Under the pieces are notes generated by a model, which searched no databases, was not told the origin of the DNA, and worked only from the letters and a program-made list of their open reading frames with translations. From Fulvivirga ligni (GTDB lineage: Bacteria > Bacteroidota > Bacteroidia > Cytophagales > Cyclobacteriaceae): a DNA stretch of 64,000 nt. Shown here piece by piece: positions 1-64,000 of the stretch. Position 1 is the first letter of the stretch, and every line of letters begins with the position of its first letter. The DNA is taken from contig NZ_CP089979.1 of NCBI RefSeq assembly GCF_021389935.1, positions 3,453,001 through 3,517,000 of the forward strand, written 5' to 3'. Both the position numbers and the translations under genes were made by a program.

Positions 1-1
1 C

Positions 2-1819
2 ATATCATTGCCATTAGGTTATACCACTTCTAAAGAATACGCTGAGTTAGAGTGGCCTATAGATATCGCCATTACGCTGATCTGGGTAGTGTTTGGTATC
101 AACATGATTGGTACCATTATCAAAAGAAGAGAGAAGCATATGTATGTGGCCATCTGGTTCTACATAGCCACGTTTGTTACCGTGGCAGTACTGCATGTGG
201 TAAACTCTTTTGAGCTGCCTGTAAGCTTTATGAAAAGTTATAGCTGGTACGCGGGCGTGCAAGACGCTCTTGTACAATGGTGGTATGGGCACAATGCTGT
301 GGCATTCTTCCTTACTACGCCTTTCTTAGGTTTAATGTATTACTACTTGCCTAAGGCAGCTAACAGACCGGTTTATTCCTATAAACTATCTATCATTCAC
401 TTCTGGTCATTAATATTCATCTATATCTGGGCCGGACCGCACCACTTACTTTATACCTCATTACCTGACTGGGCACAATCATTAGGTACTGTATTCTCTA
501 TCATGCTTATTGCTCCAAGCTGGGGTGGTATGCTCAACGGTTTGCTTACGCTTAGAGGAGCGTGGGACAAGGTGCGTGAAGATCCTGTTTTGAAATTTAT
601 GGTGGTGGCTGTTACCGCTTATGGTATGGCTACTTTAGAAGGGCCATTACTTTCGCTGAAAAACGTGAATGCCATAGCACACTTTACTGACTGGATTATT
701 GCTCACGTGCACGTAGGAGGTTTGGGTTGGAATGGCTTCCTTACTTTCGGAATGCTATATTGGTTAGTGCCAAAAATGTGGGGTACCAAACTGTTCTCAA
801 CTAAACTTGCCAATGTTCACTTCTGGATTGGTACGCTCGGAATCATTTTCTATGCATTGCCGATGTACGTGGCCGGGGTCACTCAAAGCTTAATGTGGAA
901 AGAGTTTAACCCTGAAGGATTCCTTGAGTATAAAAACTTCCTTGAAACTGTGGTTCAAATTCTTCCTATGTACATGCTAAGAGCCATTGGTGGTGGTCTG
1001 TATCTGGTAGGAGCTATCTTAATGAGCTATAACCTTATCCAAACTGCTAAGCAAGGCAGCTTTATCGCTAATGAAGAAGCAGCTGCTGCTCCTTTGGAAA
1101 AACATAAAAAGCATGTAGGTGGTCACTGGCATAGTGTGTTGGAAAGAAAGCCTGTGTTATTTACTGTGCTTACCGTAGTAGCCATTCTTATGGGTGGTGT
1201 CATAGAAATGGTACCTACCTTCCTTATCAAGAGTAATGTGCCTACTATAAGCAGTGTTAAACCCTACACACCGCTGGAACTTCAGGGTAGAGACCTGTAT
1301 ATAAGAGAAGGCTGTGTAAGCTGTCACTCGCAAATGGTAAGACCATTCAGATCTGAAACTGAGCGCTATGGCGAATATTCTAAGGCTGGTGAATTTGTTT
1401 TTGATCACCCATTCTTGTGGGGATCTAAGAGAACCGGACCAGATCTTCATAGAGAAGGTGGTAAGTACCTGGATAGCTGGCATTATAACCACATGCTGAA
1501 TCCATCTTCGGTATCTAGTGGGTCTATCATGCCTAACTATCCGTGGCTGTTCGAAAACCGAATAGACAAGACTACTACAGCCAGTAAAATAGCGGCCATG
1601 CGCAAGCTGGGAGTGCCTTATGAAGAAGGTTATGAAGAGATTGCCAATGATGTGCTAGACGAACAGGCGGCTCAGATAGTGAAAAACCTACAAGAGCAAA
1701 TAGAAGATGTAGAAGTAGTGCCTGATGCTGAAATAGTAGCATTAATCGCTTATCTGCAGCGTCTGGGTACAGACATCAAAGTCAAAGACACTCCATCATT
1801 AGAAGCATCAAACCAGTAA
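2..1819 (+). CDS. ccoNO: cbb3-type cytochrome c oxidase, fused subunits I/II (CcoN-CcoO), 5' truncated by window edge
   Basis: Catalytic core of the high-affinity terminal oxidase in the inner membrane, reducing O2 with electrons from cytochrome c. The first part is the C-terminal portion of CcoN: multi-helix, with a WWYGHNA segment carrying a Cu-ligand histidine, an AGPHH segment and an AHVHVGG heme-ligand pair. After a short linker near residue 375 it runs in one frame into CcoO, which has one transmembrane helix and a CVSCH heme c site encoded at 1313-1327. The reading frame is open to the left edge, so the true start lies outside; an in-frame TTG at 8 is not a believable start for this family. 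CcoN and CcoO are separate genes in proteobacteria, and the fusion is common in Bacteroidota (family knowledge). It heads a ccoNO-ccoQ-ccoP-ccoG run, 4 bp before ccoQ. Confidence 0.97.
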
Positions 1820-1823
1820 GATC

Positions 1824-2015
1824 ATGTTTAAGCATTATTTCGAACAAGTACATAACGTAGAGGTCTGGCCGATTATATCATTGGCCATCTTCTTCATCTT
1901 TTTTCTCTGTCTTATCCTTTGGGTAATACAGGCAGATAAAGGCTACATCTCCAAAATGAAGCAATTACCAGTTGATGACGCCACATTGTCCACCTCAAAC
2001 CCAGAAGAATCATGA
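1824..2015 (+). CDS. ccoQ: cbb3 oxidase small subunit CcoQ/FixQ
   Basis: A 63-residue single-pass membrane protein placed exactly where CcoQ belongs, between ccoNO and ccoP. One hydrophobic helix (about residues 16-36) is followed by a short charged cytoplasmic tail. CcoQ is a non-catalytic subunit thought to stabilise the complex and its association with CcoP. The stop codon overlaps the ccoP start by four bases (ATGA arrangement), suggesting translational coupling. Identification rests on size, topology and context, since CcoQ sequences are poorly conserved. Confidence 0.85.
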   Translation: MFKHYFEQVHNVEVWPIISLAIFFIFFLCLILWVIQADKGYISKMKQLPVDDATLSTSNPEES

Positions 2016-2980
2016 GCAAATTATTAAATATGTTAAAAAAGCCATTGATCACACTGATGATGTTGCTCACGGCCCAGCAGACCTGGGCTCAGGAAAGTGC
2101 AGCAGGATCAGATTCTAATACTGTATACTTCTACATTGTCATAGCTTTTGTGTTTATCACGTCCCTGATAGTTCTTAGGGTGGCTATGGTGATTTTGAAG
2201 CTGCTCAAGTTCATGGTGAAAGACCAGGCCAAGAGACAGGCTGAGGCAAGAGGAGAGGTGCTACCAGAAGAAAGCAACCAAGGCTGGTGGGCCAGATTCC
2301 TCACCAAAGCTAATGATGCCGTGCCGATAGAAGAAGAGGCAAGCATTATATTAGATCATAACTATGACGGAATCAGGGAGTTAGATAACCATTTACCGCC
2401 ATGGTGGAAAGGTATATTCTACGTTTCGATAGTATTCGCCATCATTTATTTGGGTGTGTATCATGTGTTTGATTCTATGCCACTGCCGGCTGAGGAATAT
2501 GAGATGGCCATGAGTGAGGCTGAAGAAGCCGCCCTGGCTCGTCAGGCCAGTATGCCAGCCAGCGTAATTGATGAGAACAATGTAGAACTCATGACTGATG
2601 CTGCTTCGCTGGCTAAAGGGCAGCAGATATTTAAAAACAACTGTGAGTCTTGCCACCGTGCAGATGGTGGTGGGGGCATAGGCCCTAACCTTACGGATGA
2701 GTATTGGCTGCATGGCGGCGGTATTCATCATGTGTTTGCTACCATCAAAAACGGTGTTCCTGAAAAGGGAATGATCTCCTGGGAGCCATTACTTTCACCA
2801 CAGCAGCTGCAAAATGTAGCCTCTTACGTGATAAGCATGGGCGGATCTAACCCGCCGGATGCTAAAGCACCGCAAGGAGAAATCTATGAAGGCGGCGAAG
2901 AGGTAGAAACACTGGAAAGCCCTACAGATTCGGCCGGCGTGGCAGTAGATACTTTAGCTACGGTAGAAGCCAGTCTATAA
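2012..2980 (+). CDS. ccoP: cbb3 oxidase cytochrome c subunit III (CcoP)
   Basis: Membrane-anchored cytochrome c passing electrons to the CcoNO core. An N-terminal signal-like segment is followed by two membrane helices (roughly residues 37-62 and 133-156), then a periplasmic cytochrome c domain with CESCH at residues 211-215 and a downstream GMISW methionine as likely distal ligand. Only one CxxCH site is visible, whereas proteobacterial CcoP usually has two; single-heme versions are usual in Bacteroidota. The first ~30 residues (MLLTAQQTWAQ) look like a signal peptide, giving a longer N-terminus than classical CcoP. The last 50 residues are acidic and low in complexity. Overlaps ccoQ by 4 bp; ccoG follows after 16 bp. 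Confidence 0.95.
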   Translation: MSKLLNMLKKPLITLMMLLTAQQTWAQESAAGSDSNTVYFYIVIAFVFITSLIVLRVAMVILKLLKFMVKDQAKRQAEARGEVLPEESNQGWWARFLTKANDAVPIEEEASIILDHNYDGIRELDNHLPPWWKGIFYVSIVFAIIYLGVYHVFDSMPLPAEEYEMAMSEAEEAALARQASMPASVIDENNVELMTDAASLAKGQQIFKNNCESCHRADGGGGIGPNLTDEYWLHGGGIHHVFATIKNGVPEKGMISWEPLLSPQQLQNVASYVISMGGSNPPDAKAPQGEIYEGGEEVETLESPTDSAGVAVDTLATVEASL

Positions 2981-2996
2981 ATAAATACAAAAAAAG

Positions 2997-4436
2997 ATGA
3001 GTCAGCAGGAAGGATTGGATAAGCTGTATCAGTTTGACGAAGAGTTCAAAGATACCATAGCTACTGTAGATGCGGAAGGCAAGCGAGTGTGGGTATACCC
3101 GAAGAAGCCTTCGGGCAACTACCACAGAAGAAGGATCGTGGTGACTATTATTCTCCTGGGCATTCTCTTCGCCGGTCCGTTTATTAAGATCAGTGGCCGT
3201 CCGTTTCTGTTGCTCAATGTTTTTGAACGCAAATTTGTAATCCTGGGCCAGGCTTTCTGGCCCCAGGATTTCTTCTTACTGGCCTTGCTGCTCATCACCT
3301 TTTTCGTCTTCATTATTCTCTTTACAGTAATTTTTGGACGAATATGGTGTGGTTGGGCTTGTCCGCAGACCCTGTTTTTAGAGATGGTCTTCCGTAAGAT
3401 AGAATACCTGATAGAAGGCGATGCCAACCAACAGCGAAAGTTGAAAAAAGCTCCATGGACAGCCGAGAAAATCAGTAAGAGACTCACAAAACACACCATT
3501 TTCATTATTATCTCTTTACTTATCTCACATACCGTAATGGCTTACCTGATAGGCATAGAAGAAGTAATAAACATTGTAAGCCAGCCACCCAGCGAGCACT
3601 GGGCCGGATTTATGGGGCTCATGGCCTTTACGGCGATATTTTATGGAGTATTCTCCTGGTTTAGAGAGCAGGCCTGCGTGGCAGTTTGTCCTTATGGACG
3701 ATTGCAGGGTGTGCTGCTAGATAAGAAATCCATAGCCGTAATGTATGACTGGGTGCGGGGTGAACCAAGAGGAAAGCTGAAAAAGAAAGTGGAGGAAACT
3801 CCAAAAGGCGACTGCATTGACTGTAAGCTGTGCGTACATGCCTGCCCTACAGGTATTGACATAAGAAATGGCACCCAGCTGGAATGCGTGAACTGTACCG
3901 CCTGTATCGACGCTTGCGATGAGGTGATGCTTAAGGTGAACAAACCCCAAGGCTTGATCCGCTATGCCTCACATGAATCTATAGAGGAAGGAAGCCAAAA
4001 GATATTCACCAAAAGAGCGGCCGCTTATTCTGTGGTGCTGGTGCTACTGCTCGGCATACTAGGCTTTTCACTAGCCACCAGGTCCGACATAGAAACCACC
4101 ATCCTGAAAGTACCAGGACAGCTCTACCAAAAAACAGACGACGGCTTCATCAGCAACCTGTACAATATCCAATTTGTAAACAAAACCTTTGATGACATCA
4201 CCCTGGAACTGAAAGTACTCAACATGCCCGAAGCCATCATCACCAAAGTAGGAGAGGGCCAACAAAAAGTACCCCAAAACGGCCTGGCCGAAGGAGTATA
4301 CTTCATTAAAATACCCGCCACCCAACTAGAGTCTATGACCACCACCCTAAAAATAGGCATCTACAAAAACGGCAACCTCCTAGAAACCACCAAAACCAAA
4401 TTCCTAGGCCCAATGAAAATGGGGAATAAGAAGTGA
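2997..4436 (+). CDS. ccoG: cbb3 oxidase assembly ferredoxin CcoG (FixG/RdxA family)
   Basis: Polytopic membrane iron-sulfur protein needed for cbb3 oxidase assembly; in proteobacteria CcoG has been shown to act as a cupric reductase supplying Cu(I). Helices lie near residues 43-62, 92-115, 160-185 and 200-220. A WCGWACPQT segment follows the second helix, and two 4Fe-4S motifs, CIDCKLCVHACP and CVNCTACIDACD, sit near residues 272-303. A last helix (about 342-362) anchors a C-terminal Ig-like periplasmic domain. At 479 residues the length is normal. The codons for the C-terminal domain (about 4080-4430) are much richer in A and C than the first two thirds of the gene, and this trend leads directly into the A/C-rich repeat downstream. 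Confidence 0.96.
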   Translation: MSQQEGLDKLYQFDEEFKDTIATVDAEGKRVWVYPKKPSGNYHRRRIVVTIILLGILFAGPFIKISGRPFLLLNVFERKFVILGQAFWPQDFFLLALLLITFFVFIILFTVIFGRIWCGWACPQTLFLEMVFRKIEYLIEGDANQQRKLKKAPWTAEKISKRLTKHTIFIIISLLISHTVMAYLIGIEEVINIVSQPPSEHWAGFMGLMAFTAIFYGVFSWFREQACVAVCPYGRLQGVLLDKKSIAVMYDWVRGEPRGKLKKKVEETPKGDCIDCKLCVHACPTGIDIRNGTQLECVNCTACIDACDEVMLKVNKPQGLIRYASHESIEEGSQKIFTKRAAAYSVVLVLLLGILGFSLATRSDIETTILKVPGQLYQKTDDGFISNLYNIQFVNKTFDDITLELKVLNMPEAIITKVGEGQQKVPQNGLAEGVYFIKIPATQLESMTTTLKIGIYKNGNLLETTKTKFLGPMKMGNKK

Positions 4437-4808
4437 GTAATGAGCTGTGAGACAAGAGATATGAGATGATTAGTAAATAGTATCGAGTAAATAGATGTGA
4501 GATATGAGAATCCAATAACCAATAACAAATAACTAATAACTCAATAACCAACTAGCAACGAGTAGTGAGTAAATAGATATTAGAAAAAGAATCAAATAAC
4601 GAATAACATAATAACCAATAACCAACTAGTAAATAGTATAGAGTAAATAGATGTGAGACGTGAGATATGAGAATCCAATAACTAATAACCAATAACTAAT
4701 AACCAATAACCTAATAACTCAATAACCCAATAACTCAATAACCAACTAGATAACAGAAAAAAGAATCAAACAACCAATAACCCAATAACCAATAACCAAT
4801 AAAAAAAA
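4437..4808 (+). repeat. low-complexity heptamer repeat region between ccoG and ccoH
   Basis: A gene-free stretch built of two alternating ingredients: runs of the near-heptamer CAATAAC/CCAATAA and a longer spacer resembling GAGTAAATAGATGTGAGA. At least three imperfect units are visible, starting near 4464, 4556 and 4624, and several heptamer runs end in CAACTAG. The plus strand of the heptamer runs is almost free of G. Because seven is not a multiple of three, the TAA inside the heptamer occurs in every forward frame, so no translation can cross it. It lies inside what is otherwise an operon. No promoter, hairpin or ORF of note was recognised. Confidence 0.85.
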
Positions 4809-5243
4809 ATGAACTGGAACACAATAATAATAATCGCATTTGTCGGCTTCGTGGGGTTGATTGCTACGCTGGTTACTATCAGTATGAAGCAGGACGTGAG
4901 TTTGGTGGCACAGGACTATTATGTGCAGGAGATAGCCTATCAAAAACAGATTGAAAGGATTAAAAACACCAAAGCGCTGGGAGATGAACAGCTGAAGGTG
5001 CTATTCAATAAAGAGGCTGGGTTTTTATCATTAAGTATGGCCAATAATGACATTAGCCAGGGTGAAGTGCACTTCTTCAGACCTTCAGATGCTACGAAGG
5101 ACAAGAAGTTCATCCTTAGATTAAACGACGATGGGCAGCAGGGCTTTGATCTGTCTGATTTTCAGAAAGGTAAGTGGACATTAAAGATCAACTGGAATAA
5201 GAACGGTAAAGAATACTACGAAGAGCAAACTATAATCATCTAA
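4809..5243 (+). CDS. ccoH: cbb3 oxidase assembly protein CcoH/FixH
   Basis: A 144-residue protein with one N-terminal membrane helix (about residues 5-25) and a small periplasmic beta-rich domain, the FixH layout. The conserved YYVQEIAYQKQIERI stretch after the helix is typical of Bacteroidota FixH. FixH/CcoH takes part in cbb3 oxidase maturation. The start follows an A-rich run (AATAAAAAAAAATG) rather than a purine-rich Shine-Dalgarno, as is common in this phylum. Located after the heptamer repeat and 10 bp before the TauE/SafE-like gene, with which it is probably co-transcribed. Confidence 0.88.
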   Translation: MNWNTIIIIAFVGFVGLIATLVTISMKQDVSLVAQDYYVQEIAYQKQIERIKNTKALGDEQLKVLFNKEAGFLSLSMANNDISQGEVHFFRPSDATKDKKFILRLNDDGQQGFDLSDFQKGKWTLKINWNKNGKEYYEEQTIII

Positions 5244-5253
5244 ACGGAATGCC

Positions 5254-5952
5254 ATGCAGAGTTGGGTTGTATCAGGATTTTTAGCCGGTTTTTTAGGCAG
5301 CGTACATTGTGCTGTTATGTGTGGGCCACTGTCCATGGCGGTAAATGGCCAGCGTAACTTTTTGCAGCAGCTTTTCTATAACAGCGGCCGACTGATCACC
5401 TACATAATTCTGGGCATAGCCTTTGGCTTTATGGGCCGCGGACTCTCCGTATTTGGCTGGCAGCAGGGCCTTTCCATAGCCATGGGCGTGGTGGTAATAC
5501 TCTTCACCCTATTCCCCAGATACCAGCACAAGCTTTTGCAAACACCTATGCACCAGCGCATCATACAGCCCCTGCGACGACAGTTGCAGAAGGTGCTGAA
5601 AACCAAAAACCTATTCACCTACCTGATCATTGGCATGCTGAATGGCCTGCTACCCTGCGGCTTGGTATACATGGTACTTTCCGTAAGTGTAGCCACCGGC
5701 ACCATTGAAGGCGGAGCACTGGTAATGTTGGGCTTTGGCCTCGGCACCTGGCCCATGATGCTGGGCATAACCAAACTGTTTACCCTGATAAAAACACAAA
5801 AGGCCATTTCCTCCCAATATATCATCCCATCACTAGCCCTGATCATGGGCACCCTACTCATCCTTAGAGGCCTCTCTCTCGACATCCCATACGTGAGCCC
5901 AGTGATCTCCTCCTTAGGTTTGGATTGGGGAATTAGCGGGTGTGGGATTTAA
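5254..5952 (+). CDS. TauE/SafE-like (heavy-metal transport associated) membrane protein
   Basis: Six-helix integral membrane protein of the sulfite exporter TauE/SafE superfamily, subgroup with an N-terminal HCAVMCGP motif and a central GLLPCGLVYMVLS motif, both visible. This subgroup is a standard neighbour of fixGH in Bacteroidota and has been linked to copper handling for cbb3 oxidase; the transported substrate here is unknown. The gene is 232 residues, complete, and closes the cco locus. Its distal half is C-rich at third codon positions, like the end of ccoG. A copy of the three-member dispersed repeat begins at its stop codon. Confidence 0.85.
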   Translation: MQSWVVSGFLAGFLGSVHCAVMCGPLSMAVNGQRNFLQQLFYNSGRLITYIILGIAFGFMGRGLSVFGWQQGLSIAMGVVVILFTLFPRYQHKLLQTPMHQRIIQPLRRQLQKVLKTKNLFTYLIIGMLNGLLPCGLVYMVLSVSVATGTIEGGALVMLGFGLGTWPMMLGITKLFTLIKTQKAISSQYIIPSLALIMGTLLILRGLSLDIPYVSPVISSLGLDWGISGCGI

Positions 5953-6018
5953 GAGGTTTAATAATATTCCGTTTTTCATGTGATATTTTTTATTGAAATT
6001 ATTAAGTTAAGGGATTGG
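5951..6018 (+). repeat. dispersed repeat R, copy 1 (partial)
   Basis: Shares about 37 consecutive bases, centred on TGATATTTTTTATTGAAA (5981-5998), with two fuller copies at 9029-9158 and 9683-9812. This copy begins at the stop codon of the upstream gene and loses similarity after about 6018. All three copies have the same orientation, and each sits just after one gene and before the next. Confidence 0.8.
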
Positions 6019-6162
6019 GAATTATCTGATGCTGAATGTTTATAAACGTTTGTAAGTATTTATAACTGGCTATAATTCTGATAATTAATGACTTAAAGAA
6101 TTTTCATCTGGGTATTGGGTATTGTCTATACTCGGATGTTAAGCTTCATTAAAAGAAACTGA

Positions 6163-8097
6163 ATGAATAAAGAAAATATCAAAGAGAAAAGGCTATATTT
6201 TTTGTTCTCCAAACTGAACAATAAACAGTCTAACAACACTCATTTTTCCCTAGTTGTAGACACTTTCATTAATAATGGAAATAGCTTTTTGAATCTCTTT
6301 GAAATTTCTCAAAAACTTCAAGAAATAGGCATTTCTATTAAGCCCGAAGCCTTAGAAAAAATAGTAGACGAAGATTCCTATAAATCTTACTTTGAAGTTC
6401 CAGAAGACTTTGGAATTGACACTCCCTTTCGACTTAAAAAAATCCATTACGATAACTTAAGCTCATACAAAAATTATTATGACAAGTTAGATTCTTATGT
6501 TGTTAACTTTCTTAAGACAAATAACATATCAATTGACAAGGCTGAAATCGTTAAGGAAATACTATTGACAACCTTGTTTAAAAGAAACTTAAGTTTCCTA
6601 AAACAACTCATTACGTCAAAGGATGCAAACAAACTTGAAAGTATATTAATTCTCGATAAAAATGGGCATTACGATGATGAAGATTGCGGAATTTACAATA
6701 ATCTGATTCTTACTTCAGGTTCAGATTTCAACGAGATATTGCGAGTTTTGCTCTACAAAATATTCGATTTTCTCCAGCTCCATTACAACCCCAATATTGA
6801 TAAAACTTTAAATGAAACATATAAAAACAAGGTTTTTTATTTAGATAGTTCTTTCATTATTAGGTTGTTTGGTTTTGACAATGAATTACGAGAGCATAGA
6901 GCTCTTGAGTTAGTTAACATTTTAAATAAAATAGAAGGGGTAAAATTCATTATCCATAATTCAACCATCACTGAAACTCAGGTTAATATTAAGAACCTTA
7001 TTGATAGAGTTTCAAAACTTCTAAATCATTCGGACAAAGCTTTGTTAAAACTGAATGATATAAGCAACAAAAAAAACGATACAGTCGAACTATATCTTCG
7101 ACTTAAAAAGAAAGGAAGAATTGTCAATAGAGAAGATTTCAGTCTTCATTTCAATAATGTTCTAATAAAACTGAAATCAATCATTGGACCTAACTTAGTT
7201 GATAGAGACGATCAGAGAATTACTTATTCAAAAGATAAACTTGAAACCCTTTTAAGTGAACTTTCAAGTACCGAGAAAACCAGTTCAAGGATAGACCATA
7301 TATCAAAGTTGTTACTATATATCGAAGGCCTCCGAGAATCAAATATTTACAACTTATATGATATTAAATATTGGCTAATCACAACAGATAACACTACCCT
7401 AAAGATTGATGGAAAGATTCGGACAATAAATGAAGACAATAGCAAGAGCGTATGCATTTTACCAACAGAACTGTTAAGAACAATCTCAAATAGAACAGAA
7501 ATTAGTGCCGACTATATTGAAGTATTTAAGCAATTTATGGTTTACTCAAATGCCTTCGAAGAGCAATATTCCGAAAAGGAACTTGAAACTATTGATAAAG
7601 TCATAACCTTAGCCGAATCCGCTAATAATGAAGAATATGACGTTGACTATTATATTTCTAATTTGTTTGACGAAATCAATTTAGAAGAATTGATGAACCG
7701 TTTGCAAAAAGTTGGCGACAAGGAAAAAGAAGATATTGAGCTAGTAAAAATATTTGAAGAAACTTTTGGAGGTGTTTACAGAGAAAAATATTTGGCTTTA
7801 ATTGCCGCAAGGAAAAAAACAGTAAGCATTGTTGCTAAAGTTTTAAGATATCTTACTTTCTTTTCGCTCCCAGCACTAATACTTGTTTTATTCTTAAAAT
7901 TAGTGCTAAATCCTGATTTTGAGTTTTTAGACCCGTTAACCTATGTGAATGATGGCAATTGGTCAAAACTTGAATTTATTTTCACGTTGATTCAACTAAT
8001 TATCGTTCCAACAGCGATATTCCTGAATAAGAAATATGGTAACGGAATTGAAATTTGGTTGAATAGAATAATGAAAAACAATAAAAACGAAGCCTAA
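6163..8097 (+). CDS. PIN-like domain protein with two C-terminal membrane helices
   Basis: A 644-residue AT-rich protein of no recognised full-length family. A central PIN-like nuclease fold is suggested by FYLDSSFI (D228), a strand-turn ending STITETQ (E271), and YWLITTDNTTL (D409) followed by a VCILPTELL strand; the spacing of acidic residues and hydrophobic strands matches PIN/VapC domains, with a large charged helical insertion between E271 and D409. Residues 1-220 are helical and unassigned. Two hydrophobic helices (about 563-585 and 604-624) place the protein in the membrane with a short basic tail. No signal peptide. Base composition differs from the cco genes, and it is flanked by a dispersed repeat upstream and group II intron debris downstream, so it looks acquired. 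A defence or RNA-cleavage role is inference only. Confidence 0.6.
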   Translation: MNKENIKEKRLYFLFSKLNNKQSNNTHFSLVVDTFINNGNSFLNLFEISQKLQEIGISIKPEALEKIVDEDSYKSYFEVPEDFGIDTPFRLKKIHYDNLSSYKNYYDKLDSYVVNFLKTNNISIDKAEIVKEILLTTLFKRNLSFLKQLITSKDANKLESILILDKNGHYDDEDCGIYNNLILTSGSDFNEILRVLLYKIFDFLQLHYNPNIDKTLNETYKNKVFYLDSSFIIRLFGFDNELREHRALELVNILNKIEGVKFIIHNSTITETQVNIKNLIDRVSKLLNHSDKALLKLNDISNKKNDTVELYLRLKKKGRIVNREDFSLHFNNVLIKLKSIIGPNLVDRDDQRITYSKDKLETLLSELSSTEKTSSRIDHISKLLLYIEGLRESNIYNLYDIKYWLITTDNTTLKIDGKIRTINEDNSKSVCILPTELLRTISNRTEISADYIEVFKQFMVYSNAFEEQYSEKELETIDKVITLAESANNEEYDVDYYISNLFDEINLEELMNRLQKVGDKEKEDIELVKIFEETFGGVYREKYLALIAARKKTVSIVAKVLRYLTFFSLPALILVLFLKLVLNPDFEFLDPLTYVNDGNWSKLEFIFTLIQLIIVPTAIFLNKKYGNGIEIWLNRIMKNNKNEA

Positions 8098-8262
8098 TCG
8101 AGTAGACGGCTCTGACTCAAATTGAGCCAGAGTGCGCCTCTCACACCACCCGGCGTACGGTCCTCGTACCGGGCGGTTCATTGAATCTCTGGTTGAAGTT
8201 TTAGGTAATAATTCAGCATACTTTGATACCCTTTCTTTCTTAGTCGTGATATGGTGATAGTA
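8097..8262 (-). mobile_element. group II intron 3' remnant (domains V and VI)
   Basis: Read on the minus strand, 8178-8145 is a 34-nt hairpin of domain V type: outer stem ACC...GGT, CCGG/CCGG, a two-base bulge, then TACG/CGTA. It is followed by GTGTGAGAGG, a domain VI-like hairpin (8133-8111, CTCTG...CAGAG) and CTACTCGAT, the usual 3' end of bacterial ORF-bearing introns. The exon junction would be at 8097, the last base of the PIN-like gene's stop codon. Just upstream in intron orientation, 8262-8178 reads as an open tail ending in a stop right before domain V, consistent with the last residues of an intron reverse transcriptase. The rest of the intron is absent. Confidence 0.7.
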
Positions 8263-8292
8263 GTCCTCAGGATGGGGCTTTGAGCTTTTTCC

Positions 8293-8324
8293 TACTCAGA
8301 GTTACTCGTAGAGAACTCTGAGTA
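8293..8324. repeat. hairpin repeat H, copy 1
   Basis: Perfect 11-bp inverted repeat, TACTCAGAGTT (8293-8303) and AACTCTGAGTA (8314-8324), around a 10-base loop that itself contains CTC and GAG. It is preceded by TTTTTCC and followed by TCTGATC. The same element recurs at 10566-10595, and its left half recurs at 9822-9836. There is no T-run after the stem, so it is not an ordinary terminator. The 348-bp gap 8098-8445 otherwise holds only the intron remnant. Confidence 0.8.
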
Positions 8325-8445
8325 TCTGATCCTGTTGATGTTAAAGTAACCCCCGCTGGCATCTCTAAGAATTATAGTCTATTAGTCTGAAGAGTATAGA
8401 TTATATTCGTAATTTCCCTGACGCTCAAATCTATTTTAGAAAACA

Positions 8446-8887
8446 ATGAAATACGTTAAAATTTTGGTTTTGCTTTTAGCTGTATTTGCTTGCAAACAAA
8501 ACTCTACTGATATGAAAACGGCTGAAAGCTATGCAGATAAGTTCGAAGAATTCATTACTAAGAAAAAGTTCGTTGAGGAAAATTATTATCCAGGAATAGC
8601 TGATGAAAAAATGCGACCAATGCTTACCGAGAAAGTAAATAGTATCGCGGTCGATTTTAGAAGTGTGTCGGAATCAGGGCATCCAACTGATAAAAAATAC
8701 CAGGAGAAGATTGGTATTGGTCTTTCAAGGTTCGATAACGTTTACTTGCAACTGGACACAGAAGATAGAGAGAGTATGTACATACATTGAAGAGTTAATG
8801 GACATCGTGGGACTAGAAAGTTCAGATGGACAGCTAAATAAATTTATGTATGGGTTTGATCCCAATGAGTTTGTAAAGGGAAATTAA
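8446..8887 (+). pseudogene. small lipoprotein, frameshifted (possibly DUF4844-like)
   Basis: Begins MKYVKILVLLLAVFAC, a lipoprotein signal peptide with Cys16, and runs 114 codons to a stop at 8790. The expected continuation (YIEELMDIVGLESSDGQ...) is in the next frame up to 8887. The break falls in a short AG dinucleotide run (8767-8774): adding one AG unit would restore a continuous product of about 147 residues. The C-terminal wording resembles DUF4844 proteins of Bacteroidota as I remember them; this was not searched. It could be a decayed gene, a sequencing error, or a slippage-switched gene. Confidence 0.6.
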
Positions 8888-9028
8888 AAGCCCTTGCTAT
8901 TCGTAGTCTTCAACCCCGAATTTTCCAATGATTACTAGTATCTCCGACACGGTATTAAATGTCAAATTTTACATTTCTGTCATTAAATCCGGCACAAGCG
9001 CCGCTGGTGCCGCTAACTAGTAGAATAT

Positions 9029-9158
9029 AAAGGTTTGATATTATTTAATCTTTCATGTAATATTTTTTATTGAAATTATTAAGTTAAGGCATTCAGAAGT
9101 GTCTGCATTGAATTGAAAATAGAACAGAAGGAGTTTTATAATAAAGTTTCAGCCAAGT
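9029..9158 (+). repeat. dispersed repeat R, copy 2
   Basis: About 130 bp, closely matching 9683-9812 over its full length and 5951-6018 in the core. Starts AAAGGTTTGATATTATTT and ends near CAGCCAAGT. It occupies the gap 8888-9206 between the frameshifted lipoprotein and the next lipoprotein gene. Upstream of it, 8918-9000 shows weaker similarity to 9857-9950, suggesting a second, more diverged duplicated segment. Confidence 0.88.
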
Positions 9159-9206
9159 TATGGAGGGCCATATTCAACAAAAAAACTACCCAGTAAATGA
9201 AAGAAC

Positions 9207-9638
9207 ATGTCACAAGTTAACATCATATTTTCAGCAATATTATTGTCAATAATCTCATGCACAGAGAATGATACAATTGATAAGCCAGACCTGGCGGGAA
9301 AGTGGGATTTGCAAATTAAGAGAGGTGACGATTTTCTATGGAATTATGAGCAGGGGTTTGAACTGCTAAGTAACGGATCATACTTGCCAAGATATTGGAA
9401 CGAAGATAATTCATCATGGCAGAGCGAAGATCAAGAATTTGGCACCTTAACCTGGAAACTTTTAGAAAAGAATAAAGAAAATCGTCTTTATTTTTATCAT
9501 GAGTATTCCTTATTTAATGACAACAAGAAAGATATTGTATCTTATTCTATCATCTCTATCCAATCTGATTTCTTGCAACTTTCAGGGTATGATCCTCATG
9601 GCAACAAGAGAGAGCTAACTATGATCAAGGAAAAATGA
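9207..9638 (+). CDS. small lipoprotein, lipocalin-like
   Basis: 143 residues with a short signal peptide ending LLSIISC (Cys18). The mature part starts DLAGKWDLQIKRGDDF, the strand-and-turn opening typical of lipocalin-like Bacteroidota lipoproteins, followed by alternating strands and conserved-looking tryptophans. Probably an outer- or inner-membrane lipoprotein of unknown ligand. It is bracketed by two direct copies of repeat R (9029-9158 and 9683-9812), 48 bp upstream and 44 bp downstream, so repeat plus gene could form a unit. Confidence 0.65.
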   Translation: MSQVNIIFSAILLSIISCTENDTIDKPDLAGKWDLQIKRGDDFLWNYEQGFELLSNGSYLPRYWNEDNSSWQSEDQEFGTLTWKLLEKNKENRLYFYHEYSLFNDNKKDIVSYSIISIQSDFLQLSGYDPHGNKRELTMIKEK

Positions 9639-9682
9639 AATAGTCTTATTATAACAGATGCCAACTGCTAACCAATAAATGT

Positions 9683-9812
9683 AAAGGTTTGATATTATTT
9701 CATCTTTCATGTGATATTTTTTATTGAAATTATTAAGTTAATGAATTGGAAAGTGCCTACGTTGACTTGAGAATAGATCAGAAAGAGTTTTATAATAAAG
9801 TTGCAGCCAAGT
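9683..9812 (+). repeat. dispersed repeat R, copy 3
   Basis: Direct repeat of 9029-9158, about 130 bp, with scattered substitutions and no obvious indel. It is followed at once by the left half of hairpin repeat H (9822). The 417-bp gap 9639-10055 holds this repeat, the half hairpin and a stretch with weak similarity to 8918-9000; a 71-codon open frame at 9839-10054 has no coding character. Confidence 0.88.
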
Positions 9813-9821
9813 AATTTTTCC

Positions 9822-9836
9822 TACTCAGAGTTACTC
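9822..9836. repeat. hairpin repeat H, half copy
   Basis: TACTCAGAGTTACTC, preceded by TTTTTCC exactly as at 8293, but the right arm is missing. The truncation directly abuts repeat R copy 3, suggesting a recombination joint between the two repeat families. Confidence 0.7.
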
Positions 9837-10055
9837 TATTGCTCTTAATTTTCGACTATCAACTTTCCAATGACTATTATTGTGTCACCAACCCGGCATT
9901 AAGTAGCAAATTTTTATATAATGGTCATTATAAGTTTGCACCAGAGGGGGCGAGGATAGTACTCTTTAATTACATTCCTAGAAAAAGTGGCTATCAAGCT
10001 CTATCGACAGCAATGTTAATAAAGGGAATACTTATAATTATAAGAATATTTTAGA

Positions 10056-10547
10056 ATGGAAAGATTTGAAGATATATGGATCAGTTCAGAGGAGCACTTA
10101 GATAAATTTAAAGAAGTTAAGAAAAACAGAAAAATTCTGAAAAACATGCACGAACTTGATGTTTCTGACAGACTTTATGATTTTCCTCGTGTTATGGTTG
10201 GAAACAATATTTTTCCAGTGATTTTTGAAAATATCGGTAGACTTATCCTATCTGATGACAATCTACAGTTTTATAATTGTGGAACTGAGGATAAACCACA
10301 GTATGACGGAATTAATAAAAGTGGAAATTTTCATATCTCAATAGAAAACATCATAAATATAGAATTAGCAACTTATAAAAAAGCCCTAATTTCTTATTTT
10401 GACAATACCTGGGTGAAAATTCATTTTATTGAAGACGGAATTAATAAAAATATATTGATTTCAAATAGTGGAGTAGGGTTCATGATGAAAAAAGTAAAAA
10501 ATAAGAATATGGACTTGTTAAAATTAATCAAAGAAAAGATGAATTAA
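10056..10547 (+). CDS. hypothetical cytoplasmic protein
   Basis: 163 residues, no signal peptide or membrane helix, AT-rich and lysine-rich. After a charged helical N-terminus, residues about 50-160 look like a small beta-barrel of PH/GRAM type (VIFENIGRLILSDDNLQFYN ... ISYFDNTWVKIHFIE) ending in a helix (MDLLKLIKEKM). That fold suggestion rests on the strand pattern only. It lies between a half copy and a full copy of hairpin repeat H, the same single-gene-between-repeats setting as its neighbours. Confidence 0.55.
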   Translation: MERFEDIWISSEEHLDKFKEVKKNRKILKNMHELDVSDRLYDFPRVMVGNNIFPVIFENIGRLILSDDNLQFYNCGTEDKPQYDGINKSGNFHISIENIINIELATYKKALISYFDNTWVKIHFIEDGINKNILISNSGVGFMMKKVKNKNMDLLKLIKEKMN

Positions 10548-10565
10548 CTTTGCTCAATTTCCCCC

Positions 10566-10595
10566 ACTCAGAGTTGCTCGAAGAGAACTCTGAGT
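10566..10595. repeat. hairpin repeat H, copy 2
   Basis: Inverted repeat ACTCAGAGTT (10566-10575) and AACTCTGAGT (10586-10595) with a 10-base loop GCTCGAAGAG, followed by ATCTGATC as in copy 1. Loop bases differ between copies while both stems are unchanged. It marks the right end of the repeat-rich accessory block. Confidence 0.8.
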
Positions 10596-10748
10596 ATCTG
10601 ATCTCGCTGATGGAAGAGTCGCTGTCAACCTGTTCCTTTTAAATTCTTAAAAACTAACTTCTTCTTTAAATGGTTCAATCTATAGCCACTAGTGAATAGC
10701 CGGCTAGTATGAATTTGAAACGGTTACAAACCATTAAATCGAAGGAGA

Positions 10749-11249
10749 ATGAGTCATAAAGATTTAACCAATAAAGAAGCAATTAGTAAATTAAAAGAGC
10801 TGGTTGAAGGAATAGATTTTACCATGATGGATACTAATTTAGGCGGTAAACCATCACATATTGTTCCCATGAGCACAAAGGACGTCGATGATAACGGCAA
10901 TATTTGGTTCCTTAGCAATGGCGATAGTGAACATAATTCCTACATAAAAAAGGATAATGCTATACAGCTGATATATTCGAAGCCTCAAAGCATGGAATAC
11001 CTCGCACTTTTTGGGCATGCCACTATTCTAACGGATACTGATATCATCAAAAAGTATTATCAAAGTTCTGATGATGCCTGGTTTGATGGCCCTGAAGACC
11101 CTAAGGTGACAGCGATCAAAGTAGTGCCTGAATCATCCTATTACTGGGATACCAAAAACGGAAAGTTGACCACCTTATTCAAAATGGGCCTAGGAGTAAT
11201 TACTGGTGAAAAGCAGGACTTAGGCGTAGAAGGTGAACTGAAGGTGTAA
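10749..11249 (+). CDS. pyridoxamine 5'-phosphate oxidase family / general stress protein 26-like
   Basis: 166-residue split-barrel flavin-binding protein. The order of elements (LVEGIDFTMMDT, then IWFLSNGDSEHNSYIKKDNAIQLIY, then YLALFGHATILTD, then WFDGPEDPKVTAIKVVPESSYYWD) matches the general stress protein 26 group, whose members bind FMN, FAD or F420. The specific reaction is unknown. A GGAG Shine-Dalgarno-like sequence sits 6 bases before the start. Followed by a clear hairpin terminator, so monocistronic. Confidence 0.85.
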   Translation: MSHKDLTNKEAISKLKELVEGIDFTMMDTNLGGKPSHIVPMSTKDVDDNGNIWFLSNGDSEHNSYIKKDNAIQLIYSKPQSMEYLALFGHATILTDTDIIKKYYQSSDDAWFDGPEDPKVTAIKVVPESSYYWDTKNGKLTTLFKMGLGVITGEKQDLGVEGELKV

Positions 11250-11292
11250 TTCTGCCTTTAACAGATACACTTAGCTAAAAGTGAATTATTAT

Positions 11293-11326
11293 ACAGTCGC
11301 TCGGCTTAAGTCAGCGACTGTTTTAT
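11293..11326 (+). terminator. rho-independent terminator
   Basis: ACAGTCGCT (11293-11301) pairs with AGCGACTGT (11313-11321), a nine-base perfect stem with an 11-base loop, followed by TTTATT. It ends the transcript of the stress-protein gene. Confidence 0.85.
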
Positions 11327-11444
11327 TAACACGGAGCGAAACCACTACGATCCTCACAGCTAGTAATTGATGAACGGAACATCTTTAACAGTGTTAGTGT
11401 ATTTATAGTTAAGCAATCTATTTCAACTAACAATCACCCTTAGA

Positions 11445-12116
11445 ATGGACAAGAATCTTTATTTTGATGCTAGCTCAAAAAAATTGCAATCTTCTGATTA
11501 TGGGCTTTATGCTACCCCTGTGTCTCCCTTACCTTACGTAGACAATGTGATAGTTCGTTCTTATCTTTTGGAACGTCCTGATGGGAATGTCATTATTTAT
11601 AATTCATCAGGAATTAGTCAAACTTCGCAGGAATTAGATCAGAAGGGGGTTTCTGGTGGTCTTTTTTTAAATCATCATCATGAGGGTATGTTTGGAAAGC
11701 CAGATATTGATATTTCTATATGGATCCATGAAAATGATAGGCCAAAAGTCAATATGCCAATTACAAATACATATGGAAAAGAAGAAAAGATAGGGGGTGA
11801 TCTGACGATTGTACCAACACCTGGTCATACGCAGGGTACTACTTCATTTCTTTGGGATAATGGTGAATATCGTTTTCTTTTCCCGGGAGATTCAATTTGG
11901 GTTCAAAATGGTCAATGGAAAGCCGTCTTACTTAGTGATGGTGATCGTTCTGCATATCTGGATAGCCTTGAGACAATGAAGAAGCTAGACTTTGATTTCA
12001 TTGTTCCCTGGGGTGTTGAAGAGGGTTCGCCTGCAGGTTATGCCATTTCAAAGGATCAAAAAATAGAGATTTTTGATGAAATAATTAAGCGGCTGGAGGC
12101 AGGTGAAAATTATTAG
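11445..12116 (+). CDS. MBL-fold metallohydrolase family protein
   Basis: 223 residues. The metallo-beta-lactamase core is recognisable: NHHHEG (degenerate HxHxDH loop), TPGHTQGTTSF with the third ligand histidine, FPGDSIW with the bridging aspartate, and a final IVPWGVEEGS in place of the usual last histidine. The loss of the canonical first motif and last His means metal binding may be altered, so hydrolase activity is uncertain. No signal peptide; stands alone. Confidence 0.75.
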   Translation: MDKNLYFDASSKKLQSSDYGLYATPVSPLPYVDNVIVRSYLLERPDGNVIIYNSSGISQTSQELDQKGVSGGLFLNHHHEGMFGKPDIDISIWIHENDRPKVNMPITNTYGKEEKIGGDLTIVPTPGHTQGTTSFLWDNGEYRFLFPGDSIWVQNGQWKAVLLSDGDRSAYLDSLETMKKLDFDFIVPWGVEEGSPAGYAISKDQKIEIFDEIIKRLEAGENY

Positions 12117-12297
12117 CATTTTGGTCTAGTGGCAGGAGTAAAATCAAGGTTTTAAGGCAAAAGGACAATTTGCAAGACCAGTCACTTGGCCATTGCAGAG
12201 GAGCGACTCAAGCTATTTAAGCTTCGTAATCTGCGGATCTTTGTCATATGTTTACCAATTGTTCCTAACAACATGTTTTTCTAATTACCTTTGTATC

Positions 12298-12645
12298 ATG
12301 GGAGCAATAGTGCGGTTTTTATCGGTATCAATACTGCTGACTTTTTACGGTCTTGCGGTAGGGATGTCATATCAAAACTTCTCCCCACAGGACAATTTTA
12401 AGGGCACAGCTCAGATCGATTCTGTAGTTACTGGTGTCTTATGTCATACTTTTTCAGGTGAGCTCAATGGAGGAGGTGATCTGCCGGCTCCCGATCTGAA
12501 AAGCAATTTTGCCAAAGCCACCCTCTGCCATGCTGATGAACTGATCATTAAAAGCTCGATTACAAAATATTGTAATCTTAGCCTCAATCATTTCATTAAG
12601 CTAAAAAAGAGAGATCGGCTCTTTCCATTCCACTATTTCTGGTAA
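12298..12645 (+). CDS. small exported protein, hypothetical
   Basis: I chose the ATG at 12298 because it opens a convincing hydrophobic signal (AIVRFLSVSILLTFYGLAVGM); an in-frame start at 12193 would add a Cys/Ser-rich extension unlike a protein N-terminus. The mature part is about 90 residues and ends LKKRDRLFPFHYFW, a terminal motif I associate with short periplasmic proteins upstream of metal-efflux systems in Bacteroidota, but no efflux gene is present here. Function unknown. Confidence 0.55.
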   Translation: MGAIVRFLSVSILLTFYGLAVGMSYQNFSPQDNFKGTAQIDSVVTGVLCHTFSGELNGGGDLPAPDLKSNFAKATLCHADELIIKSSITKYCNLSLNHFIKLKKRDRLFPFHYFW

Positions 12646-12726
12646 TCCATTGTAAGTCCTCACATGCTCATTGCGTAAATAGGCGCATGATGCAATAAAT
12701 AGATTTACGATTTTAATAATATTACA

Positions 12727-13212
12727 ATGGAAATTAATATTGGAAGCGTCATATTCGGCGTTTTTATACTCATGCTTTGCTTTTTGCCTTTTATTCTAAG
12801 TTCTAGAAATACAAAAAGGTCAGCTAAAAAACTTTTAAACACACTTAGACAAATGGCTTCAGAACATGGTACTGAAATTAGCCATTTTGAGACATTTTTT
12901 AATTTTGCCATCGGGTGCGATGAGCCTAAAAACTTTATATTCTTTGTTAAGAGAGAGGCTAATGATTATACCAAAATTAGCGTTGACCTTAATGATTTTA
13001 AGAAATGTACCATCATCAATAAGGGTAGGGTGGTCAAGTTTAACAATGAAACACAAACGGTTATAGAAAAACTGGCCTTGCAACTCATACCTATTAACGG
13101 TAAAGCTGATATTCAATTAGAATTCTGCAATGAGAGTGATAACATAGAGCTTTATGGAGAAATGCAGGCCATAAAGAAATGGAAAGATCTGATTGATGAA
13201 GCCATAAGTTAA
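12727..13212 (+). CDS. membrane-anchored hypothetical protein
   Basis: 161 residues: an N-terminal membrane helix (about 7-25) with a basic flank (SSRNTKRSAKK), then a cytoplasmic domain of alternating strands and a closing helix (KKWKDLIDEAI). No catalytic motif seen. It lies 81 bp after the small exported protein and is followed by a long imperfect hairpin, so it is probably its own unit or the end of a two-gene unit. Confidence 0.6.
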   Translation: MEINIGSVIFGVFILMLCFLPFILSSRNTKRSAKKLLNTLRQMASEHGTEISHFETFFNFAIGCDEPKNFIFFVKREANDYTKISVDLNDFKKCTIINKGRVVKFNNETQTVIEKLALQLIPINGKADIQLEFCNESDNIELYGEMQAIKKWKDLIDEAIS

Positions 13213-13228
13213 ATTGATATTATAATAC

Positions 13229-13324
13229 AAAGAGGTTGTGTCAAAGAGTAAGTAATACTCATACCTTAAAGCTTACAAAATGTTACGTTAAAACATTTAA
13301 AATTGCTTTTGATACAACCTCTTT
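13229..13324. terminator. long inverted repeat, probable terminator
   Basis: AAAGAGGTTGTGTCAAA (13229-13245) pairs with TTTTGATACAACCTCTTT (13307-13324) apart from one mismatch, with a 61-base intervening sequence. The arms resemble the GAGGCTGTCTCAAAAG stem at 28812, so this looks like an expanded copy of a common terminator of this genome. The rest of the 434-bp gap 13213-13646 shows nothing else I can name. Confidence 0.55.
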
Positions 13325-13646
13325 CATTACAGCCCGAGTACTCTAGTGCTTAAATGATACATGTTATGGTATTCCATTTGCCACGGTATGTATTGTTGAA
13401 AAGAGACATTTATTGACAGTAAAATAATATTAAACATAACTTTTATTCTATAATTACGTAATTCTGACAGTACTGTAAAGCTGAAAAAGAGTGAATAAAA
13501 ATGCTATTACGTCAGCCCAAATGATGCAGGGTGGGGTTGTTTAATGTGAAAGAGTTATGGTTAGGGTCAGAACCATTTCTTAAGTGAATCATAGGGTTAT
13601 TCAAAATGAAATAAGCTTAAATAACCATAAAACTCAATTACTCAAA

Positions 13647-14180
13647 ATGAAATTAACCCTAACAACACTATGCCTGTTTCTAAGTTTTTGCTCTTTTGGT
13701 CAAAGAGAATTCCCAGATGATTTTAGAAAGGGGGGCATTGAAGTCAATTCTCAACTCACCGATCTATCTCTCTATTCGTTAGACAGTGTGCAGTTCAATT
13801 CTTCCGATTTAAAAAACAAAGTGACTGTCATTAATTATTGGTTTGTGGGGTGCGGAGGTTGTCGGCAGGAAGAGGAGTTTATGAAAGAAATCACAGAGTA
13901 TTTTAGAGAGGAAGAAAAGGTGCAGTTCATATCTATTACACCATCAACGTCTGAAGAAGTTAAGGAATACTTTCAAAAGCATGGAGATTTTGGTTTTCCC
14001 GTTTACCCAGCAGGTGGGTTTAAACAAGTGAAAAAAACTTTTAGTGTAAAGACTTTCCCTCATACCCAGATCGTGGTGGATGGAACAATTGTGGAAAACC
14101 TTCAAATACCCATTGCACGCGCAGAGTGGAAAGACTGGCTAATAGATGAAATTAAAGAGGAGCTTGTGAAGTTGGAGTAG
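13647..14180 (+). CDS. TlpA-like thioredoxin-fold protein, exported
   Basis: Start placed at 13647, where MKLTLTTLCLFLSFCSFGQ is a clear signal peptide; an upstream in-frame ATG at 13584 gives an unlikely polar leader. The domain carries NYWFVGCGGCRQEE, a CxxC active site of TlpA/ResA type, then FISITPST, a GFPVYPAG stretch and the cis-proline segment TFPHTQIVVDG. Expected role: periplasmic thiol-disulfide exchange. No partner gene adjacent. Confidence 0.85.
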   Translation: MKLTLTTLCLFLSFCSFGQREFPDDFRKGGIEVNSQLTDLSLYSLDSVQFNSSDLKNKVTVINYWFVGCGGCRQEEEFMKEITEYFREEEKVQFISITPSTSEEVKEYFQKHGDFGFPVYPAGGFKQVKKTFSVKTFPHTQIVVDGTIVENLQIPIARAEWKDWLIDEIKEELVKLE

Positions 14181-14294
14181 AATTTTTTAACCGTAATGCT
14201 ATCCTGATTGCATCATCTAGATGCACAAGATAAATTTCTGGAATATTTTTTGTTGGAATAATATTATTATTCACAATCATTAAATTTTCTTGTT

Positions 14295-14801
14295 ATGAAA
14301 AAGATCATTCTATTGCTTATTGGCATTCTTGCGTTCAATTTGACTAATGCTCAAAGAGTTGAGAAATTAGACGAGTATACAGCATTAAACGGAATAACCT
14401 ATAAAGTAGGTGATGAGATCAAGCTATTAAGGGGTTCTGATACCAATGGTAATTTTGTTTATGTAAGCATTGGAGGCAGGGGTATCATAGCGGACGGAGA
14501 ATCAAACCGACTTGGAGCCGATCTGGCCGGGCAGATTGTTACCATCAAAAAAATTAAGAGGTACGATCAGAAACATTATAAAGGAGTGTACTTTTCAATT
14601 GCCGCAGGTGACGTGGTGAACTATAGTATTGATGTAGAAAACGCGATCAAGACCTGTGAAATTGAGGGCTGCCTATATTCTGAGTCTGGACCCGACAAAT
14701 ATGATCAATTGTCTAAAATCAAAGCGCTTTTAGATAATGGTGCGCTAACTGAACAGGAATTTGAAGCTGAGAAGAAGAAAATTTTGGCTAGAAATGATTG
14801 A
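14295..14801 (+). CDS. exported protein with C-terminal SHOCT-like motif
   Basis: 168 residues: signal peptide (MKKIILLLIGILAFNLTNAQ), a central beta-rich domain of unknown type, and a C-terminal helix pair LSKIKALLDNGALTEQEFEAEKK, the classic SHOCT motif. SHOCT occurs at the ends of many unrelated proteins and probably mediates oligomerisation. No catalytic residues recognised. Confidence 0.75.
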   Translation: MKKIILLLIGILAFNLTNAQRVEKLDEYTALNGITYKVGDEIKLLRGSDTNGNFVYVSIGGRGIIADGESNRLGADLAGQIVTIKKIKRYDQKHYKGVYFSIAAGDVVNYSIDVENAIKTCEIEGCLYSESGPDKYDQLSKIKALLDNGALTEQEFEAEKKKILARND

Positions 14802-14978
14802 GGTAGAAGTTGATATGAGCTTCGCAGCGTCTTAATTCCATTGCCACACCTAATTTTTTGCCATTTGTAATGTCTCTTGTCATGTTTAATCATAGATTTA
14901 TGAGAATTGAGCCTTATCAATGCCAATTAAATTAATGTCACAAGGAAAATTGTTGATTAGTCTAGCATTAACTCCTTA

Positions 14979-16007
14979 ATGAATCATACAAAGAAGAAAA
15001 TAAGAATAAGCGAATTATATGATTCGATTTTCCTGATTATCATAGGTGTGGTATTCTTTATGACCACAAGATCACCCGAGGCAAAGAATATTGAAAACAC
15101 AACTAAAATAAATGGTGTTCTGTCGGAGAGTCCGAAATCAGGAGTTCATGATGAAAGTGAGGATTTTATTCGTGTAAACTTAGCAGGATATGGTGACTAT
15201 TACGAATTTACAAAATGTTCTCTTAATGCTTATATCGAGCAAAACGTTGAAAACCTGCAGGTTGGAGATTCTATTACCTTATATTTAGATAAGAGCAATT
15301 CATCAACTATATACCCTTCATTCGGCAAAAGCTATAATGTATATAAGGTATGTGCCGCAAAATCTCCCAAACATGGGACTTATTTAGACTTTGCCAGTTA
15401 TAATGCGTGTAAAGTGAAAAAAGCCAATATACTTTATCCTTTAATTTGTGGTGCACTTATTCTTATCGCTGTAGGGCAGCTGATTCATAAAATTAATGAT
15501 AAGGATAGTTATTTTAGCCCTAAGTATTTGAACTTAGAAGATCAATCGGATATATATTATCAGCTAAGACCTCACAAAATCACCTACTTATCCAATCATT
15601 TGAAGTGGCCAATCATTTCAATTGTAGCAGGTGTTGCAACCCTTGTTTTTGACATTTTGCCCACTCCTTATATGAGCTATGCTTTTATCGCAGGGGGAAT
15701 ATATTTCATTTATCACTATCTCAGGATTTCCTCTAAAATATATTATGTCCTTGATCAGGAAGGAGTGCATATTAAAAACGTAACCGTATTTTTTCAAGAA
15801 GAGGTAAAGACTATCAACTATAATTCTATAAAAGAGGTATTATATAAACCTCAGGATTTTTCGGGAACGGTTCTCATCTATACAGGAAGAAAGGATGATG
15901 ATGGAGATAAAGTATATGATAAGCTGATAGGAATTGATAACTACATGGAAGTTGTTGATTTTATAAAGAAGCTTATTATTAGAGACAATCCATATTGGAA
16001 TGCATAG
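14979..16007 (+). CDS. membrane protein with PH-like C-terminal domain
   Basis: 342 residues with four likely helices: one near residues 15-30, one near 155-170 after a 120-residue domain that resembles DUF3592-type domains (VGDSITLYLDKSN), and a close pair near 210-255. A C-terminal YdbS-like bacterial PH domain follows (IYYVLDQEGVHIKNVTVFF ... TINYNSIKEVLY). Related PH-membrane proteins occur at 56337 and 60542 in this window. Function unknown. Confidence 0.65.
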   Translation: MNHTKKKIRISELYDSIFLIIIGVVFFMTTRSPEAKNIENTTKINGVLSESPKSGVHDESEDFIRVNLAGYGDYYEFTKCSLNAYIEQNVENLQVGDSITLYLDKSNSSTIYPSFGKSYNVYKVCAAKSPKHGTYLDFASYNACKVKKANILYPLICGALILIAVGQLIHKINDKDSYFSPKYLNLEDQSDIYYQLRPHKITYLSNHLKWPIISIVAGVATLVFDILPTPYMSYAFIAGGIYFIYHYLRISSKIYYVLDQEGVHIKNVTVFFQEEVKTINYNSIKEVLYKPQDFSGTVLIYTGRKDDDGDKVYDKLIGIDNYMEVVDFIKKLIIRDNPYWNA

Positions 16008-16039
16008 TGATTAAAAGGCTATCAAATAATTTTTACTAA

Positions 16040-16687
16040 ATGTTTTACAAAATTTTCAATTCCTCTAATAATTCTTACCGAAGATCTAAAAATGCCGAAG
16101 TAATCAGAATGCCCAGAATGTCTGATCAAATGGAAGATGCAATAGTTTCCAAATGGTTTGTTGAGGTAGGTGATACTTTTAAGGAAGGTGACATTTTAGC
16201 AGAGATTGAAACGGATAAGGCCACTATGGAATTAGAGAGCTATGATCATGGTACCATGCTTTATCAAGTTGAAAAAGGTCAAAAAGTGAAGGTCGATGGT
16301 ATTTTAGCTGTTATTGGAAACAAGGGAGATGAATACAAACATCTGTTAACTGATGCTGAGCAGATTGCAGAAAAGACTGGCGATATCGCCTCGCTAACGT
16401 ATAAATTGAATAGCTTATTATCTTCGGAAGATAGCTTCGTTATGCAGCTTAGGTATCTTAAAGGTTGCGACGAAACAAAGCTAAATGAATTATTGCAGGT
16501 CTTGCAAGATTTAGCTTTTCACTTAAGGAGTAGGGACGAAGTGCCAAAAGCTGTTGTTAAACTTATAATGGACATTATTCCATCTCTGATTTCTTGTTCA
16601 TCACAGTATGTTGAAGAAGAGGAGAGAAACAGGATCAACCTGGCTATAGATAAATTGAGTCACGCCATCAGAAAATGTTTTGCTTAA
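16040..16687 (+). CDS. free-standing lipoyl-domain protein with unknown C-terminal domain
   Basis: Residues about 19-97 are a textbook lipoyl domain of the pyruvate dehydrogenase E2 type: VIRMPRMSDQMEDAIVSKW, then EIETDKATMELE with the lipoylatable lysine K60. Instead of the E1/E3-binding and catalytic acyltransferase domains, residues 105-215 form a helical, Cys-containing region with no recognised family (LNELLQVLQDLAFHLRSRDE). At 215 residues it is half the size of E2. No E1, E3 or lipoate ligase gene is adjacent. It could be a lipoyl carrier for another process or a truncated and refused E2. Confidence 0.75.
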   Translation: MFYKIFNSSNNSYRRSKNAEVIRMPRMSDQMEDAIVSKWFVEVGDTFKEGDILAEIETDKATMELESYDHGTMLYQVEKGQKVKVDGILAVIGNKGDEYKHLLTDAEQIAEKTGDIASLTYKLNSLLSSEDSFVMQLRYLKGCDETKLNELLQVLQDLAFHLRSRDEVPKAVVKLIMDIIPSLISCSSQYVEEEERNRINLAIDKLSHAIRKCFA

Positions 16688-16728
16688 AAAGTTACTTTTC
16701 AAGCTAAGGTAAGTATAGCAAAAAGAGT

Positions 16729-17559
16729 CTAAAGAGACTCTTCCTCCATCAATTCTATTCTCTCAAAAACTAGCTCCGGCTCATTGGTAGTAATATAATC
16801 AAATCCTTGCCTCAGCAGGTTATCAATAACGGTAGTGTCATTTACTGTCCAGCTATTTAATGATACCTGGTGGTCTTTGGCCAGTTTGACCCAGTCAGGA
16901 TGTTTTTCAAATACCGAGAAATGGTAATCAAGGCCATTTATTCCATCAGCGTGTAGTTGATCAGGAGCAACGTCACCATTCAAGTACCCTACTTCTGCAG
17001 CTGGCATTAGTTCGGTCAGTTTTTTAACTATATCGTAGTCAAAGCTGATAAACATGGCCCATGGCTCTGCAGAAAGTTGTTTTACTGTTGCTACTACTTT
17101 CTCAGTGGTAGTAATTCCTCTTTCTTTGCTTATTACTGATGGTTTTATTTCTAAGACAAGTCGAGTGGACCGCTGCTGCATACCGGCATTCAAGTACTGT
17201 TCTAAGGTGGGAATGGTTTCACCGTTAGTCAGTTTGTATGACTTCAAAGAATCATATGTACTTTCTTCTATAATATGACCGAAGAACTCTTTATCATGAT
17301 TAACCACTAAAATACTGTCGGCCGTCATCCAGATATCAAATTCAGAGGCCGTGCATCCCAGGCGGATAGCCTCTTCGAGGGAAGCTATGCTATTTTCTGG
17401 TAAATTCTTCTTTTTCCAAGCCCCTCTATGGGCAATTACCTGATTTTCAGCAAAATCCATTTGATCATCATTAGTGCTCTCATTCGATTTATTTTGGCAA
17501 TTAAACAGTAAAGCAGGCATTAAAGCAAAAAGTAGTATTCTTCTCATAGCCGCAAACAT
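16729..17559 (-). CDS. glycerophosphodiester phosphodiesterase family lipoprotein
   Basis: 276 residues, signal peptide ending ALLFNC (Cys21), so membrane-anchored and extracytoplasmic. GDPD signature residues are present: HRG at 44-46, ENS near 55, the metal pair E73 and D75 (SEFDIW), and NHD with catalytic H88; the barrel closes with WTVND and DYITTNEPE. It releases alcohols from glycerophosphodiesters such as deacylated phospholipids. Transcribed opposite to both neighbours. Confidence 0.9.
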   Translation of the reverse strand: MFAAMRRILLFALMPALLFNCQNKSNESTNDDQMDFAENQVIAHRGAWKKKNLPENSIASLEEAIRLGCTASEFDIWMTADSILVVNHDKEFFGHIIEESTYDSLKSYKLTNGETIPTLEQYLNAGMQQRSTRLVLEIKPSVISKERGITTTEKVVATVKQLSAEPWAMFISFDYDIVKKLTELMPAAEVGYLNGDVAPDQLHADGINGLDYHFSVFEKHPDWVKLAKDHQVSLNSWTVNDTTVIDNLLRQGFDYITTNEPELVFERIELMEEESL

Positions 17560-17765
17560 ACCCGCTGCTCACATTGCTCACAAGAAATGTATATGAACAA
17601 TATGTGAACTAAAAGGGACTGCCTCCGATGCTAAAAGTTATGAATCCGACTTTCTAGACTCATAATCCATATCTATAGTATATTTATTACCACTTCTCTA
17701 AACTTTGCATTTTCAGCTGCAATTTGTAAAATTGAAAGTTTAAACACGCTTTCATATCAGATTGA

Positions 17766-18800
17766 ATGAGTAAATCAGCATCAAAAAACGTCTTTAGAGT
17801 TATCCTGCTCGTAAGTACTGTCATTTCCTTATACTTTGTACCCTGGCCTATTGTAATCGCCTGGATTTCACCATTGCCAGACACAGTTCAGGAGCAAGTA
17901 GATAAAGCTGCAGATTATGGTTTCGATGGCATTATAGTATATGTAGACAAAGGAGGTAGCGCACCGGCATTTTATACCTCAGGCTACAAAAATAGAGCAA
18001 CTCAGGAACCGGCGGATCCTCATTCCTTATTCAAAATAGCCAGTGTGAGTAAGCTTTATACAGCTTTGTCAATAGCCAAGCTGGTACACAGCGGTCAATT
18101 GTCTTTAGATAAAACTTTGGCAGATTACTTCCCAGAGCTAGCCGGTAGAATAGAAAATGCCAATAAGATCACGATAAAAATGATGGTTCAGCACCGAAGT
18201 GGCATCCCTAACTTCACTGATACCCAAAATTACTGGATGCACCCGAAACAGAGTGATAAGGAACGGCTTGACCTTGTACTGGATCAGCCTGCTAATTTTG
18301 AGCCTGACTCTGATTTTGAATATAGCAACACCAACTACCTATTGCTTTCTATGCTGATTGAAAAAGTAACGGGGGCCAGTAAATTTCAATATATCAAAGA
18401 AAATATTCTTAATCCTCTGAACTTAACCCACACCTATGGCTCCATTAAGGATGTAAACTTAGAAGACATAATGAGCGGCTATTATGTAGGCTATGATAAC
18501 GATCTTAAAACTGATGATAACGGGCTTATGCTGGCTACCGCCGATGACCTGGGCACGTTTATACGGGCATTGAATGATGGTTCTGTATTTACAGATAAAA
18601 AGGAGCAAGAGATATATACGTCCATCTACAAATATGAGCACACCGGCCTTATTCCTGGCTACCAAACCATTGCTCAATACCATAAGGACATTGATGCCGT
18701 AGTGATCCAGTTTACAAACACCGTGAATTTTGATGGCTATAACTGGAGCTTATCGGAAATGATGTATAATCGGATTTTGAAGATTTTGAAAGGGCAATGA
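17766..18800 (+). CDS. serine hydrolase of the class C beta-lactamase/DD-peptidase family
   Basis: 344 residues with an N-terminal signal anchor (about 9-33). SxxK is S93-V-S-K96 and the Tyr motif is Y186-S-N. The third motif (KTG/HTG) is probably HTG in YEHTGLIPGYQ near residue 298. Family members include esterases, aminopeptidases and penicillin-binding proteins, so resistance should not be assumed. Monocistronic. Confidence 0.88.
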   Translation: MSKSASKNVFRVILLVSTVISLYFVPWPIVIAWISPLPDTVQEQVDKAADYGFDGIIVYVDKGGSAPAFYTSGYKNRATQEPADPHSLFKIASVSKLYTALSIAKLVHSGQLSLDKTLADYFPELAGRIENANKITIKMMVQHRSGIPNFTDTQNYWMHPKQSDKERLDLVLDQPANFEPDSDFEYSNTNYLLLSMLIEKVTGASKFQYIKENILNPLNLTHTYGSIKDVNLEDIMSGYYVGYDNDLKTDDNGLMLATADDLGTFIRALNDGSVFTDKKEQEIYTSIYKYEHTGLIPGYQTIAQYHKDIDAVVIQFTNTVNFDGYNWSLSEMMYNRILKILKGQ

Positions 18801-18856
18801 ATGCTAATGAACTTTGAGATTGATAATACAGTTATTAATGCATATTTTTATATATT

Positions 18857-19027
18857 ATGAAAGTAGAAGTTTTTGCTACCATAGATGAATTAAAGGCAGA
18901 TAGAGTCAAGAGAAAACTATCTGATCAGGAGATTATTGATCAAACAAATTTCGTTAATTCATTTAAGCGTTTGAGGAGTAAGAATCTAAACACAGAGTCA
19001 AGTAAATCTGATAATAAAACCATCTGA
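18857..19027 (+). CDS. small protein upstream of a nucleotidyltransferase remnant
   Basis: 56 residues starting MKVEVFATIDELKADRVKR, charged and helical, no signal. Small proteins of this kind commonly precede DUF6036/AbiEii-like nucleotidyltransferase genes in Bacteroidota, and such a gene follows immediately here in broken form. It may be an orphaned antitoxin-like or regulatory partner. The start is the ATG after TATATT. Confidence 0.5.
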   Translation: MKVEVFATIDELKADRVKRKLSDQEIIDQTNFVNSFKRLRSKNLNTESSKSDNKTI

Positions 19028-19035
19028 TTTTATAA

Positions 19036-19549
19036 GCCATTCCTAAATATAATTTCAATACAAGTTTGGAGTACCTAGACACAGTAATAGGTTTCTTCAA
19101 TGAAAAGAAAGTGGATTATATGATTGTGGGAGGTACAGCTGTAAATATTTATGGGCTACCACAGACGATCTGAGAATCTACCAGAAGGTATACTTTTTGA
19201 TTTTGATATTTGGTATAACCCCACCACCGAAAACTTCAGTAGGGTAACCGATGCGCTGTCGGCAATTCAGCCTAACAATAGAAAAGAATTGAAATCGATT
19301 ATTTTTCATCCAGAAAGGGCATATTTAAGGATAACAGAAAAGCCTTTTAAACTAGAATTGCTACCTGAGATTAAAGGGTACTCTAAGTCCGAATTTTATA
19401 AGGTGTTTAAAAATGCCATCAATTATAATCTGGGTAAAAATCAGGCTACAATTATTTCATATCAAGATTTGATAAGGTCGAAATTGGCACTGGCTCGCTC
19501 TGTGGATGCAAAAGATTTGGAAGAATTGAGAAAAATCAATAAAAAGTAA
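19036..19549 (+). pseudogene. nucleotidyltransferase (DUF6036/AbiEii-like), frameshifted
   Basis: First frame: LEYLDTVIGFFNEKKVDYM then IVGGTAVNIYGLPQT, the GG-substrate-loop region of the nucleotidyltransferase fold, ending at a stop at 19171. The other part, in the next frame from 19199, resumes with DFDIWYNPTTENFSRV, the metal-binding D-x-D strand. About 31 extra bases (19168-19198) lie between the two where the family has only a few residues, which explains the shift. The 3' part then runs intact to 19549. Family members often act as toxins in paired systems. Confidence 0.65.
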
Positions 19550-19710
19550 TGTTACATTCGATTCTAAACTAGGTTCAATATCCAATAATATTCTCAAAAC
19601 GAATAGGGGATATCTTTCATTACCCTGTCTTTAAAATGGTAAGTCAATCATTATATGATACTTGTGTTTCTATTATATCCATTCCTTCAATGTTTAGGTA
19701 AATCACTCAT

Positions 19711-19975
19711 TTAGACATTCCAAAACTCACTACTGCTGATCAGGGGATATTAAAAGAGAGGGCAGAATTGTATAAACCACAGCTGATTAATATATTGGAA
19801 TTGAATAGGAATTACTTTAATGAAAATTATACTAGGTCAGTTTTTAAATCTGTCTTTTAAAGAGGATTTCATCCGGTATTATCACATTCTTTAAAGGAAA
19901 GTAGCTGATATGCTGCATGATGAAGGAGTGATTGTGATTCCTGAAAATGGCATTTACAGAGTAGCATTGGAGTAA
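19711..19975 (+). pseudogene. unidentified gene remnant
   Basis: Two short reading segments in different frames look protein-like: 19711-19860 (LTTADQGILKERAELYKPQL and onwards) and 19901-19975 (VADMLHDEGVIVIPENGIYR and a stop). The 452-bp gap 19550-20001 contains nothing else convincing. No family recognised. Confidence 0.3.
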
Positions 19976-20001
19976 AATAACCTTTGCTGTAGATCTAGCA
20001 T

Positions 20002-20937
20002 ATGATTAACAATATAAAACAATCTATCCACCCACCTTACCGATTTGATAAAACCAATGAAAGTCATGCCGCAAAGCGTAGACAGCTGGTAGATTTCTTA
20101 GTAATGGCCCCAATTTCATGCGTAATATTTGGGGTTGCTATCGCAGAGACTCGTTTCATTTTACTGCCTTTAGCAATAGCCATAATCCCCGCGACATTGG
20201 TTATCAAAGGTGTTTTTAGGCTTTTAAAAAATAAACATAAACGCTACTATAGACTTGTTAGACAAACTGTAGAACAGGGAGATAATGTTAATAGCTGCTA
20301 TGTTGTACAGACTACTGTTTCTACCAAGACAATTAGTGAACTCGCATCTGATGATGTGAAGTGGAAAAACGCTGATGAATTTAGTAACAAAGAGGAGGCT
20401 GAGCATTTTCTAGATCGACATACTGAGCCGAAAATTATTAGTGAAAAAGTGATCTCAGAAGTTAGGAAATCTCTTAGAAGACCTACATTTTTAGATAGCT
20501 TCATGGAAATGCACAACCTTACAAGACTTCAGCTTAAGCCCTATTTTCCTGTATTGATCTTGTTGGCTATAGTCATTTGCTTTTCCTTATTTTTCAGTGT
20601 GCTATTATCATTGGTAAATCAAGACCCTTCTTGGGTGCTTTTCATTAGTCTACCATTGTTAATGACAACATTAGCTTTTTATCTCTTTTATACTAAAATG
20701 ATTCGTTATCATAGACTTGTTAAAAGAACAGTTACTCAAGGCAGGTATAAAAAGACCTCAATTTTCATTCAATCATTTATTTCCAGAAAAGAGTTGATTT
20801 CTATAGGGGATGAAAAAGATAGAAAATGGCAGGACTTCTATATAAAAAATACCCTCTGGCTAGATTATGAAGAAAATCCTAAGAATCGATTCAATGAAGA
20901 TACCATGGAGGTTAAGGTGTTTGAAGAGTTTGTTTAG
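20002..20937 (+). CDS. membrane protein with internal duplication
   Basis: 311 residues made of two similar halves. Each half has a pair of membrane helices (about 30-75 and 180-235) and then a cytoplasmic segment: RYYRLVRQTVEQG...TVSTKTISELASDD.KW in half one and RYHRLVKRTVTQG...FISRKELISIGDEKDRKW in half two. The repeat implies duplication and fusion of an ancestral unit of about 150 residues. No family recognised. Confidence 0.6.
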   Translation: MINNIKQSIHPPYRFDKTNESHAAKRRQLVDFLVMAPISCVIFGVAIAETRFILLPLAIAIIPATLVIKGVFRLLKNKHKRYYRLVRQTVEQGDNVNSCYVVQTTVSTKTISELASDDVKWKNADEFSNKEEAEHFLDRHTEPKIISEKVISEVRKSLRRPTFLDSFMEMHNLTRLQLKPYFPVLILLAIVICFSLFFSVLLSLVNQDPSWVLFISLPLLMTTLAFYLFYTKMIRYHRLVKRTVTQGRYKKTSIFIQSFISRKELISIGDEKDRKWQDFYIKNTLWLDYEENPKNRFNEDTMEVKVFEEFV

Positions 20938-21114
20938 TACATAAGCTTTCTGAAGTTGCATCTGGTTGTTTTTTTAAATTATTTTGTTGAGTTTGAGCGG
21001 AAGGCTTATCAATGATGCAACATCACACCCTCCAAATGTCGTTATCACACCTCAGGCATGGAAGTTTAAATAGGTAATTTAGTATTGAAATAAACTACCT
21101 TAAATACTCTAACC

Positions 21115-21579
21115 ATGAAAACATTAGAATTTAAAAAAGATATCAAGGCTTCTGCGGAGAAGACCTATGACACTATGCTGGGGCTTAAGAACATTAAAAC
21201 CTATGAGCAATGGGCCGCTGAGTTTAACCCAACCTCAACTTATGAAGGTAGCTGGGACAAGGGGTCTAAGATCTATTTTATAGGCACAGATGATGAAGGC
21301 AACAAAGGCGGTATGGTTTCAGAAATTGCTGATAATGTACCTTTCAGTTTTGTGTCCATTCGTCACTATGGCATATTAAATGGTGAAACCGAGATCACGA
21401 AAGGAGAGGAAGTGGAAAAATGGACCGGAGGAATGGAAAAATATAGATTCAACGAGCATGATGGAGTTACCACTGTCCATATAGAAGTTGATGTAGCAGA
21501 AGACTTTGCTGATGATTTCAAGGCTACCTGGCCTAAAGCTTTAAACAAGCTGCAGGAGCTTGCTGAGAATCAAAATTAA
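21115..21579 (+). CDS. SRPBCC family protein
   Basis: 154 residues with the START/Bet v 1-like pattern: an opening KDIKASAEKTYDTM strand-helix, a WDKGSKIYFIG strand, a SIRHYGILNGETE stretch, and a closing helix ATWPKALNKLQELAE. Such proteins bind hydrophobic ligands; the ligand is unknown. Stands alone. Confidence 0.8.
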   Translation: MKTLEFKKDIKASAEKTYDTMLGLKNIKTYEQWAAEFNPTSTYEGSWDKGSKIYFIGTDDEGNKGGMVSEIADNVPFSFVSIRHYGILNGETEITKGEEVEKWTGGMEKYRFNEHDGVTTVHIEVDVAEDFADDFKATWPKALNKLQELAENQN

Positions 21580-21635
21580 GATCCATTTAAAGATTTTTGC
21601 TGGCGCCGGCTCATCGCTGGTGCCCATTTCTATTC

Positions 21636-22622
21636 CTACACTGCTAGTCTTTCCAGGGCATTCACCTTCTTTCTAAGGCGATTGAAAAACCTTACCCGCT
21701 CCCTTTGATTAGTGCTACTTATCAACGTGGCTGTAGAAAGAAACTTTTCATGCATTTGTAGCGTGCGTTCGCAGAAATGTTGGTGGTGTGTTACTATGTT
21801 ATCAATAATATTATGCGCTTTATAAACTGATTTTTGTTCGTTAATGTCCAAGATTATGGTGTTATCGCCAATCAGTATATCGCTGTAATAGAGATTGTAG
21901 TTCTTTTTGCATCCGTCACTATCTTCATTAAACTTAAACTTGCAGCCTATCTCAGCCTGTATTTCACAATGATCAATGAGTTCCTTCATTTTTTCCAATA
22001 GAACAATAAAGTCATCATCACTGGTGAAAAACCCCGAGTCATTATAAAACTGAATTTGGTTTAGGGTGCTGTTAAGCACGCCATCATTCCAAAGCTCTGA
22101 GGTTTCTACAGTATTATGATAATTCAGAATTTCCTCTGCAAGCTTTAGTCTTTTGTCATCTATCGATTTGGAGCTAAACTGAGCTTGTCGCAGATGTGGG
22201 AGTTGTGCTACGGATTTTTCCCAGAAAAAGCCTTTAAACTCTGCCAGTTCCGGAATTAGCAGATTGTAGAAGATCGGTATATCCTTGCTTGAGTAGAATA
22301 GGCGAGAATTAGGAATATCTGATAAAACCTCCATCTCACCCTTAATTCTTTCAAGATATAAGGTGTAATTAAACTCTTCACCGTTTCCCCAAGCCTGATG
22401 AAAATCTACTTTTTGAGAATTTTTACAAAGGAAAGAATCTATAGATATATTAAAGTGGTTGCAAATTTTGGATAATTCATCCAGTGTAATGTCTGTATCA
22501 CCTCGCAGTCTTCTGTATACGCTATCTATGCTAACTGACAGTAAATCAGATAATTCTGAAACTAAAGAAGAGTCGTTTCTAGTAGATTTGAGATGATTGA
22601 AAATATCAACCTGAATACTCAT
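21636..22622 (-). CDS. XRE-family transcriptional regulator with long C-terminal domain
   Basis: 328 residues. N-terminal Cro/C1-type helix-turn-helix (about 17-62: LSVSIDSVYRRLRGDTDIT then LDELSKICNHFNIS), followed by a 260-residue helical region of the type common in Bacteroidota regulators. Transcribed divergently from the subtilase-lipoprotein cluster with 241 bp between starts, so it is a candidate regulator of that cluster. The intergenic region is very AT-rich and contains ATTATTGATT twice (22622-22660). Confidence 0.8.
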   Translation of the reverse strand: MSIQVDIFNHLKSTRNDSSLVSELSDLLSVSIDSVYRRLRGDTDITLDELSKICNHFNISIDSFLCKNSQKVDFHQAWGNGEEFNYTLYLERIKGEMEVLSDIPNSRLFYSSKDIPIFYNLLIPELAEFKGFFWEKSVAQLPHLRQAQFSSKSIDDKRLKLAEEILNYHNTVETSELWNDGVLNSTLNQIQFYNDSGFFTSDDDFIVLLEKMKELIDHCEIQAEIGCKFKFNEDSDGCKKNYNLYYSDILIGDNTIILDINEQKSVYKAHNIIDNIVTHHQHFCERTLQMHEKFLSTATLISSTNQRERVRFFNRLRKKVNALERLAV

Positions 22623-22863
22623 TATTGATTTTTAATAAAAAGGGTTTAGGATTATTGATTATCACAAATTAATTAAATGTAATTAAATAATTCTGTTATT
22701 ATATAATAATTTTTGTACCTCTCTTCGTGAACTTTTTAGAATCACGCCTGTACTATAATAAAAGCCTAACTTTTTTTAATAAATGCCACACTAAGGCTTA
22801 TGATATTTGATTTTCTTTCACCGTAAGGTGTATGCTTATTGCGTTCATAATCAACTAACCATT

Positions 22864-24456
22864 ATGAACTTAATAACCAAAATTCAAAAGGCATTATTGC
22901 TATTCGGAGTAATAGCAATGTGCAGTTGTGAAGATCAAACTACGGTCATTAAAACCGATGCAGAGGCCATAGCCGACCCTATATCTGGTATGGAGTTTCC
23001 TTTAATATCTGTGAAGGAAAATACTAAAGATGCATTGACCATTACAGATATTAATAGAATGGTTCCAGCAGAGGCTGGAAATCAATCGCCTTGGAGAGAA
23101 GTCGATGACTATGTGCTATGGAGTGCAGTAGTGAGAGGCGAAGGAAAAGTAGCCATAGGTGTTCAAGAACTTGATGAGCACGCCACACCAGCCCTTCAAT
23201 CCGAAATCTCTGTGATGGAGTACGCTAAACTTTATACTCAGGCGTACTTAAACCTCTTGAATAAAGCAACTGATAATGCTGCCCTGGAATTTGAGTCTTA
23301 TGATGGTTTCCCAATCATTTGGGCTACTATTAATGATTACGAAATGTTGGCCAAGCTTAGGCAGTTACCCACGGTACGATATATTGAGCCAGATGGCTTC
23401 GACCTGGCGGCAAATGAATCTATAAATGCTAAGCAAGCCAGCGGTAGTGGATGCTCTGATGATGAGAATTACGCCAATCAATCGGATAGATATACGATAC
23501 CTCCAGGAACTAACTATAAAGTGAGTTGGCACTTATATACTCACAATATTCCTGCAGCCTGGAATTATGCAGACGGAGAAGATATAAGAATAGGCATGGT
23601 AGATACTGGGGTTGGAGAAAAACAAAATCAACTAAGAGGTAATTTCGGTTCTGGAAGAACAGTAATACTATCTCGTACCACAGAAGCACTATTCAAAAAA
23701 AACAGACATCCTTATGATGACTGTGGTCACGGTACCTCTATGGCTGGTCAGATGACTGCACCAAAAAATAGTATAGGAGCCATGGTGGGTATAGCACCAC
23801 GTGCTGACTTGCATAGTGTAAAAATTGCCGATGGTGTAATAATAGAAACTACAAAAGAGCGTCAGGCATTTGTAAAGGCTGTTAGAAAACTGGCTGATGA
23901 TGCTGCAGTGAAAGTAATAAACATATCCGTAGGTCGATTAAATGGCCGAGATGATATGAAAGATGCATTAGATTATGCTGATAGTAAAGGTAAACTGGTT
24001 GTTTGTGCTGCAGGAAGTGTATTAGGCCTGAAGATTTTCCCTGCCAGCTATAGCAAAACCATAGCCGCTACAGGTGTAGTTTATGACCCCAATCGTGATC
24101 CTCTGGGAATAAACCTACAAGTGATCCAGTCTGACGGTGTGCATAATGCCGATGGTGACCATGTAGACTTCGCCGTGTACCTTAAAAGAAAATCTGATGG
24201 TGACTATGCCTTAGGACTTAACAGAAGCAACCCTAATTCTAAAAAGGCTTTGGGTTCATCTGCGGCATCGGCAACAGTTTCTGGAATTGCTGCCTTAATC
24301 TGGTCGGTAAAGCCTAACCTTTCTAAAAATCAGGTGATCCAAATCATGCAGGATGCTTCCAGCTACCGCAGATACACCGGTGGACCCAGCAATAATTTCG
24401 GCTACGGAATCATAGATGCTGAAAGAGCAGTAAAGAATGCTCGTGATAACTACTAA
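22864..24456 (+). CDS. secreted subtilisin-like serine peptidase (S8), lipoprotein
   Basis: Start chosen at 22864: MNLITKIQKALLLFGVIAMCSC is a lipoprotein signal, whereas the in-frame start at 22807 adds a polar leader. 530 residues. The pro-region contains an inhibitor I9-like segment (MLAKLRQLPTVRYIEPDGF). Catalytic triad: D247 (IGMVDTGVG), H289 (CGHGTSMAGQ) and S466 (GSSAASATVSG, with GSS in place of the usual GTS). First gene of a same-strand run with five lipoprotein genes (gaps 38, 18, 58, 46 and 3 bp). Confidence 0.92.
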   Translation: MNLITKIQKALLLFGVIAMCSCEDQTTVIKTDAEAIADPISGMEFPLISVKENTKDALTITDINRMVPAEAGNQSPWREVDDYVLWSAVVRGEGKVAIGVQELDEHATPALQSEISVMEYAKLYTQAYLNLLNKATDNAALEFESYDGFPIIWATINDYEMLAKLRQLPTVRYIEPDGFDLAANESINAKQASGSGCSDDENYANQSDRYTIPPGTNYKVSWHLYTHNIPAAWNYADGEDIRIGMVDTGVGEKQNQLRGNFGSGRTVILSRTTEALFKKNRHPYDDCGHGTSMAGQMTAPKNSIGAMVGIAPRADLHSVKIADGVIIETTKERQAFVKAVRKLADDAAVKVINISVGRLNGRDDMKDALDYADSKGKLVVCAAGSVLGLKIFPASYSKTIAATGVVYDPNRDPLGINLQVIQSDGVHNADGDHVDFAVYLKRKSDGDYALGLNRSNPNSKKALGSSAASATVSGIAALIWSVKPNLSKNQVIQIMQDASSYRRYTGGPSNNFGYGIIDAERAVKNARDNY

Positions 24457-24494
24457 GTAATCAATCAACCATATAATCACATAAATCATTAACA

Positions 24495-25466
24495 ATGAGA
24501 AAATTAAATCTTTTTGTGGGTGCTATGCTATTGGCTATAGTTGGCACTTTCACCGCCTGTCAGGATCAAGATCTATCACAAAATCAGCAAGGTCCAATTG
24601 CTCTTAAAAATGATGTTCTGGTTTTCAAAACTCAGGCTGACTTTGAGTCTACTCTAACTTATTTGAAAGAAAATCAGGATGCTTTAGGGGAATGGGAGAA
24701 GAAATTTCCCGGGTTCGTATCACTAAGGTCTGCTTATGTAAAATTCGAGGATGCGTTAAATAACACTAATAGCGAGGCAGATGTAGAAGAGCTTATGGAG
24801 GCTAACAAATCCATCTTTACAACTACTGATAGAAGTGGCGAACTTGAATTAGTTCCTCTTATGGACGATGACCTTATTTCAACAGTATTTAATAAGGATG
24901 GGCTAATAGTAGTAGCGGGTAAATTGATGAAAGTGACTGATAAACAGTTATTTGAGCAAGAGCTTGTAAGTGATGCTGACTTTAAGGTGTCTCTACAGGA
25001 TTTTCAACAATCAATATTGTCAGGAGGTGCTAAGAATACACCTGTAGTAAAAACAATAGTGAATTTCGATGTAAAAACAGGTAAAAGAATTGATACCTGT
25101 GATAAAACCTATGACGGCGGCAAGAAAAGATTGAAGGGCGAGATTTTTAGAAACATGGTGGGGCCTTTGTATTCATCTGTAGGAGCCAGAAGTAAGCATC
25201 AGAAAAAGAGATTAGGCCTATGGACAGCTGATAAAACTGATAAAATCAGATTAAAGATTGATGGTGAATACTTCCAGGAAGCACTTGGCGGAGTAGTTAT
25301 ACTTCCAATTACTTATGATAAGACAGAATCTGATGAGAATAAGATCTCTAAGACTTTTGAATTCTGTGTGTTGGTAGAATGTGAATTTGGCATCAACTAC
25401 ATGGAAAACCTTCACTGGTGCGATTGCGATGATTCCAATCAAAGAAGTTGCATTACAAGTATATAA
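24495..25466 (+). CDS. lipoprotein, subtilase-associated, unknown function
   Basis: 323 residues with lipobox TFTAC (Cys22). N-terminal domain FVSLRSAYVKFEDAL ... VFNKDGLIVVAGKLMKV resembles a family of Bacteroidota lipoproteins (DUF4848-like, from memory) in which a helical region precedes an NxDG...VAG.x.x.KV strand pair. The C-terminal 110 residues (GLWTADKTDKIRLKI ... HWCDCDDSNQRSC) are beta-rich with a Cys cluster. The same NTD pattern recurs in the next gene. Confidence 0.75.
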   Translation: MRKLNLFVGAMLLAIVGTFTACQDQDLSQNQQGPIALKNDVLVFKTQADFESTLTYLKENQDALGEWEKKFPGFVSLRSAYVKFEDALNNTNSEADVEELMEANKSIFTTTDRSGELELVPLMDDDLISTVFNKDGLIVVAGKLMKVTDKQLFEQELVSDADFKVSLQDFQQSILSGGAKNTPVVKTIVNFDVKTGKRIDTCDKTYDGGKKRLKGEIFRNMVGPLYSSVGARSKHQKKRLGLWTADKTDKIRLKIDGEYFQEALGGVVILPITYDKTESDENKISKTFEFCVLVECEFGINYMENLHWCDCDDSNQRSCITSI

Positions 25467-25484
25467 TTAACCCACCTAGTAATC

Positions 25485-26531
25485 ATGAAAAATCTTTCAA
25501 TTAATCTACGCATTTTCAGCTATTGGAGCTGTCTTATGGCTATCGGTTTTATAGTATTTCTTAGCTCATGTGAAGAAAGCGAAGATGGTCAAAAGTTAGG
25601 TGATGCACTTCAGGAAGTGACTTATCAATCAGATGACTATTCTGTTACTGTTAGGTTAGATCCAAACCTGGTACATAATTCTCACTCATTTAAGAGTTTG
25701 CAAGAGCACGATGATTACCTCATTGATTTAGAAAAATCATCTAATGGCCTGATTACACTTAATAAAAAGATGTATGAGGACTTATCGCATTATTTTGATC
25801 CATACCAAATAGCTGTTATTGATAATAACTATCAATTAGAAGTAGCGGGTGAAGTGTTCAAAGTGGATGAAGAGGCCGTGTATAAGCAAGTAAATGGAGC
25901 ATGGGAACTGGATTTATTTTATGGTAAATCAGGTCTTGTGGATTTAGAGGAGACTGCCATGGTGTATAGTAATGTAGAAGATCTGGAAGCTCTAACTGAC
26001 TACCAGTTTAAAAGCCCAGAGTCAAAAAGAGTGTATGAAAATAAAAAGGCGGAGATAAGCAGTGGTAAGGTGGCTCGTGACTATGGTTATTATTACTATA
26101 AGAACTCCAACGGAAGCCTAAGAAATGTAGAATACAAAAAAACTCCAAACGGCAATACTTACTATGCATATATAAGATGGTATTGCTGGAATGAATCTTA
26201 TAGGAGAATGTTTGCTGCCAAGGCTAAAGGAGGAACTGAAACTCAAATCTTAAGGGCAGAAGATGGTGGTGATTTCGTGAAATTGAACAATGATGAAACT
26301 ATTGGTAAATACTTAGTGTCCGGTCAGTTAGATACCGGCGGAGGTAATGTAATGGTAGAAATTGATGGAAGGACAGGGCGAATTGCTGGTGCTAGTGCCA
26401 GGTGGAATGCCATGCGAGATAATGTGAAAAGAGTAAAGGACAGATTCACACATAGCATACATTATGCTGCAGTCAGAGACAATAGCACTGGAACTTTGAT
26501 TAGAGCAATGTACAGGTATGAATTAAACTAA
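25485..26531 (+). CDS. lipoprotein paralogous to its upstream neighbour, unknown function
   Basis: 348 residues, signal ending VFLSSC (Cys29). The block YQIAVIDNNYQLEVAGEVFK parallels ISTVFNKDGLIVVAGKLMK of the preceding protein, indicating a shared N-terminal domain, while the C-terminal half (YAYIRWYCWNESYRRMFAAK ...) differs. Starts 18 bp after the previous stop, so co-transcribed. Confidence 0.75.
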   Translation: MKNLSINLRIFSYWSCLMAIGFIVFLSSCEESEDGQKLGDALQEVTYQSDDYSVTVRLDPNLVHNSHSFKSLQEHDDYLIDLEKSSNGLITLNKKMYEDLSHYFDPYQIAVIDNNYQLEVAGEVFKVDEEAVYKQVNGAWELDLFYGKSGLVDLEETAMVYSNVEDLEALTDYQFKSPESKRVYENKKAEISSGKVARDYGYYYYKNSNGSLRNVEYKKTPNGNTYYAYIRWYCWNESYRRMFAAKAKGGTETQILRAEDGGDFVKLNNDETIGKYLVSGQLDTGGGNVMVEIDGRTGRIAGASARWNAMRDNVKRVKDRFTHSIHYAAVRDNSTGTLIRAMYRYELN

Positions 26532-26589
26532 TATAAGGCTTACCACTATTAAAATTTCACTTATTAATTAATCTTAAATATCAACAATC

Positions 26590-27339
26590 ATGAAACTTAT
26601 TAAATTAAACTTAAGCTGGATTTGCGCATTAGCGTTAATGGCATCATGCTTTATGTCATGCGAAGAGCAGAAAATGGAAAAAGCTGAAGAAATCAATCAC
26701 TTAGCTCAAGCACAGGCTGAATTCAACGTTTATGATGAAGCTAATGAGTACTTTGTTACATTGCAAATTAGCACTAATTCTCCTGAAGGATTGGATGAGG
26801 CTGATTTGAAAGGCTTTAAACTAGTTATCAATCCAGAGACAAAGTTATCTGCTGAACCAGTAAGCTACGATCTGGAAGACGGTTCTGATGAGGCGGGAGA
26901 CGTGGTATCTGTTAATATTTTAGCTAATAACTTCGATGCTAGTGTTGAGTCTTACAAATTAGTAAAGTCGGTTCCTGAAGATTTAGTCAAGAGTGGAAGA
27001 ATTGGATTCTTATGCAAGTCTAGAACCTATTGGTTCAAATCATGGCTTAGCAACAATGTTTATATCGAGAATAAAAATGGCGTTGATAAGTTTAAGGCTA
27101 CTGTATACTATTGTAAATCAGCTGTTTCTCAGAATGCATTTGCTGCTATCGCTAATGATCATATAGAGGCTGGATTTTCGCCTTGGACTACAAAAGGTTC
27201 TTATGATATGCGTAAAAAAGGTGAGTCTAAATATATAAACACTTGTCCTGAAAACTATGGCTTCGGTATGGCAGTAAAACTAGAAACTAAAAAGTGTGCC
27301 ACCTATGAGGTTAATTTCAGCGAACTACCATGTGATTAA
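26590..27339 (+). CDS. lipoprotein, unknown function
   Basis: 249 residues with lipobox CFMSC (Cys24). An acidic N-terminal half (LEDGSDEAGDVVSVNIL) is followed by a C-terminal domain with YWFKSWLSNNVYIENKNG, VYYCKSA and four further cysteines near the end, which could form disulfides outside the cell. Same layout as the C-terminal domains of the two preceding lipoproteins. No family recognised. Confidence 0.7.
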   Translation: MKLIKLNLSWICALALMASCFMSCEEQKMEKAEEINHLAQAQAEFNVYDEANEYFVTLQISTNSPEGLDEADLKGFKLVINPETKLSAEPVSYDLEDGSDEAGDVVSVNILANNFDASVESYKLVKSVPEDLVKSGRIGFLCKSRTYWFKSWLSNNVYIENKNGVDKFKATVYYCKSAVSQNAFAAIANDHIEAGFSPWTTKGSYDMRKKGESKYINTCPENYGFGMAVKLETKKCATYEVNFSELPCD

Positions 27340-27385
27340 AATGCCTTTATCCTTATTAAATTAATCTTATTTATATAAAACTAGA

Positions 27386-28402
27386 ATGATCAGACTGAAT
27401 AATACATGGTCTTATTTACCATTTGCTTTACTAATTATCCTTTTTGCCAGTTGTGAAAAAGATGCTGTAGAGCCACAAGTTGAAAAGGCAATTACTTTCG
27501 AAGGGTTGAAAGCCAGGATGCCTCAAAATTATAATGAGAATATACTTTCTCTATCGCTAGAGGACTTGAAGAGTCAGTATACCTCTCTTAAAGGATCTAC
27601 CAACTCCAAAAGCAGCGCTGAGGAAATTGATGTTTCCATGGATGAGATGGCCTCGATAATATCAGTGATAATGAAGAAATATCCTGATACTGATGAGCTT
27701 ACAGCAACAGATGTAGCTCGTGTTCAGGAAGACTTCAATGGTATTAGTAAGCAGGAAATCCATGAGAATATTGATGCCATCACCGACTTTTATGATCCTG
27801 TTTTGAGGTATGAATTGGTTAATGCTCTGGCGGCTTTTCAGCCACAAAGGAATTCTGGAGCCAGAACTTCTGATTATTTTGGTTATGATATCAGTGCTGC
27901 AGAAGCCTGGGCATTGATTTGGCACCCAAGGCTTATAAAGCCCACCAGGGATGCTACGGAAAAGGCCAAAGCGTTCACAAGTGAATATTTTCCAGGTCAG
28001 GGTGCCTGGAGGACCAAAGCTGATGCTTTCAGACATGGTATTTGGAATGCCTTACTGGCCAAATATGTAGGTGATAAGAAAAACAAAATCAGTAAGTGTA
28101 CTGATTGGGCCAAAACCTTCACTGACAAACATGAAGAGGCAGCTGTGAAAATGCCAGATGTTACAGATGCTGAGTTCAGGTTGGATAAAGACATGGACTA
28201 TCATAATAATAAAATAGGCAGAGACTACTTTAGCAGTGTGGCCTGGGTGGATAAAAGAAAATGGTACCAGACTGCAGTGGTAAAATCTCCTTCAGATGAT
28301 ACCATGGCTGATGCCATCTTTGCCAGGACCAATTCGGCCAGAAAAGTCACTACCAAAGCTCAAATGGATTCGTTCCCAAATAACCTGGTGTATTTATTCT
28401 AA
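27386..28402 (+). CDS. lipoprotein with C-terminal DUF6973-like domain
   Basis: 338 residues, lipobox ILFASC (Cys23). The C-terminal 170 residues carry KADAFRHGIWNALLAK, a DKHEEAA stretch and MDYHNNKIGRDY, the conserved RH..W, D.HE and D.HNN.IG pattern I associate with DUF6973, a domain also seen at the ends of secreted or toxin-like proteins. The clustered His, Asp and Glu look like a metal or catalytic site, but no activity is known to me. Confidence 0.75.
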   Translation: MIRLNNTWSYLPFALLIILFASCEKDAVEPQVEKAITFEGLKARMPQNYNENILSLSLEDLKSQYTSLKGSTNSKSSAEEIDVSMDEMASIISVIMKKYPDTDELTATDVARVQEDFNGISKQEIHENIDAITDFYDPVLRYELVNALAAFQPQRNSGARTSDYFGYDISAAEAWALIWHPRLIKPTRDATEKAKAFTSEYFPGQGAWRTKADAFRHGIWNALLAKYVGDKKNKISKCTDWAKTFTDKHEEAAVKMPDVTDAEFRLDKDMDYHNNKIGRDYFSSVAWVDKRKWYQTAVVKSPSDDTMADAIFARTNSARKVTTKAQMDSFPNNLVYLF

Positions 28403-28405
28403 GCA

Positions 28406-28783
28406 GTGAAAAAGGTGCTGTTTTTTATGCTAGCTATCTCTATTGCCACTTGTAATAAGTCGGGTTCCGATGAATTACAGGTGGTAGTAGAAAATAAGAC
28501 TGATCAGGAGGTGGAAGGAGTGAAGCTATATACTAACATAGGATATAAGCACCATCAGTACACTGATTCTTTGGTTTTTGGTACGCTCAGAATGAAAAGC
28601 GACAGCAGCCAAGTTTGGTCTCTAACCCATTTGCCTAAGGCAGATGGTGGGTTTGTTTTAAAATACACATTGAAGTCAGGCCCCAGGGAAAGAGAGTTTG
28701 GCTATTTTACTAACGGAAACTTGTTAGATGACAAATATCATATTATCCTCGATAAGGACACTGTTCTTATCCTGCAAGAGTAG
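28406..28783 (+). CDS. small lipoprotein at the end of the subtilase cluster
   Basis: 125 residues from a GTG start only 3 bp after the preceding stop; MKKVLFFMLAISIATC is a lipoprotein signal with Cys16. Mature part is a single beta-sandwich-like domain (LQVVVENKTDQEVEGVKLYT). Transcription of the cluster ends at the strong hairpin at 28812. Confidence 0.7.
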   Translation: MKKVLFFMLAISIATCNKSGSDELQVVVENKTDQEVEGVKLYTNIGYKHHQYTDSLVFGTLRMKSDSSQVWSLTHLPKADGGFVLKYTLKSGPREREFGYFTNGNLLDDKYHIILDKDTVLILQE

Positions 28784-28811
28784 TTGATTAAGTTGTCAAT
28801 AGTTGAAGTGG

Positions 28812-28866
28812 AAGAGGCTGTCTCAAAAGTAATTATAAGCCAATTACTTTTGAGGCAGTCTCTTTT
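28812..28866. terminator. bidirectional terminator
   Basis: A nearly perfect 23-bp stem, AAGAGGCTGTCTCAAAAG and following bases (28812-28834) with its complement at 28842-28864, a 7-base loop, and T-rich ends on both strands. It separates convergent transcripts and overlaps the last codon of the rhomboid gene. Confidence 0.9.
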
Positions 28867-29674
28867 ACTTTTCAGAAAGTTCTTTCAGCCTTTTCTTCTC
28901 AGCATCGGTTAGCTTTTCGTACCCCAGGGCGCTTATTTTGTCCAGCAACTCATCTAGCTGCTGAGCACGAGAGGGTTCATACCTGTCATACTTCGGCTTG
29001 GATTTAGATGAAAAGGAATCAAAAACCAGGAAATTAGGATTCTTTAAAGTATAAAGTACAAAACCAATGCTAGGAATGCCTAGTAAGGCAAAGATCCATG
29101 GGTGAGATGTAAGTGTGTCAGGTCTAAGTAAGGCCGTGACGATCATGCCGATGATGGCACCACCCAGGTGAGCTTCATGGCCTACATTGCCAGTTTGCTT
29201 TCGAATTCCCCATACTGATACTAGTACGAAAATGATTCCCATTATCCAGCCGGGAATGCCCACCGGAATGAAAATAAACGAGATTCTTGAAAAAGGATTA
29301 AATACAATAGAAGAAAATATGACACCGAATACCGCACCTGAAGCCCCAAGAGCTCTATAATTTCCATGGTTCCTATGGACATATAAAGCCAGTAAGTTGC
29401 CTCCAATTAAGCTGGCCATGTAGAGTAATGAAAAACCACCAGCCCCCAATATATACCAGCTAAATTTTCCGAAAGATGCTAGCGCTAACATATTGAAGGC
29501 CAGATGTATCCATCCTCCATGTAAGAAGCCAGAACTGATAAGCCTGTAATATTCTTTGGCTATCAATATTCTATCTACATGAAAGAGATATTTTTCCTGA
29601 AATGAATAATTTCTCAGCCCATTATAGGTGATGATAACTATAAGAATAATCAGGAAAAAGATAGGAGAGTCCAT
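28865..29674 (-). CDS. rhomboid family intramembrane serine protease
   Basis: 269 residues with six helices. Catalytic dyad is visible as S112 in GASG and H169 in HLGG; FLHGGWIHLAFNM provides the conserved loop-1 and oxyanion region. The charged C-terminal tail ends in two short helices (ALGYEKLTDAEKKRLKELSEK). Rhomboids cut membrane helices of partner proteins; the substrate is unknown. Lies 14 bp downstream of the DUF1080 gene, probably co-transcribed. Confidence 0.92.
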   Translation of the reverse strand: MDSPIFFLIILIVIITYNGLRNYSFQEKYLFHVDRILIAKEYYRLISSGFLHGGWIHLAFNMLALASFGKFSWYILGAGGFSLLYMASLIGGNLLALYVHRNHGNYRALGASGAVFGVIFSSIVFNPFSRISFIFIPVGIPGWIMGIIFVLVSVWGIRKQTGNVGHEAHLGGAIIGMIVTALLRPDTLTSHPWIFALLGIPSIGFVLYTLKNPNFLVFDSFSSKSKPKYDRYEPSRAQQLDELLDKISALGYEKLTDAEKKRLKELSEK

Positions 29675-29688
29675 GTGTTAGATTATGC

Positions 29689-30510
29689 TTACAGTTTTCT
29701 GATCCAGATGTTTCTAAACTGAGCTTTGGTGCCATGGTCTTGAAGTGAAATTACATCTTCCCCATGGGCTTCAGGGTAGTGGTGCAAGCCTATATATAAT
29801 GTAAGGCCATTAATTGTTACATTATTTTGAACTATCACGCCATTATGCAGCACTGTAATGCGCGCAGGTGCATCTATTTGACCATTTTCTTTGAATCTGG
29901 GAGCTGTGTAAATCACATCATAAGTGTTCCATTCGTCTGGTTTTCGCATGGCATTTACCAAAGGAGCATGATCTTTATAAATACTACCTGCCTGGCCATT
30001 TCTGTAGGTTCTGTTGTTGTAAGAATCTAGCACTTGCAGTTCATATCTGTTTTGGAAGAATACACCGCTATTACCACGGCCCTGACCTGAATTTTCTACT
30101 TTATCAGGAGCGCTAAATTCCAGATGCAGCTGACAGTCAGCAAATTTCATTTTGGTTTGAATACCACCTTTTCCAGGCACTATTTCCATATAATCATTGT
30201 CCACTATTTTCCAGGCAGCCGCCTTACTGGGATCGTTTTGACTCACCCATTGATCCAGATTAGAACCATCAAATAAAATGATGGCATCTGAAGGGGCATC
30301 ACCCAGCTTTTTACCCGGTGTAATCACAGCTACTTCCGGCTCCCAGATTTCTGTCATCTCTGGTTTCATAGGCATGGGAGATTCTTTGGGAGGAGTGTTA
30401 GGATAATTCTCCTGAGCGAAGGCTAATGTATTTAGTGCACCTGTAAGTACAAGTGCAAAAGCAGTTCTTTTTAAAAGCATTGAGGGAACGATTTTGTTAA
30501 TGAGGCTCAA
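29689..30510 (-). CDS. DUF1080 (3-keto-disaccharide hydrolase fold) exported protein
   Basis: 273 residues. Signal peptide AFALVLTGALNTLAFAQ; translation may start at the first ATG (30510) or at Met11. The DUF1080 concanavalin-like domain is complete: ILFDGSNLDQWV, GRGNSGVFFQNRYELQVLDS, DEWNTYDVIYTAPRF and IGLHHYPEAHG. Family members hydrolyse 3-keto-glycosides or bind polysaccharide. Expressed from its own promoter with the rhomboid gene behind it. Confidence 0.92.
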   Translation of the reverse strand: MSLINKIVPSMLLKRTAFALVLTGALNTLAFAQENYPNTPPKESPMPMKPEMTEIWEPEVAVITPGKKLGDAPSDAIILFDGSNLDQWVSQNDPSKAAAWKIVDNDYMEIVPGKGGIQTKMKFADCQLHLEFSAPDKVENSGQGRGNSGVFFQNRYELQVLDSYNNRTYRNGQAGSIYKDHAPLVNAMRKPDEWNTYDVIYTAPRFKENGQIDAPARITVLHNGVIVQNNVTINGLTLYIGLHHYPEAHGEDVISLQDHGTKAQFRNIWIRKL

Positions 30511-30637
30511 ATTAAAGAATTGAGTTCAATTTTTCATCTTATCCCAAGCTTTTCGAAGATTGTGATCAATATATACTTCAATTCCAACCTTTTAGCCAAA
30601 GGTAGGGTCTTACCAATACACCTTATGAACTGGCTTT

Positions 30638-30844
30638 ATGACTATAAATAAAAATATTACCTTCTATGAAAATGGAGAAGTAACTGATCAGTTCAGTTAT
30701 ATTCTTACCCGCAATTATATGGGATCACCAAACATGGTGTATCAAATATGTGTGGCCAATAACATTACCTGGGCGGCTAATTTGGACAAGACTAAGTTGT
30801 TCATAGAAGATCCTGAAGAGTTTGAATCTACTTTTATAAGATAG
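30638..30844 (+). CDS. small hypothetical protein
   Basis: 68 residues, acidic, no signal (MTINKNITFYENGEVTDQF ...). Coding is plausible because it is a complete frame in an otherwise empty divergent gap and ends 27 bp before a terminator. No family recognised. Confidence 0.45.
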   Translation: MTINKNITFYENGEVTDQFSYILTRNYMGSPNMVYQICVANNITWAANLDKTKLFIEDPEEFESTFIR

Positions 30845-30870
30845 GCTCAATTTTAAACAGATCCATATAG

Positions 30871-30909
30871 AAAAGAGGGTGCTCAAATACGTTGAGCATC
30901 CTCTTTTTG
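30871..30909. terminator. bidirectional terminator
   Basis: AAAGAGGGTGCTCAA (30872-30886) pairs with TTGAGCATCCTCTTT (30892-30906) with one G-T pair and a 5-base loop; T-run follows on the plus strand and A-run precedes. It closes the small ORF and the convergent metalloprotease gene. Confidence 0.88.
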
Positions 30910-30917
30910 TTTAGGAA

Positions 30918-31991
30918 TTAAAATGCTTCCACCTTAATAGAAGAGATTCTGTCATTCCAATCATAATTTAACAGACAGCTGATATCTGAAGTAGCATAAG
31001 CACCAGCTCCCTGGAAATTATCATGTTCATAGAAAATGATTCTGTAGCCAGCGCTTACTCTGAAGCTAGAGATATCATCATTCACAGTGCCTCTGGCTTG
31101 CATTTGTGAAAGGGTGTAAGAACCTACAGGGTATCCTTGTGCAGCGCCACTATAGTTACAGTCTTTGTAAACAGTGACTACATTTCCTGTATTACCTTCA
31201 GGGTATAATACTTGCACGGCCACCTGATCATAGTAAGTGAAGCCATTCCATTCTAATACAAATGAATTCATTACTGAGTTAGCGTCTGTAGTAGGCGTTC
31301 CTGGTATGATGGCACCGTCAGTTTGGTTAGTGTGAAGCAAACCTATGTTATGTCCCATTTCATGAGCCATAGCAAATAGTTTCATGCCGGCACCCATAGA
31401 ATTATAATAGGTGTTAATTTCCATGATGCTTCCTGGCGCACCGTTAGATCCTGGTAAAGTAGCTCTGGCCACCCAACCAGCACCATTGTCAGCAAGAGCA
31501 CTTACTCTGATATTAGCGCTTCCGCTGTTACTCACTACTGACATGTAAAGCTTAGTGCCATTTACAGCATTCCACGCTGCTACGGCATCGTTAATGGCAG
31601 TTCTCCAGCTTGAAGGAACTGTGCCATCCATGTAGTACTTTACATTTGTAACGTAGGCATTGCTTACGATGTAAGTACCACGACGCTGCTGTTCTTTACC
31701 GTTTTTAGTGAGGCCATCTCTTTTAATGTAATTCTCTACTTCAGTTTTAGAGATCATTACATCTTCGCCGATAACGAACATCTGCCTTTCGTTATTAAAG
31801 GCGATTTCTTCTTTTTCAAAACCAGTGCTGGTAAGGAAAACCACATGATCATCAAGCTCTTCACTGAGAACTTCTGGCTTGTTGTTGGGAGCCATTTCTT
31901 CCTCCTGATTACAAGAATAAAAGGAGAACATAACAGCTAGAATAGCGAATACGCTCAAGTTCAATCTAAACTTCAATTGTTTAGTTTTCAT
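30918..31991 (-). CDS. secreted M57/HEXGH zinc metalloprotease with beta/gamma-crystallin domain
   Basis: 357 residues, lipobox SFYSC (Cys27). The catalytic domain has the long zinc motif HEMGHNIGLLH with H210, E211, H214 and H220, and a Met-turn region DANSVMNSF. Residues about 269-357 form a beta/gamma-crystallin pair of Greek-key motifs (VYKDCNYSGAAQGYPVG, then FYEHDNFQGAGAYAT and DWNDRISSIKV), often Ca-binding. Extracellular protein degradation is the likely role. A perfect 16-bp palindrome lies 30 bp upstream of the start. Confidence 0.9.
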   Translation of the reverse strand: MKTKQLKFRLNLSVFAILAVMFSFYSCNQEEEMAPNNKPEVLSEELDDHVVFLTSTGFEKEEIAFNNERQMFVIGEDVMISKTEVENYIKRDGLTKNGKEQQRRGTYIVSNAYVTNVKYYMDGTVPSSWRTAINDAVAAWNAVNGTKLYMSVVSNSGSANIRVSALADNGAGWVARATLPGSNGAPGSIMEINTYYNSMGAGMKLFAMAHEMGHNIGLLHTNQTDGAIIPGTPTTDANSVMNSFVLEWNGFTYYDQVAVQVLYPEGNTGNVVTVYKDCNYSGAAQGYPVGSYTLSQMQARGTVNDDISSFRVSAGYRIIFYEHDNFQGAGAYATSDISCLLNYDWNDRISSIKVEAF

Positions 31992-32020
31992 AATTATTGG
32001 ATTTAGGTTAAATAAATTGG

Positions 32021-32036
32021 TAGGTAAATTTACCTA
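32021..32036. promoter_or_regulatory. 16-bp perfect palindrome, candidate operator
   Basis: TAGGTAAATTTACCTA lies 30 bp before the start codon of the metalloprotease gene in its 5' region. A dimeric regulator site is plausible, but no second copy or promoter was identified. The rest of the divergent gap 31992-32247 shows nothing else. Confidence 0.4.
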
Positions 32037-32247
32037 TTCGCCTAAACACTTCATCATGCTGAACCTGTCATAAAGGCGAATACCTTACATGCGTTTTATT
32101 TTGGGTGAAAAACCGATTTAGTTAAACTTAAAGGAGGGTGCTGATGGATTTCAGTAATTAACCTGACGCTTATCATATTCTGAACTTACCACCCAGTTTA
32201 GCTTTGAGGAGCAAAAAGAGATAAACGAATTTTTGATATAACTCATC

Positions 32248-33540
32248 ATGATCATGAAAAATGAATTGAAAATAGTGAGCCCTGAAGAGGCAGTAAAATG
32301 CATATCATCTGGAAACAGAATTCTCATTCAGGGAGCTGCCATGACTCCTACAGTTTTGGTAGATGCACTCTGCCAGCGATATAAGGAGTTTGAAAACGTA
32401 GAAGTAATACATATGCACACAGAAGGTGAAGCATTATATACTGAAGAACCTTACAGGTCGTCTTTTAAAATCAATAGCTGCTTTGTAGGTAAGAATGTGC
32501 GGCAGGCAGTGAACAGTGGTTATGGTGATTATATTCCTATTTTTTTAAGTGAAGTACATCTTTTATTCAGAAGAAATATATTGCCATTAGATGTAGCCAT
32601 TATTCAGGTTTCGCCACCAGATAAGCATGGCTATTGTTCATTAGGTACATCCGTAGATGTGGTGATACCTGCTTTGGAAACTGCTAAAATGGTTATCGCT
32701 CAGGTCAATCCAAGAGTACCAAGAACTCATGGCGACGGCATCATTCATGTGAGCAAAATCGACTTTGCTATTGAAGCTGATGAGCCTATTTATTGTTCCA
32801 GCATAAAAACTCCAACTGAGGTTGAAATAGAAATTGGAAGGCACGTGGCTGGTTTAGTGGAGGATGGAGCTACGCTACAGATGGGGATCGGTGGAATTCC
32901 TAACGTGGTATTGGCTAATCTGAAAAATCATAAGAGACTGGGTATTCATACAGAAATGTTTTCTGATGGAGTACTTCCATTAGTAGAGGCGGGCGTGATC
33001 ACTGGTGAGGAAAAGCGTGTGAAGCCAGGGAAAATAGTGAGTTGTTTTGCTGTAGGTTCACAGGCACTCTATGATTTTATGGATGATAACCCATTGGTAG
33101 ATATGAAAGAAGCGGCGTATACTAATGACACAGCTATCATAAGAAAAAATCCAAAAGTAACAGCTATAAACAGTGCCATTGAAATTGATCTGTGCGGTCA
33201 GATATGTGCAGATACTATTGGTAAATTCCAATACTCGGGAGTAGGAGGGCAGATGGATTTTATAAGAGGGGCTTCTTTATCTCCAGGTGGTAAAGCCATC
33301 TTTGCTATGCCATCTACAACTAATAAAGGTATATCTAAAATAGTACCTTATTTAAAAGAGGGGGCCGGAGTTACCACTACTCGAGCACATGTACATTACG
33401 TAGCTACGGAATATGGTGTGGTTGATCTTTTTGGTCTGAACCTCAAGCAAAGAGCACATGCATTGATATCCATTGCGCATCCTGACCATCGTGAGCAGCT
33501 AGAGCGAGAAGCTTTCGAAAGATTTAATGCCATGGTTTAA
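32248..33540 (+). CDS. acetyl-CoA hydrolase/CoA-transferase family protein
   Basis: 430 residues, cytoplasmic. Hallmarks of the 4-hydroxybutyrate/acetate CoA-transferase group: GNRILIQGAAMTPT near the N-terminus, VSPPDKHGYCSLGTSVD, LQMGIGGIPNVVLANL, HTEMFSDGVLPLVEAG and GVGGQMDFIRGASLS. It moves CoA between short acyl groups. Start may be the ATG at 32248 or 32254. Followed by its own terminator. Confidence 0.92.
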   Translation: MIMKNELKIVSPEEAVKCISSGNRILIQGAAMTPTVLVDALCQRYKEFENVEVIHMHTEGEALYTEEPYRSSFKINSCFVGKNVRQAVNSGYGDYIPIFLSEVHLLFRRNILPLDVAIIQVSPPDKHGYCSLGTSVDVVIPALETAKMVIAQVNPRVPRTHGDGIIHVSKIDFAIEADEPIYCSSIKTPTEVEIEIGRHVAGLVEDGATLQMGIGGIPNVVLANLKNHKRLGIHTEMFSDGVLPLVEAGVITGEEKRVKPGKIVSCFAVGSQALYDFMDDNPLVDMKEAAYTNDTAIIRKNPKVTAINSAIEIDLCGQICADTIGKFQYSGVGGQMDFIRGASLSPGGKAIFAMPSTTNKGISKIVPYLKEGAGVTTTRAHVHYVATEYGVVDLFGLNLKQRAHALISIAHPDHREQLEREAFERFNAMV

Positions 33541-33563
33541 GAATTCCTTTTCCTTAACTTCCA

Positions 33564-33609
33564 AAAGGCCTTCCCGGAGAAAATATATCAGGGAAGGCCT
33601 TTCTTTTTT
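33564..33609 (+). terminator. rho-independent terminator
   Basis: AAAGGCCTTCCC (33564-33575) pairs perfectly with GGGAAGGCCTTT (33591-33602), then CTTTTTT. Confidence 0.92.
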
Positions 33610-33757
33610 ATGTTCTCCGAAGCCTCAACTAACTAACTGATATTCATCAGTTTTTTCTCAATTAAGTCTTCTTTTAAATCATCTTAAACTCTGACATCTG
33701 TCATATTCTACCCTTGTTTCCTCTCGTAATATTGTATCAACAAAAGCAACGAAGAAG

Positions 33758-34309
33758 ATGAAACGATCTATCTATTTAACCCTGGTATTAAGTCTGGCAG
33801 CCTTTGCGGCGATGGCTCAAACCTATACAGTAAGTAATAAAACTTCCAAGCTGGAGGTGTTCGGAACTTCAACATTACATGATTGGGAAATCAAGGCAGA
33901 GACAGTGTCAGGAAAAGCGGATTTAACAGTGGATGGTACCAACGTCACTATTAACTCATTGTACTTTCAGCTAAAAGGAGAAACCCTAAAAAGTGGTAAA
34001 TCTTCTATGGATAAAAACACATATGAGGCCTTAAAAACTGATGATCATCCATGGATTAAGTATCAGCTTAAAACAGCAAAAGCGGAGGGAGGTAAGTTGA
34101 GTACTACCGGTACGCTCACCATTGCAGGAGCTTCTAAGCAGGTCCAAATGAACGTAACACCCACTGTAGAAGGAAACAAGGTTTCTTTCAAAGGTAAAAT
34201 CACTTTTAAAATGAGCGATTTTAAAATCGACCCTCCCACAGCACTTATGGGAACCATTAAAACCGGAGACGAAGTCACTATCAGCTTCGATGTACAGTAC
34301 ACCAAATAA
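33758..34309 (+). CDS. YceI family exported protein
   Basis: 183 residues, signal peptide ending AAFAAMAQ. YceI lipocalin-like fold: TSTLHDWEIKAETVSG, the DKNTYEALKTDDHPWIKY segment and FKMSDFKIDPPTALMGTIKT at the end. YceI proteins bind polyisoprenoids in the periplasm. 30 bp upstream of the outer-membrane barrel gene, likely one transcript. Confidence 0.93.
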   Translation: MKRSIYLTLVLSLAAFAAMAQTYTVSNKTSKLEVFGTSTLHDWEIKAETVSGKADLTVDGTNVTINSLYFQLKGETLKSGKSSMDKNTYEALKTDDHPWIKYQLKTAKAEGGKLSTTGTLTIAGASKQVQMNVTPTVEGNKVSFKGKITFKMSDFKIDPPTALMGTIKTGDEVTISFDVQYTK

Positions 34310-34339
34310 CGATCTATCTAATTTAAACACTATATTAAA

Positions 34340-35599
34340 ATGAAAACTTCAATCAAAATAGCATTGGTAGCCTTCCTGGTAAGTTTAGCAGGACTAGGAT
34401 ATGCGCAGGAAAGCAGACAGCTGCAATTTTTCAGACCAGCTGGTCAGGATGGGCTAAACGTTTTTGAAACTGGTAAGCAAGATACAGTGCCTTACACTGG
34501 TCTTAAAGTAAGATTAGGAGGTGACTTTGCCATGCAGTTTCAGGGAATAGATCAGGAAAATGCTGGTGACACTTTGGTAGAATTAGGTTCTAACCTTAAC
34601 TTACCTACCGCTAACCTGAATGTGGATGTTCAGTTATATGACGGTGTTAGAATGCACTTGAGAACGTATTTATCTGCAAGACACCACGAGGAATCTTGGG
34701 TGAAAGGTGGTCACATCCAAATGGATAAGTTAGATTTCATTAAACCAGGCTTCTTGGAAGGCTTTATGAAAATAGCAACCATAAGAGTTGGTTTGGATGA
34801 GTTTAACTACGGAGATGCTCATTTCAGAAGAACAGATAATGCCAGAGCTATCTATAACCCATTCGTAGGTAACTATATCATGGATGCGTTCTCTACTGAA
34901 GCCTTTGGTGAGGTCACTTTGCAAAGCAATGGCTGGTTAGGAGTAATTGGTGTAACTAATGGTAAGCTTAACCAAAATGTGGTAGTGAATGATAACACTG
35001 ATAACAAGCTTTCTTTCTTCGGTAAACTAGGTTATGACAATCAGTTGAATGATGATTTAAGACTCAGACTTACAGGATCTTGGTACATCAACAAAGGTAC
35101 AAGTACAGGTGGATATCTTTACGGTGGTGACCGTGGAGGTAGCAGATACTACTCTGTAATGCACACTTTGGTACAAGGTGGTAGCGACTTCGAAGGTAGA
35201 TTTAACCCAAGATTTGCTGAGCTTACCGCCATTCAGATCAACCCATTCATCCAATATCAGGGACTAGAGTTCTTCGGTATCTATGAAGTAGCCAGCAACG
35301 GCGTGGATAATGGTGGGTCTTTCACACAAGTAGCCGGTGAGGTTATCTACAGATTTGGCGGACAAGATCAGCTTTACGTAGGAGGTAGATACAATACTGT
35401 AAGTGGTGAGATGGTAGAAAATGGTCCTACTATGAGCATCAACAGAGTGAACATAGGCGGCGGCTGGTACCTTACTAAAAACGTGATGGCAAAAGTAGAA
35501 TATGTAAGCCAAAAATATGAAGACAACGGCTGGGGTGGTACTAAATACCAGGGCGGAAAATTCAACGGAATAAATATAGAAGCAACAATAGGATTCTAA
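34340..35599 (+). CDS. outer-membrane beta-barrel (porin-like) protein
   Basis: 419 residues with signal peptide ALVAFLVSLAGLGYAQ. After a short linker the sequence alternates strands and turns through to a terminal phenylalanine (EATIGF), the outer-membrane assembly signal. Features such as RLGGDFAMQFQG, VRMHLRTYLSARHHEE and INPFIQYQGLEFFGIYE suggest a 16- to 18-stranded porin. Substrate unknown. A terminator follows at 35622. Confidence 0.85.
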   Translation: MKTSIKIALVAFLVSLAGLGYAQESRQLQFFRPAGQDGLNVFETGKQDTVPYTGLKVRLGGDFAMQFQGIDQENAGDTLVELGSNLNLPTANLNVDVQLYDGVRMHLRTYLSARHHEESWVKGGHIQMDKLDFIKPGFLEGFMKIATIRVGLDEFNYGDAHFRRTDNARAIYNPFVGNYIMDAFSTEAFGEVTLQSNGWLGVIGVTNGKLNQNVVVNDNTDNKLSFFGKLGYDNQLNDDLRLRLTGSWYINKGTSTGGYLYGGDRGGSRYYSVMHTLVQGGSDFEGRFNPRFAELTAIQINPFIQYQGLEFFGIYEVASNGVDNGGSFTQVAGEVIYRFGGQDQLYVGGRYNTVSGEMVENGPTMSINRVNIGGGWYLTKNVMAKVEYVSQKYEDNGWGGTKYQGGKFNGINIEATIGF

Positions 35600-35621
35600 T
35601 AAGTAGTAGCTTGTAGGAGCA

Positions 35622-35656
35622 AAAAGAGGACGCCATTTGGCGTCCTCTTTTGTTTC
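35622..35656. terminator. terminator between convergent genes
   Basis: AAAGAGGACGCC (35623-35634) pairs with GGCGTCCTCTTT (35639-35650), 4-base loop, T-rich on both sides. Confidence 0.92.
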
Positions 35657-35694
35657 ATTTACATTTCTTACTTAAGCTTACAAATAGACCTATC

Positions 35695-37212
35695 TCACAT
35701 GCTTCTTTTTCTACCCTGCGCTGTAGTTAACATATGACTTTCTTTGGCATAGTTTTTCTCCAGATTATTGAGATTGAGATGTGCATTTTCAGAAACCTTT
35801 ATAAGGTCTAATGCCTCGTTATAGCCATCTATCTCTGCATAATCAATTAAATATAAACTTGATGAAGTCTCAGCGGCCGAAAGCTCAAACTCTTGCAATA
35901 CTTCTGGTAACTGAAAAGCTGGAAGGGTTTTGTTTGAAGCTTGTGGCAAGTGTAATTCCCAGGAGACCTCTCTGTCAGGCATATAGAATGCTGAACTATA
36001 GACGGCTACATCGAAACTTCCGGTGGTACTATAAGTGGTGCTTCCCTCTGTAGTTTCAAATGAGAAGCTAGATTGAATTCCTTTATAAACCATATTATCA
36101 AGACCAAAGCTTCTTTGTTCGTAGCTGGTGGTTCTGTTATCAAGTCTTAGTGATAAACTGTAATCATCAAAGGAGTCATCTGGATATTCTATATATGCAG
36201 TTTGAAGATAAAAATCCGCTCTGATTTGTGATATAGGGAAGGAATGTTTCTCCTCTGTCAAATATCCCTCCACTGTAATTGTATGCTCAGCATGTTCAGG
36301 TAGTGAAAAAGATAGATTTTTATAGGGTTTATTAATTTGGTTAAGATCAATATGATTTTGACCTTCGCTTATGGAAAACATGTTATAACCAAGCTTCTGT
36401 CCATTCTGCATTTTAGTTACATAGATTGAAGTTGGACTTTGTTCTATTACTAAGCTCTTGACGTTATACAATTCGTTGATTCCTCGAAAATTCACTAAAT
36501 TTGAAGCCGCTGAATAGCTGTAGTCTCGGCTGGCATTATCAAATGTGATTTCCGCTTCAAGATAATTAGGGTTTACAGATGCTTCATTTCGAATGGGCAG
36601 GGTCCAATGGCTACCTCTTTTTACACTACAATAGGTATAAAGTTCAATATATTCGTCCCCTTGCTTAAATGCTTCAGTGACATAGAAATCAGTTCCATTG
36701 AAATCAGAGTTTCGTAGGTGGAGCTCTTCATCTAATGCCAATTCTGCGCTCACTATTACTTCACCCTGCTCGTTAGAAACAAATATATATCCTGAGGTTT
36801 CCTCTTTAATATTCTCATTATCAACTGATAATGAAATTAGATCATTTTTAAGAATTACTGTGATCTCCTCTTCTGAAACATTACCAGAAGGGTCCGTGGC
36901 TACCACTTTTAAGTTATGGGGGCCATCTGTTAAATCACCAGTAATCCAGTCTCGGGATATAGTTTCTTTATTTTCACTCGCTGCGAGTAATTGATCATCA
37001 ATAAAAAGTTCTAGAGTGAACACAGAGATATCATCAGTAGCTGAAGCTTGAATATTTACCGTGTTCCACAGTTCATCACCGTCTGACAGGTTGGTAAATG
37101 CTACTTCAGGCTTCATATCGTCTATTTCTTCTGGATCATCTGAGCAGGATTGAAATATAACGGCGGTTAAAAAAACTAATAGCTTGATACTATTCGAAAA
37201 ATGATGGTTCAT
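35695..37212 (-). CDS. Ig-like lipoprotein, family member 1 (intact)
   Basis: 505 residues, lipobox VIFQSC (Cys23) followed by the acidic SDDPEEIDD linker. Residues about 34-120 are a bacterial Ig-like domain (VNIQASATDDISVFTLELFI ... DGPHNLKVVATDPSGNVSEEE). The remaining 380 residues are a beta-rich region shared with four relatives downstream on the same strand. Probably surface-exposed via the outer-membrane lipid anchor. No catalytic motif seen. Confidence 0.8.
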   Translation of the reverse strand: MNHHFSNSIKLLVFLTAVIFQSCSDDPEEIDDMKPEVAFTNLSDGDELWNTVNIQASATDDISVFTLELFIDDQLLAASENKETISRDWITGDLTDGPHNLKVVATDPSGNVSEEEITVILKNDLISLSVDNENIKEETSGYIFVSNEQGEVIVSAELALDEELHLRNSDFNGTDFYVTEAFKQGDEYIELYTYCSVKRGSHWTLPIRNEASVNPNYLEAEITFDNASRDYSYSAASNLVNFRGINELYNVKSLVIEQSPTSIYVTKMQNGQKLGYNMFSISEGQNHIDLNQINKPYKNLSFSLPEHAEHTITVEGYLTEEKHSFPISQIRADFYLQTAYIEYPDDSFDDYSLSLRLDNRTTSYEQRSFGLDNMVYKGIQSSFSFETTEGSTTYSTTGSFDVAVYSSAFYMPDREVSWELHLPQASNKTLPAFQLPEVLQEFELSAAETSSSLYLIDYAEIDGYNEALDLIKVSENAHLNLNNLEKNYAKESHMLTTAQGRKRSM

Positions 37213-37323
37213 GTTGGGTGTTTAATCAGAAAGTTTAAAAAGTGGTTTGTGATTTTAAAAGCCGCAAATCTTCATAGTAAAATTTAAATACCGTAATTTT
37301 TTCAATTGTTTTTAAATAAGAAA

Positions 37324-37343
37324 GGGCGCCTGGAGTGGCGCCC
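37324..37343 (-). terminator. terminator of Ig-like lipoprotein 2
   Basis: GGGCGCC (37324-37330) pairs with GGCGCCC (37337-37343); on the minus strand the stem is followed by TTTCTTATTT. It separates family members 1 and 2, so each is its own transcript. Confidence 0.85.
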
Positions 37344-37367
37344 TATGTTATAATAATTCAAAGAAGA

Positions 37368-38936
37368 TTATTTTTTTAAATTAAGCCACCTTTCAAACAG
37401 AGTAGGCGCTTGAGTATTTCTTTTTTTACCATTTTCTGTATCCAGTGAAAAGTCTATTGCGCTGTGAGTATGCCCCGCCTTAGATTCATTGAAACTATCT
37501 GACGTAGTTACGAATTGTAATAGTTCCTCATAACCATTAAGCCCCGAATATTCTTCTAAAGAAATAGACTTGCTATTTTCTGTATTAAGGATATTAAGTG
37601 GTTCTAAATGGTCAGGAAGGTGAAATATTGGAACTGTTCGTTCATTGGCTTTGGGGAGAAGCATTTGCCACATTATTCGTTTGTCATTGATGTAGCCATC
37701 TACAGAATAATTGATATAATCGAAATTTCCTGAGGAGGAATAGCTAAGGGTATTGTTTTTAATTTCAAAGTTAGAATTGTGGCTAACTTCTTTGACAATC
37801 ATGTTATCAATACCGTAACTATATTGTCTGTACTGGTAACGGCCTTTACTGTAACTAAATTGTAATTGGTGTTGATCAAAGGCCTCTTCTGCATAAAATA
37901 ACCTGGTTGACGTTGTGCCTGACTCAATACTTGATTCATTAAATACCTCATATTCATCATTTAATTCTATATCACCGTAAAGGCCCCATATAAAGAGATA
38001 ATAACTATCATAGTCTGGTAAGTTAAATTCTAAGTTTTTAAAAGGGATATTGACTTCGTCTAAGTCAAGCGTATTCTCACCTTCATTTATGTCAGTGAAG
38101 AGACGGTAGGTCAGAGGGTTGTGTTCATTATCAAATTTTACAACATATATTACGCCGGGGTTACTAGACAACTCAACTGTACGAGTATTATTTAATCCCT
38201 TCCTGATAAATTCTTCGTTATATCCACTAGTATAGGCTCTGTAATAAACAGATTCCGCGGCATTCTTGAAGGTAATATGAGCCTGAAAGGTATCGTTGCT
38301 TTGAGACTTTAACGGCGTTATTCTCCATTCGCGCCCACTTTTTATATCAGAGAATGTATTTAGGAGGCGGTAATTACGTATATCACTATCATAAACTTCA
38401 GTGAGGTAAAAAATGGAATCTTCAAATTCACTATTCTTTAAAATTAACTCTTCACCTGCTCTTAGTTCATCACTAACAATGACATTTCCATTCCTATCAG
38501 ATAGAAATATGTATCCTTTCTGCTCATGAGGAAGTTTAGAGTCAAGTACTTGTAATTTTATTAGGTTGTTTTTGACGTTAACACTAATTTCTTTTTCAGA
38601 TATATTTCCAGAATTATCAGTTCCTACTACTTTTAAGGTATGAGCTCCATCTTCTAAATCACCTGTATTCCAGTTGCTGGTTATTGTTTCTTGATTCTCT
38701 TTTGACGCAATTAATTGATCATCCACTAAAAGTTGAATGCTAGCTATTGAAATGTCATCTATTGCTGATGCCTGAATTTCTATCGTATTCCAAACATTAT
38801 CTCCTTCAGCAAGATTATTAAATTCTACATCCGGCTTTATGTCATCTACGTCTTTTGGGTCATCAGCGCATGATTGAAATGTTAATATCACTGAAAAACA
38901 TAATAGCTTTAAATTGCTAGATAAGTAATGGTTCAT
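37368..38936 (-). CDS. Ig-like lipoprotein, family member 2 (intact)
   Basis: 522 residues, same plan as member 1: lipobox LTFQSC, ADDPKDVDDIKPDVEF linker, Ig-like domain (IEIQASAIDDISIASIQLLV ... DGAHTLKVVGTDNSGNISEKE), then the shared beta-rich region including YSYGIDNMIVKEV and a C-terminal block on a WQMLLPKANERTVPIFHLP theme. Similarity to member 1 is highest in the Ig domain and lower beyond it. Function unknown. Confidence 0.8.
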   Translation of the reverse strand: MNHYLSSNLKLLCFSVILTFQSCADDPKDVDDIKPDVEFNNLAEGDNVWNTIEIQASAIDDISIASIQLLVDDQLIASKENQETITSNWNTGDLEDGAHTLKVVGTDNSGNISEKEISVNVKNNLIKLQVLDSKLPHEQKGYIFLSDRNGNVIVSDELRAGEELILKNSEFEDSIFYLTEVYDSDIRNYRLLNTFSDIKSGREWRITPLKSQSNDTFQAHITFKNAAESVYYRAYTSGYNEEFIRKGLNNTRTVELSSNPGVIYVVKFDNEHNPLTYRLFTDINEGENTLDLDEVNIPFKNLEFNLPDYDSYYLFIWGLYGDIELNDEYEVFNESSIESGTTSTRLFYAEEAFDQHQLQFSYSKGRYQYRQYSYGIDNMIVKEVSHNSNFEIKNNTLSYSSSGNFDYINYSVDGYINDKRIMWQMLLPKANERTVPIFHLPDHLEPLNILNTENSKSISLEEYSGLNGYEELLQFVTTSDSFNESKAGHTHSAIDFSLDTENGKKRNTQAPTLFERWLNLKK

Positions 38937-39107
38937 GTGGTTATAAATAATAAAATTTACATGTAGGTCGCCTCTAAATATGCTTAACGAATTATAGGTA
39001 ACCTTTAAATATTTATAATAGCCAATGATTACTGGAACACTAACTACTGAAGATTCAACAAGTTTACCAATAATTTTTATCTAACTTTAGCTAAACGCAT
39101 TTAACTC

Positions 39108-40679
39108 ATGAATAAGCAGATAATCACAACAGTACTATGTTTCATTATATCCATCACTTTCATGCAAGCTCAGAACAATGATGGTGTGCAAGTAAAAATA
39201 GCCAACGGAAAGATTGAAGGGTTTCACGATGCTAATATGAAGCTCGATCGGTTCTTCGGTATTCCCTTCGCTCAACCACCGGTTGGCGATTTAAGGTGGA
39301 AGGAGCCGCAACCAGTGAAAGATTGGAAAGGTGTTTTAGAAACCAAAAAATTCGGTCCCACACCTATGCAGTTGCCTGCCTGGTGGGACATGATCTTTAG
39401 AGCTGATAAAATGAGCGAAGATTGTCTATACCTTAATGTGTGGACACCTTCAGATAGGAAGAAGGCTAATCTACCAGTGCTATTATACTTCTACGGTGGC
39501 GGATATGCTTCTGGTGGAGGCTCTGAGGCCAGGTATGATGGAGCTAGAATGGCTCAAGAGGGTATTGTGGTAGTTACGGTGAACTACAGGGTAAATGTAT
39601 TTGGTTTTATGGCTCATCCTGAATTAAGTCAGGAAGCTTCTTACAAGGCCTCTGGCAACTACGGTTTGTTAGATCAGTTGGCAGGTTTGAAGTGGGTATA
39701 TGAAAACATAAAGGCCTTTGGTGGCGATCCTAATCATATCACCATTGCAGGAGAGTCGGCAGGATCCATAGCGGTGAGTACTCACATGGCTTCTCCATTA
39801 TCTAAAGATATGTTGGCAGGAGCAATAGGGGAGAGCGGAGCTGGAATTAACCCAACCTTGCCACCAGTTTCGTTAAAAGAAGGGGAGGATAATGGCAAAG
39901 AATTCGTAGAAGCTGCTGGCTATAAGTCGATTAAAGAGATGCGTGCTTTAAGTGCGGAAGAGTTATTGAAACTTTATCAAACCAAAAAGCCAAAATTAGC
40001 GCCAGTGGTAGATAATTACTTTTTACCAGATTATTTACCTGAAATTTATGAAGCAGGCCAACAAGCTCAGATACCTCTATTGGTAGGTTGGAACTCTGCT
40101 GAACTCAATGGCGAATTTTTGTTGAAACCCCCGTATTCTGAAGAGAACTATAAGAACAAGATCAAAGAGCTTTACCCTGAGAAATATGAGGACGTACTTA
40201 AGTTATACGGCTATGGATCTGAAAAAGAAATAGCGCAATCAGCTACAGCACTCATTTCAGATAGATTCATTTCCTATAGCACCTGGAAATGGTTTGATTT
40301 ACAAAGAAAGCACAGTGATAAGCCTGTTTACAGATATTACTTTGATCAGCCAAGACCAAAGGGAGGTCCAGAGCAAGAGAATCCGAAAGGAGCACCACAT
40401 GCATCAGAAATACCTTATTGCATGGGAAATCTCTATCTGGTAGATATTTTCAAGTGGACGGAGGATGATCGAAAGACTTCTGATACTATGATGACTTATT
40501 TCGCCAATTTCATAAAAACAGGGAACCCAAATGGTGAAGGTGTGCCAGAATGGCCAGTCGCTAAAGCTGATGATAAAACCCCACCCGTAATGATTCTAAA
40601 ACCGATGTCAGAAATTGAAAATGCCCAACATGATGATAGGTATGAGTTTTTGGATGTGGAATATGGTAATAAGAAATAA
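39108..40679 (+). CDS. type B carboxylesterase, exported
   Basis: 523 residues with signal peptide (IITTVLCFIISITFMQAQ). Carboxylesterase B features are all present: GIPFAQPPVGDLRWKEPQP, EDCLYLNVWTP, the nucleophile elbow GESAG with S217, NSAELNGEF near the acid residue and HASEIPYCMGN with the catalytic histidine. Hydrolyses carboxylic esters outside the cytoplasm. It sits alone, opposite in direction, within the Ig-lipoprotein array. Confidence 0.93.
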   Translation: MNKQIITTVLCFIISITFMQAQNNDGVQVKIANGKIEGFHDANMKLDRFFGIPFAQPPVGDLRWKEPQPVKDWKGVLETKKFGPTPMQLPAWWDMIFRADKMSEDCLYLNVWTPSDRKKANLPVLLYFYGGGYASGGGSEARYDGARMAQEGIVVVTVNYRVNVFGFMAHPELSQEASYKASGNYGLLDQLAGLKWVYENIKAFGGDPNHITIAGESAGSIAVSTHMASPLSKDMLAGAIGESGAGINPTLPPVSLKEGEDNGKEFVEAAGYKSIKEMRALSAEELLKLYQTKKPKLAPVVDNYFLPDYLPEIYEAGQQAQIPLLVGWNSAELNGEFLLKPPYSEENYKNKIKELYPEKYEDVLKLYGYGSEKEIAQSATALISDRFISYSTWKWFDLQRKHSDKPVYRYYFDQPRPKGGPEQENPKGAPHASEIPYCMGNLYLVDIFKWTEDDRKTSDTMMTYFANFIKTGNPNGEGVPEWPVAKADDKTPPVMILKPMSEIENAQHDDRYEFLDVEYGNKK

Positions 40680-40682
40680 TGG

Positions 40683-40727
40683 TATCAAAAAAGAGAGCCA
40701 CCTTTAAAGTGACTCTCTTTTTTGATA
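40683..40727. terminator. bidirectional terminator
   Basis: TATCAAAAAAGAGAG (40683-40697) is perfectly complementary to CTCTCTTTTTTGATA (40713-40727), with inner CAC/GTG pairing and T6 on either strand. Confidence 0.9.
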
Positions 40728-40772
40728 ATATTTTAAGGAATTTGCAAAGTCCTCTATCAATTTAAAGAACGG

Positions 40773-41906
40773 TTACTTTTTTCTTCCCCCTGTATTTTCT
40801 GTATTTAATGTTATATCTAGTTTGGCATAACCTTTTTCGGCAGTATACAAATCGTATTGACCATTTTCGGAATTAGAGATGTAATCTTTAAATCCTTGAA
40901 CACCCTCAAATGAATAGAACTCAGCCAGCTTTAAAGAATAATCAGCCCCGTCATATGTAACGGCATATTTTTCTAATTCCGTTGGTAGTGTTAAAAGCTT
41001 GGTAGTTAAATCATTACCTTCTTCTATATAATAAGTCCAATCATAAGAAATGTCATCAGAATAGGCGGAAATGAGTAATCCAATTGACTCAAAACTTCCT
41101 TCTGCTGAATAGCTTATCTCAGAGTCATCCCATGTAATACTTCCGGTATATTCTATGCCTGTATAGCCCATTTTATCTATACCATAACCATATTGATAAT
41201 AATCAGAGTTATCAGTGTGGCTGGAAACTTGAGTATAATAATTATTAAAAACCTCTCCTGGATAATAAATGTCTAATGAAGTAGGCTCTGCATATGATCT
41301 ATTATTTGAGAAAATAGGGAAAATCGCGTTAGGGTAATCGTTAAGAAAACCTATTATTAAAAGGCTAAATTCATTACTTGTAGGTATAGTGTTAGTGATT
41401 ATATTGAAACTGTTGTCAACCTCATCTAAGTCCACTTCAATTTCACCAGCAATAATGTCTGTAAAGAGATTAAATGCTAAAAGATGAGTCTCATCTGATT
41501 TAGTGACGTATAAAGGACTAGGATTAGCTGTGAGAGGCAATGAAATAGAATTGTTTGATGAAGTTATTCTAGGAGGGAATATAGTTAATGCACCAGTATA
41601 CGCGTTATAGTAAACATCGTCTTCTGATGCTGCATTGTTGAAGGTAAGATTCGCGCTCTCAGAAGGCTCAGAAATCGGAGGGTAGATCATTTCACTTCGC
41701 TCAAATCCTGAAGCCACCCATTACTGACCTCTCTTCATGTTTGTGTAAGTATCTATTTTTACGTAACTATTTTCTGGTTCTTCATAAGCTTCTGTAATAT
41801 GAAATGAGGAACCATTAAAATTTTCGTTTTTAAAGGTAAAATCACCATCTTGGGTCACCTCTTGGGTCATGATCACTTGTCCCTCTTCATTATAAGTAAC
41901 CTGGAA
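40773..41906 (-). pseudogene. Ig-like lipoprotein family, 5'-truncated copy with a nonsense codon
   Basis: Reading from 41906 the frame gives FQVTYNEEGQVIMTQEV, FNGSSFHITEAYEE and NMKRGQ, then a TAA at 41723-41721, then WVASGFERSEM and an uninterrupted 310 codons to 40773. Relatives have RG-x-x-W at the stop position, so a single sense-to-stop change is the simplest explanation. The signal peptide and Ig domain are missing upstream. A GTG at 41717 could in principle restart translation but would lack any export signal. Confidence 0.75.
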
Positions 41907-42002
41907 ATATTATTATTATAAATTAATCATTTAATAGTTATGTAATGGCTTTTACGGAGTGCCGTGATATGCTATTTGGAAGATGTGTGATGATAAAAAA
42001 AT

Positions 42003-42026
42003 AAAGACCACCCGTGGGTGGTCTTT
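42003..42026 (-). terminator. terminator-like hairpin
   Basis: AAAGACCACCC (42003-42013) and GGGTGGTCTTT (42016-42026) form an 11-bp stem; on the minus strand it is followed by ATTTTTTTA. No intact gene ends here, so it is probably the terminator of the lost paralogue whose C-terminal scrap lies at 42182-42244. Confidence 0.75.
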
Positions 42027-42181
42027 GAGCTAGGTTGGATAGCAAAAAAGATAAGTTTGCGTCTCCATATAAGTAACAATGTGATGGGGTTGATCCCCTA
42101 TATGATTTAGAGAAAGATTAAAAAAAAAAGGCCACCTTTCAGCAGCCCTTGTCACATTTATTAATCAACTACTATTCTTTC

Positions 42182-42244
42182 TTAGTTAAAAATTGTTCCT
42201 GAACAATAACCTACACCTTCTGCACCACTGAATTCCCCTATTGG
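42182..42244 (-). pseudogene. C-terminal scrap of another Ig-like lipoprotein copy
   Basis: An open 20-codon tail PIGEFSGAEGVGYCSGTIFN plus stop resembles the family's C-terminal motif (compare EHTEGLGYSVF in the copy at 42299). It lies between two family-type terminators. The 392-bp gap 41907-42298 holds only this scrap and the hairpins. Confidence 0.4.
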
Positions 42245-42251
42245 AAATGAT

Positions 42252-42284
42252 AAAAAAGGCCACAAAATGTAGGTGGCCTTTCTT
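42252..42284 (-). terminator. terminator of Ig-like lipoprotein 3
   Basis: AAAGGCCAC (42255-42263) pairs with GTGGCCTTT (42273-42281); on the minus strand the stem is followed by six T residues. It directly follows the stop of the gene at 42299. Confidence 0.85.
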
Positions 42285-42298
42285 CTGATGAGGATTTA

Positions 42299-43789
42299 TT
42301 AATCGACATTCGCTTGTCTAAATACTGAATAACCTAAGCCCTCAGTATGTTCAGTGTCATAATAACCATAGGTACTAGTGCCTATGAATTCTTTTAGATC
42401 TTCATAATTTTCCATATCATCAACATCATAAAAATATCTATTTCCATATTCGGACAAATATTCAGCACCATTCAAACTTTCTGGTATTTCTAATAATGGT
42501 ATTTCTCTGTTTTCTCCGCCGCTTAATATGTATTCCCAGGGAGTATCATAGCCAGGGTTCTCATTAGTGATGTAAAAAGTTATTTTCATATAATCAAAGC
42601 TTCCATCGGCACTATATGAGAACATGTCATCTTTTAGTTCTAAGTTAAAGTTCTGCTCTACTGCATTGATTTCATAGTCATCTATGCCATATGTATACTG
42701 GTCAAAGGACGAATATGCATCATACCAAGCAATATGGATTTGGTAATTGTCGAAGGTGTCTCCTGTATATGGAAATGAGGACACAGATTTGTCAGCGGCT
42801 CGCTCTGAGCATACTTGCACTCGTTCATTAAAAGAGTCATTATAACCATAGATATAGCACATGGATTTTTGATATTTTGGAAATGAAATATCTACATAAT
42901 CAAACTCAGAAGTTACCTGTGATAAATCTATGTTAGACCCGTCTACCACGTTATTGTAAAGATGATAAGCTGCCGGTACATATCTACTGTTCTCTTTTAT
43001 GACTATAAAATCATAAATGCCATCATACGCCGGAATGGTTATTTCATCCCTATTTACATCCCTTAGATTGTAAGCTGTGGAGATTTTGTAATGTGCATTG
43101 CTTTCCATGTTTTCAAATTTTACGGTTCTGCTAGATTGCGGATGACGGTGATCGATGGACCGATGACTTACATTCCAGATTTGTCCTCTTTCAATATGTT
43201 CATAGGTAATTAATCTTTGTAGATCATCCTCAAATGGACCAAACATTTCTGTTAGGAAAAACTCAGTGCCATCATAACCATTTTGTCTAATTTCAATAGT
43301 TTGTCCTGAGGTTATGGTTTGTTCTATAATTATTTTCCCCTCAAGATCAGAAAGAAATACTATTCCGCTTTGCCCACTGTCCATTAAGTCGGCCGCTGAT
43401 TTTAATGTTACCAAAACATTCTTAATCTCAAAGCTAACTTCTTTTTCGGCCTTATTGCCAGCGTTATCAGTAGCTACCACTTTGATCGTGTGTTGGCCAT
43501 CTTCATAATCATTTGTGTCCCATTCAGTCTTTATTGAGCCTGTGGTTTCATCAGATTTTAATAGCTCGTTATCCAGATAGAGCTCTATGGATGCTATGGC
43601 AATATCATCTGTAGCACTTGCCTGTATAGCCAGGTTATTCCATACTGCTTCATCATTTTCTATTCCTGATATTGTAATTTCTGGGTTTGTGGTGTCTAAA
43701 GGTTCGTCACTGTCACCATCATCGCCACAAGATTGAAAAAATAGGGCAGAGCTTAAGGCTGCCAATCGTAAGTAGTTTTTTAAATGCAT
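42299..43789 (-). CDS. Ig-like lipoprotein, family member 3 (intact)
   Basis: 496 residues from the ATG at 43789, which opens MHLKNYLRLAALSSALFFQSC; an in-frame ATG 48 bp upstream adds a basic polar leader and is less likely. Acidic GDDGDSDEP linker, Ig-like domain (LAIQASATDDIAIASIELYL ... DGQHTIKVVATDNAGNKAEKE), then the shared beta-rich region with YTYGIDDYEINAV. Tyrosine- and aspartate-rich. Function unknown; presumably a surface lipoprotein. Confidence 0.8.
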   Translation of the reverse strand: MHLKNYLRLAALSSALFFQSCGDDGDSDEPLDTTNPEITISGIENDEAVWNNLAIQASATDDIAIASIELYLDNELLKSDETTGSIKTEWDTNDYEDGQHTIKVVATDNAGNKAEKEVSFEIKNVLVTLKSAADLMDSGQSGIVFLSDLEGKIIIEQTITSGQTIEIRQNGYDGTEFFLTEMFGPFEDDLQRLITYEHIERGQIWNVSHRSIDHRHPQSSRTVKFENMESNAHYKISTAYNLRDVNRDEITIPAYDGIYDFIVIKENSRYVPAAYHLYNNVVDGSNIDLSQVTSEFDYVDISFPKYQKSMCYIYGYNDSFNERVQVCSERAADKSVSSFPYTGDTFDNYQIHIAWYDAYSSFDQYTYGIDDYEINAVEQNFNLELKDDMFSYSADGSFDYMKITFYITNENPGYDTPWEYILSGGENREIPLLEIPESLNGAEYLSEYGNRYFYDVDDMENYEDLKEFIGTSTYGYYDTEHTEGLGYSVFRQANVD

Positions 43790-43870
43790 TTGTTTGTATT
43801 GTTTGAAAAATCTATTCCTATTACTCGACAAGTTCATGTAGAAAATCCCCTATACAATTATGAAAAAGTT

Positions 43871-43904
43871 TTAAAAAAATAAAGGCCACCCGAGAGCAGC
43901 CTTT
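43871..43904 (-). terminator. terminator of the frameshifted Ig-like copy
   Basis: AAAGGC (43881-43886) pairs with GCCTTT (43899-43904); minus-strand T-run 43880-43870. It matches the stem type used by the neighbouring paralogues. Confidence 0.75.
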
Positions 43905-43984
43905 ATCCGATTTAACAACCATATCAATATACTGATATGCATCTATGAACTTAGTCTTGATTCTGTGTTAACTCATATTAGTAC

Positions 43985-45475
43985 TTACAAATTTGTGTAA
44001 TTAAGGATGGTTTTATTTATTTTTAAGTCTCTCACTCCTTGAAGGCCATCATTTGTATTTTCTATTTTTTTCAAAAAGTCTTGATAATCATCTATTCCTT
44101 CGATATCATACATTTCATGTCCATACCGCAACAAATTATAGTCTGTAAACTCATCACTAATAATTTGAGGTAATGAGGGAATGATAAATTCATTATTTTC
44201 TCCAGTAGGTAAGTTATAGGTCCAGCGAGCTCCGTGGTTCTGACGTTGATATGAAAAATATATGGATATAAATGAAAAAGATCCTGATGTTGAGTACACT
44301 AGTTTATTTTCTTCCTGTTTATTGAGAAATCATAATTAACAGTCTGTGGAGAAAAATTGGTCTCGTTTAACCCATAATTGTATTGATTAATCGTTATGTT
44401 GTTGGTTGCATGAAAGCTTAATAATGTGAGGTAGTTATCGAAGGCAGATTCAGAATAGTGTAATGCGATGCTATTATTGCTGTTACTGGTTTCTCCTTCT
44501 GACAATAGATATTCACTTCCATCTTTTAGCCCAAGCAGCTCTACCTCCCAACGTTGATCTGTAGGAAAGTCTATTGTTTTAATAGAAAGAGGGGTGGTGA
44601 AATTACTGTTATCAATTTCAATTGAGTTTTCAAAACTTCCAAATAGCTCACCATAATATGCATTGCCTACTTTTTTAACACAATAGAAGCCAGGTTTATT
44701 TGACTGATAACTAATGGGGCTTTGTATTTTTAAATTACTGAAAGTATCAATATAGTAACTGTTTTCCGTTGAAATTTCACAGCTGGTCTCTTCATTGTCA
44801 GGGAAATTTTTAAAGGTTATATAAGCTCTTGTATTTTCATCTGAAGCTTCTTGAAAAGTGGGTGATGATAATGTCCAATCGTCACCTCGCTTAAGACCAG
44901 TGAACGTGTTTAATATCCATTGATCATCTTTTTTAAAAGCTTCGGTAATATTTAGCGCTTGTCCTGTGAAGTCTTTGCTTCTTAAGATGATGGCAATGTT
45001 ATTTTCAATATTAGCTTGAGTTATTAGATTGCCATCAGTATCCGATATGAATACAATTCCAGTTATTTCATCTGAAAATAAATCAGAGGGGGTAGATATT
45101 GAAAGAAGTGTATTTTTAATTATGAAGTTTATAGCATGCTCAGCCCTGTTTCCGGCTTCATCTGTGGCTACTGCTTTGATAGTGTGCGCTCCGTCTTCTA
45201 CATCATTAGTATCCCACGTTTTGTTTATAGACGCTGAAGTTTCATCTGATGTGATAAGCTCGTTATCCACATATAATTCGATTTTTGCTACCGCAATATC
45301 ATCGGTGGCACTTGCTTCCAGATTGATGGTGTTCCAAACTTCATCACCTTCTGTAATTCCCGAAATAGTAATCTCAGGCACTGTTATGTCTTTGGGGCCA
45401 TCATCATCCCCACAAGACTGAAAAAATACGACAGAGCTTAATGCTGCCAATCTTAGGTAGTTTTTTAAAATGCAT
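43985..45475 (-). pseudogene. Ig-like lipoprotein family, copy with two frameshifts
   Basis: The start region ATGCATTTTAAAAAAC (45475 down) has one extra base in the T/A run compared with member 3, which throws codon 3 out of frame; the in-frame coding sequence resumes as LRLAALSS-like LAALSSVVFFQSCGDDDG at 45450. A second frameshift near 44299-44315 separates the first 383 codons (ending SINRKKIN) from the rest, which continues as LVYSTSGSFSFISIYF to 43985. Otherwise the Ig domain (INLEASATDDIAVAKIELYV) and beta-rich region are preserved. Confidence 0.8.
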
Positions 45476-45595
45476 TGTGCTAATGTTTAAAAAATTAGTG
45501 TTCTTATTAGTGAACAACCTGATGTTTAAAATCCCCTAGTGTTATTCTAAGAAATTTTAATTTTTTTCATCAGCACAAGTGGGAGATGAAGAATG

Positions 45596-45976
45596 CTAGG
45601 CAGTTTTTGCAGTGCCTCTTTTATGCTCAATGAAGATGATGGTAAGAACTCCCAAGGTATACGCAAGCATATCTACCCATTCGAAAGAAACGCCTATTAC
45701 AATTACTGCCAGGCGATTACCTCTTAAACCTAAGATGTCTACTAAACCAATATACTGCATGAATTCTACGAAATATGAAAATAGTAGTACTCCGATGGCC
45801 AGCTTTGTGGCTGGTACATCCAGGAATGATTTTAGAAAGCAATAAATAAGCATAACCACAAGATAATCACCAATATATGGTCTTACAATCCTGTCGTGTA
45901 CATAGAGGGCAATAACTACTTCAATAAGGAAAATGGCGATAGCGAGAAGAGCGTACTTAAATTGGAATTTGATCAT
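45596..45976 (-). CDS. DUF2809 family membrane protein
   Basis: 126 residues, four membrane helices. Conserved DUF2809 elements include VRPYIGDYLVVMLIYCFLKS and LRGNRLAVIVIGVSFEWVDMLAYTLG. Role unknown. Last gene of a tight minus-strand operon, 4 bp after the alpha/beta hydrolase. Confidence 0.88.
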   Translation of the reverse strand: MIKFQFKYALLAIAIFLIEVVIALYVHDRIVRPYIGDYLVVMLIYCFLKSFLDVPATKLAIGVLLFSYFVEFMQYIGLVDILGLRGNRLAVIVIGVSFEWVDMLAYTLGVLTIIFIEHKRGTAKTA

Positions 45977-45980
45977 TTTT

Positions 45981-46925
45981 CTACTTCAAAAACAACTGCA
46001 TGTTTTCGGTCCATTCTTTTTCATGCTCAAAGACATAAATATTGTGACCAGAGCCCGGAATTATCTTTTTTGTTTTGGGCCCCGCTAAGTTAATGTAAAT
46101 CTGATCAATTTCTCTTTGTGTTACTCGTACATCATTTTCGCCATACATAAGCAGGGTAGGCGTGGTTATTTCCTTAGCGTAATCTGCAGGATTGTGTTTG
46201 AAGCTATTGTAGTCATTAATAAATCCGCCCCAAAACAATAGAATTTTAGACATGGGAAATGTTGGTACTCTGGTGCTTCTAAATCTGGCATTTACCGTTT
46301 CTTCCATGGTGCCAAAAGGACATTCTAGTAAAAGTGCCTGAGGCTTAAGGTCATCATAATCCTTCATGGCCTTCATAATGGCTGCAGCGCCCATGGAGTT
46401 GCCAAATAAATAAAGATTATCGTCAGGGTAGTTGGCTTGTAAATAGTCATACGCATCTTTTACCTGCACTGCTTCATAATAGCCTATCGAGGTGTGATTG
46501 CCTTCGGAGCCACCTGATCCCATGAAGTCGATGAGCAAGGTGTTGTATTTCATTTGGTTGAGGATGTGGGCTTTCTTCACCAGTTGTGATTTATTGCCGA
46601 TATAACCATGAAACATGATCACAGTGCCAATAGCACTATCCGCAGGGATATACCAGCCCTCTAGCTTGTGATTATAGCTATCAAAATGAACCACTTCATA
46701 TGGAGTTTCTGGCAGACGGTCATTTTCCGGGCGGGCCAGGTCTATACCTGTGAAAAGCATTTTAATTTTCACGTCCATGGTGCGGTTATCCTTTGGCGCA
46801 GACACTTCACCCGAGGTAGAAAAATGAGTAAACTTATAAGCATGAATAGCTGCTATGATATTCATAGCAGCGAAAATGATAAGGGCTGCAATCCCAATTT
46901 TTATAAGTAAACTCTTTCTTTTCAA
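45981..46925 (-). CDS. alpha/beta hydrolase, membrane-anchored
   Basis: 314 residues with an N-terminal anchor (about 7-28). Oxyanion segment FHGYIGN, nucleophile GNSMG with S177, acid D265 in YGENDVRV and H294 in GSGHNIY give the full triad; the lid region is between 200 and 250. Similar to BEM46-type serine hydrolases acting on lipids or esters. Operon neighbour of GPP34. Confidence 0.9.
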   Translation of the reverse strand: MKRKSLLIKIGIAALIIFAAMNIIAAIHAYKFTHFSTSGEVSAPKDNRTMDVKIKMLFTGIDLARPENDRLPETPYEVVHFDSYNHKLEGWYIPADSAIGTVIMFHGYIGNKSQLVKKAHILNQMKYNTLLIDFMGSGGSEGNHTSIGYYEAVQVKDAYDYLQANYPDDNLYLFGNSMGAAAIMKAMKDYDDLKPQALLLECPFGTMEETVNARFRSTRVPTFPMSKILLFWGGFINDYNSFKHNPADYAKEITTPTLLMYGENDVRVTQREIDQIYINLAGPKTKKIIPGSGHNIYVFEHEKEWTENMQLFLK

Positions 46926-46931
46926 TCCTTT

Positions 46932-47615
46932 TTAACTTGCTGTGCTTGCCGTAACAGCCGCTGTGGTGGCCACTACAGCTATTATGGTGGCAATGGATTC
47001 ATTAATCTCCTGGATAGCTTGGCTGGTAACCTGACCCATTTTGTCGCTCTCTAGCAGCTGCTTGATCTCTTTCTTGTAGGCTCGTCTATTTTCCTTACCA
47101 AAAACTTCCTTGATCAGCCCACTGGCACTTACTAATCCGAGTAACATAACATCCTCGGCATTTGGTTTCAACTGATGTGTCATTATGCTTGCCAACCTCC
47201 GTCTTATTTCATTTTCAGGTTGTTGATTCTGAGTAGGGTAGTGGGTAGTAGGGATTATCCAAAGGATCTTGCCCTCTTTTCTTTCTAGTATGTTTAAATC
47301 AATGAGTTTATCTAAGCTCTCGTATTTTAGTCTTTTAAATGATGAGCCAAAGTTGTTTACCCAATAACGCAGCTTTTTCTCTTTATTCGAGGCGATAATG
47401 ATGTCGAGATGCTTGTCTAGCATAATATCACTGGTTGAGGATGAGTCTTTTACCACCACCCGATCATTGTGAAGACCAATTTTCTCTTTCAAAGCAAGTT
47501 CCATCATCACCCCGCCAGCAAGCGCATATGGTAATGCAATAGAGTCTGATACAAAGTTTCCTTTATCATCATCCAATGCCAGAAGTGTAAGCTGATCTAA
47601 TAAATTCAAGTACAT
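46932..47615 (-). CDS. GPP34 (Golgi phosphoprotein 3-like) family protein
   Basis: 227 residues. MYLNLLDQLTLLALDDDKG, ALAGGVMMELALKEKI and the central helical part match GPP34, a eukaryotic phosphoinositide-binding fold with many bacterial relatives of unknown function. The C-terminus ends in a hydrophobic Ala/Thr/Val helix (IATIIAVVATTAAVTA) that may insert into a membrane. 4 bp after the upstream gene and 6 bp before the hydrolase gene. Confidence 0.88.
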   Translation of the reverse strand: MYLNLLDQLTLLALDDDKGNFVSDSIALPYALAGGVMMELALKEKIGLHNDRVVVKDSSSTSDIMLDKHLDIIIASNKEKKLRYWVNNFGSSFKRLKYESLDKLIDLNILERKEGKILWIIPTTHYPTQNQQPENEIRRRLASIMTHQLKPNAEDVMLLGLVSASGLIKEVFGKENRRAYKKEIKQLLESDKMGQVTSQAIQEINESIATIIAVVATTAAVTASTAS

Positions 47616-47619
47616 GGTG

Positions 47620-48957
47620 TTATTTTATGAATTGTATAAAAGCATTAACGTCAGTTTCTTTCATTTTGATTTCACCAGTCAGACTTAGAAATCTTTCACT
47701 CATATTTACAGGGCTTGCACTATTCAAACTACCAAATATCCTTACAGATGAAATATGACCGAATGAATTGTTTAATATTTTTTTGGTGTCAATTTTTTTA
47801 AAATTTGCATCAATACCAATTATATCAGTTGACACAATATTTCCTGTTGGGAAATTTTTTGTATTACCTATGTGCAGGTATTCACCCGTTTGAGTGGCAT
47901 TTAATTGATAAAGGGGAAAAAAATCTCTGTTAACTACTCCATTAGTTACCACAAGCTTGTCCTCTAGATAATTTAAGAGTTGATTTCCTTTAGTTTTGAT
48001 CATTAAATCTAGTGACGGTACCGTATCAGTGATTATTTCAGCGGTTTCCACTTTTTCGAAATCATCATTAAACTCATAGGTGATAATGGTATCACTTTGC
48101 GTTGTTTGCCCTTTAACTTCCAGGTCTATATAATCGTCATAGTAGGAAAGTAAGCTGTCCCACGAAAAGATGGTGCTATTCCATTCAAAGGTTTTTCCTG
48201 CTTCAATGGTTGGTCGGCCAGAAAACCAGATATGGGCCACACTATCTCGGTTAGTTTTTCTTATAGGGTTTGAAGTATTAAACTGAAGGTATCGCTGTAG
48301 AAATAGATTGGCTTTAATTTCTAATGAGCCATTTTTGAATGTACCTGTTATCTCAGAACTGTCCGATAGCGCAATGATGTCACTATTGGTAGCTTTTAGG
48401 CGTTCTATTTTATAATTACTGGCATCTTTTCTTTCAGTTTCTAGCAGTAAGTCCGCAAGAATGACTTTTACGTTGTCCTTGTTTAATGATATGGCTACAA
48501 ATAAGCGATCATCGTTGAAAACTAATTGTAAAAGATGATCTTTTGAATAACCATAGATATACTCGTTTTCGAACTCATAATGGTCTATAGATAATCGATT
48601 TTGTAAAAAAGACTTAATGTTTACACTATCCTTAATTTTTAAAGAGGTGAAATACGCATCAGGTGCATTATTGAGGTTATAAATGAAGAGATTGGCAGGA
48701 ATATTAAAGCTGGGAATATCTTCATCCTCATCAGTATCGGTGCTATCAGGGGCAGATTCTCCGAAATAATAACTAGGGTGGCCGATGGCGTTGAGAGCTA
48801 ACTTCTTGATAATCTGGTCTATATTAACCCTAACAATGACATCAGCATTTTCGGGAATGTGCCTGTAAGACCGTGTTTGCCTAATGGTTAGAAAAAGGTA
48901 TAAAATAAGAAGCAGCAATAGAATAACTATTGCTGCCCTTTTTAGAAATCTTAACAT
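47620..48957 (-). CDS. membrane-anchored extracytoplasmic protein, unknown
   Basis: 445 residues with one N-terminal helix (about 10-27) and a large beta-rich outside domain. HIPENADVIVRVNIDQII near the N-terminus parallels IPADAVMVGSIHGDEL of the DUF4836 protein encoded just upstream, so the two are probably distant relatives with a shared fold. 2 bp after the DUF4836 stop, translationally coupled. Confidence 0.7.
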   Translation of the reverse strand: MLRFLKRAAIVILLLLLILYLFLTIRQTRSYRHIPENADVIVRVNIDQIIKKLALNAIGHPSYYFGESAPDSTDTDEDEDIPSFNIPANLFIYNLNNAPDAYFTSLKIKDSVNIKSFLQNRLSIDHYEFENEYIYGYSKDHLLQLVFNDDRLFVAISLNKDNVKVILADLLLETERKDASNYKIERLKATNSDIIALSDSSEITGTFKNGSLEIKANLFLQRYLQFNTSNPIRKTNRDSVAHIWFSGRPTIEAGKTFEWNSTIFSWDSLLSYYDDYIDLEVKGQTTQSDTIITYEFNDDFEKVETAEIITDTVPSLDLMIKTKGNQLLNYLEDKLVVTNGVVNRDFFPLYQLNATQTGEYLHIGNTKNFPTGNIVSTDIIGIDANFKKIDTKKILNNSFGHISSVRIFGSLNSASPVNMSERFLSLTGEIKMKETDVNAFIQFIK

Positions 48958-48959
48958 AT

Positions 48960-51083
48960 TTATCGAGATAAATGGTCAATCAAGTCAATGAGGTAGGTGG
49001 TAGCGTCTACGTGCCCTTCAGGTACCTCCATAACGATTTCACTGTGTATCATGTTGTTTTTAATGCGCTCTGATCTAATGTAGAAGTCTGTTGCATTTTC
49101 CTGAGCATAATCTAACTTGTTTCTGAATTCTGATTCTCCAGGAGCCATTTTCTCAGGCGAGAAGTCTTCGAAAAGAGCCTTACTTTTAAAGTAAACGGTG
49201 TAGTTCCCGGTTTTAATAATTTTCTTATGCTTTTTAGAAACCTTAGTTTTAAAGCTATTAGTTACAATGGCGTTCATGTCTTTTTCTGAAGTACTCATAA
49301 AGAAAATGCCGTCTTTGATCATAAAGAAAAGATCCATTGGCATATCTCTTTTGGGTAATTCTACTTTATAAAACCCTGCTGTAGTGGGTGTTATCAAATG
49401 TTTTTCTGCCATGTAGCCAATAAGCTTACCTGTAAAGTCAGGTGACTCTGTAGATGCCATCACCAAAAATTCCGGAAGCGGCTCTTTCTTAGTTTTAGTT
49501 ACTTCTTTGAAGTTATAATCCTCATCATATTCATAGTCAGTGTAAGTCACTTCTTTTTCTCCTACACCAGAAACAAGAAATAGCAAATCACCTTTGATGA
49601 GGTCACCAATGGCTTCTTCATCAAGCATTAGGGAGAACAGATCTGTGGCTAGAGACATTTCTGCATCACTTACACCAGCTATGCCTTTATATTGTTCACT
49701 TATAATATCAGGATATGCCTTTAAAGCCTTTTCTACATTGATATTGTAGGCTAAATAGCCCAGCAGTTCGTCTTCATTGATATACTTAAAAAACTTCTTA
49801 TTGATCTTTTGATCGGTAGCTTCCTTATATGCTTTAGCTAAATCCTCTTTTAGCGTGACATCAAAATTCCAATTGGCAGCATCTTCATTGAGCATGAGGT
49901 TACATGACATTTCACCATAGTTCATATTGATTTTTGAGTACATGTTCATGATAGGGTTAAAGGAAGCTCCATCATTCATGGTTTTCATTAAAGCACCCAT
50001 ATTTCCTAGCCAGAAGTTAAGTACGGCGCCTTCCTTTACTTGAGTTAAGTATTTTTTGTTGTTCAAAATTGAATTTCCAGAAGGGTAGAAGGCACGCTCT
50101 GTGTAGTTAAGAATCCACTGCTTTTCTAGGTATTTCTTTTCGTTATAGTAATCCTTATAGTCCAGATTGCTCAGGTATTTATTCTCTTTAATGCTGAAGC
50201 TATCACTGAAGAACGTAGCATTCTTTGCTATGGAAGATGCCTTTTCTCTAAGTTCTTCACTTTCAATAGTAGTTATTGCCTTTTTTAAAGCATCATTTTT
50301 TGCTTTAAGAAATTGATCCAGATTGTCGGGGTCAGGTTTACTAATGCTGTCTACCTCGAGTGCTGCAGTACCAATTTCCTTTGACTTAGCCTCTAGTGCT
50401 TCAAGGCTTTCTGCAGTTAAACCCTCATTGATCTTCTCAATGAATTCGCCTTGAAATTCATTATACTGATTAAGGTAAAGCTGCAAGGGATAATTAAACA
50501 TAAAGGGAGGCTGAGCATTTGCTGCCTCTTCTCCATAAACCTCAGCTACTACGGCTTCAGCAGCAGCTTCTTCAGCTTGCTCTACTTTGCCTTCCACACC
50601 ACTAAAGTCATATCCATAGAAGTAACTGTCTATATAACTGCCAGAGCTTATGATTAGCTTCTGCTCGTCCCAGGTGATATAAGTGGTGCCACCCATCTTT
50701 TTGGTAGAGTAATTTCCACTTTTTGCCAGCTCTTCATCATCTTTCATCAAATCTGTGATTATCTGCGATTTATTAAGAGGAAGAATGAAATTGTAGTAAA
50801 GAATACTATCTGTAACAGCCATATAGAAGTAGCCAGACTTATGAATATCTACTCCTATAGATTCTAAAGAGTTGATCTCATAGGCAAGTGATTTAGATAG
50901 CTTTTCAAAGGCCTTTTTTAAATGAGTAATATCATGCAGTCTCTGAATTACCTGTGGTTTAAATAATTCATCACCATGAATACTGCCAACCATCACGGCA
51001 TCTGCAGGAATATATTGCCTCAAATCCTGGCTGAAGCCTGCCGTAGATATTAAAAATGTAAGTAGAAAAAGGAGTTTTTTCAT
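48960..51083 (-). CDS. DUF4836 family exported protein
   Basis: 707 residues, signal peptide LLFLLTFLISTAGFSQ. The opening DLRQYIPADAVMVGSIHGD and the repeated large beta-rich and helical blocks are typical of DUF4836, common in Bacteroidota and of unknown function. An Ala/Glu-rich insert (QAEEAAAEAVVAEVYGEEA) near residue 175 looks like an unstructured linker. Likely first or second gene of the operon running to 45596. Confidence 0.82.
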   Translation of the reverse strand: MKKLLFLLTFLISTAGFSQDLRQYIPADAVMVGSIHGDELFKPQVIQRLHDITHLKKAFEKLSKSLAYEINSLESIGVDIHKSGYFYMAVTDSILYYNFILPLNKSQIITDLMKDDEELAKSGNYSTKKMGGTTYITWDEQKLIISSGSYIDSYFYGYDFSGVEGKVEQAEEAAAEAVVAEVYGEEAANAQPPFMFNYPLQLYLNQYNEFQGEFIEKINEGLTAESLEALEAKSKEIGTAALEVDSISKPDPDNLDQFLKAKNDALKKAITTIESEELREKASSIAKNATFFSDSFSIKENKYLSNLDYKDYYNEKKYLEKQWILNYTERAFYPSGNSILNNKKYLTQVKEGAVLNFWLGNMGALMKTMNDGASFNPIMNMYSKINMNYGEMSCNLMLNEDAANWNFDVTLKEDLAKAYKEATDQKINKKFFKYINEDELLGYLAYNINVEKALKAYPDIISEQYKGIAGVSDAEMSLATDLFSLMLDEEAIGDLIKGDLLFLVSGVGEKEVTYTDYEYDEDYNFKEVTKTKKEPLPEFLVMASTESPDFTGKLIGYMAEKHLITPTTAGFYKVELPKRDMPMDLFFMIKDGIFFMSTSEKDMNAIVTNSFKTKVSKKHKKIIKTGNYTVYFKSKALFEDFSPEKMAPGESEFRNKLDYAQENATDFYIRSERIKNNMIHSEIVMEVPEGHVDATTYLIDLIDHLSR

Positions 51084-51161
51084 TTCAAAAAGTTGATAAA
51101 ATGTATGTATGCCTGTTATTGTATTCTGTTATAATATAGAAAAAATCAGCTATTGAAGCAT

Positions 51162-51845
51162 CTATTCTGCCAGTTCTATTTTGTTAGAAAGTGAAGTGTT
51201 TCCATTTATTACGTCTATTGCTGAGCACTTTAGCATAATGGCTTTCTTTGATTTTGAAAGTTTGGCCTTATCGTTACTAAAAGTCTTTACTTCACTACCA
51301 AACCGGTAAATGCAGGTATAAAAAGCATTGTCAAAAACCTCTTTATCATCACGCTCTAATTTGCCATACTTTTCCTGAGCACTGGTGTTAAAGGTATTGG
51401 CGCGGTTAAAGGTTTTGCTGGTATTGCTGTAAGTAAAAGAGGTAGTAAAAGGTTTTACTTTAAGCTTGTTAGTTAGTTCCTGTATTACCAGGTTAACATT
51501 TTTCACATGCTTAAAATCACAGCTCAGTGAGAAAATGAAATTATCAAAATCTACTTTTTTCTGAATATTGCTGAGACCATCAGACTCTTTTAAGTAGCTA
51601 ACTGCCTCAGAAAGAGCATGATTCACATCGGCTTCAGTAGGTACTTTATGACCGTTGATGCTGTCTAATAGCATAATAGAAGCCAGCTTGGTTTTGCTTT
51701 TGCTCAGATTCACAGTAAGTGTCATGGTGCCCGAACCATCATTATTTACATTAATCTCTTCAATAATGTCAAAACAAGAGGTGAGAGAAAATAACAATGC
51801 AATACAACTGAGCTTAAAAAATAGACGCTTGGTCTGGCTTCTCAT
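51162..51845 (-). CDS. lipoprotein, unknown function
   Basis: 227 residues, lipobox LTSC (Cys24). FDIIEEINVNNDGSGTMTLTV starts a beta-sandwich-like domain often seen in Bacteroidota lipoproteins adjacent to DUF4836 genes. Gap of 78 bp to the DUF4836 gene, so co-transcription is possible. Confidence 0.65.
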   Translation of the reverse strand: MRSQTKRLFFKLSCIALLFSLTSCFDIIEEINVNNDGSGTMTLTVNLSKSKTKLASIMLLDSINGHKVPTEADVNHALSEAVSYLKESDGLSNIQKKVDFDNFIFSLSCDFKHVKNVNLVIQELTNKLKVKPFTTSFTYSNTSKTFNRANTFNTSAQEKYGKLERDDKEVFDNAFYTCIYRFGSEVKTFSNDKAKLSKSKKAIMLKCSAIDVINGNTSLSNKIELAE

Positions 51846-51909
51846 TATTATGAATTTTTAAATAATAAATTACAAATCTAGAATTGGCTGTGTTAATTCA
51901 AAGCAAAAA

Positions 51910-52281
51910 CTATTCTATATTGCTACCAATCTTAAAATCAGGGTTATATATTAAGCCTATAAGGTTTCCCCACGGATCTTTTACCGTAGCAGTCATAAGT
52001 TCTCCACCCACATTTTCCGGTGCTTCATAAGCAGTGGCACCCAGGCTGATAAGTCGGTCATATTGAGCTTGAATGTCAATAACACCCCAATAAGTGGCCA
52101 CACTATTACCAGGAATCACTTCACCTTCATAAGGCATTACACCCAGCTCAAATCCACCAATGTTGAAACCTACATAGAATGGTTGATCAAAATAAGGCAC
52201 TGCTTTAAACGCCTTGCAATACCATTCTTTGCCCTTGGCTATGTCTGGTACTTTATAAATTGTGGTTCTTAATCCTAACAT
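51910..52281 (-). CDS. VOC (glyoxalase/bleomycin-resistance fold) protein
   Basis: 123 residues, one vicinal-oxygen-chelate module: TTIYKVPDIAKGKEWYCKAF, FYVGFNIGGFELGVMPYEG and VKDPWGNLIGLIYNP. Metal ligands of true glyoxalase I are not all obvious. Transcribed away from the ArsR-SRPBCC pair, sharing the control region. Confidence 0.85.
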   Translation of the reverse strand: MLGLRTTIYKVPDIAKGKEWYCKAFKAVPYFDQPFYVGFNIGGFELGVMPYEGEVIPGNSVATYWGVIDIQAQYDRLISLGATAYEAPENVGGELMTATVKDPWGNLIGLIYNPDFKIGSNIE

Positions 52282-52334
52282 GCCCTCAAATTATGAAATT
52301 TAATGATGTCATAGAAATTATTAGTGGTGCTAAT

Positions 52335-52381
52335 ATTGTGTAACAACATGGTTACGTATATATTTGTAATCAAACGGTTAC
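52335..52381 (+). promoter_or_regulatory. promoter and paired operator-like palindromes of the ArsR gene
   Basis: A Bacteroidota-type promoter: ATTG (52335-52338) as -33 element, 20 bases, then TATATTTG (52359-52366) as -7 element, 20 bp before the ATG at 52387. Two 16-bp sites of the form GTAA-N7-GTTAC, GTAACAACATGGTTAC (52340-52355) and GTAATCAAACGGTTAC (52366-52381), lie in the spacer and across the expected transcription start, 26 bp apart, as expected for autorepression. Confidence 0.65.
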
Positions 52382-52386
52382 AGATT

Positions 52387-52698
52387 ATGAGGAGAGATGT
52401 ATTTCAGGCCATTGCCGACCCTACCAGGCGGGAGATCATTCATATTTTGTCAAAGGCTCCGCTCACACCGAATGATGTGGCAGAACGATTTGATATTAGC
52501 AGGCCTGCCATTTCCAAACATATTAAAATACTGCATGAATGTGCGCTAATTTCAATAGAGCAAAGGGGCCGGCAACGCATTTGTAAGGCCCGACCGGAAA
52601 AGCTAAAGCAGGTGTCTGACTGGGTGGCCCAATACAGTGCTTTCTGGGACGAGAAGTTAAATGCCCTGGGTAGATTTTTAGATGAAAATAAAGACTAA
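52387..52698 (+). CDS. ArsR-family winged-helix repressor
   Basis: 103 residues starting MRRDVFQAIADPTRREIIHI; an upstream in-frame start (52324) would read through the promoter and is rejected. ArsR HTH: LTPNDVAERFDISRPAISKH. No cysteine metal-binding motif, and the ending WVAQYSAFWDEKLNALGRFL is typical of the ArsR group that is paired with an SRPBCC protein. Likely controls itself, the next gene and perhaps the divergent VOC gene. Confidence 0.9.
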   Translation: MRRDVFQAIADPTRREIIHILSKAPLTPNDVAERFDISRPAISKHIKILHECALISIEQRGRQRICKARPEKLKQVSDWVAQYSAFWDEKLNALGRFLDENKD

Positions 52699-52702
52699 TC
52701 AT

Positions 52703-53131
52703 ATGAGCGAAACAATTGTTAAAGAGCAAACTTATAATGCTCCGGTGGAGCGGGTTTGGAAGGCGATCACAGATAAAGATCAAATGAAGCAATGGTATTT
52801 TGATCTGGCCGAATTTAGACCTGAAGTAGGTTTTGAGTTTGAATTTCTGGGTAAAGGACACAAGGGCGAGAGCTACCTGCACAAATGCAAGATCGTAGAA
52901 GTGATTCCTTTAAAGAAGTTGAAACATACCTGGACGTATGAGAACTACGAAGGTGTTTCTTATGTCACTTTTGAACTCCTTGCTGATGGCGATCAAACCA
53001 CCGTTCGTCTCACTCATGAAGGTCTGGAGAGCTTCCCTCAGGATAATCCTGATTTTGCTGTTGAAAGCTTTAATGGTGGCTGGACTCAGCTCATAAGTAC
53101 TTTACTTAAGGATTTTGTAGAAAAAGGCTGA
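52703..53131 (+). CDS. SRPBCC (AHSA1-like) protein paired with ArsR
   Basis: 142 residues from the ATG at 52703, 4 bp after the ArsR stop. AHSA1 pattern: YNAPVERVWKAITDKDQMKQ, FEFEFLGKGHKGE, LKHTWTYENYEGVSYVTFEL, and a closing GGWTQLISTLLKDFVEKG. ArsR-SRPBCC pairs are widespread; the ligand is unknown. Confidence 0.9.
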   Translation: MSETIVKEQTYNAPVERVWKAITDKDQMKQWYFDLAEFRPEVGFEFEFLGKGHKGESYLHKCKIVEVIPLKKLKHTWTYENYEGVSYVTFELLADGDQTTVRLTHEGLESFPQDNPDFAVESFNGGWTQLISTLLKDFVEKG

Positions 53132-53205
53132 TAATATTTCAAATAACACAACCATTCATGTAATCCGCTGTGAATTATGTGGATGGTTCGTTTATATTAG
53201 CCCTA

Positions 53206-54006
53206 ATGATTATTCAAAAATGCTGCGCAGTACTTTACTGCTCTTTGTGCCTGTCCTTCTGCTCTTTAGCTCAAACTGACTTACCCAGATCTTATAATGT
53301 TGTCCAGACATCTACACCCATTGATATAGATGGAAAAGCCGATGAACAATGGTCTCAGGCTACATGGTCAGAGTCTTTCATTGATATTGAAGGACAAAAA
53401 ACTCCCAAGTATGACACCAGAATGAAGATGCTTTGGGATGACCAATATCTATACATTTATGCTGAAATGGAAGAGCCTCATGTCTGGGGAGATATCACCA
53501 AAAGAGATGAAATCATCTTCTTCAATAATGATTTTGAGGTGTTTATAGATCCTGATGGAGACACTCATAACTATATGGAGTTCGAAATCAATGCGTTGAA
53601 TACTGGCTGGGACTTATTCCTGACCAAACCTTATCGTAACCGACCAAAAGTTATTGATAACTGGGACATCAGAGGAATAAAATCAGCGGTTGACATTAAG
53701 GGCACATTGAATAACCCAACGGATATCGATACCGGCTGGTCAGTAGAAATAGCCATGCCATGGTCAGCACTCGGTGAAGCCGGATATAACCTGAAAGCAC
53801 CAGCAGGAAAGACCTGGAGAATAAACTTCTCACGGGTAAACTGGGATTATGAACTCGTTGATGGTAAATACTCAAGAAAAAAGGTAGATGGCAAATACTT
53901 ACCTGAATACAATTGGGTTTGGACTCCGCAAATAGCTATAGACATGCATCGTCCTGAAATGTGGGGCTATATTTATTTCTCAAAAAGTAATGATGATACT
54001 TTTTAA
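53206..54006 (+). CDS. exported carbohydrate-binding family 9-like protein
   Basis: 266 residues from the ATG at 53206, where MIIQKCCAVLYCSLCLSFCS is a signal peptide; the upstream start at 53170 dilutes it. CBM9-like domain: IDIDGKADEQWSQATWSESF, DDQYLYIYAEMEEPHVWG, FIDPDGDTHNYMEFEINALN and VEIAMPWSALG, with the aromatic residues of the sugar-binding face. Probably binds a plant or algal glycan. First of a run continuing to 56316. Confidence 0.9.
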   Translation: MIIQKCCAVLYCSLCLSFCSLAQTDLPRSYNVVQTSTPIDIDGKADEQWSQATWSESFIDIEGQKTPKYDTRMKMLWDDQYLYIYAEMEEPHVWGDITKRDEIIFFNNDFEVFIDPDGDTHNYMEFEINALNTGWDLFLTKPYRNRPKVIDNWDIRGIKSAVDIKGTLNNPTDIDTGWSVEIAMPWSALGEAGYNLKAPAGKTWRINFSRVNWDYELVDGKYSRKKVDGKYLPEYNWVWTPQIAIDMHRPEMWGYIYFSKSNDDTF

Positions 54007-54021
54007 AGGTCTGATGATCAG

Positions 54022-54228
54022 ATGATTGAGTATCAATTGTATGCACTTTATCGGCAGGTTTTTGAAAAAGGTAAGCAAGCAGTGAAGGATCAAAAAATGC
54101 TTATTAAGGGTAAAGAAATCCCTTTAATATTTGAAGAACACACTTCTGGTTGGAATCTTTACGTTGTTAGTCCATTCAGCAAAAAGAAAATTATTATAAA
54201 AGAAGATGGCAAATTGATTCATCTTTAA
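54022..54228 (+). CDS. small hypothetical protein in glycan cluster
   Basis: 68 residues, basic, no signal. It lies 15 bp after the CBM9-like gene and 19 bp before the hydrolase gene in the same direction, so its position supports coding. No family recognised. Confidence 0.55.
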   Translation: MIEYQLYALYRQVFEKGKQAVKDQKMLIKGKEIPLIFEEHTSGWNLYVVSPFSKKKIIIKEDGKLIHL

Positions 54229-54247
54229 ACCATACACTTACTAAACC

Positions 54248-55324
54248 ATGAACCTTACCTCCAAAACCTTAATAGCTTTCATCCTCTTGTTTTATGGATT
54301 GAATGCTATGGCTCAAACCGCTAAGGCAGATTTTAAATACTGGACCTGGCTTACCTACGATCAGAAAAAGAAGGATAAAGAATACAATAAGTTATTTCAT
54401 CATCTAAGAGAAAATGGGATTGATGCAGTACTGATTAATACCAATGGCAATCCAGATGATCTGAAGAAAATGGCAGGCCTTGCGGGTAAGGAAGGCCTGG
54501 AGGTACATGCCTGGATCATGGCCATGAACCGCCCCGGAGATAAAGTGGCCCTGCAACATCCTGACTGGTATACAGTGAGCCGCGAGGGAAAATCGTGCTA
54601 TGACACCCGTCCTTATGTTGATTATTATCAGTGGCTTTGCCCCACCAGAGAGGCCTCTCGTAACCATGTATTAGGCCTTGTAAAAGGATTAGCTGAAGTG
54701 GAGGGAGTTGCCAGTGTGCACCTGGATTACATTCGCTTTTCAGATATCTTTCTACCTATTGGTTTATTGCCTAAATATAACCTTACTCAAGACACAGAAT
54801 TGCCAGAGTTTGATTTCTGCTATTGCGATGTGTGCATCTCCGAGTTTGAAGATATGCATCACAAGAATCCGCGAGAAATGGAGCATCCTGAATTAGACAT
54901 AGAATGGAGGCAATTTCGTTTGAATAAAATTAAAGCAGTGGTTGATGATGCTTACAAAATAGCCCATGATCACAATAAGATATTAACAGCCGCAGTATTT
55001 CCTTATCCTGAAATGGCAGGCCGCATGGTGAGGCAGCGCTGGGATAAGTGGCAGATAGATGAGGTACTGCCCATGGTGTATCATAATTTCTATAATGAAG
55101 AAATAGACTGGATCGGCTGGGTAACACAGCAGGGTGTGAATGACCTGAAAGATACCGGCACCGGATTAAATACCGGAGTTTTCATTCCAGCTATACAGCC
55201 TGAGGAAATGGCTCAGGTCATAGACCAGGCCAAACAGAATGGTGCCAAAGGCATTGCCTTTTTTGATGCCAATGCTCTTACAGATGAGCACCTGGCCGTA
55301 ATAAAATCATCAAAAAAACCTTAA
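54248..55324 (+). CDS. putative glycoside hydrolase (GHL10/DUF187-like), exported
   Basis: 358 residues with signal peptide IAFILLFYGLNAMAQ. A (beta/alpha)8 barrel is suggested by GIDAVLINTNGNPDDL, LEVHAWIMAMNRPGD, YYQWLCPTREASRN, VASVHLDYIRFSD and VLPMVYHNFYNE; the HLDYIRF strand carries the family's conserved acidic residue. Cysteines in FCYCDVCISEF may bind a metal. Substrate unknown. Confidence 0.8.
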   Translation: MNLTSKTLIAFILLFYGLNAMAQTAKADFKYWTWLTYDQKKKDKEYNKLFHHLRENGIDAVLINTNGNPDDLKKMAGLAGKEGLEVHAWIMAMNRPGDKVALQHPDWYTVSREGKSCYDTRPYVDYYQWLCPTREASRNHVLGLVKGLAEVEGVASVHLDYIRFSDIFLPIGLLPKYNLTQDTELPEFDFCYCDVCISEFEDMHHKNPREMEHPELDIEWRQFRLNKIKAVVDDAYKIAHDHNKILTAAVFPYPEMAGRMVRQRWDKWQIDEVLPMVYHNFYNEEIDWIGWVTQQGVNDLKDTGTGLNTGVFIPAIQPEEMAQVIDQAKQNGAKGIAFFDANALTDEHLAVIKSSKKP

Positions 55325-55335
55325 CCCATTATAAC

Positions 55336-56316
55336 ATGATCAAAAGAAGAGACTTTTTAGGAAAAGCAGCATTAGGAACCGTTTCATTGAGTGCATTGCC
55401 CACCATGGCTATGAAGGCAGAGAGCAAGAAGGGAGCGAAAAAGCCAGTGGTAATCTCCACCTGGAATCACGGTGTTCAGGCTAATGAAACTGCTTACCCT
55501 CTATTAGAAAAAGGAGGCACAGCTTTAGATGCCGTGGAAATGGGCGTAAGAGTAGTAGAAGCAGACCCTAAAGTGATGACCGTAGGCCTGGGAGGCTTTC
55601 CCGATCGTGAAGGCAAAGTGACTCTGGATGCTTGTATCATGGATAAGCATAGCAATTGCGGATCAGTAGCTTTTTTACAGAATATAGTGCACCCGATATC
55701 CGTAGCCAGAAAGGTTATGGAAGAAACTCCCCACATTATGCTGGTAGGAGAGGGAGCGTTGCAGTTTGCTAAGAGTCAGGGATTTAAAGAGGAAAACCTA
55801 TTAACACCTGAAGCAGAGAAGGCCTATAAAAAATGGCTTGAAGAGTCTAAATACCAACCAGTGATCAATATAGAAAACCACGATACCATCAGCATGTTAG
55901 CCCTAGATAAAAATGGTGACCTGGCAGGATCCTGCACCACCAGCGGAGCCGCCTGGAAAATGCACGGCAGAGTAGGGGATTCTCCAATTATCGGAGCAGG
56001 TTTGTTCCTGGATAATGAAGTGGGCGGAGCCGCAGCCACCGGTCTGGGAGAAGCAGTAATCCGCACAGCAGGCAGCGCCATGGTAGTAGAGTTGATGCGC
56101 CAGGGAGACTCACCTTATGATGCCTGTAAAAAAGTAACAGAAAGAATTTACCAACTCTACAAGCGCAGAGATGATTTACAGTATTTGCAAGTAGGCTTCA
56201 TTGCCCTAAGCAAAACAGGAGAGTATGCTGGCTACAGCCTAAGAAAAGGCTTTAACTACGCCTTCCAGGAGCCAGGAAAGAATGGCTTGTCAGATGCTGA
56301 TTTTTCTATGGATTAA
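55336..56316 (+). CDS. N4-(beta-N-acetylglucosaminyl)-L-asparaginase (glycosylasparaginase)
   Basis: 326 residues of the N-terminal nucleophile hydrolase family. MIKRRDFLGKAA is a Tat-type signal. The self-cleavage site is NHDT at 181-184, with T184 as the nucleophile of the beta chain; downstream GRVGDSPIIGAGLFLDN and AAATGLGEAVIRT are standard. Splits the GlcNAc-Asn bond left after glycoprotein breakdown, which fits the preceding hydrolase and CBM9 genes. Confidence 0.93.
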   Translation: MIKRRDFLGKAALGTVSLSALPTMAMKAESKKGAKKPVVISTWNHGVQANETAYPLLEKGGTALDAVEMGVRVVEADPKVMTVGLGGFPDREGKVTLDACIMDKHSNCGSVAFLQNIVHPISVARKVMEETPHIMLVGEGALQFAKSQGFKEENLLTPEAEKAYKKWLEESKYQPVINIENHDTISMLALDKNGDLAGSCTTSGAAWKMHGRVGDSPIIGAGLFLDNEVGGAAATGLGEAVIRTAGSAMVVELMRQGDSPYDACKKVTERIYQLYKRRDDLQYLQVGFIALSKTGEYAGYSLRKGFNYAFQEPGKNGLSDADFSMD

Positions 56317-56336
56317 GCTGATAGGTAGTTCATAAA

Positions 56337-57155
56337 ATGAAGGACTCCAAAATAATATTTTCCCTGTTTGTTGATCGTGAGTTAGAAGAACTATTGCCTG
56401 AGTTTAGTAAAATATTTGGTGTCAATGATTTTCTGATAGGGAATGAACAAAGTTTTGAATGGGTTGAATCAAAAGATGAAGGAGCTATTCGCTTGAATAT
56501 TAAGCGAATGTACCAATGGAAGTCTGGCAATGATCTGGAACCAGCAATAGTGACTATAGAAAGTGTCGATTTGATAGAGGTAGATAAGATTGTTAAGGAC
56601 ATTCAGAAGCATCTAAACACTGAGGCAATAAACATTAAAACGGGAATTGAGAATGATAGACCTTTTGTAGTTAAAAGTTTGAGATTAGATAATAGATCTA
56701 CCTTGTGGCACTTATTTATTCCATTTTTATTGTCAATTATGGGTGTTGTAATTTTGTTAAATATTCATGAGAATGAACCTATTGTTCATCAAATTATTTT
56801 AGGAGCCACTCTTTTTTTATTATTCCCTGTGATCATGCTTTGGATTAAGACAAGTAAGGTGGTTTTTGATCATGAGAAAGTAATGCGGAAATCTTTACTC
56901 GGCACCAAGGTTATATGGAATAGAGATATAAAGTCTATAGGTACTTTTGTACAAAGTAAGTATTCGGCCATTACGACTCCAGTGGGTTTTCTTAATAAAA
57001 AGGAATGGCTTGATTTTAACATGATCTACATCTGTGAATCTTCTGACCTGAACTTTAACAAATGGCGGATGGCCAAACATATCCGATTGCAGTTTAGGCC
57101 GATTGTATATGAGAGGATTTTATATTGGATTAAAGTACCATACAAAAAGGAGTAA
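56337..57155 (+). CDS. membrane protein with PH-like domain
   Basis: 272 residues. N-terminal 110 residues are soluble, then two helices (about 122-142 and 147-167), then a C-terminal domain of the bacterial PH type (SKVVFDHEKVMRKSLLG ... IGTFVQSKYSAITTPVGFL). Same architecture class as the proteins at 14979 and 60542. 20 bp after the glycosylasparaginase gene, possibly same transcript. Confidence 0.6.
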   Translation: MKDSKIIFSLFVDRELEELLPEFSKIFGVNDFLIGNEQSFEWVESKDEGAIRLNIKRMYQWKSGNDLEPAIVTIESVDLIEVDKIVKDIQKHLNTEAINIKTGIENDRPFVVKSLRLDNRSTLWHLFIPFLLSIMGVVILLNIHENEPIVHQIILGATLFLLFPVIMLWIKTSKVVFDHEKVMRKSLLGTKVIWNRDIKSIGTFVQSKYSAITTPVGFLNKKEWLDFNMIYICESSDLNFNKWRMAKHIRLQFRPIVYERILYWIKVPYKKE

Positions 57156-57190
57156 ACATCCAACTAATTGATTTTTACGGTTCTAAGCAA

Positions 57191-57306
57191 GAACCATCAT
57201 TCCGGAATCATGTAGCGTAGCGAAATGATATCCGGAATCTTACTGTTCGGATGCAGCGGCTGATCAGCGAGATTCCGGCTCTCCACTGCGTTGCGGCCGG
57301 AATGAC
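57191..57306 (+). repeat. 117-bp palindromic element P, copy A
   Basis: Starts GAACCATCATTCCGG and ends GGCCGGAATGACG. Three internal stem regions: TCCGGAATCAT/ATGATATCCGGA around a GTAGCGTAGCGAA loop; CCGGAATCTT/AGATTCCGG; and CCGGC/GCCGG; with outer CATTCCGG/CCGGAATG arms. Followed by two further partial repeats of the 3' arm, the last at 57352-57381. Fills the gap 57156-57427 downstream of the GIY-YIG gene. Confidence 0.9.
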
Positions 57307-57427
57307 GCTGTGGGCTCCCCACTGCATTGCGGCTGGCATGACGGGCCTTGGCTCTCCGCTACGCTTCGGCCGGAATGACGGTTGGCAAGGGACGGGGTTG
57401 TTTTAGAATGTTTTTTATGCTCTTGGT

Positions 57428-57730
57428 TCACTTCATATCACCAACCTCATCATATAAATCTCTTAAGTCAGGATTGATTGTTCTTATCAAGTCGAATTTC
57501 CATTGGCGTTTCCACTTTTTGAGTTGTTTCTCTCTGGCTATGGCCGATACAATGTCTGGTAGAAATTCAAAGTAGACCAAGTCGGTGCATCTATATCTTT
57601 TGGTAAATTGTGAGCCTTCTCCATGCCTGTGCTGCCATGATCTGGCGGAGAGGTTAGATGTTACACCAATGTACAAAACGGTTCTGCTTTTATTACTCAC
57701 TATATAGACATAACCACCTTTTACTCTCAT
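57428..57730 (-). CDS. single-domain GIY-YIG endonuclease, copy 1
   Basis: 100 residues, a complete GIY-YIG module of the UPF0213/YhbQ type: GGYVYIV near the N-terminus, VLYIGVTSNL with Y20-I-G22, R30, H34 and the metal-binding E67 in IAREKQLKKWKR. Such small nucleases are often multicopy. It differs from the copy at 58698 at 8 of 100 positions. It is flanked on both sides by copies of palindromic element P. Confidence 0.92.
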   Translation of the reverse strand: MRVKGGYVYIVSNKSRTVLYIGVTSNLSARSWQHRHGEGSQFTKRYRCTDLVYFEFLPDIVSAIAREKQLKKWKRQWKFDLIRTINPDLRDLYDEVGDMK

Positions 57731-57794
57731 TACAGAATTTAGTGAAAATAGAATTGGATTTAAAGAGAAATAGATGGTTTGCGGTTCATGTCGA

Positions 57795-57911
57795 GAACCG
57801 TCATTCCGGAATTATGTAGCGTAGCGAAATAATATCCGGAATCTTACTGTTCAGTCTCTGCTAGCGAGCGGTAAGATTCCGGCTCTCCACTGCGTTGCGG
57901 CCGGAATGACG
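57795..57911 (+). repeat. 117-bp palindromic element P, copy B
   Basis: Same limits as copy A (GAACCGTCATTCCGG to GGCCGGAATGACG). In the first stem the pair is AATTAT with AATAAT, where copies A and D have AATCAT with ATGAT, a compensating change. The central loop sequence differs from the other copies. It lies in the gap 57731-58061, just upstream of GIY-YIG copy 1. Confidence 0.9.
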
Positions 57912-58061
57912 CTCTTGGCTCTTCGCTGCGACTGGAACGGCGTGTTGTCGAAGAAATTTTAATCATAACCCTACCTCATTTTAATTCCTTTTATTTACCT
58001 TTTCAAATTAATTATAAGTACAGTTATGTGCTGGTGCACAATAGCATAGATAAAATAAAAA

Positions 58062-58439
58062 ATGGCTGATAAAGAAAAACTTTACGAAACACTGGGTGAA
58101 CTACTTTTTGTAATTGCCAAGGCTGACGGAATTATTCAAAATGAGGAGAGAGACTCTCTGAACGAACTTTTAAAAAACCATGCCTGGGCTTCTGAGATTA
58201 AATGGTCTTTTAACTACGAGGAGTCAAAGCAAAGCTCTGTAGAAGAAACTTATAATAAGGTGATTAACTTCTGCCACAGCTATGGACCTACTCCAGAATA
58301 TAATGAATTCATTGACGCCATGAAGTTTGTAGCCGCTTCTTCACAAGGTATCGATCAGGACGAATCCGAAATTATCAATTCATTTTCCAGCGATCTTATT
58401 GAAAGATTTCAAAAGGATATGGATAAGTTGATGGGGTAA
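58062..58439 (+). CDS. TerB-like family protein
   Basis: 125 residues, all-helical. LFVIAKADGIIQNEERD and GIDQDESEIINSF are the two acidic TerB signature helices, which may bind metal; the family was first named for tellurite resistance but most members are unrelated to it. Isolated between the two GIY-YIG/element P units. Confidence 0.75.
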   Translation: MADKEKLYETLGELLFVIAKADGIIQNEERDSLNELLKNHAWASEIKWSFNYEESKQSSVEETYNKVINFCHSYGPTPEYNEFIDAMKFVAASSQGIDQDESEIINSFSSDLIERFQKDMDKLMG

Positions 58440-58463
58440 TATTTTATCAGCGGTTCTATTAAA

Positions 58464-58580
58464 GAATCGTTATTCCGGAATTATGTAGCGCAGCGAAATA
58501 ATATCCGGAATCTTACTGTTCGGGCACAGCGGCTGATCAGCAAGATTCCGGCTCTCCGCTACGCTTCGGCCGGAATGACG
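58464..58580 (+). repeat. 117-bp palindromic element P, copy C
   Basis: GAATCGTTATTCCGG to GGCCGGAATGACG. First stem AATTAT/AATAAT with loop GTAGCGCAGCG; third segment CCGCTACGC is complementary to the first loop, allowing one long hairpin as an alternative fold. Downstream of GIY-YIG copy 2. Confidence 0.9.
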
Positions 58581-58697
58581 CTGTGGGTGTTTCACTACGT
58601 TAAAAGGTATGACCTGCAGGTTCACCACTGCGGCTGGAAGACGATTTATACAGTATATGCTTTCCTTGGTCTATAATAATCATGAGCAATAGTCATA

Positions 58698-59000
58698 TCA
58701 CTTCATATCCCCAACCTCATTATATAAATCTCTTAAGTCAGTGTTGATTGTTCTTATCAAGTCGAATTTCCATTGACGTTTCCATTTTTTGAGTTGTTTT
58801 TCTCTGGCTATGGCCGATACAATGTCTGGTAGAAATTCAAAGTAGACCAAGTCGGTGCATTTGTATCTTTTGGTAAATTGTGAGCCTTCTACATGCTTAT
58901 GCTGCCATGACCTAGAGGCGAGGTTGGATGTTACACCAATGTACAGAACGGTTCTGCTTTTATTACTCACTATATAGACATAACCACCTTTTACTTTCAT
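58698..59000 (-). CDS. single-domain GIY-YIG endonuclease, copy 2
   Basis: 100 residues, 92 identical to copy 1, with the same active-site residues (Y20-I-G22, R30, E67) intact. The similarity at DNA level continues past the start codon through the 65-bp leader into element P copy D and stops just beyond the stop codon, so a block of about 485 bp was duplicated or moved. Confidence 0.92.
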   Translation of the reverse strand: MKVKGGYVYIVSNKSRTVLYIGVTSNLASRSWQHKHVEGSQFTKRYKCTDLVYFEFLPDIVSAIAREKQLKKWKRQWKFDLIRTINTDLRDLYNEVGDMK

Positions 59001-59064
59001 TACAGAATTTAGTGAAAATAGAATTGGATTTAAAGAGAAATGGATGGTTTGCAGTTCATGTCAA

Positions 59065-59181
59065 GAACCGTCATTCCGGAATCATGTAGCGCAGCGAAAT
59101 GATATCCGGAATCTTACAGTTCGGATGCAGAGGCTGATCAGCAAGATTCCGGCTCTCCGCTACGCGTCGGCCGGAATGACG
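59065..59181 (+). repeat. 117-bp palindromic element P, copy D
   Basis: GAACCGTCATTCCGG to GGCCGGAATGACG, first stem AATCAT/ATGAT, loop GTAGCGCAGCG. A further 3' arm piece CCGGAATGACG follows near 59200. The gap 59001-59318 is otherwise empty. Confidence 0.9.
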
Positions 59182-59318
59182 CTGTGAGCTCTCCACTGCG
59201 CCGGAATGACGTTCTGGGCTCTTCACGGCACAGCGTCCCATTTGAAAAATGACAGGCTAGACCAATCATTAGCAATTATCATATAAAACGTTTAATTTAC
59301 GTTTATAATTATCAGCTC

Positions 59319-60494
59319 ATGTACTACGACTCCCAACGAAATATATCTGTTTTTATAATGCTGTTATTTCTCAGTTTTTCATCAATATCCTTTGCTCAAG
59401 ATAGAGTAGAGCCAGCTATGTCGGCTAAGGAGATTAGGAAGGGGTTGAAATCTCATGATAAGGCCCTGTTTATTAAGGAGCATTGGATTCGTGATCCTTA
59501 TATTGTGCTGGGGCCTGATGATTATTACTATCTTACAGGCACCACACCAGCACCCAACGACCCCAGTGAGCAATCAGATCCCTATAACATTGGTCTGGGT
59601 AAGGAGTCGATCGTGGGGAATACAGTACGGCTTTGGCGCAGTAAGGATTTGATTGATTGGGAATATCTGGGCACACCTTTTACTTTAGACGATGCTTACA
59701 GAAAACAGAAAGGCCTTGGATCATCAGAAGCCGATTGGGGTGCGGCAGATAAGGATGTTTTGTGGGCTCCTGAGATTCATTGGGTGGGAGATAGGTGGGC
59801 TTTAACCCATTGTCCGCAGGGCTTCAGCAGTCTGGCTTTTTCTGCTGGTAAGGAGGTGGCAGGTCCATGGAGCCACCCTATGGGAGAGGCCTTTGATGGA
59901 AAACATGATCCTTCACTCTTTCAGGATGATGATGGCACCTGGTATGCGCTCTGGAAAAACACTTTTATAGCCCGTCTGAAAAGTGATTTCTCTGGCTTTG
60001 ACTCTGAGCCTGTTTATATTCCACCGGCAGGTAACAGGTCTGATCCTAATGATGCTAACAAAACGATCAATCGAATAGGTCATGAGGGAGCAACGATGCG
60101 TAAAATCGGAGGTAAATATGTTTCTTTTGGCACCGCCTGGTCTACAGATAAGGGGCGAAAGGGTTCTTACAATCTATATTATTGTGTAGCGGATAACGTA
60201 TTTGGACCTTATGGTCCGAGGAAATTTGTGGGCAGATTTTTAGGGCATGGTACACCCTTTCAAACCCGTGATGGCAAATGGTGGTGCACGGCATTTTTCA
60301 ATGCCAATATCCCTCCGTTGTCTAGGGAAGGTATTGAAAATCAGGATCTTTCAGAAAATGCGCAAACCATAAACCAACGTGGAACTACTATAGTACCGTT
60401 GGAGGTGAAAGTTTTGGATAACGGAGAGATCTATATCAGAGCAATTGATCCTGCCTATGCGATGCCTGGTCCGGATGAAAATCAAAAGTTTTGA
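59319..60494 (+). CDS. glycoside hydrolase family 43-like, exported
   Basis: 391 residues, signal peptide VFIMLLFLSFSSISFAQ. Five-bladed propeller features: WIRDPYIV (base D59), LWAPEIHWV, GKHDPSLF (D197), and IGHEGATM with the acid E256. GH43 enzymes cut arabinosides, xylosides or galactans; the substrate here is not determinable. Unusual N-terminal 50-residue extension before the first blade. Confidence 0.9.
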   Translation: MYYDSQRNISVFIMLLFLSFSSISFAQDRVEPAMSAKEIRKGLKSHDKALFIKEHWIRDPYIVLGPDDYYYLTGTTPAPNDPSEQSDPYNIGLGKESIVGNTVRLWRSKDLIDWEYLGTPFTLDDAYRKQKGLGSSEADWGAADKDVLWAPEIHWVGDRWALTHCPQGFSSLAFSAGKEVAGPWSHPMGEAFDGKHDPSLFQDDDGTWYALWKNTFIARLKSDFSGFDSEPVYIPPAGNRSDPNDANKTINRIGHEGATMRKIGGKYVSFGTAWSTDKGRKGSYNLYYCVADNVFGPYGPRKFVGRFLGHGTPFQTRDGKWWCTAFFNANIPPLSREGIENQDLSENAQTINQRGTTIVPLEVKVLDNGEIYIRAIDPAYAMPGPDENQKF

Positions 60495-60541
60495 TAACCA
60501 ACAGTTTGTAGATTTTGAGATAAAGGGCTTTATTAGTCGTT

Positions 60542-61087
60542 ATGAACGACGTCATCGAAATACATAGTAGTAAAGGCAAACTTTCTGCTCTGTTGGTAGG
60601 AAGTTTACTTTTCGTAATTATAAGTGTTCTCATGTTGGTTAATGCCAGCAGCTTTAAATCGCCAATATTTCAGAATGAAGTGCTGATCTTGGTAGTTGGG
60701 ATTCTAGGACTAGTTTTCTTTGGTTTCTGTACTATTTTCATTGTAAAAGCCATATTTAGTCAAAAGATAATGCTTACTGTCAGTGAGTCCGGTATTGAAG
60801 ATCGGTCTAGCGGGGTGAGCATAGGTTTAATAGAATGGCAGGACATTGTGGGCATTGAAACCCGTCAGATCTATTCTCAGAAGTTCGTGGTACTCTTGAC
60901 GAGCCAGCCAGACAAATATTTGGACAAAGCGAATAGTGCCATGAAGCGGAAAGCAATGCAGGCCAATGCAAGGCTATGTGGATCTCCACTAGCTATCAGT
61001 TCCAACTCTTTAAAAATCAATCATGCCGATTTAGAAACTATGCTGCATCAAAAGTGGGAGAATTATCGAATAGGGTTAGATAGATAA
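60542..61087 (+). CDS. STM3941-like membrane protein with PH-like domain
   Basis: 181 residues: EIHSSKGKLSALLVGSLLFV first helix, second helix near 47-69, then a short PH-like domain (VSESGIEDRSSGVSIGLIEW) and KYLDKANSAMKRKAMQANA, a stretch typical of the STM3941 family. Function unknown. Confidence 0.75.
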   Translation: MNDVIEIHSSKGKLSALLVGSLLFVIISVLMLVNASSFKSPIFQNEVLILVVGILGLVFFGFCTIFIVKAIFSQKIMLTVSESGIEDRSSGVSIGLIEWQDIVGIETRQIYSQKFVVLLTSQPDKYLDKANSAMKRKAMQANARLCGSPLAISSNSLKINHADLETMLHQKWENYRIGLDR

Positions 61088-61111
61088 AACTGTCTTCAAA
61101 TCTCAATTATA

Positions 61112-61672
61112 ATGTGCCATTTTATCACAGCCATAATTTCCTCCAATTCTGACCTTACTTTGTTGAATCGTATTGGTGATCAATTTGATATCGCTTTTGA
61201 TTATATTAATAATGACCACATCAAAAATCAAATTGATACTAACTATAGCTATCTACAGAAATTAACTGCATGCTGTGAATGCGGCACCTCTCTGGGAGCT
61301 CAGGATCATATTATGTCAGCTGAAAGAGAGCAAATCAAGGATATAAACAGACTTAAAAGGAAAGGGTGGTCCCAAAACAAGATTGAAAGTTGGCTGACCA
61401 ATAAACAGAGAAGTTCGGTGAATCAGCAAAGGAGTTTTGATCACCAATCAATTAACTACCAAGAGGATGCTGTGAAATGGTTGGGTTTCTTATCTCTGTT
61501 AATGAAATCATCAGAGATAGGCTATTTTGGACTTTTATTTCACTGGTACTCTGGTAGCGTAGATTCGGAAGACTTTCAGATTATAGAATATGAGAGATTA
61601 AAAGAACATCAGTTGAATGAAGATTTTATTTTTCACATGAAAGAGGATATTGTTTATGAAGTGTTGTTTTAA
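61112..61672 (+). CDS. hypothetical cytoplasmic protein
   Basis: 186 residues starting MCHFITAII. A Cys pair CCECGTSLG near residue 53 is a possible metal site; the middle is highly charged and helical (REQIKDINRLKRKGWSQNKI). Follows the STM3941-like gene by 24 bp in the same direction, possibly one transcript. No family recognised. Confidence 0.6.
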   Translation: MCHFITAIISSNSDLTLLNRIGDQFDIAFDYINNDHIKNQIDTNYSYLQKLTACCECGTSLGAQDHIMSAEREQIKDINRLKRKGWSQNKIESWLTNKQRSSVNQQRSFDHQSINYQEDAVKWLGFLSLLMKSSEIGYFGLLFHWYSGSVDSEDFQIIEYERLKEHQLNEDFIFHMKEDIVYEVLF

Positions 61673-61759
61673 TGATTCTGAGTCGCAATAATTGAATTAT
61701 TTGAAGAGTTTCATTTTAGGGCCGAAATTGGCAAAACATGATATTTAATTACTAAACCG

Positions 61760-62350
61760 ATGTCACCCAAACACTACCTCATTCCCATACTATTATTTGC
61801 CGCTTGTAAAAGTGCACCTGAAAACAAGGCCGAAGAAAAAGGACAATACTCAGAGACCTCATCTACTATCCAGAAAGGTGATACTCTATTTGCAGTAAGC
61901 CGCACGGAGTTTCTCGAATACGGCGAGAATATAGCTTTCATTAACCAAGAGGGCGATACGATTATTCCATTTGGTAGTTATGCCTATTTTGGCACTGACA
62001 CGCTGGTTTATTATGCTAATGTCTTGGAACATCCTAACGACAGCACCTTTGGAAAGCCTGTTGGCATTAATGCGGAAGGACAGGTGCTCTTTGATCTCTA
62101 TCTATTTGATAATGGCCCTGATTATTTCAGTGAAGGCCTCGTTAGGGTACAGCAGAATGGCAAAATAGGCTATGCCAATCAACTGGGGGAGATTGTTATT
62201 CCCTGTAAATATGCCTATGCAGGTCCATTTGAAGGCGGTCAGGCATCTGTGACCTACGAGGGGCAGGAGTATAAAGATGGTGATGATCATACCAGAGTAG
62301 AAAGTGACTCCTGGTTTAAGATTGATAAAACGGGCAAGAAAGTGGAGTAG
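61760..62350 (+). CDS. WG-repeat lipoprotein
   Basis: 196 residues, lipobox LLFAAC (Cys15). Repeats of about 25-60 residues with the form INQEGDTIIPFGSYAY, INAEGQVLFDLYLF and ANQLGEIVIPCKYAYAGPFE match the WG beta-hairpin repeat (KWG family). Likely surface or periplasmic binding protein. Confidence 0.82.
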   Translation: MSPKHYLIPILLFAACKSAPENKAEEKGQYSETSSTIQKGDTLFAVSRTEFLEYGENIAFINQEGDTIIPFGSYAYFGTDTLVYYANVLEHPNDSTFGKPVGINAEGQVLFDLYLFDNGPDYFSEGLVRVQQNGKIGYANQLGEIVIPCKYAYAGPFEGGQASVTYEGQEYKDGDDHTRVESDSWFKIDKTGKKVE

Positions 62351-62472
62351 TTTACAATTTCGACTACAACAAAGCCAGATTCGGTCACAAAAGGTGCAAA
62401 AGCATTGTTTAAATTTGTTCTTGTAGAAGTAGGAGTAAGTGATATTACTTTCCTGCATTAATGTTGTAGAAG

Positions 62473-63384
62473 ATGAGCCCTGAAATTCTGAGAGTAAAAA
62501 CGGTATCCCAATATCATAAAATTAAAGGTCTGACCAGCCCGGATCATCCCTTAATTAGTGTCATTGATTTTGCAGATATTCGAAATCCAGAACAAGCGCA
62601 AAACACTACCTATATCTTTGATTTATATGCTGTTGCGCTGAAGCGAGGATTTAAGGGTAAGATGAAATACGGACAGCAGGAATATGATTTCGATGAGGGA
62701 GTTTTATCTTTTATCGCACCTGGACAGGTCTTTGCCTTTGATGTTAATCTTAATACAAATTTATCCGGATTTCTCATTCTATTTCACCCTGATTTCATCT
62801 GGAATACACCTCTGGCCAGAACCATTAAGAACTTCGAATTCTTTAATTATTCGGTAAATGAAGCGCTATTTCTTTCCGATAAGGAAGAGAATACCTTGAA
62901 GCATATTGCGAATACCATAAAGTCCGAATACAGTGCAAACATTGATGATTTCAGTCAGCAGCTAATCATCTCTCAGTTAGAATCTTTTCTGGTGTATTCA
63001 GATCGGTACTACCATAGACAATTTCTGACCAGGAAAAGGAGTAGTCATGCCATTTTAGATAGGATGGAAGAGGTTTTGAATGATTATCTCAATGGTCATC
63101 AGGTGATGGAGAATGGTATTCTTACGGTCACGTTTCTATCTGATCAGCTGCACGTTTCTGCCAGCTATTTGAGTAGGTTGCTAAAGACCATTACCGGTAA
63201 GTCTACCCAACAACATATTCACGATAAGCTCATTGAGGTGGCTAAAGTAAAGCTATCCACCACAGATATGTCCATCGGTGAGATAGCTGTGGAACTTGGT
63301 TTTGAACATTCACAATCTTTCAGCAAACTTTTTAAGTCTAAAACTAGCTACTCGCCATTGGAATTCAGGCAGTCCTTCAACTAA
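62473..63384 (+). CDS. AraC-family transcriptional regulator
   Basis: 303 residues. N-terminal cupin-like sensing domain (FDLYAVALKRGFKGKMKYG ... VLSFIAPGQVFAFD) and C-terminal double helix-turn-helix (LSDQLHVSASYLSRLLKTIT and MSIGEIAVELGFEHSQSFSK). The small-molecule inducer is unknown. Precedes a TRAP transporter gene in the same direction. Confidence 0.92.
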   Translation: MSPEILRVKTVSQYHKIKGLTSPDHPLISVIDFADIRNPEQAQNTTYIFDLYAVALKRGFKGKMKYGQQEYDFDEGVLSFIAPGQVFAFDVNLNTNLSGFLILFHPDFIWNTPLARTIKNFEFFNYSVNEALFLSDKEENTLKHIANTIKSEYSANIDDFSQQLIISQLESFLVYSDRYYHRQFLTRKRSSHAILDRMEEVLNDYLNGHQVMENGILTVTFLSDQLHVSASYLSRLLKTITGKSTQQHIHDKLIEVAKVKLSTTDMSIGEIAVELGFEHSQSFSKLFKSKTSYSPLEFRQSFN

Positions 63385-63434
63385 TCTTTTTTATTTTAAT
63401 TATTTAATAATCAGCTATTTATAAATTATTTATT

Positions 63435-64000
63435 ATGAATATCATACGCAATTTATGTATGAATGGGATAACTATGTCCTTTTCTAAAGCATCACTAATC
63501 ATCCTCTTTATCATGACGTTACCATTTTCCCTGGCAGCACAAAAGACCTTGGTTTACTCCGATCATCAGCCGTTGGAGGGTATGAGGACTAAGTTCTTAA
63601 ATGAAGTGTTTTTTCCAGCCATAGAGCGTGAGTCGGGAGGTCGATTAAAAATAGAAGCTCACTGGGACGGAGAGCTGGCTATTGCCTATAAGGCACTTGG
63701 TGCGGTAAGCGATGGCAGCGTAGATATCTCAACTGTAGTGCCTGAATACACCGCGAAGGAACTGCCTCTGCATCAAATCTTTAAAAGCTTTCCTGTGGGC
63801 CCATCAGGAGCTGATCAGGTGGCGATGTTTAGGAAAATATATGAGGAAGTGCCTCAGTTTACCGAAGAGTTCAATCAGAATAATATTGTGCCGATTTTCC
63901 TGGGTACAGGTTATCCGGTTGGCTTCTTCAGCAGAGAACCGATGGAGAACCTTGATCAGCTTGCTGGAAATAAATGGCGCTCAGCGAGTTTCTGGCATCT
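63435..64000 (+). CDS. TRAP transporter substrate-binding protein (DctP family), 3' truncated by window edge
   Basis: 188 codons visible. An N-terminal extension with further Met codons leads into a signal peptide (LIILFIMTLPFSLAAQ), so the true start may be one of the inner ATGs. The mature start KTLVYSDHQPLEGMRTKF, the ERESGGRLKIEAHWDGELA and the FLGTGYPVGFFSREPMENL segments are typical of DctP, which feeds organic acids, often sugar acids, to a TRAP permease. The remaining genes of the system lie outside. Confidence 0.85.
   Translation, partial: MNIIRNLCMNGITMSFSKASLIILFIMTLPFSLAAQKTLVYSDHQPLEGMRTKFLNEVFFPAIERESGGRLKIEAHWDGELAIAYKALGAVSDGSVDISTVVPEYTAKELPLHQIFKSFPVGPSGADQVAMFRKIYEEVPQFTEEFNQNNIVPIFLGTGYPVGFFSREPMENLDQLAGNKWRSASFWH

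Follow-up and report, generated by a model that had tools for sequence, protein, structure and literature searches.

What holds a small nuclease gene between two copies of the same short repeat? The question arises in Fulvivirga ligni, where two GIY-YIG genes, giy1 and giy2, are accompanied by copies of an element termed P. Di Nocera et al. 2013 (PMC3733652), in the parts of that paper considered here, state that CGTC-tagged REPs 'apparently lack a dedicated transposase', and so leave a wider question: is there an enzyme that deals with these repeats? An answer would account for a class of intergenic repeats that is widespread in bacteria (GTCATTGCGAG..., GTCATTCCCGC...) and would yield a compact nuclease in many natural pairings with its target.

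Organization of the locus

We analyzed a 64-kb window, the whole stretch of DNA under study (genome positions 3453001-3517000), along which the order is A-giy1-B, a TerB-like ORF and C-giy2-D (Table 1). As originally predicted, each of the two genes is enclosed by P copies in the same orientation (P-giy1-P and P-giy2-P), and their proteins are 92% identical. The four copies show pairwise identities of 82.8-91.6%, all on the plus strand. Their number was confirmed, and the lengths first given as 116, 117, 117 and 117 bp became 117 bp for each copy by re-drawn bounds. The TerB-like ORF is probably a bystander.

Table 1. Features of the two giy modules in the window.
Feature	Position in window	Strand	Remarks
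Element P, copy A	57191..57307	+	5' tag decayed to CATC; 3' half intact
Two extra 3' half-like repeats between A and giy1	57313..57380	+	57313-57343 (74% to reference) and 57350-57380
giy1	57428..57730	-	100-aa single-domain GIY-YIG nuclease; residues 72-74 are KWK
giy1 leader, gene start to element B	57731..57794	-	95.3% identical to giy2 leader
Element P, copy B	57795..57911	+	half-hairpins 57799-57842 and 57876-57911, both tags intact
TerB-like 125-aa ORF between the two modules	58062..58439	+	Pfam PF05099, E 1.6e-4, below curated cut-off
Element P, copy C	58464..58580	+	5' tag decayed to CGTT; 3' half tag intact
giy2	58698..59000	-	second 100-aa GIY-YIG gene, 92% identical to giy1; residues 72-74 are KWK
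giy2 leader, gene start to element D	59001..59064	-	95.3% identical to giy1 leader
Element P, copy D	59065..59181	+	half-hairpins 59069-59112 and 59146-59181, both tags intact

A duplication of gene, leader and following element as one block of about 485 bp had also been proposed. A constant offset of 1270 does run over 484 bp, but only the gene and leader look recently duplicated: the genes are 93.7% and the leaders 95.3% identical, against 82.8% for elements B and D and 51.5% for the spacers on the A-giy side. Since B and D agree at only 82.8%, the following element was not simply included in a single recent duplication.

The giy ORFs match Pfam PF01541 (GIY-YIG) with an E of 8e-16. Across 23 aligned sequences, Y9, Y20, G22, R30, H34, E67 and N86 are invariant, and we take these positions to be the catalytic residues of the GIY-YIG fold. 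In the AlphaFold2 model (mean pLDDT 90), residue 72 ends the helix holding Glu67, and residues 73-74 lie between that helix and the next. A fold search against solved structures returned no match at E 0.001 or better, the first being UPF0213 1zg2 (E 1.3e-3) and Slx1. Five GIY-YIG matches in the genome exceed the Pfam cut-off, and giy1 and giy2 are the only two of the repeat-flanked family. Both genes sit between ORFs; profile matches to phage homing endonucleases were weak (E 0.0016-0.0024), and introns were searched for with Rfam. A known defence protein was ruled out by PADLOC, which assigned 0 families to four proteins.

Structure of element P

Element P carries four copies of ATTCCGG or its complement and can therefore fold either as one outer palindrome or as two hairpins. 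Among 27 own-genome copies (26 distinct), the two-hairpin model contained 29 cells with compensatory double changes, a count reached by 0/500 shuffles (mean 7.7). Paired cells amounted to 93.6% for the two-hairpin model versus 88.3% for the outer palindrome, which had 0 double changes in the same copies. Two further counts for the half-hairpins were unremarkable, namely six pairs with a double change (reached by 43/500 shuffles) and 12 further pair types (reached by 427/500). The covarying 117-bp palindrome of the original prediction was thus not borne out: covariation is confined to two separate half-hairpins, and the outer palindrome was ruled out as a selected structure.

Some copies join an ATGCCGG half to an ACTCCGG half, so each half keeps its own stem. 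From the half-hairpin covariation and these mixed copies, P is best seen as a pair of hairpins bearing outward CGTC-type tags. The stems are 8 bp, and the loops are 24 and 16 nt. An unpaired CGTC (TGTC, CCTC) tag precedes an AT-initial stem in both halves of B and D and in the 3' halves of A and C. Compared with shuffles, single-strand DNA folding was stronger for B (z -5.6), C (-4.4) and D (-3.0), and weakly so for A (-1.7). Rfam ruled out P as a known RNA family, with three matches that were all below gathering (E 0.41-0.54).

Distribution of P in the genome

The 6.52-Mb single-contig genome contains at least 30 near-full P copies, many of them clustered; 40 candidates were scored, hence the total may exceed 30. 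Four of the 30 counted copies adjoin family genes and 26/30 have no giy-family gene alongside, whereas both family genes of the genome are enclosed by P. The whole-genome search proposed with the original prediction therefore gave a divided picture, in which P is spread genome-wide and the association, viewed from the gene side, is near-universal.

Remnants of giy at other P sites were ruled out in 14 other P or P-like stretches of the genome (best E 2.7). Solitary 5' P-like halves (47-52-nt matches) with no 3' half were seen at genome positions 1832468-1837264, 3441641 and 3445263, some of them adjoining further TCATGCCGGAATT copies.

Association of the gene family with tagged hairpins in other genomes

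Protein relatives were sought in 58 genomes of the same genus, family and order, of which 33 had a match. Many of the fetched loci carry direct repeats flanking the gene on both sides, and four congeners (G002, G005, G006 and G009) have P-like matches beside the gene, oriented relative to it as in the window, and repeats on each side of it. In this own-group set, with the window copies included and four weak matches (L051-L054) left out, tagged halves lay within 350 bp in 22/27 loci and on both sides in 18/27.

A protein-pattern scan of GTDB contigs yielded 286 relatives, and the best 80, chosen on protein sequence alone, were kept. By record title, these 80 of 286 span at least nine phyla, with members from Bacteroidota, Cyanobacteria, Nitrospirota, Chloroflexi, Spirochaetes, Omnitrophota, Proteobacteria, Campylobacterota, candidate-phyla bacteria and others. 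A tag plus hairpin was detected within 350 bp on any side in 76/80 loci and on both sides in 51/80, compared with 71/290 and 4/290 control ORFs from the same loci. The hairpin settings behind these counts (stem 5, loop 3-50) were picked after viewing the best-80 data and then held for later sets. Earlier, stricter settings missed ATTGC-type halves. The first gave 19/76 for any side and 8/76 for both (controls 38/320 and 2/320), and the second 32/80 and 9/80 (controls 29/290 and 1/290). An 8-mer test trained on 40 loci found a top word within 250 bp in 28/40 held-out loci versus 45/302 control ORFs, and on both sides in 19/40 versus 2/302; these controls were also used in picking words.

With the settings fixed, we scored a named set of 14/34 plasmid-collection records from Neisseria, Planktothrix, rhizobia, Spirosoma, Aeromonas, Azospirillum, Photobacterium and sphingomonads. 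Hairpins were found on any side in 11/14 loci and on both in 8/14 (control ORFs 3/22 and 2/22), and the three missed loci (3/14) have, by eye, hairpins with altered tags. On a Planktothrix plasmid (L145, 3989-4273), a family gene has an MmeI-type restriction gene on one side and DISARM drmA on the other.

The same settings were applied to 69 further Bacteroidia genes, 60 of which had a hairpin on any side and 50 on both, against 3/19 and 0/19 control ORFs. This set drew on 68 loci (L159-L187 without L172, plus 40 regions from the match list), L158 and L172 being excluded as repeats of the window and of L047. Seventy-one genes were found there, and the two within 150 bp of a locus end were dropped. 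Among the 69 scored are the truncated second match of L215 and the L178 fragment; minus two fragments, 58 of 67 genes had a hairpin on any side and 48 on both. Of 20 additional paralogues, most of them divergent, 14 had a hairpin on any side and 5 on both; genes closer than 100 bp to the end of a locus were skipped. Around other small GIY-YIG genes, mostly from related genomes and one from the F. ligni genome (22/23 scored), the same search found hairpins on any side in 1/22 and on both in 0/22. At L188, L193 and L195, other small GIY-YIG genes occur as tandem duplicates with no flanking tagged hairpins.

At the genome level, 58 of 295 Bacteroidia genomes carry some repeat type in four or more copies; a family-profile match was present in 50/58 of these versus 127/237 others (E 1e-8 or better, Fisher p 2.5e-6), with a profile that admits some related subfamilies. 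In 8/58 repeat-bearing genomes there was no family match at E 1e-8 or better; one of the eight, G193, has two small GIY-YIG ORFs. The complete, one-contig Bacteroidia genome G097 carries 400 halves (GTCATTGCGAG) and only two GIY matches, in long ORFs of 609 and 460 aa; no repeat-associated GIY gene was found. It provides a natural case for the persistence of such repeats.

Covariation between enzyme and repeat

The residue-base table covered 169 loci with detected stems, matches under 80 aa being left out. The best predictors were residue 72 for stem base 3 and residue 73 for base 4 (z 44), while stem base 5 was predicted about equally by residues 74, 73 and 72. A simple rule, by which Gly73 goes with a purine at stem base 4 and other residues with a pyrimidine, held in 108/109 discovery and 58/60 validation loci. 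A purine accompanied Gly73 in 59/60 discovery and 20/20 validation loci, and a residue other than Gly73 in 0/49 and 2/40. Removal of one validation protein identical to a discovery protein left purines in 19/19 (Gly73) and 2/40 (non-Gly73); at 80% non-redundancy over both sets, the counts were 61/62 and 2/81. By base, Gly73 was paired with 75 G, 4 A and 1 C, and Trp73 with 59 C, 13 T and 2 G, the two G loci having ATGGC stems.

Multi-locus genomes provided a within-genome test. In 5/16 of them (G009, G011, G012, G028 and G066), Gly73 and non-Gly73 genes with stems occur together; all five Gly73 genes have a purine stem, and their non-Gly73 partners mostly a pyrimidine. The exceptions are one mixed gene in G011 and one ATTGC among the five halves at the KWK gene of G028. 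A tree built without the code columns has 22 changes of residue 73 and 23 of base 4. The protein tree is poorly supported, and its starred branches hold only 2 independent pairs, agreeing in 1.9 of 2 on average; with branch support ignored, 19-21 pairs agree and at most 1 opposes (five pairings). In many bacteria, related enzymes are encoded next to repeats that match them, a pattern suggesting that three residues near the active site let the enzyme read these repeats.

Proposed function

On the sequence evidence, we consider it probable that giy is a site-specific nuclease with the tagged hairpin P as its cognate, read through residues 72-74, and that cutting leads to recombination and matched divergence. 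The small GIY-YIG endonuclease encoded by giy1 and giy2 would have the P hairpin pair as its target. Recognition of the tagged hairpin would take place through residues 72-74, which follow the invariant Lys71, at the end of the Glu67 helix and in the turn after it. The enzyme would cut at the hairpin, most likely while this is extruded or in single-stranded form, as in replication, transformation or repair. Gene-adjacent copies would keep enzyme and target together, and dispersed copies would be targets in trans. Cuts may promote recombination between copies, leading to local duplication of gene and repeats, occasional joint movement and divergence as matched pairs.

The idea that the nuclease acts on its own repeats, raised in the original prediction, gains strong indirect support from the cross-phyla association, which does not extend to other small GIY-YIG genes, and from the covariation. 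The layout, its generality and the covariation within half-hairpins and between residue and base are observed; binding, cleavage, single-strand preference and spread are what we infer from these patterns.

A broader reading, on which our judgement is evenly divided, is that the giy family is the missing dedicated enzyme of CGTC-tagged repeats across bacteria. Residues 72-74 would then specify stem bases 3-5 (AGS with ATTGC, KWK with ATTCC), so that several matched pairs could coexist per genome and be predicted from sequence. The near-universal gene-repeat association, together with the base-by-residue covariation, makes the CGTC-repeat enzyme question directly testable.

Alternative explanations

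P-giy-P could instead be a true mobile element, as REPtrons and REPINs are, with a transposase-like GIY-YIG enzyme and P as its non-autonomous derivative; we regard this as unlikely. The autonomous form would be half-REP/giy/half-REP (~450 bp) or dimer-giy-dimer. Judged by the nearest halves, 23/80 loci have the gene inside one inverted pair and 13/80 have it between two. The distribution of modules also speaks for it. Azospirillum lipoferum 4B has a dimer-giy-dimer block between sufB and sufC, whereas the sufB-sufC gap is 87, 91 and 129 bp in three relatives lacking the module (A. oryzae, A. ramasamyi and B510). The module occupies one orthologous place in G005 and G006, after a metH-like gene (a label assigned in this analysis). 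The F. ligni genome conserves the counterpart of that gene (86% identical) and its upstream neighbours, with no giy or P within 1.5 kb beyond it, and the counterparts in G008, G011 and G014 have no giy/P module. Modules at non-orthologous sites amount to presence/absence variation, which fits mobility, and the mobility itself is something we infer.

However, the check for empty sites in relatives, also proposed at the outset, produced such variation and no target-site duplication or precise empty site at the loci compared. Synteny at the metH-like locus was seen on one side, and the left neighbour gene of the window had no homologue in 14 congeners. In the F. ligni genome, giy is present as just two neighbouring copies. 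P number differs between the orthologous loci of G005 and G006 (four and three by BLAST matches), and local recombination among direct copies of P accounts for the window equally well. GIY-YIG enzymes hydrolyse DNA and are not known to have a strand-transfer chemistry, which also counts against a mobile element.

It is highly improbable that CGTC-type repeats merely pile up in intergenic space, where a small gene tolerates them. Such repeats do occur away from the gene and in genomes without it, and a half-element lies near 71/290 control ORFs, but flanking on both sides separates the family (51/80 versus 4/290; 50/69 versus 0/19 control ORFs and 0/22 other small GIY-YIG genes), and the residue-base covariation would be left unexplained.

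The least credible account has RAYT-type Y1 transposases mobilising the repeats in trans with the GIY-YIG gene as passenger: six Y1_Tnp matches exist in the genome, but P-type halves lie within 350 bp of 0/6, although one of them, L272, has two unrelated ACCCC halves, and no CGTC repeat is reported beside tyrosine transposase genes in the parts of Di Nocera et al. 2013 considered here (PMC3733652).

Relation to known systems

The cognate-nuclease reading that we favour has its closest likeness in Neisseria. A homologue in N. gonorrhoeae, whose gene is flanked by CGTCATTCCCGC hairpins, shares 48% identity with the window protein over 89 aa (E 2e-27). Neisserial Ssn is reportedly, from a 2025 report in Nature Communications, a site-specific single-stranded nuclease of the GIY-YIG superfamily with a repeated target. 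We take the repeat-flanked gonococcal homologue to be Ssn, and the giy family to include it. The neisserial protein and giy are both small single-domain GIY-YIG enzymes with conserved catalytic positions, and both have K-W after Lys71 and ATTCC stems. The cognate repeat has many genomic copies (for Neisseria, reportedly), with P as the probable target of giy on the grounds of covariation. They differ in that the giy repeat is a long-loop 117-bp double hairpin and the activity of giy is predicted. We therefore group the locus with Ssn.

With the CGTC-tagged REPs, as described in the parts of Di Nocera et al. 2013 considered here (PMC3733652), P shares the CGTC/TGTC tag, the AT-initial stem, inverted pairs and heterodimers. 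The published loops are 4-5 nt with stems of 8-9 bp, whereas the P loops are 24 and 16 nt, so P is CGTC-like and is not assigned to the four families published there. Azospirillum lipoferum, Novosphingobium aromaticivorans and Sinorhizobium meliloti, which are CGTC-REP species in the same parts of that paper, have a giy-family gene.

REPtrons and REPINs with their RAYTs resemble the locus in that a nuclease gene lies between short palindromes of its own and further copies of the repeat are dispersed. The RAYT, however, has the HUH Y1 fold and a GTAG tag, whereas giy has the GIY-YIG fold, a CGTC tag and a mobility that is putative. The REP/RAYT analogy drawn in the original prediction fits in layout, but no P-type half adjoins (within 350 bp) any of the six Y1_Tnp matches.

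By sequence, the nearest solved relatives are small GIY-YIG proteins of UPF0213 (PDB 1zg2 and 1ywl), 1zg2 also being first by fold. In contrast to the giy family, other small GIY-YIG genes rarely had repeats nearby (1/22 on any side, 0/22 on both), in a set that is not UPF0213-specific. Among the papers listed in searches of largely open-access literature, preprints excepted, no title or abstract opening linked GIY-YIG genes to REP-type repeats. Two things may be new: the code at residues 72-74, and the tie of this family to CGTC-type repeats in different phyla.

Other repeats in the window

Far from the giy genes, a 138-nt repeat occurs in three copies at window positions 5947-6084, 9024-9161 and 9678-9815 (62% and 88% identity to the reference). 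A-T-rich repeats with units such as CCAATAACTAATAAC occupy window positions 4471-4799.
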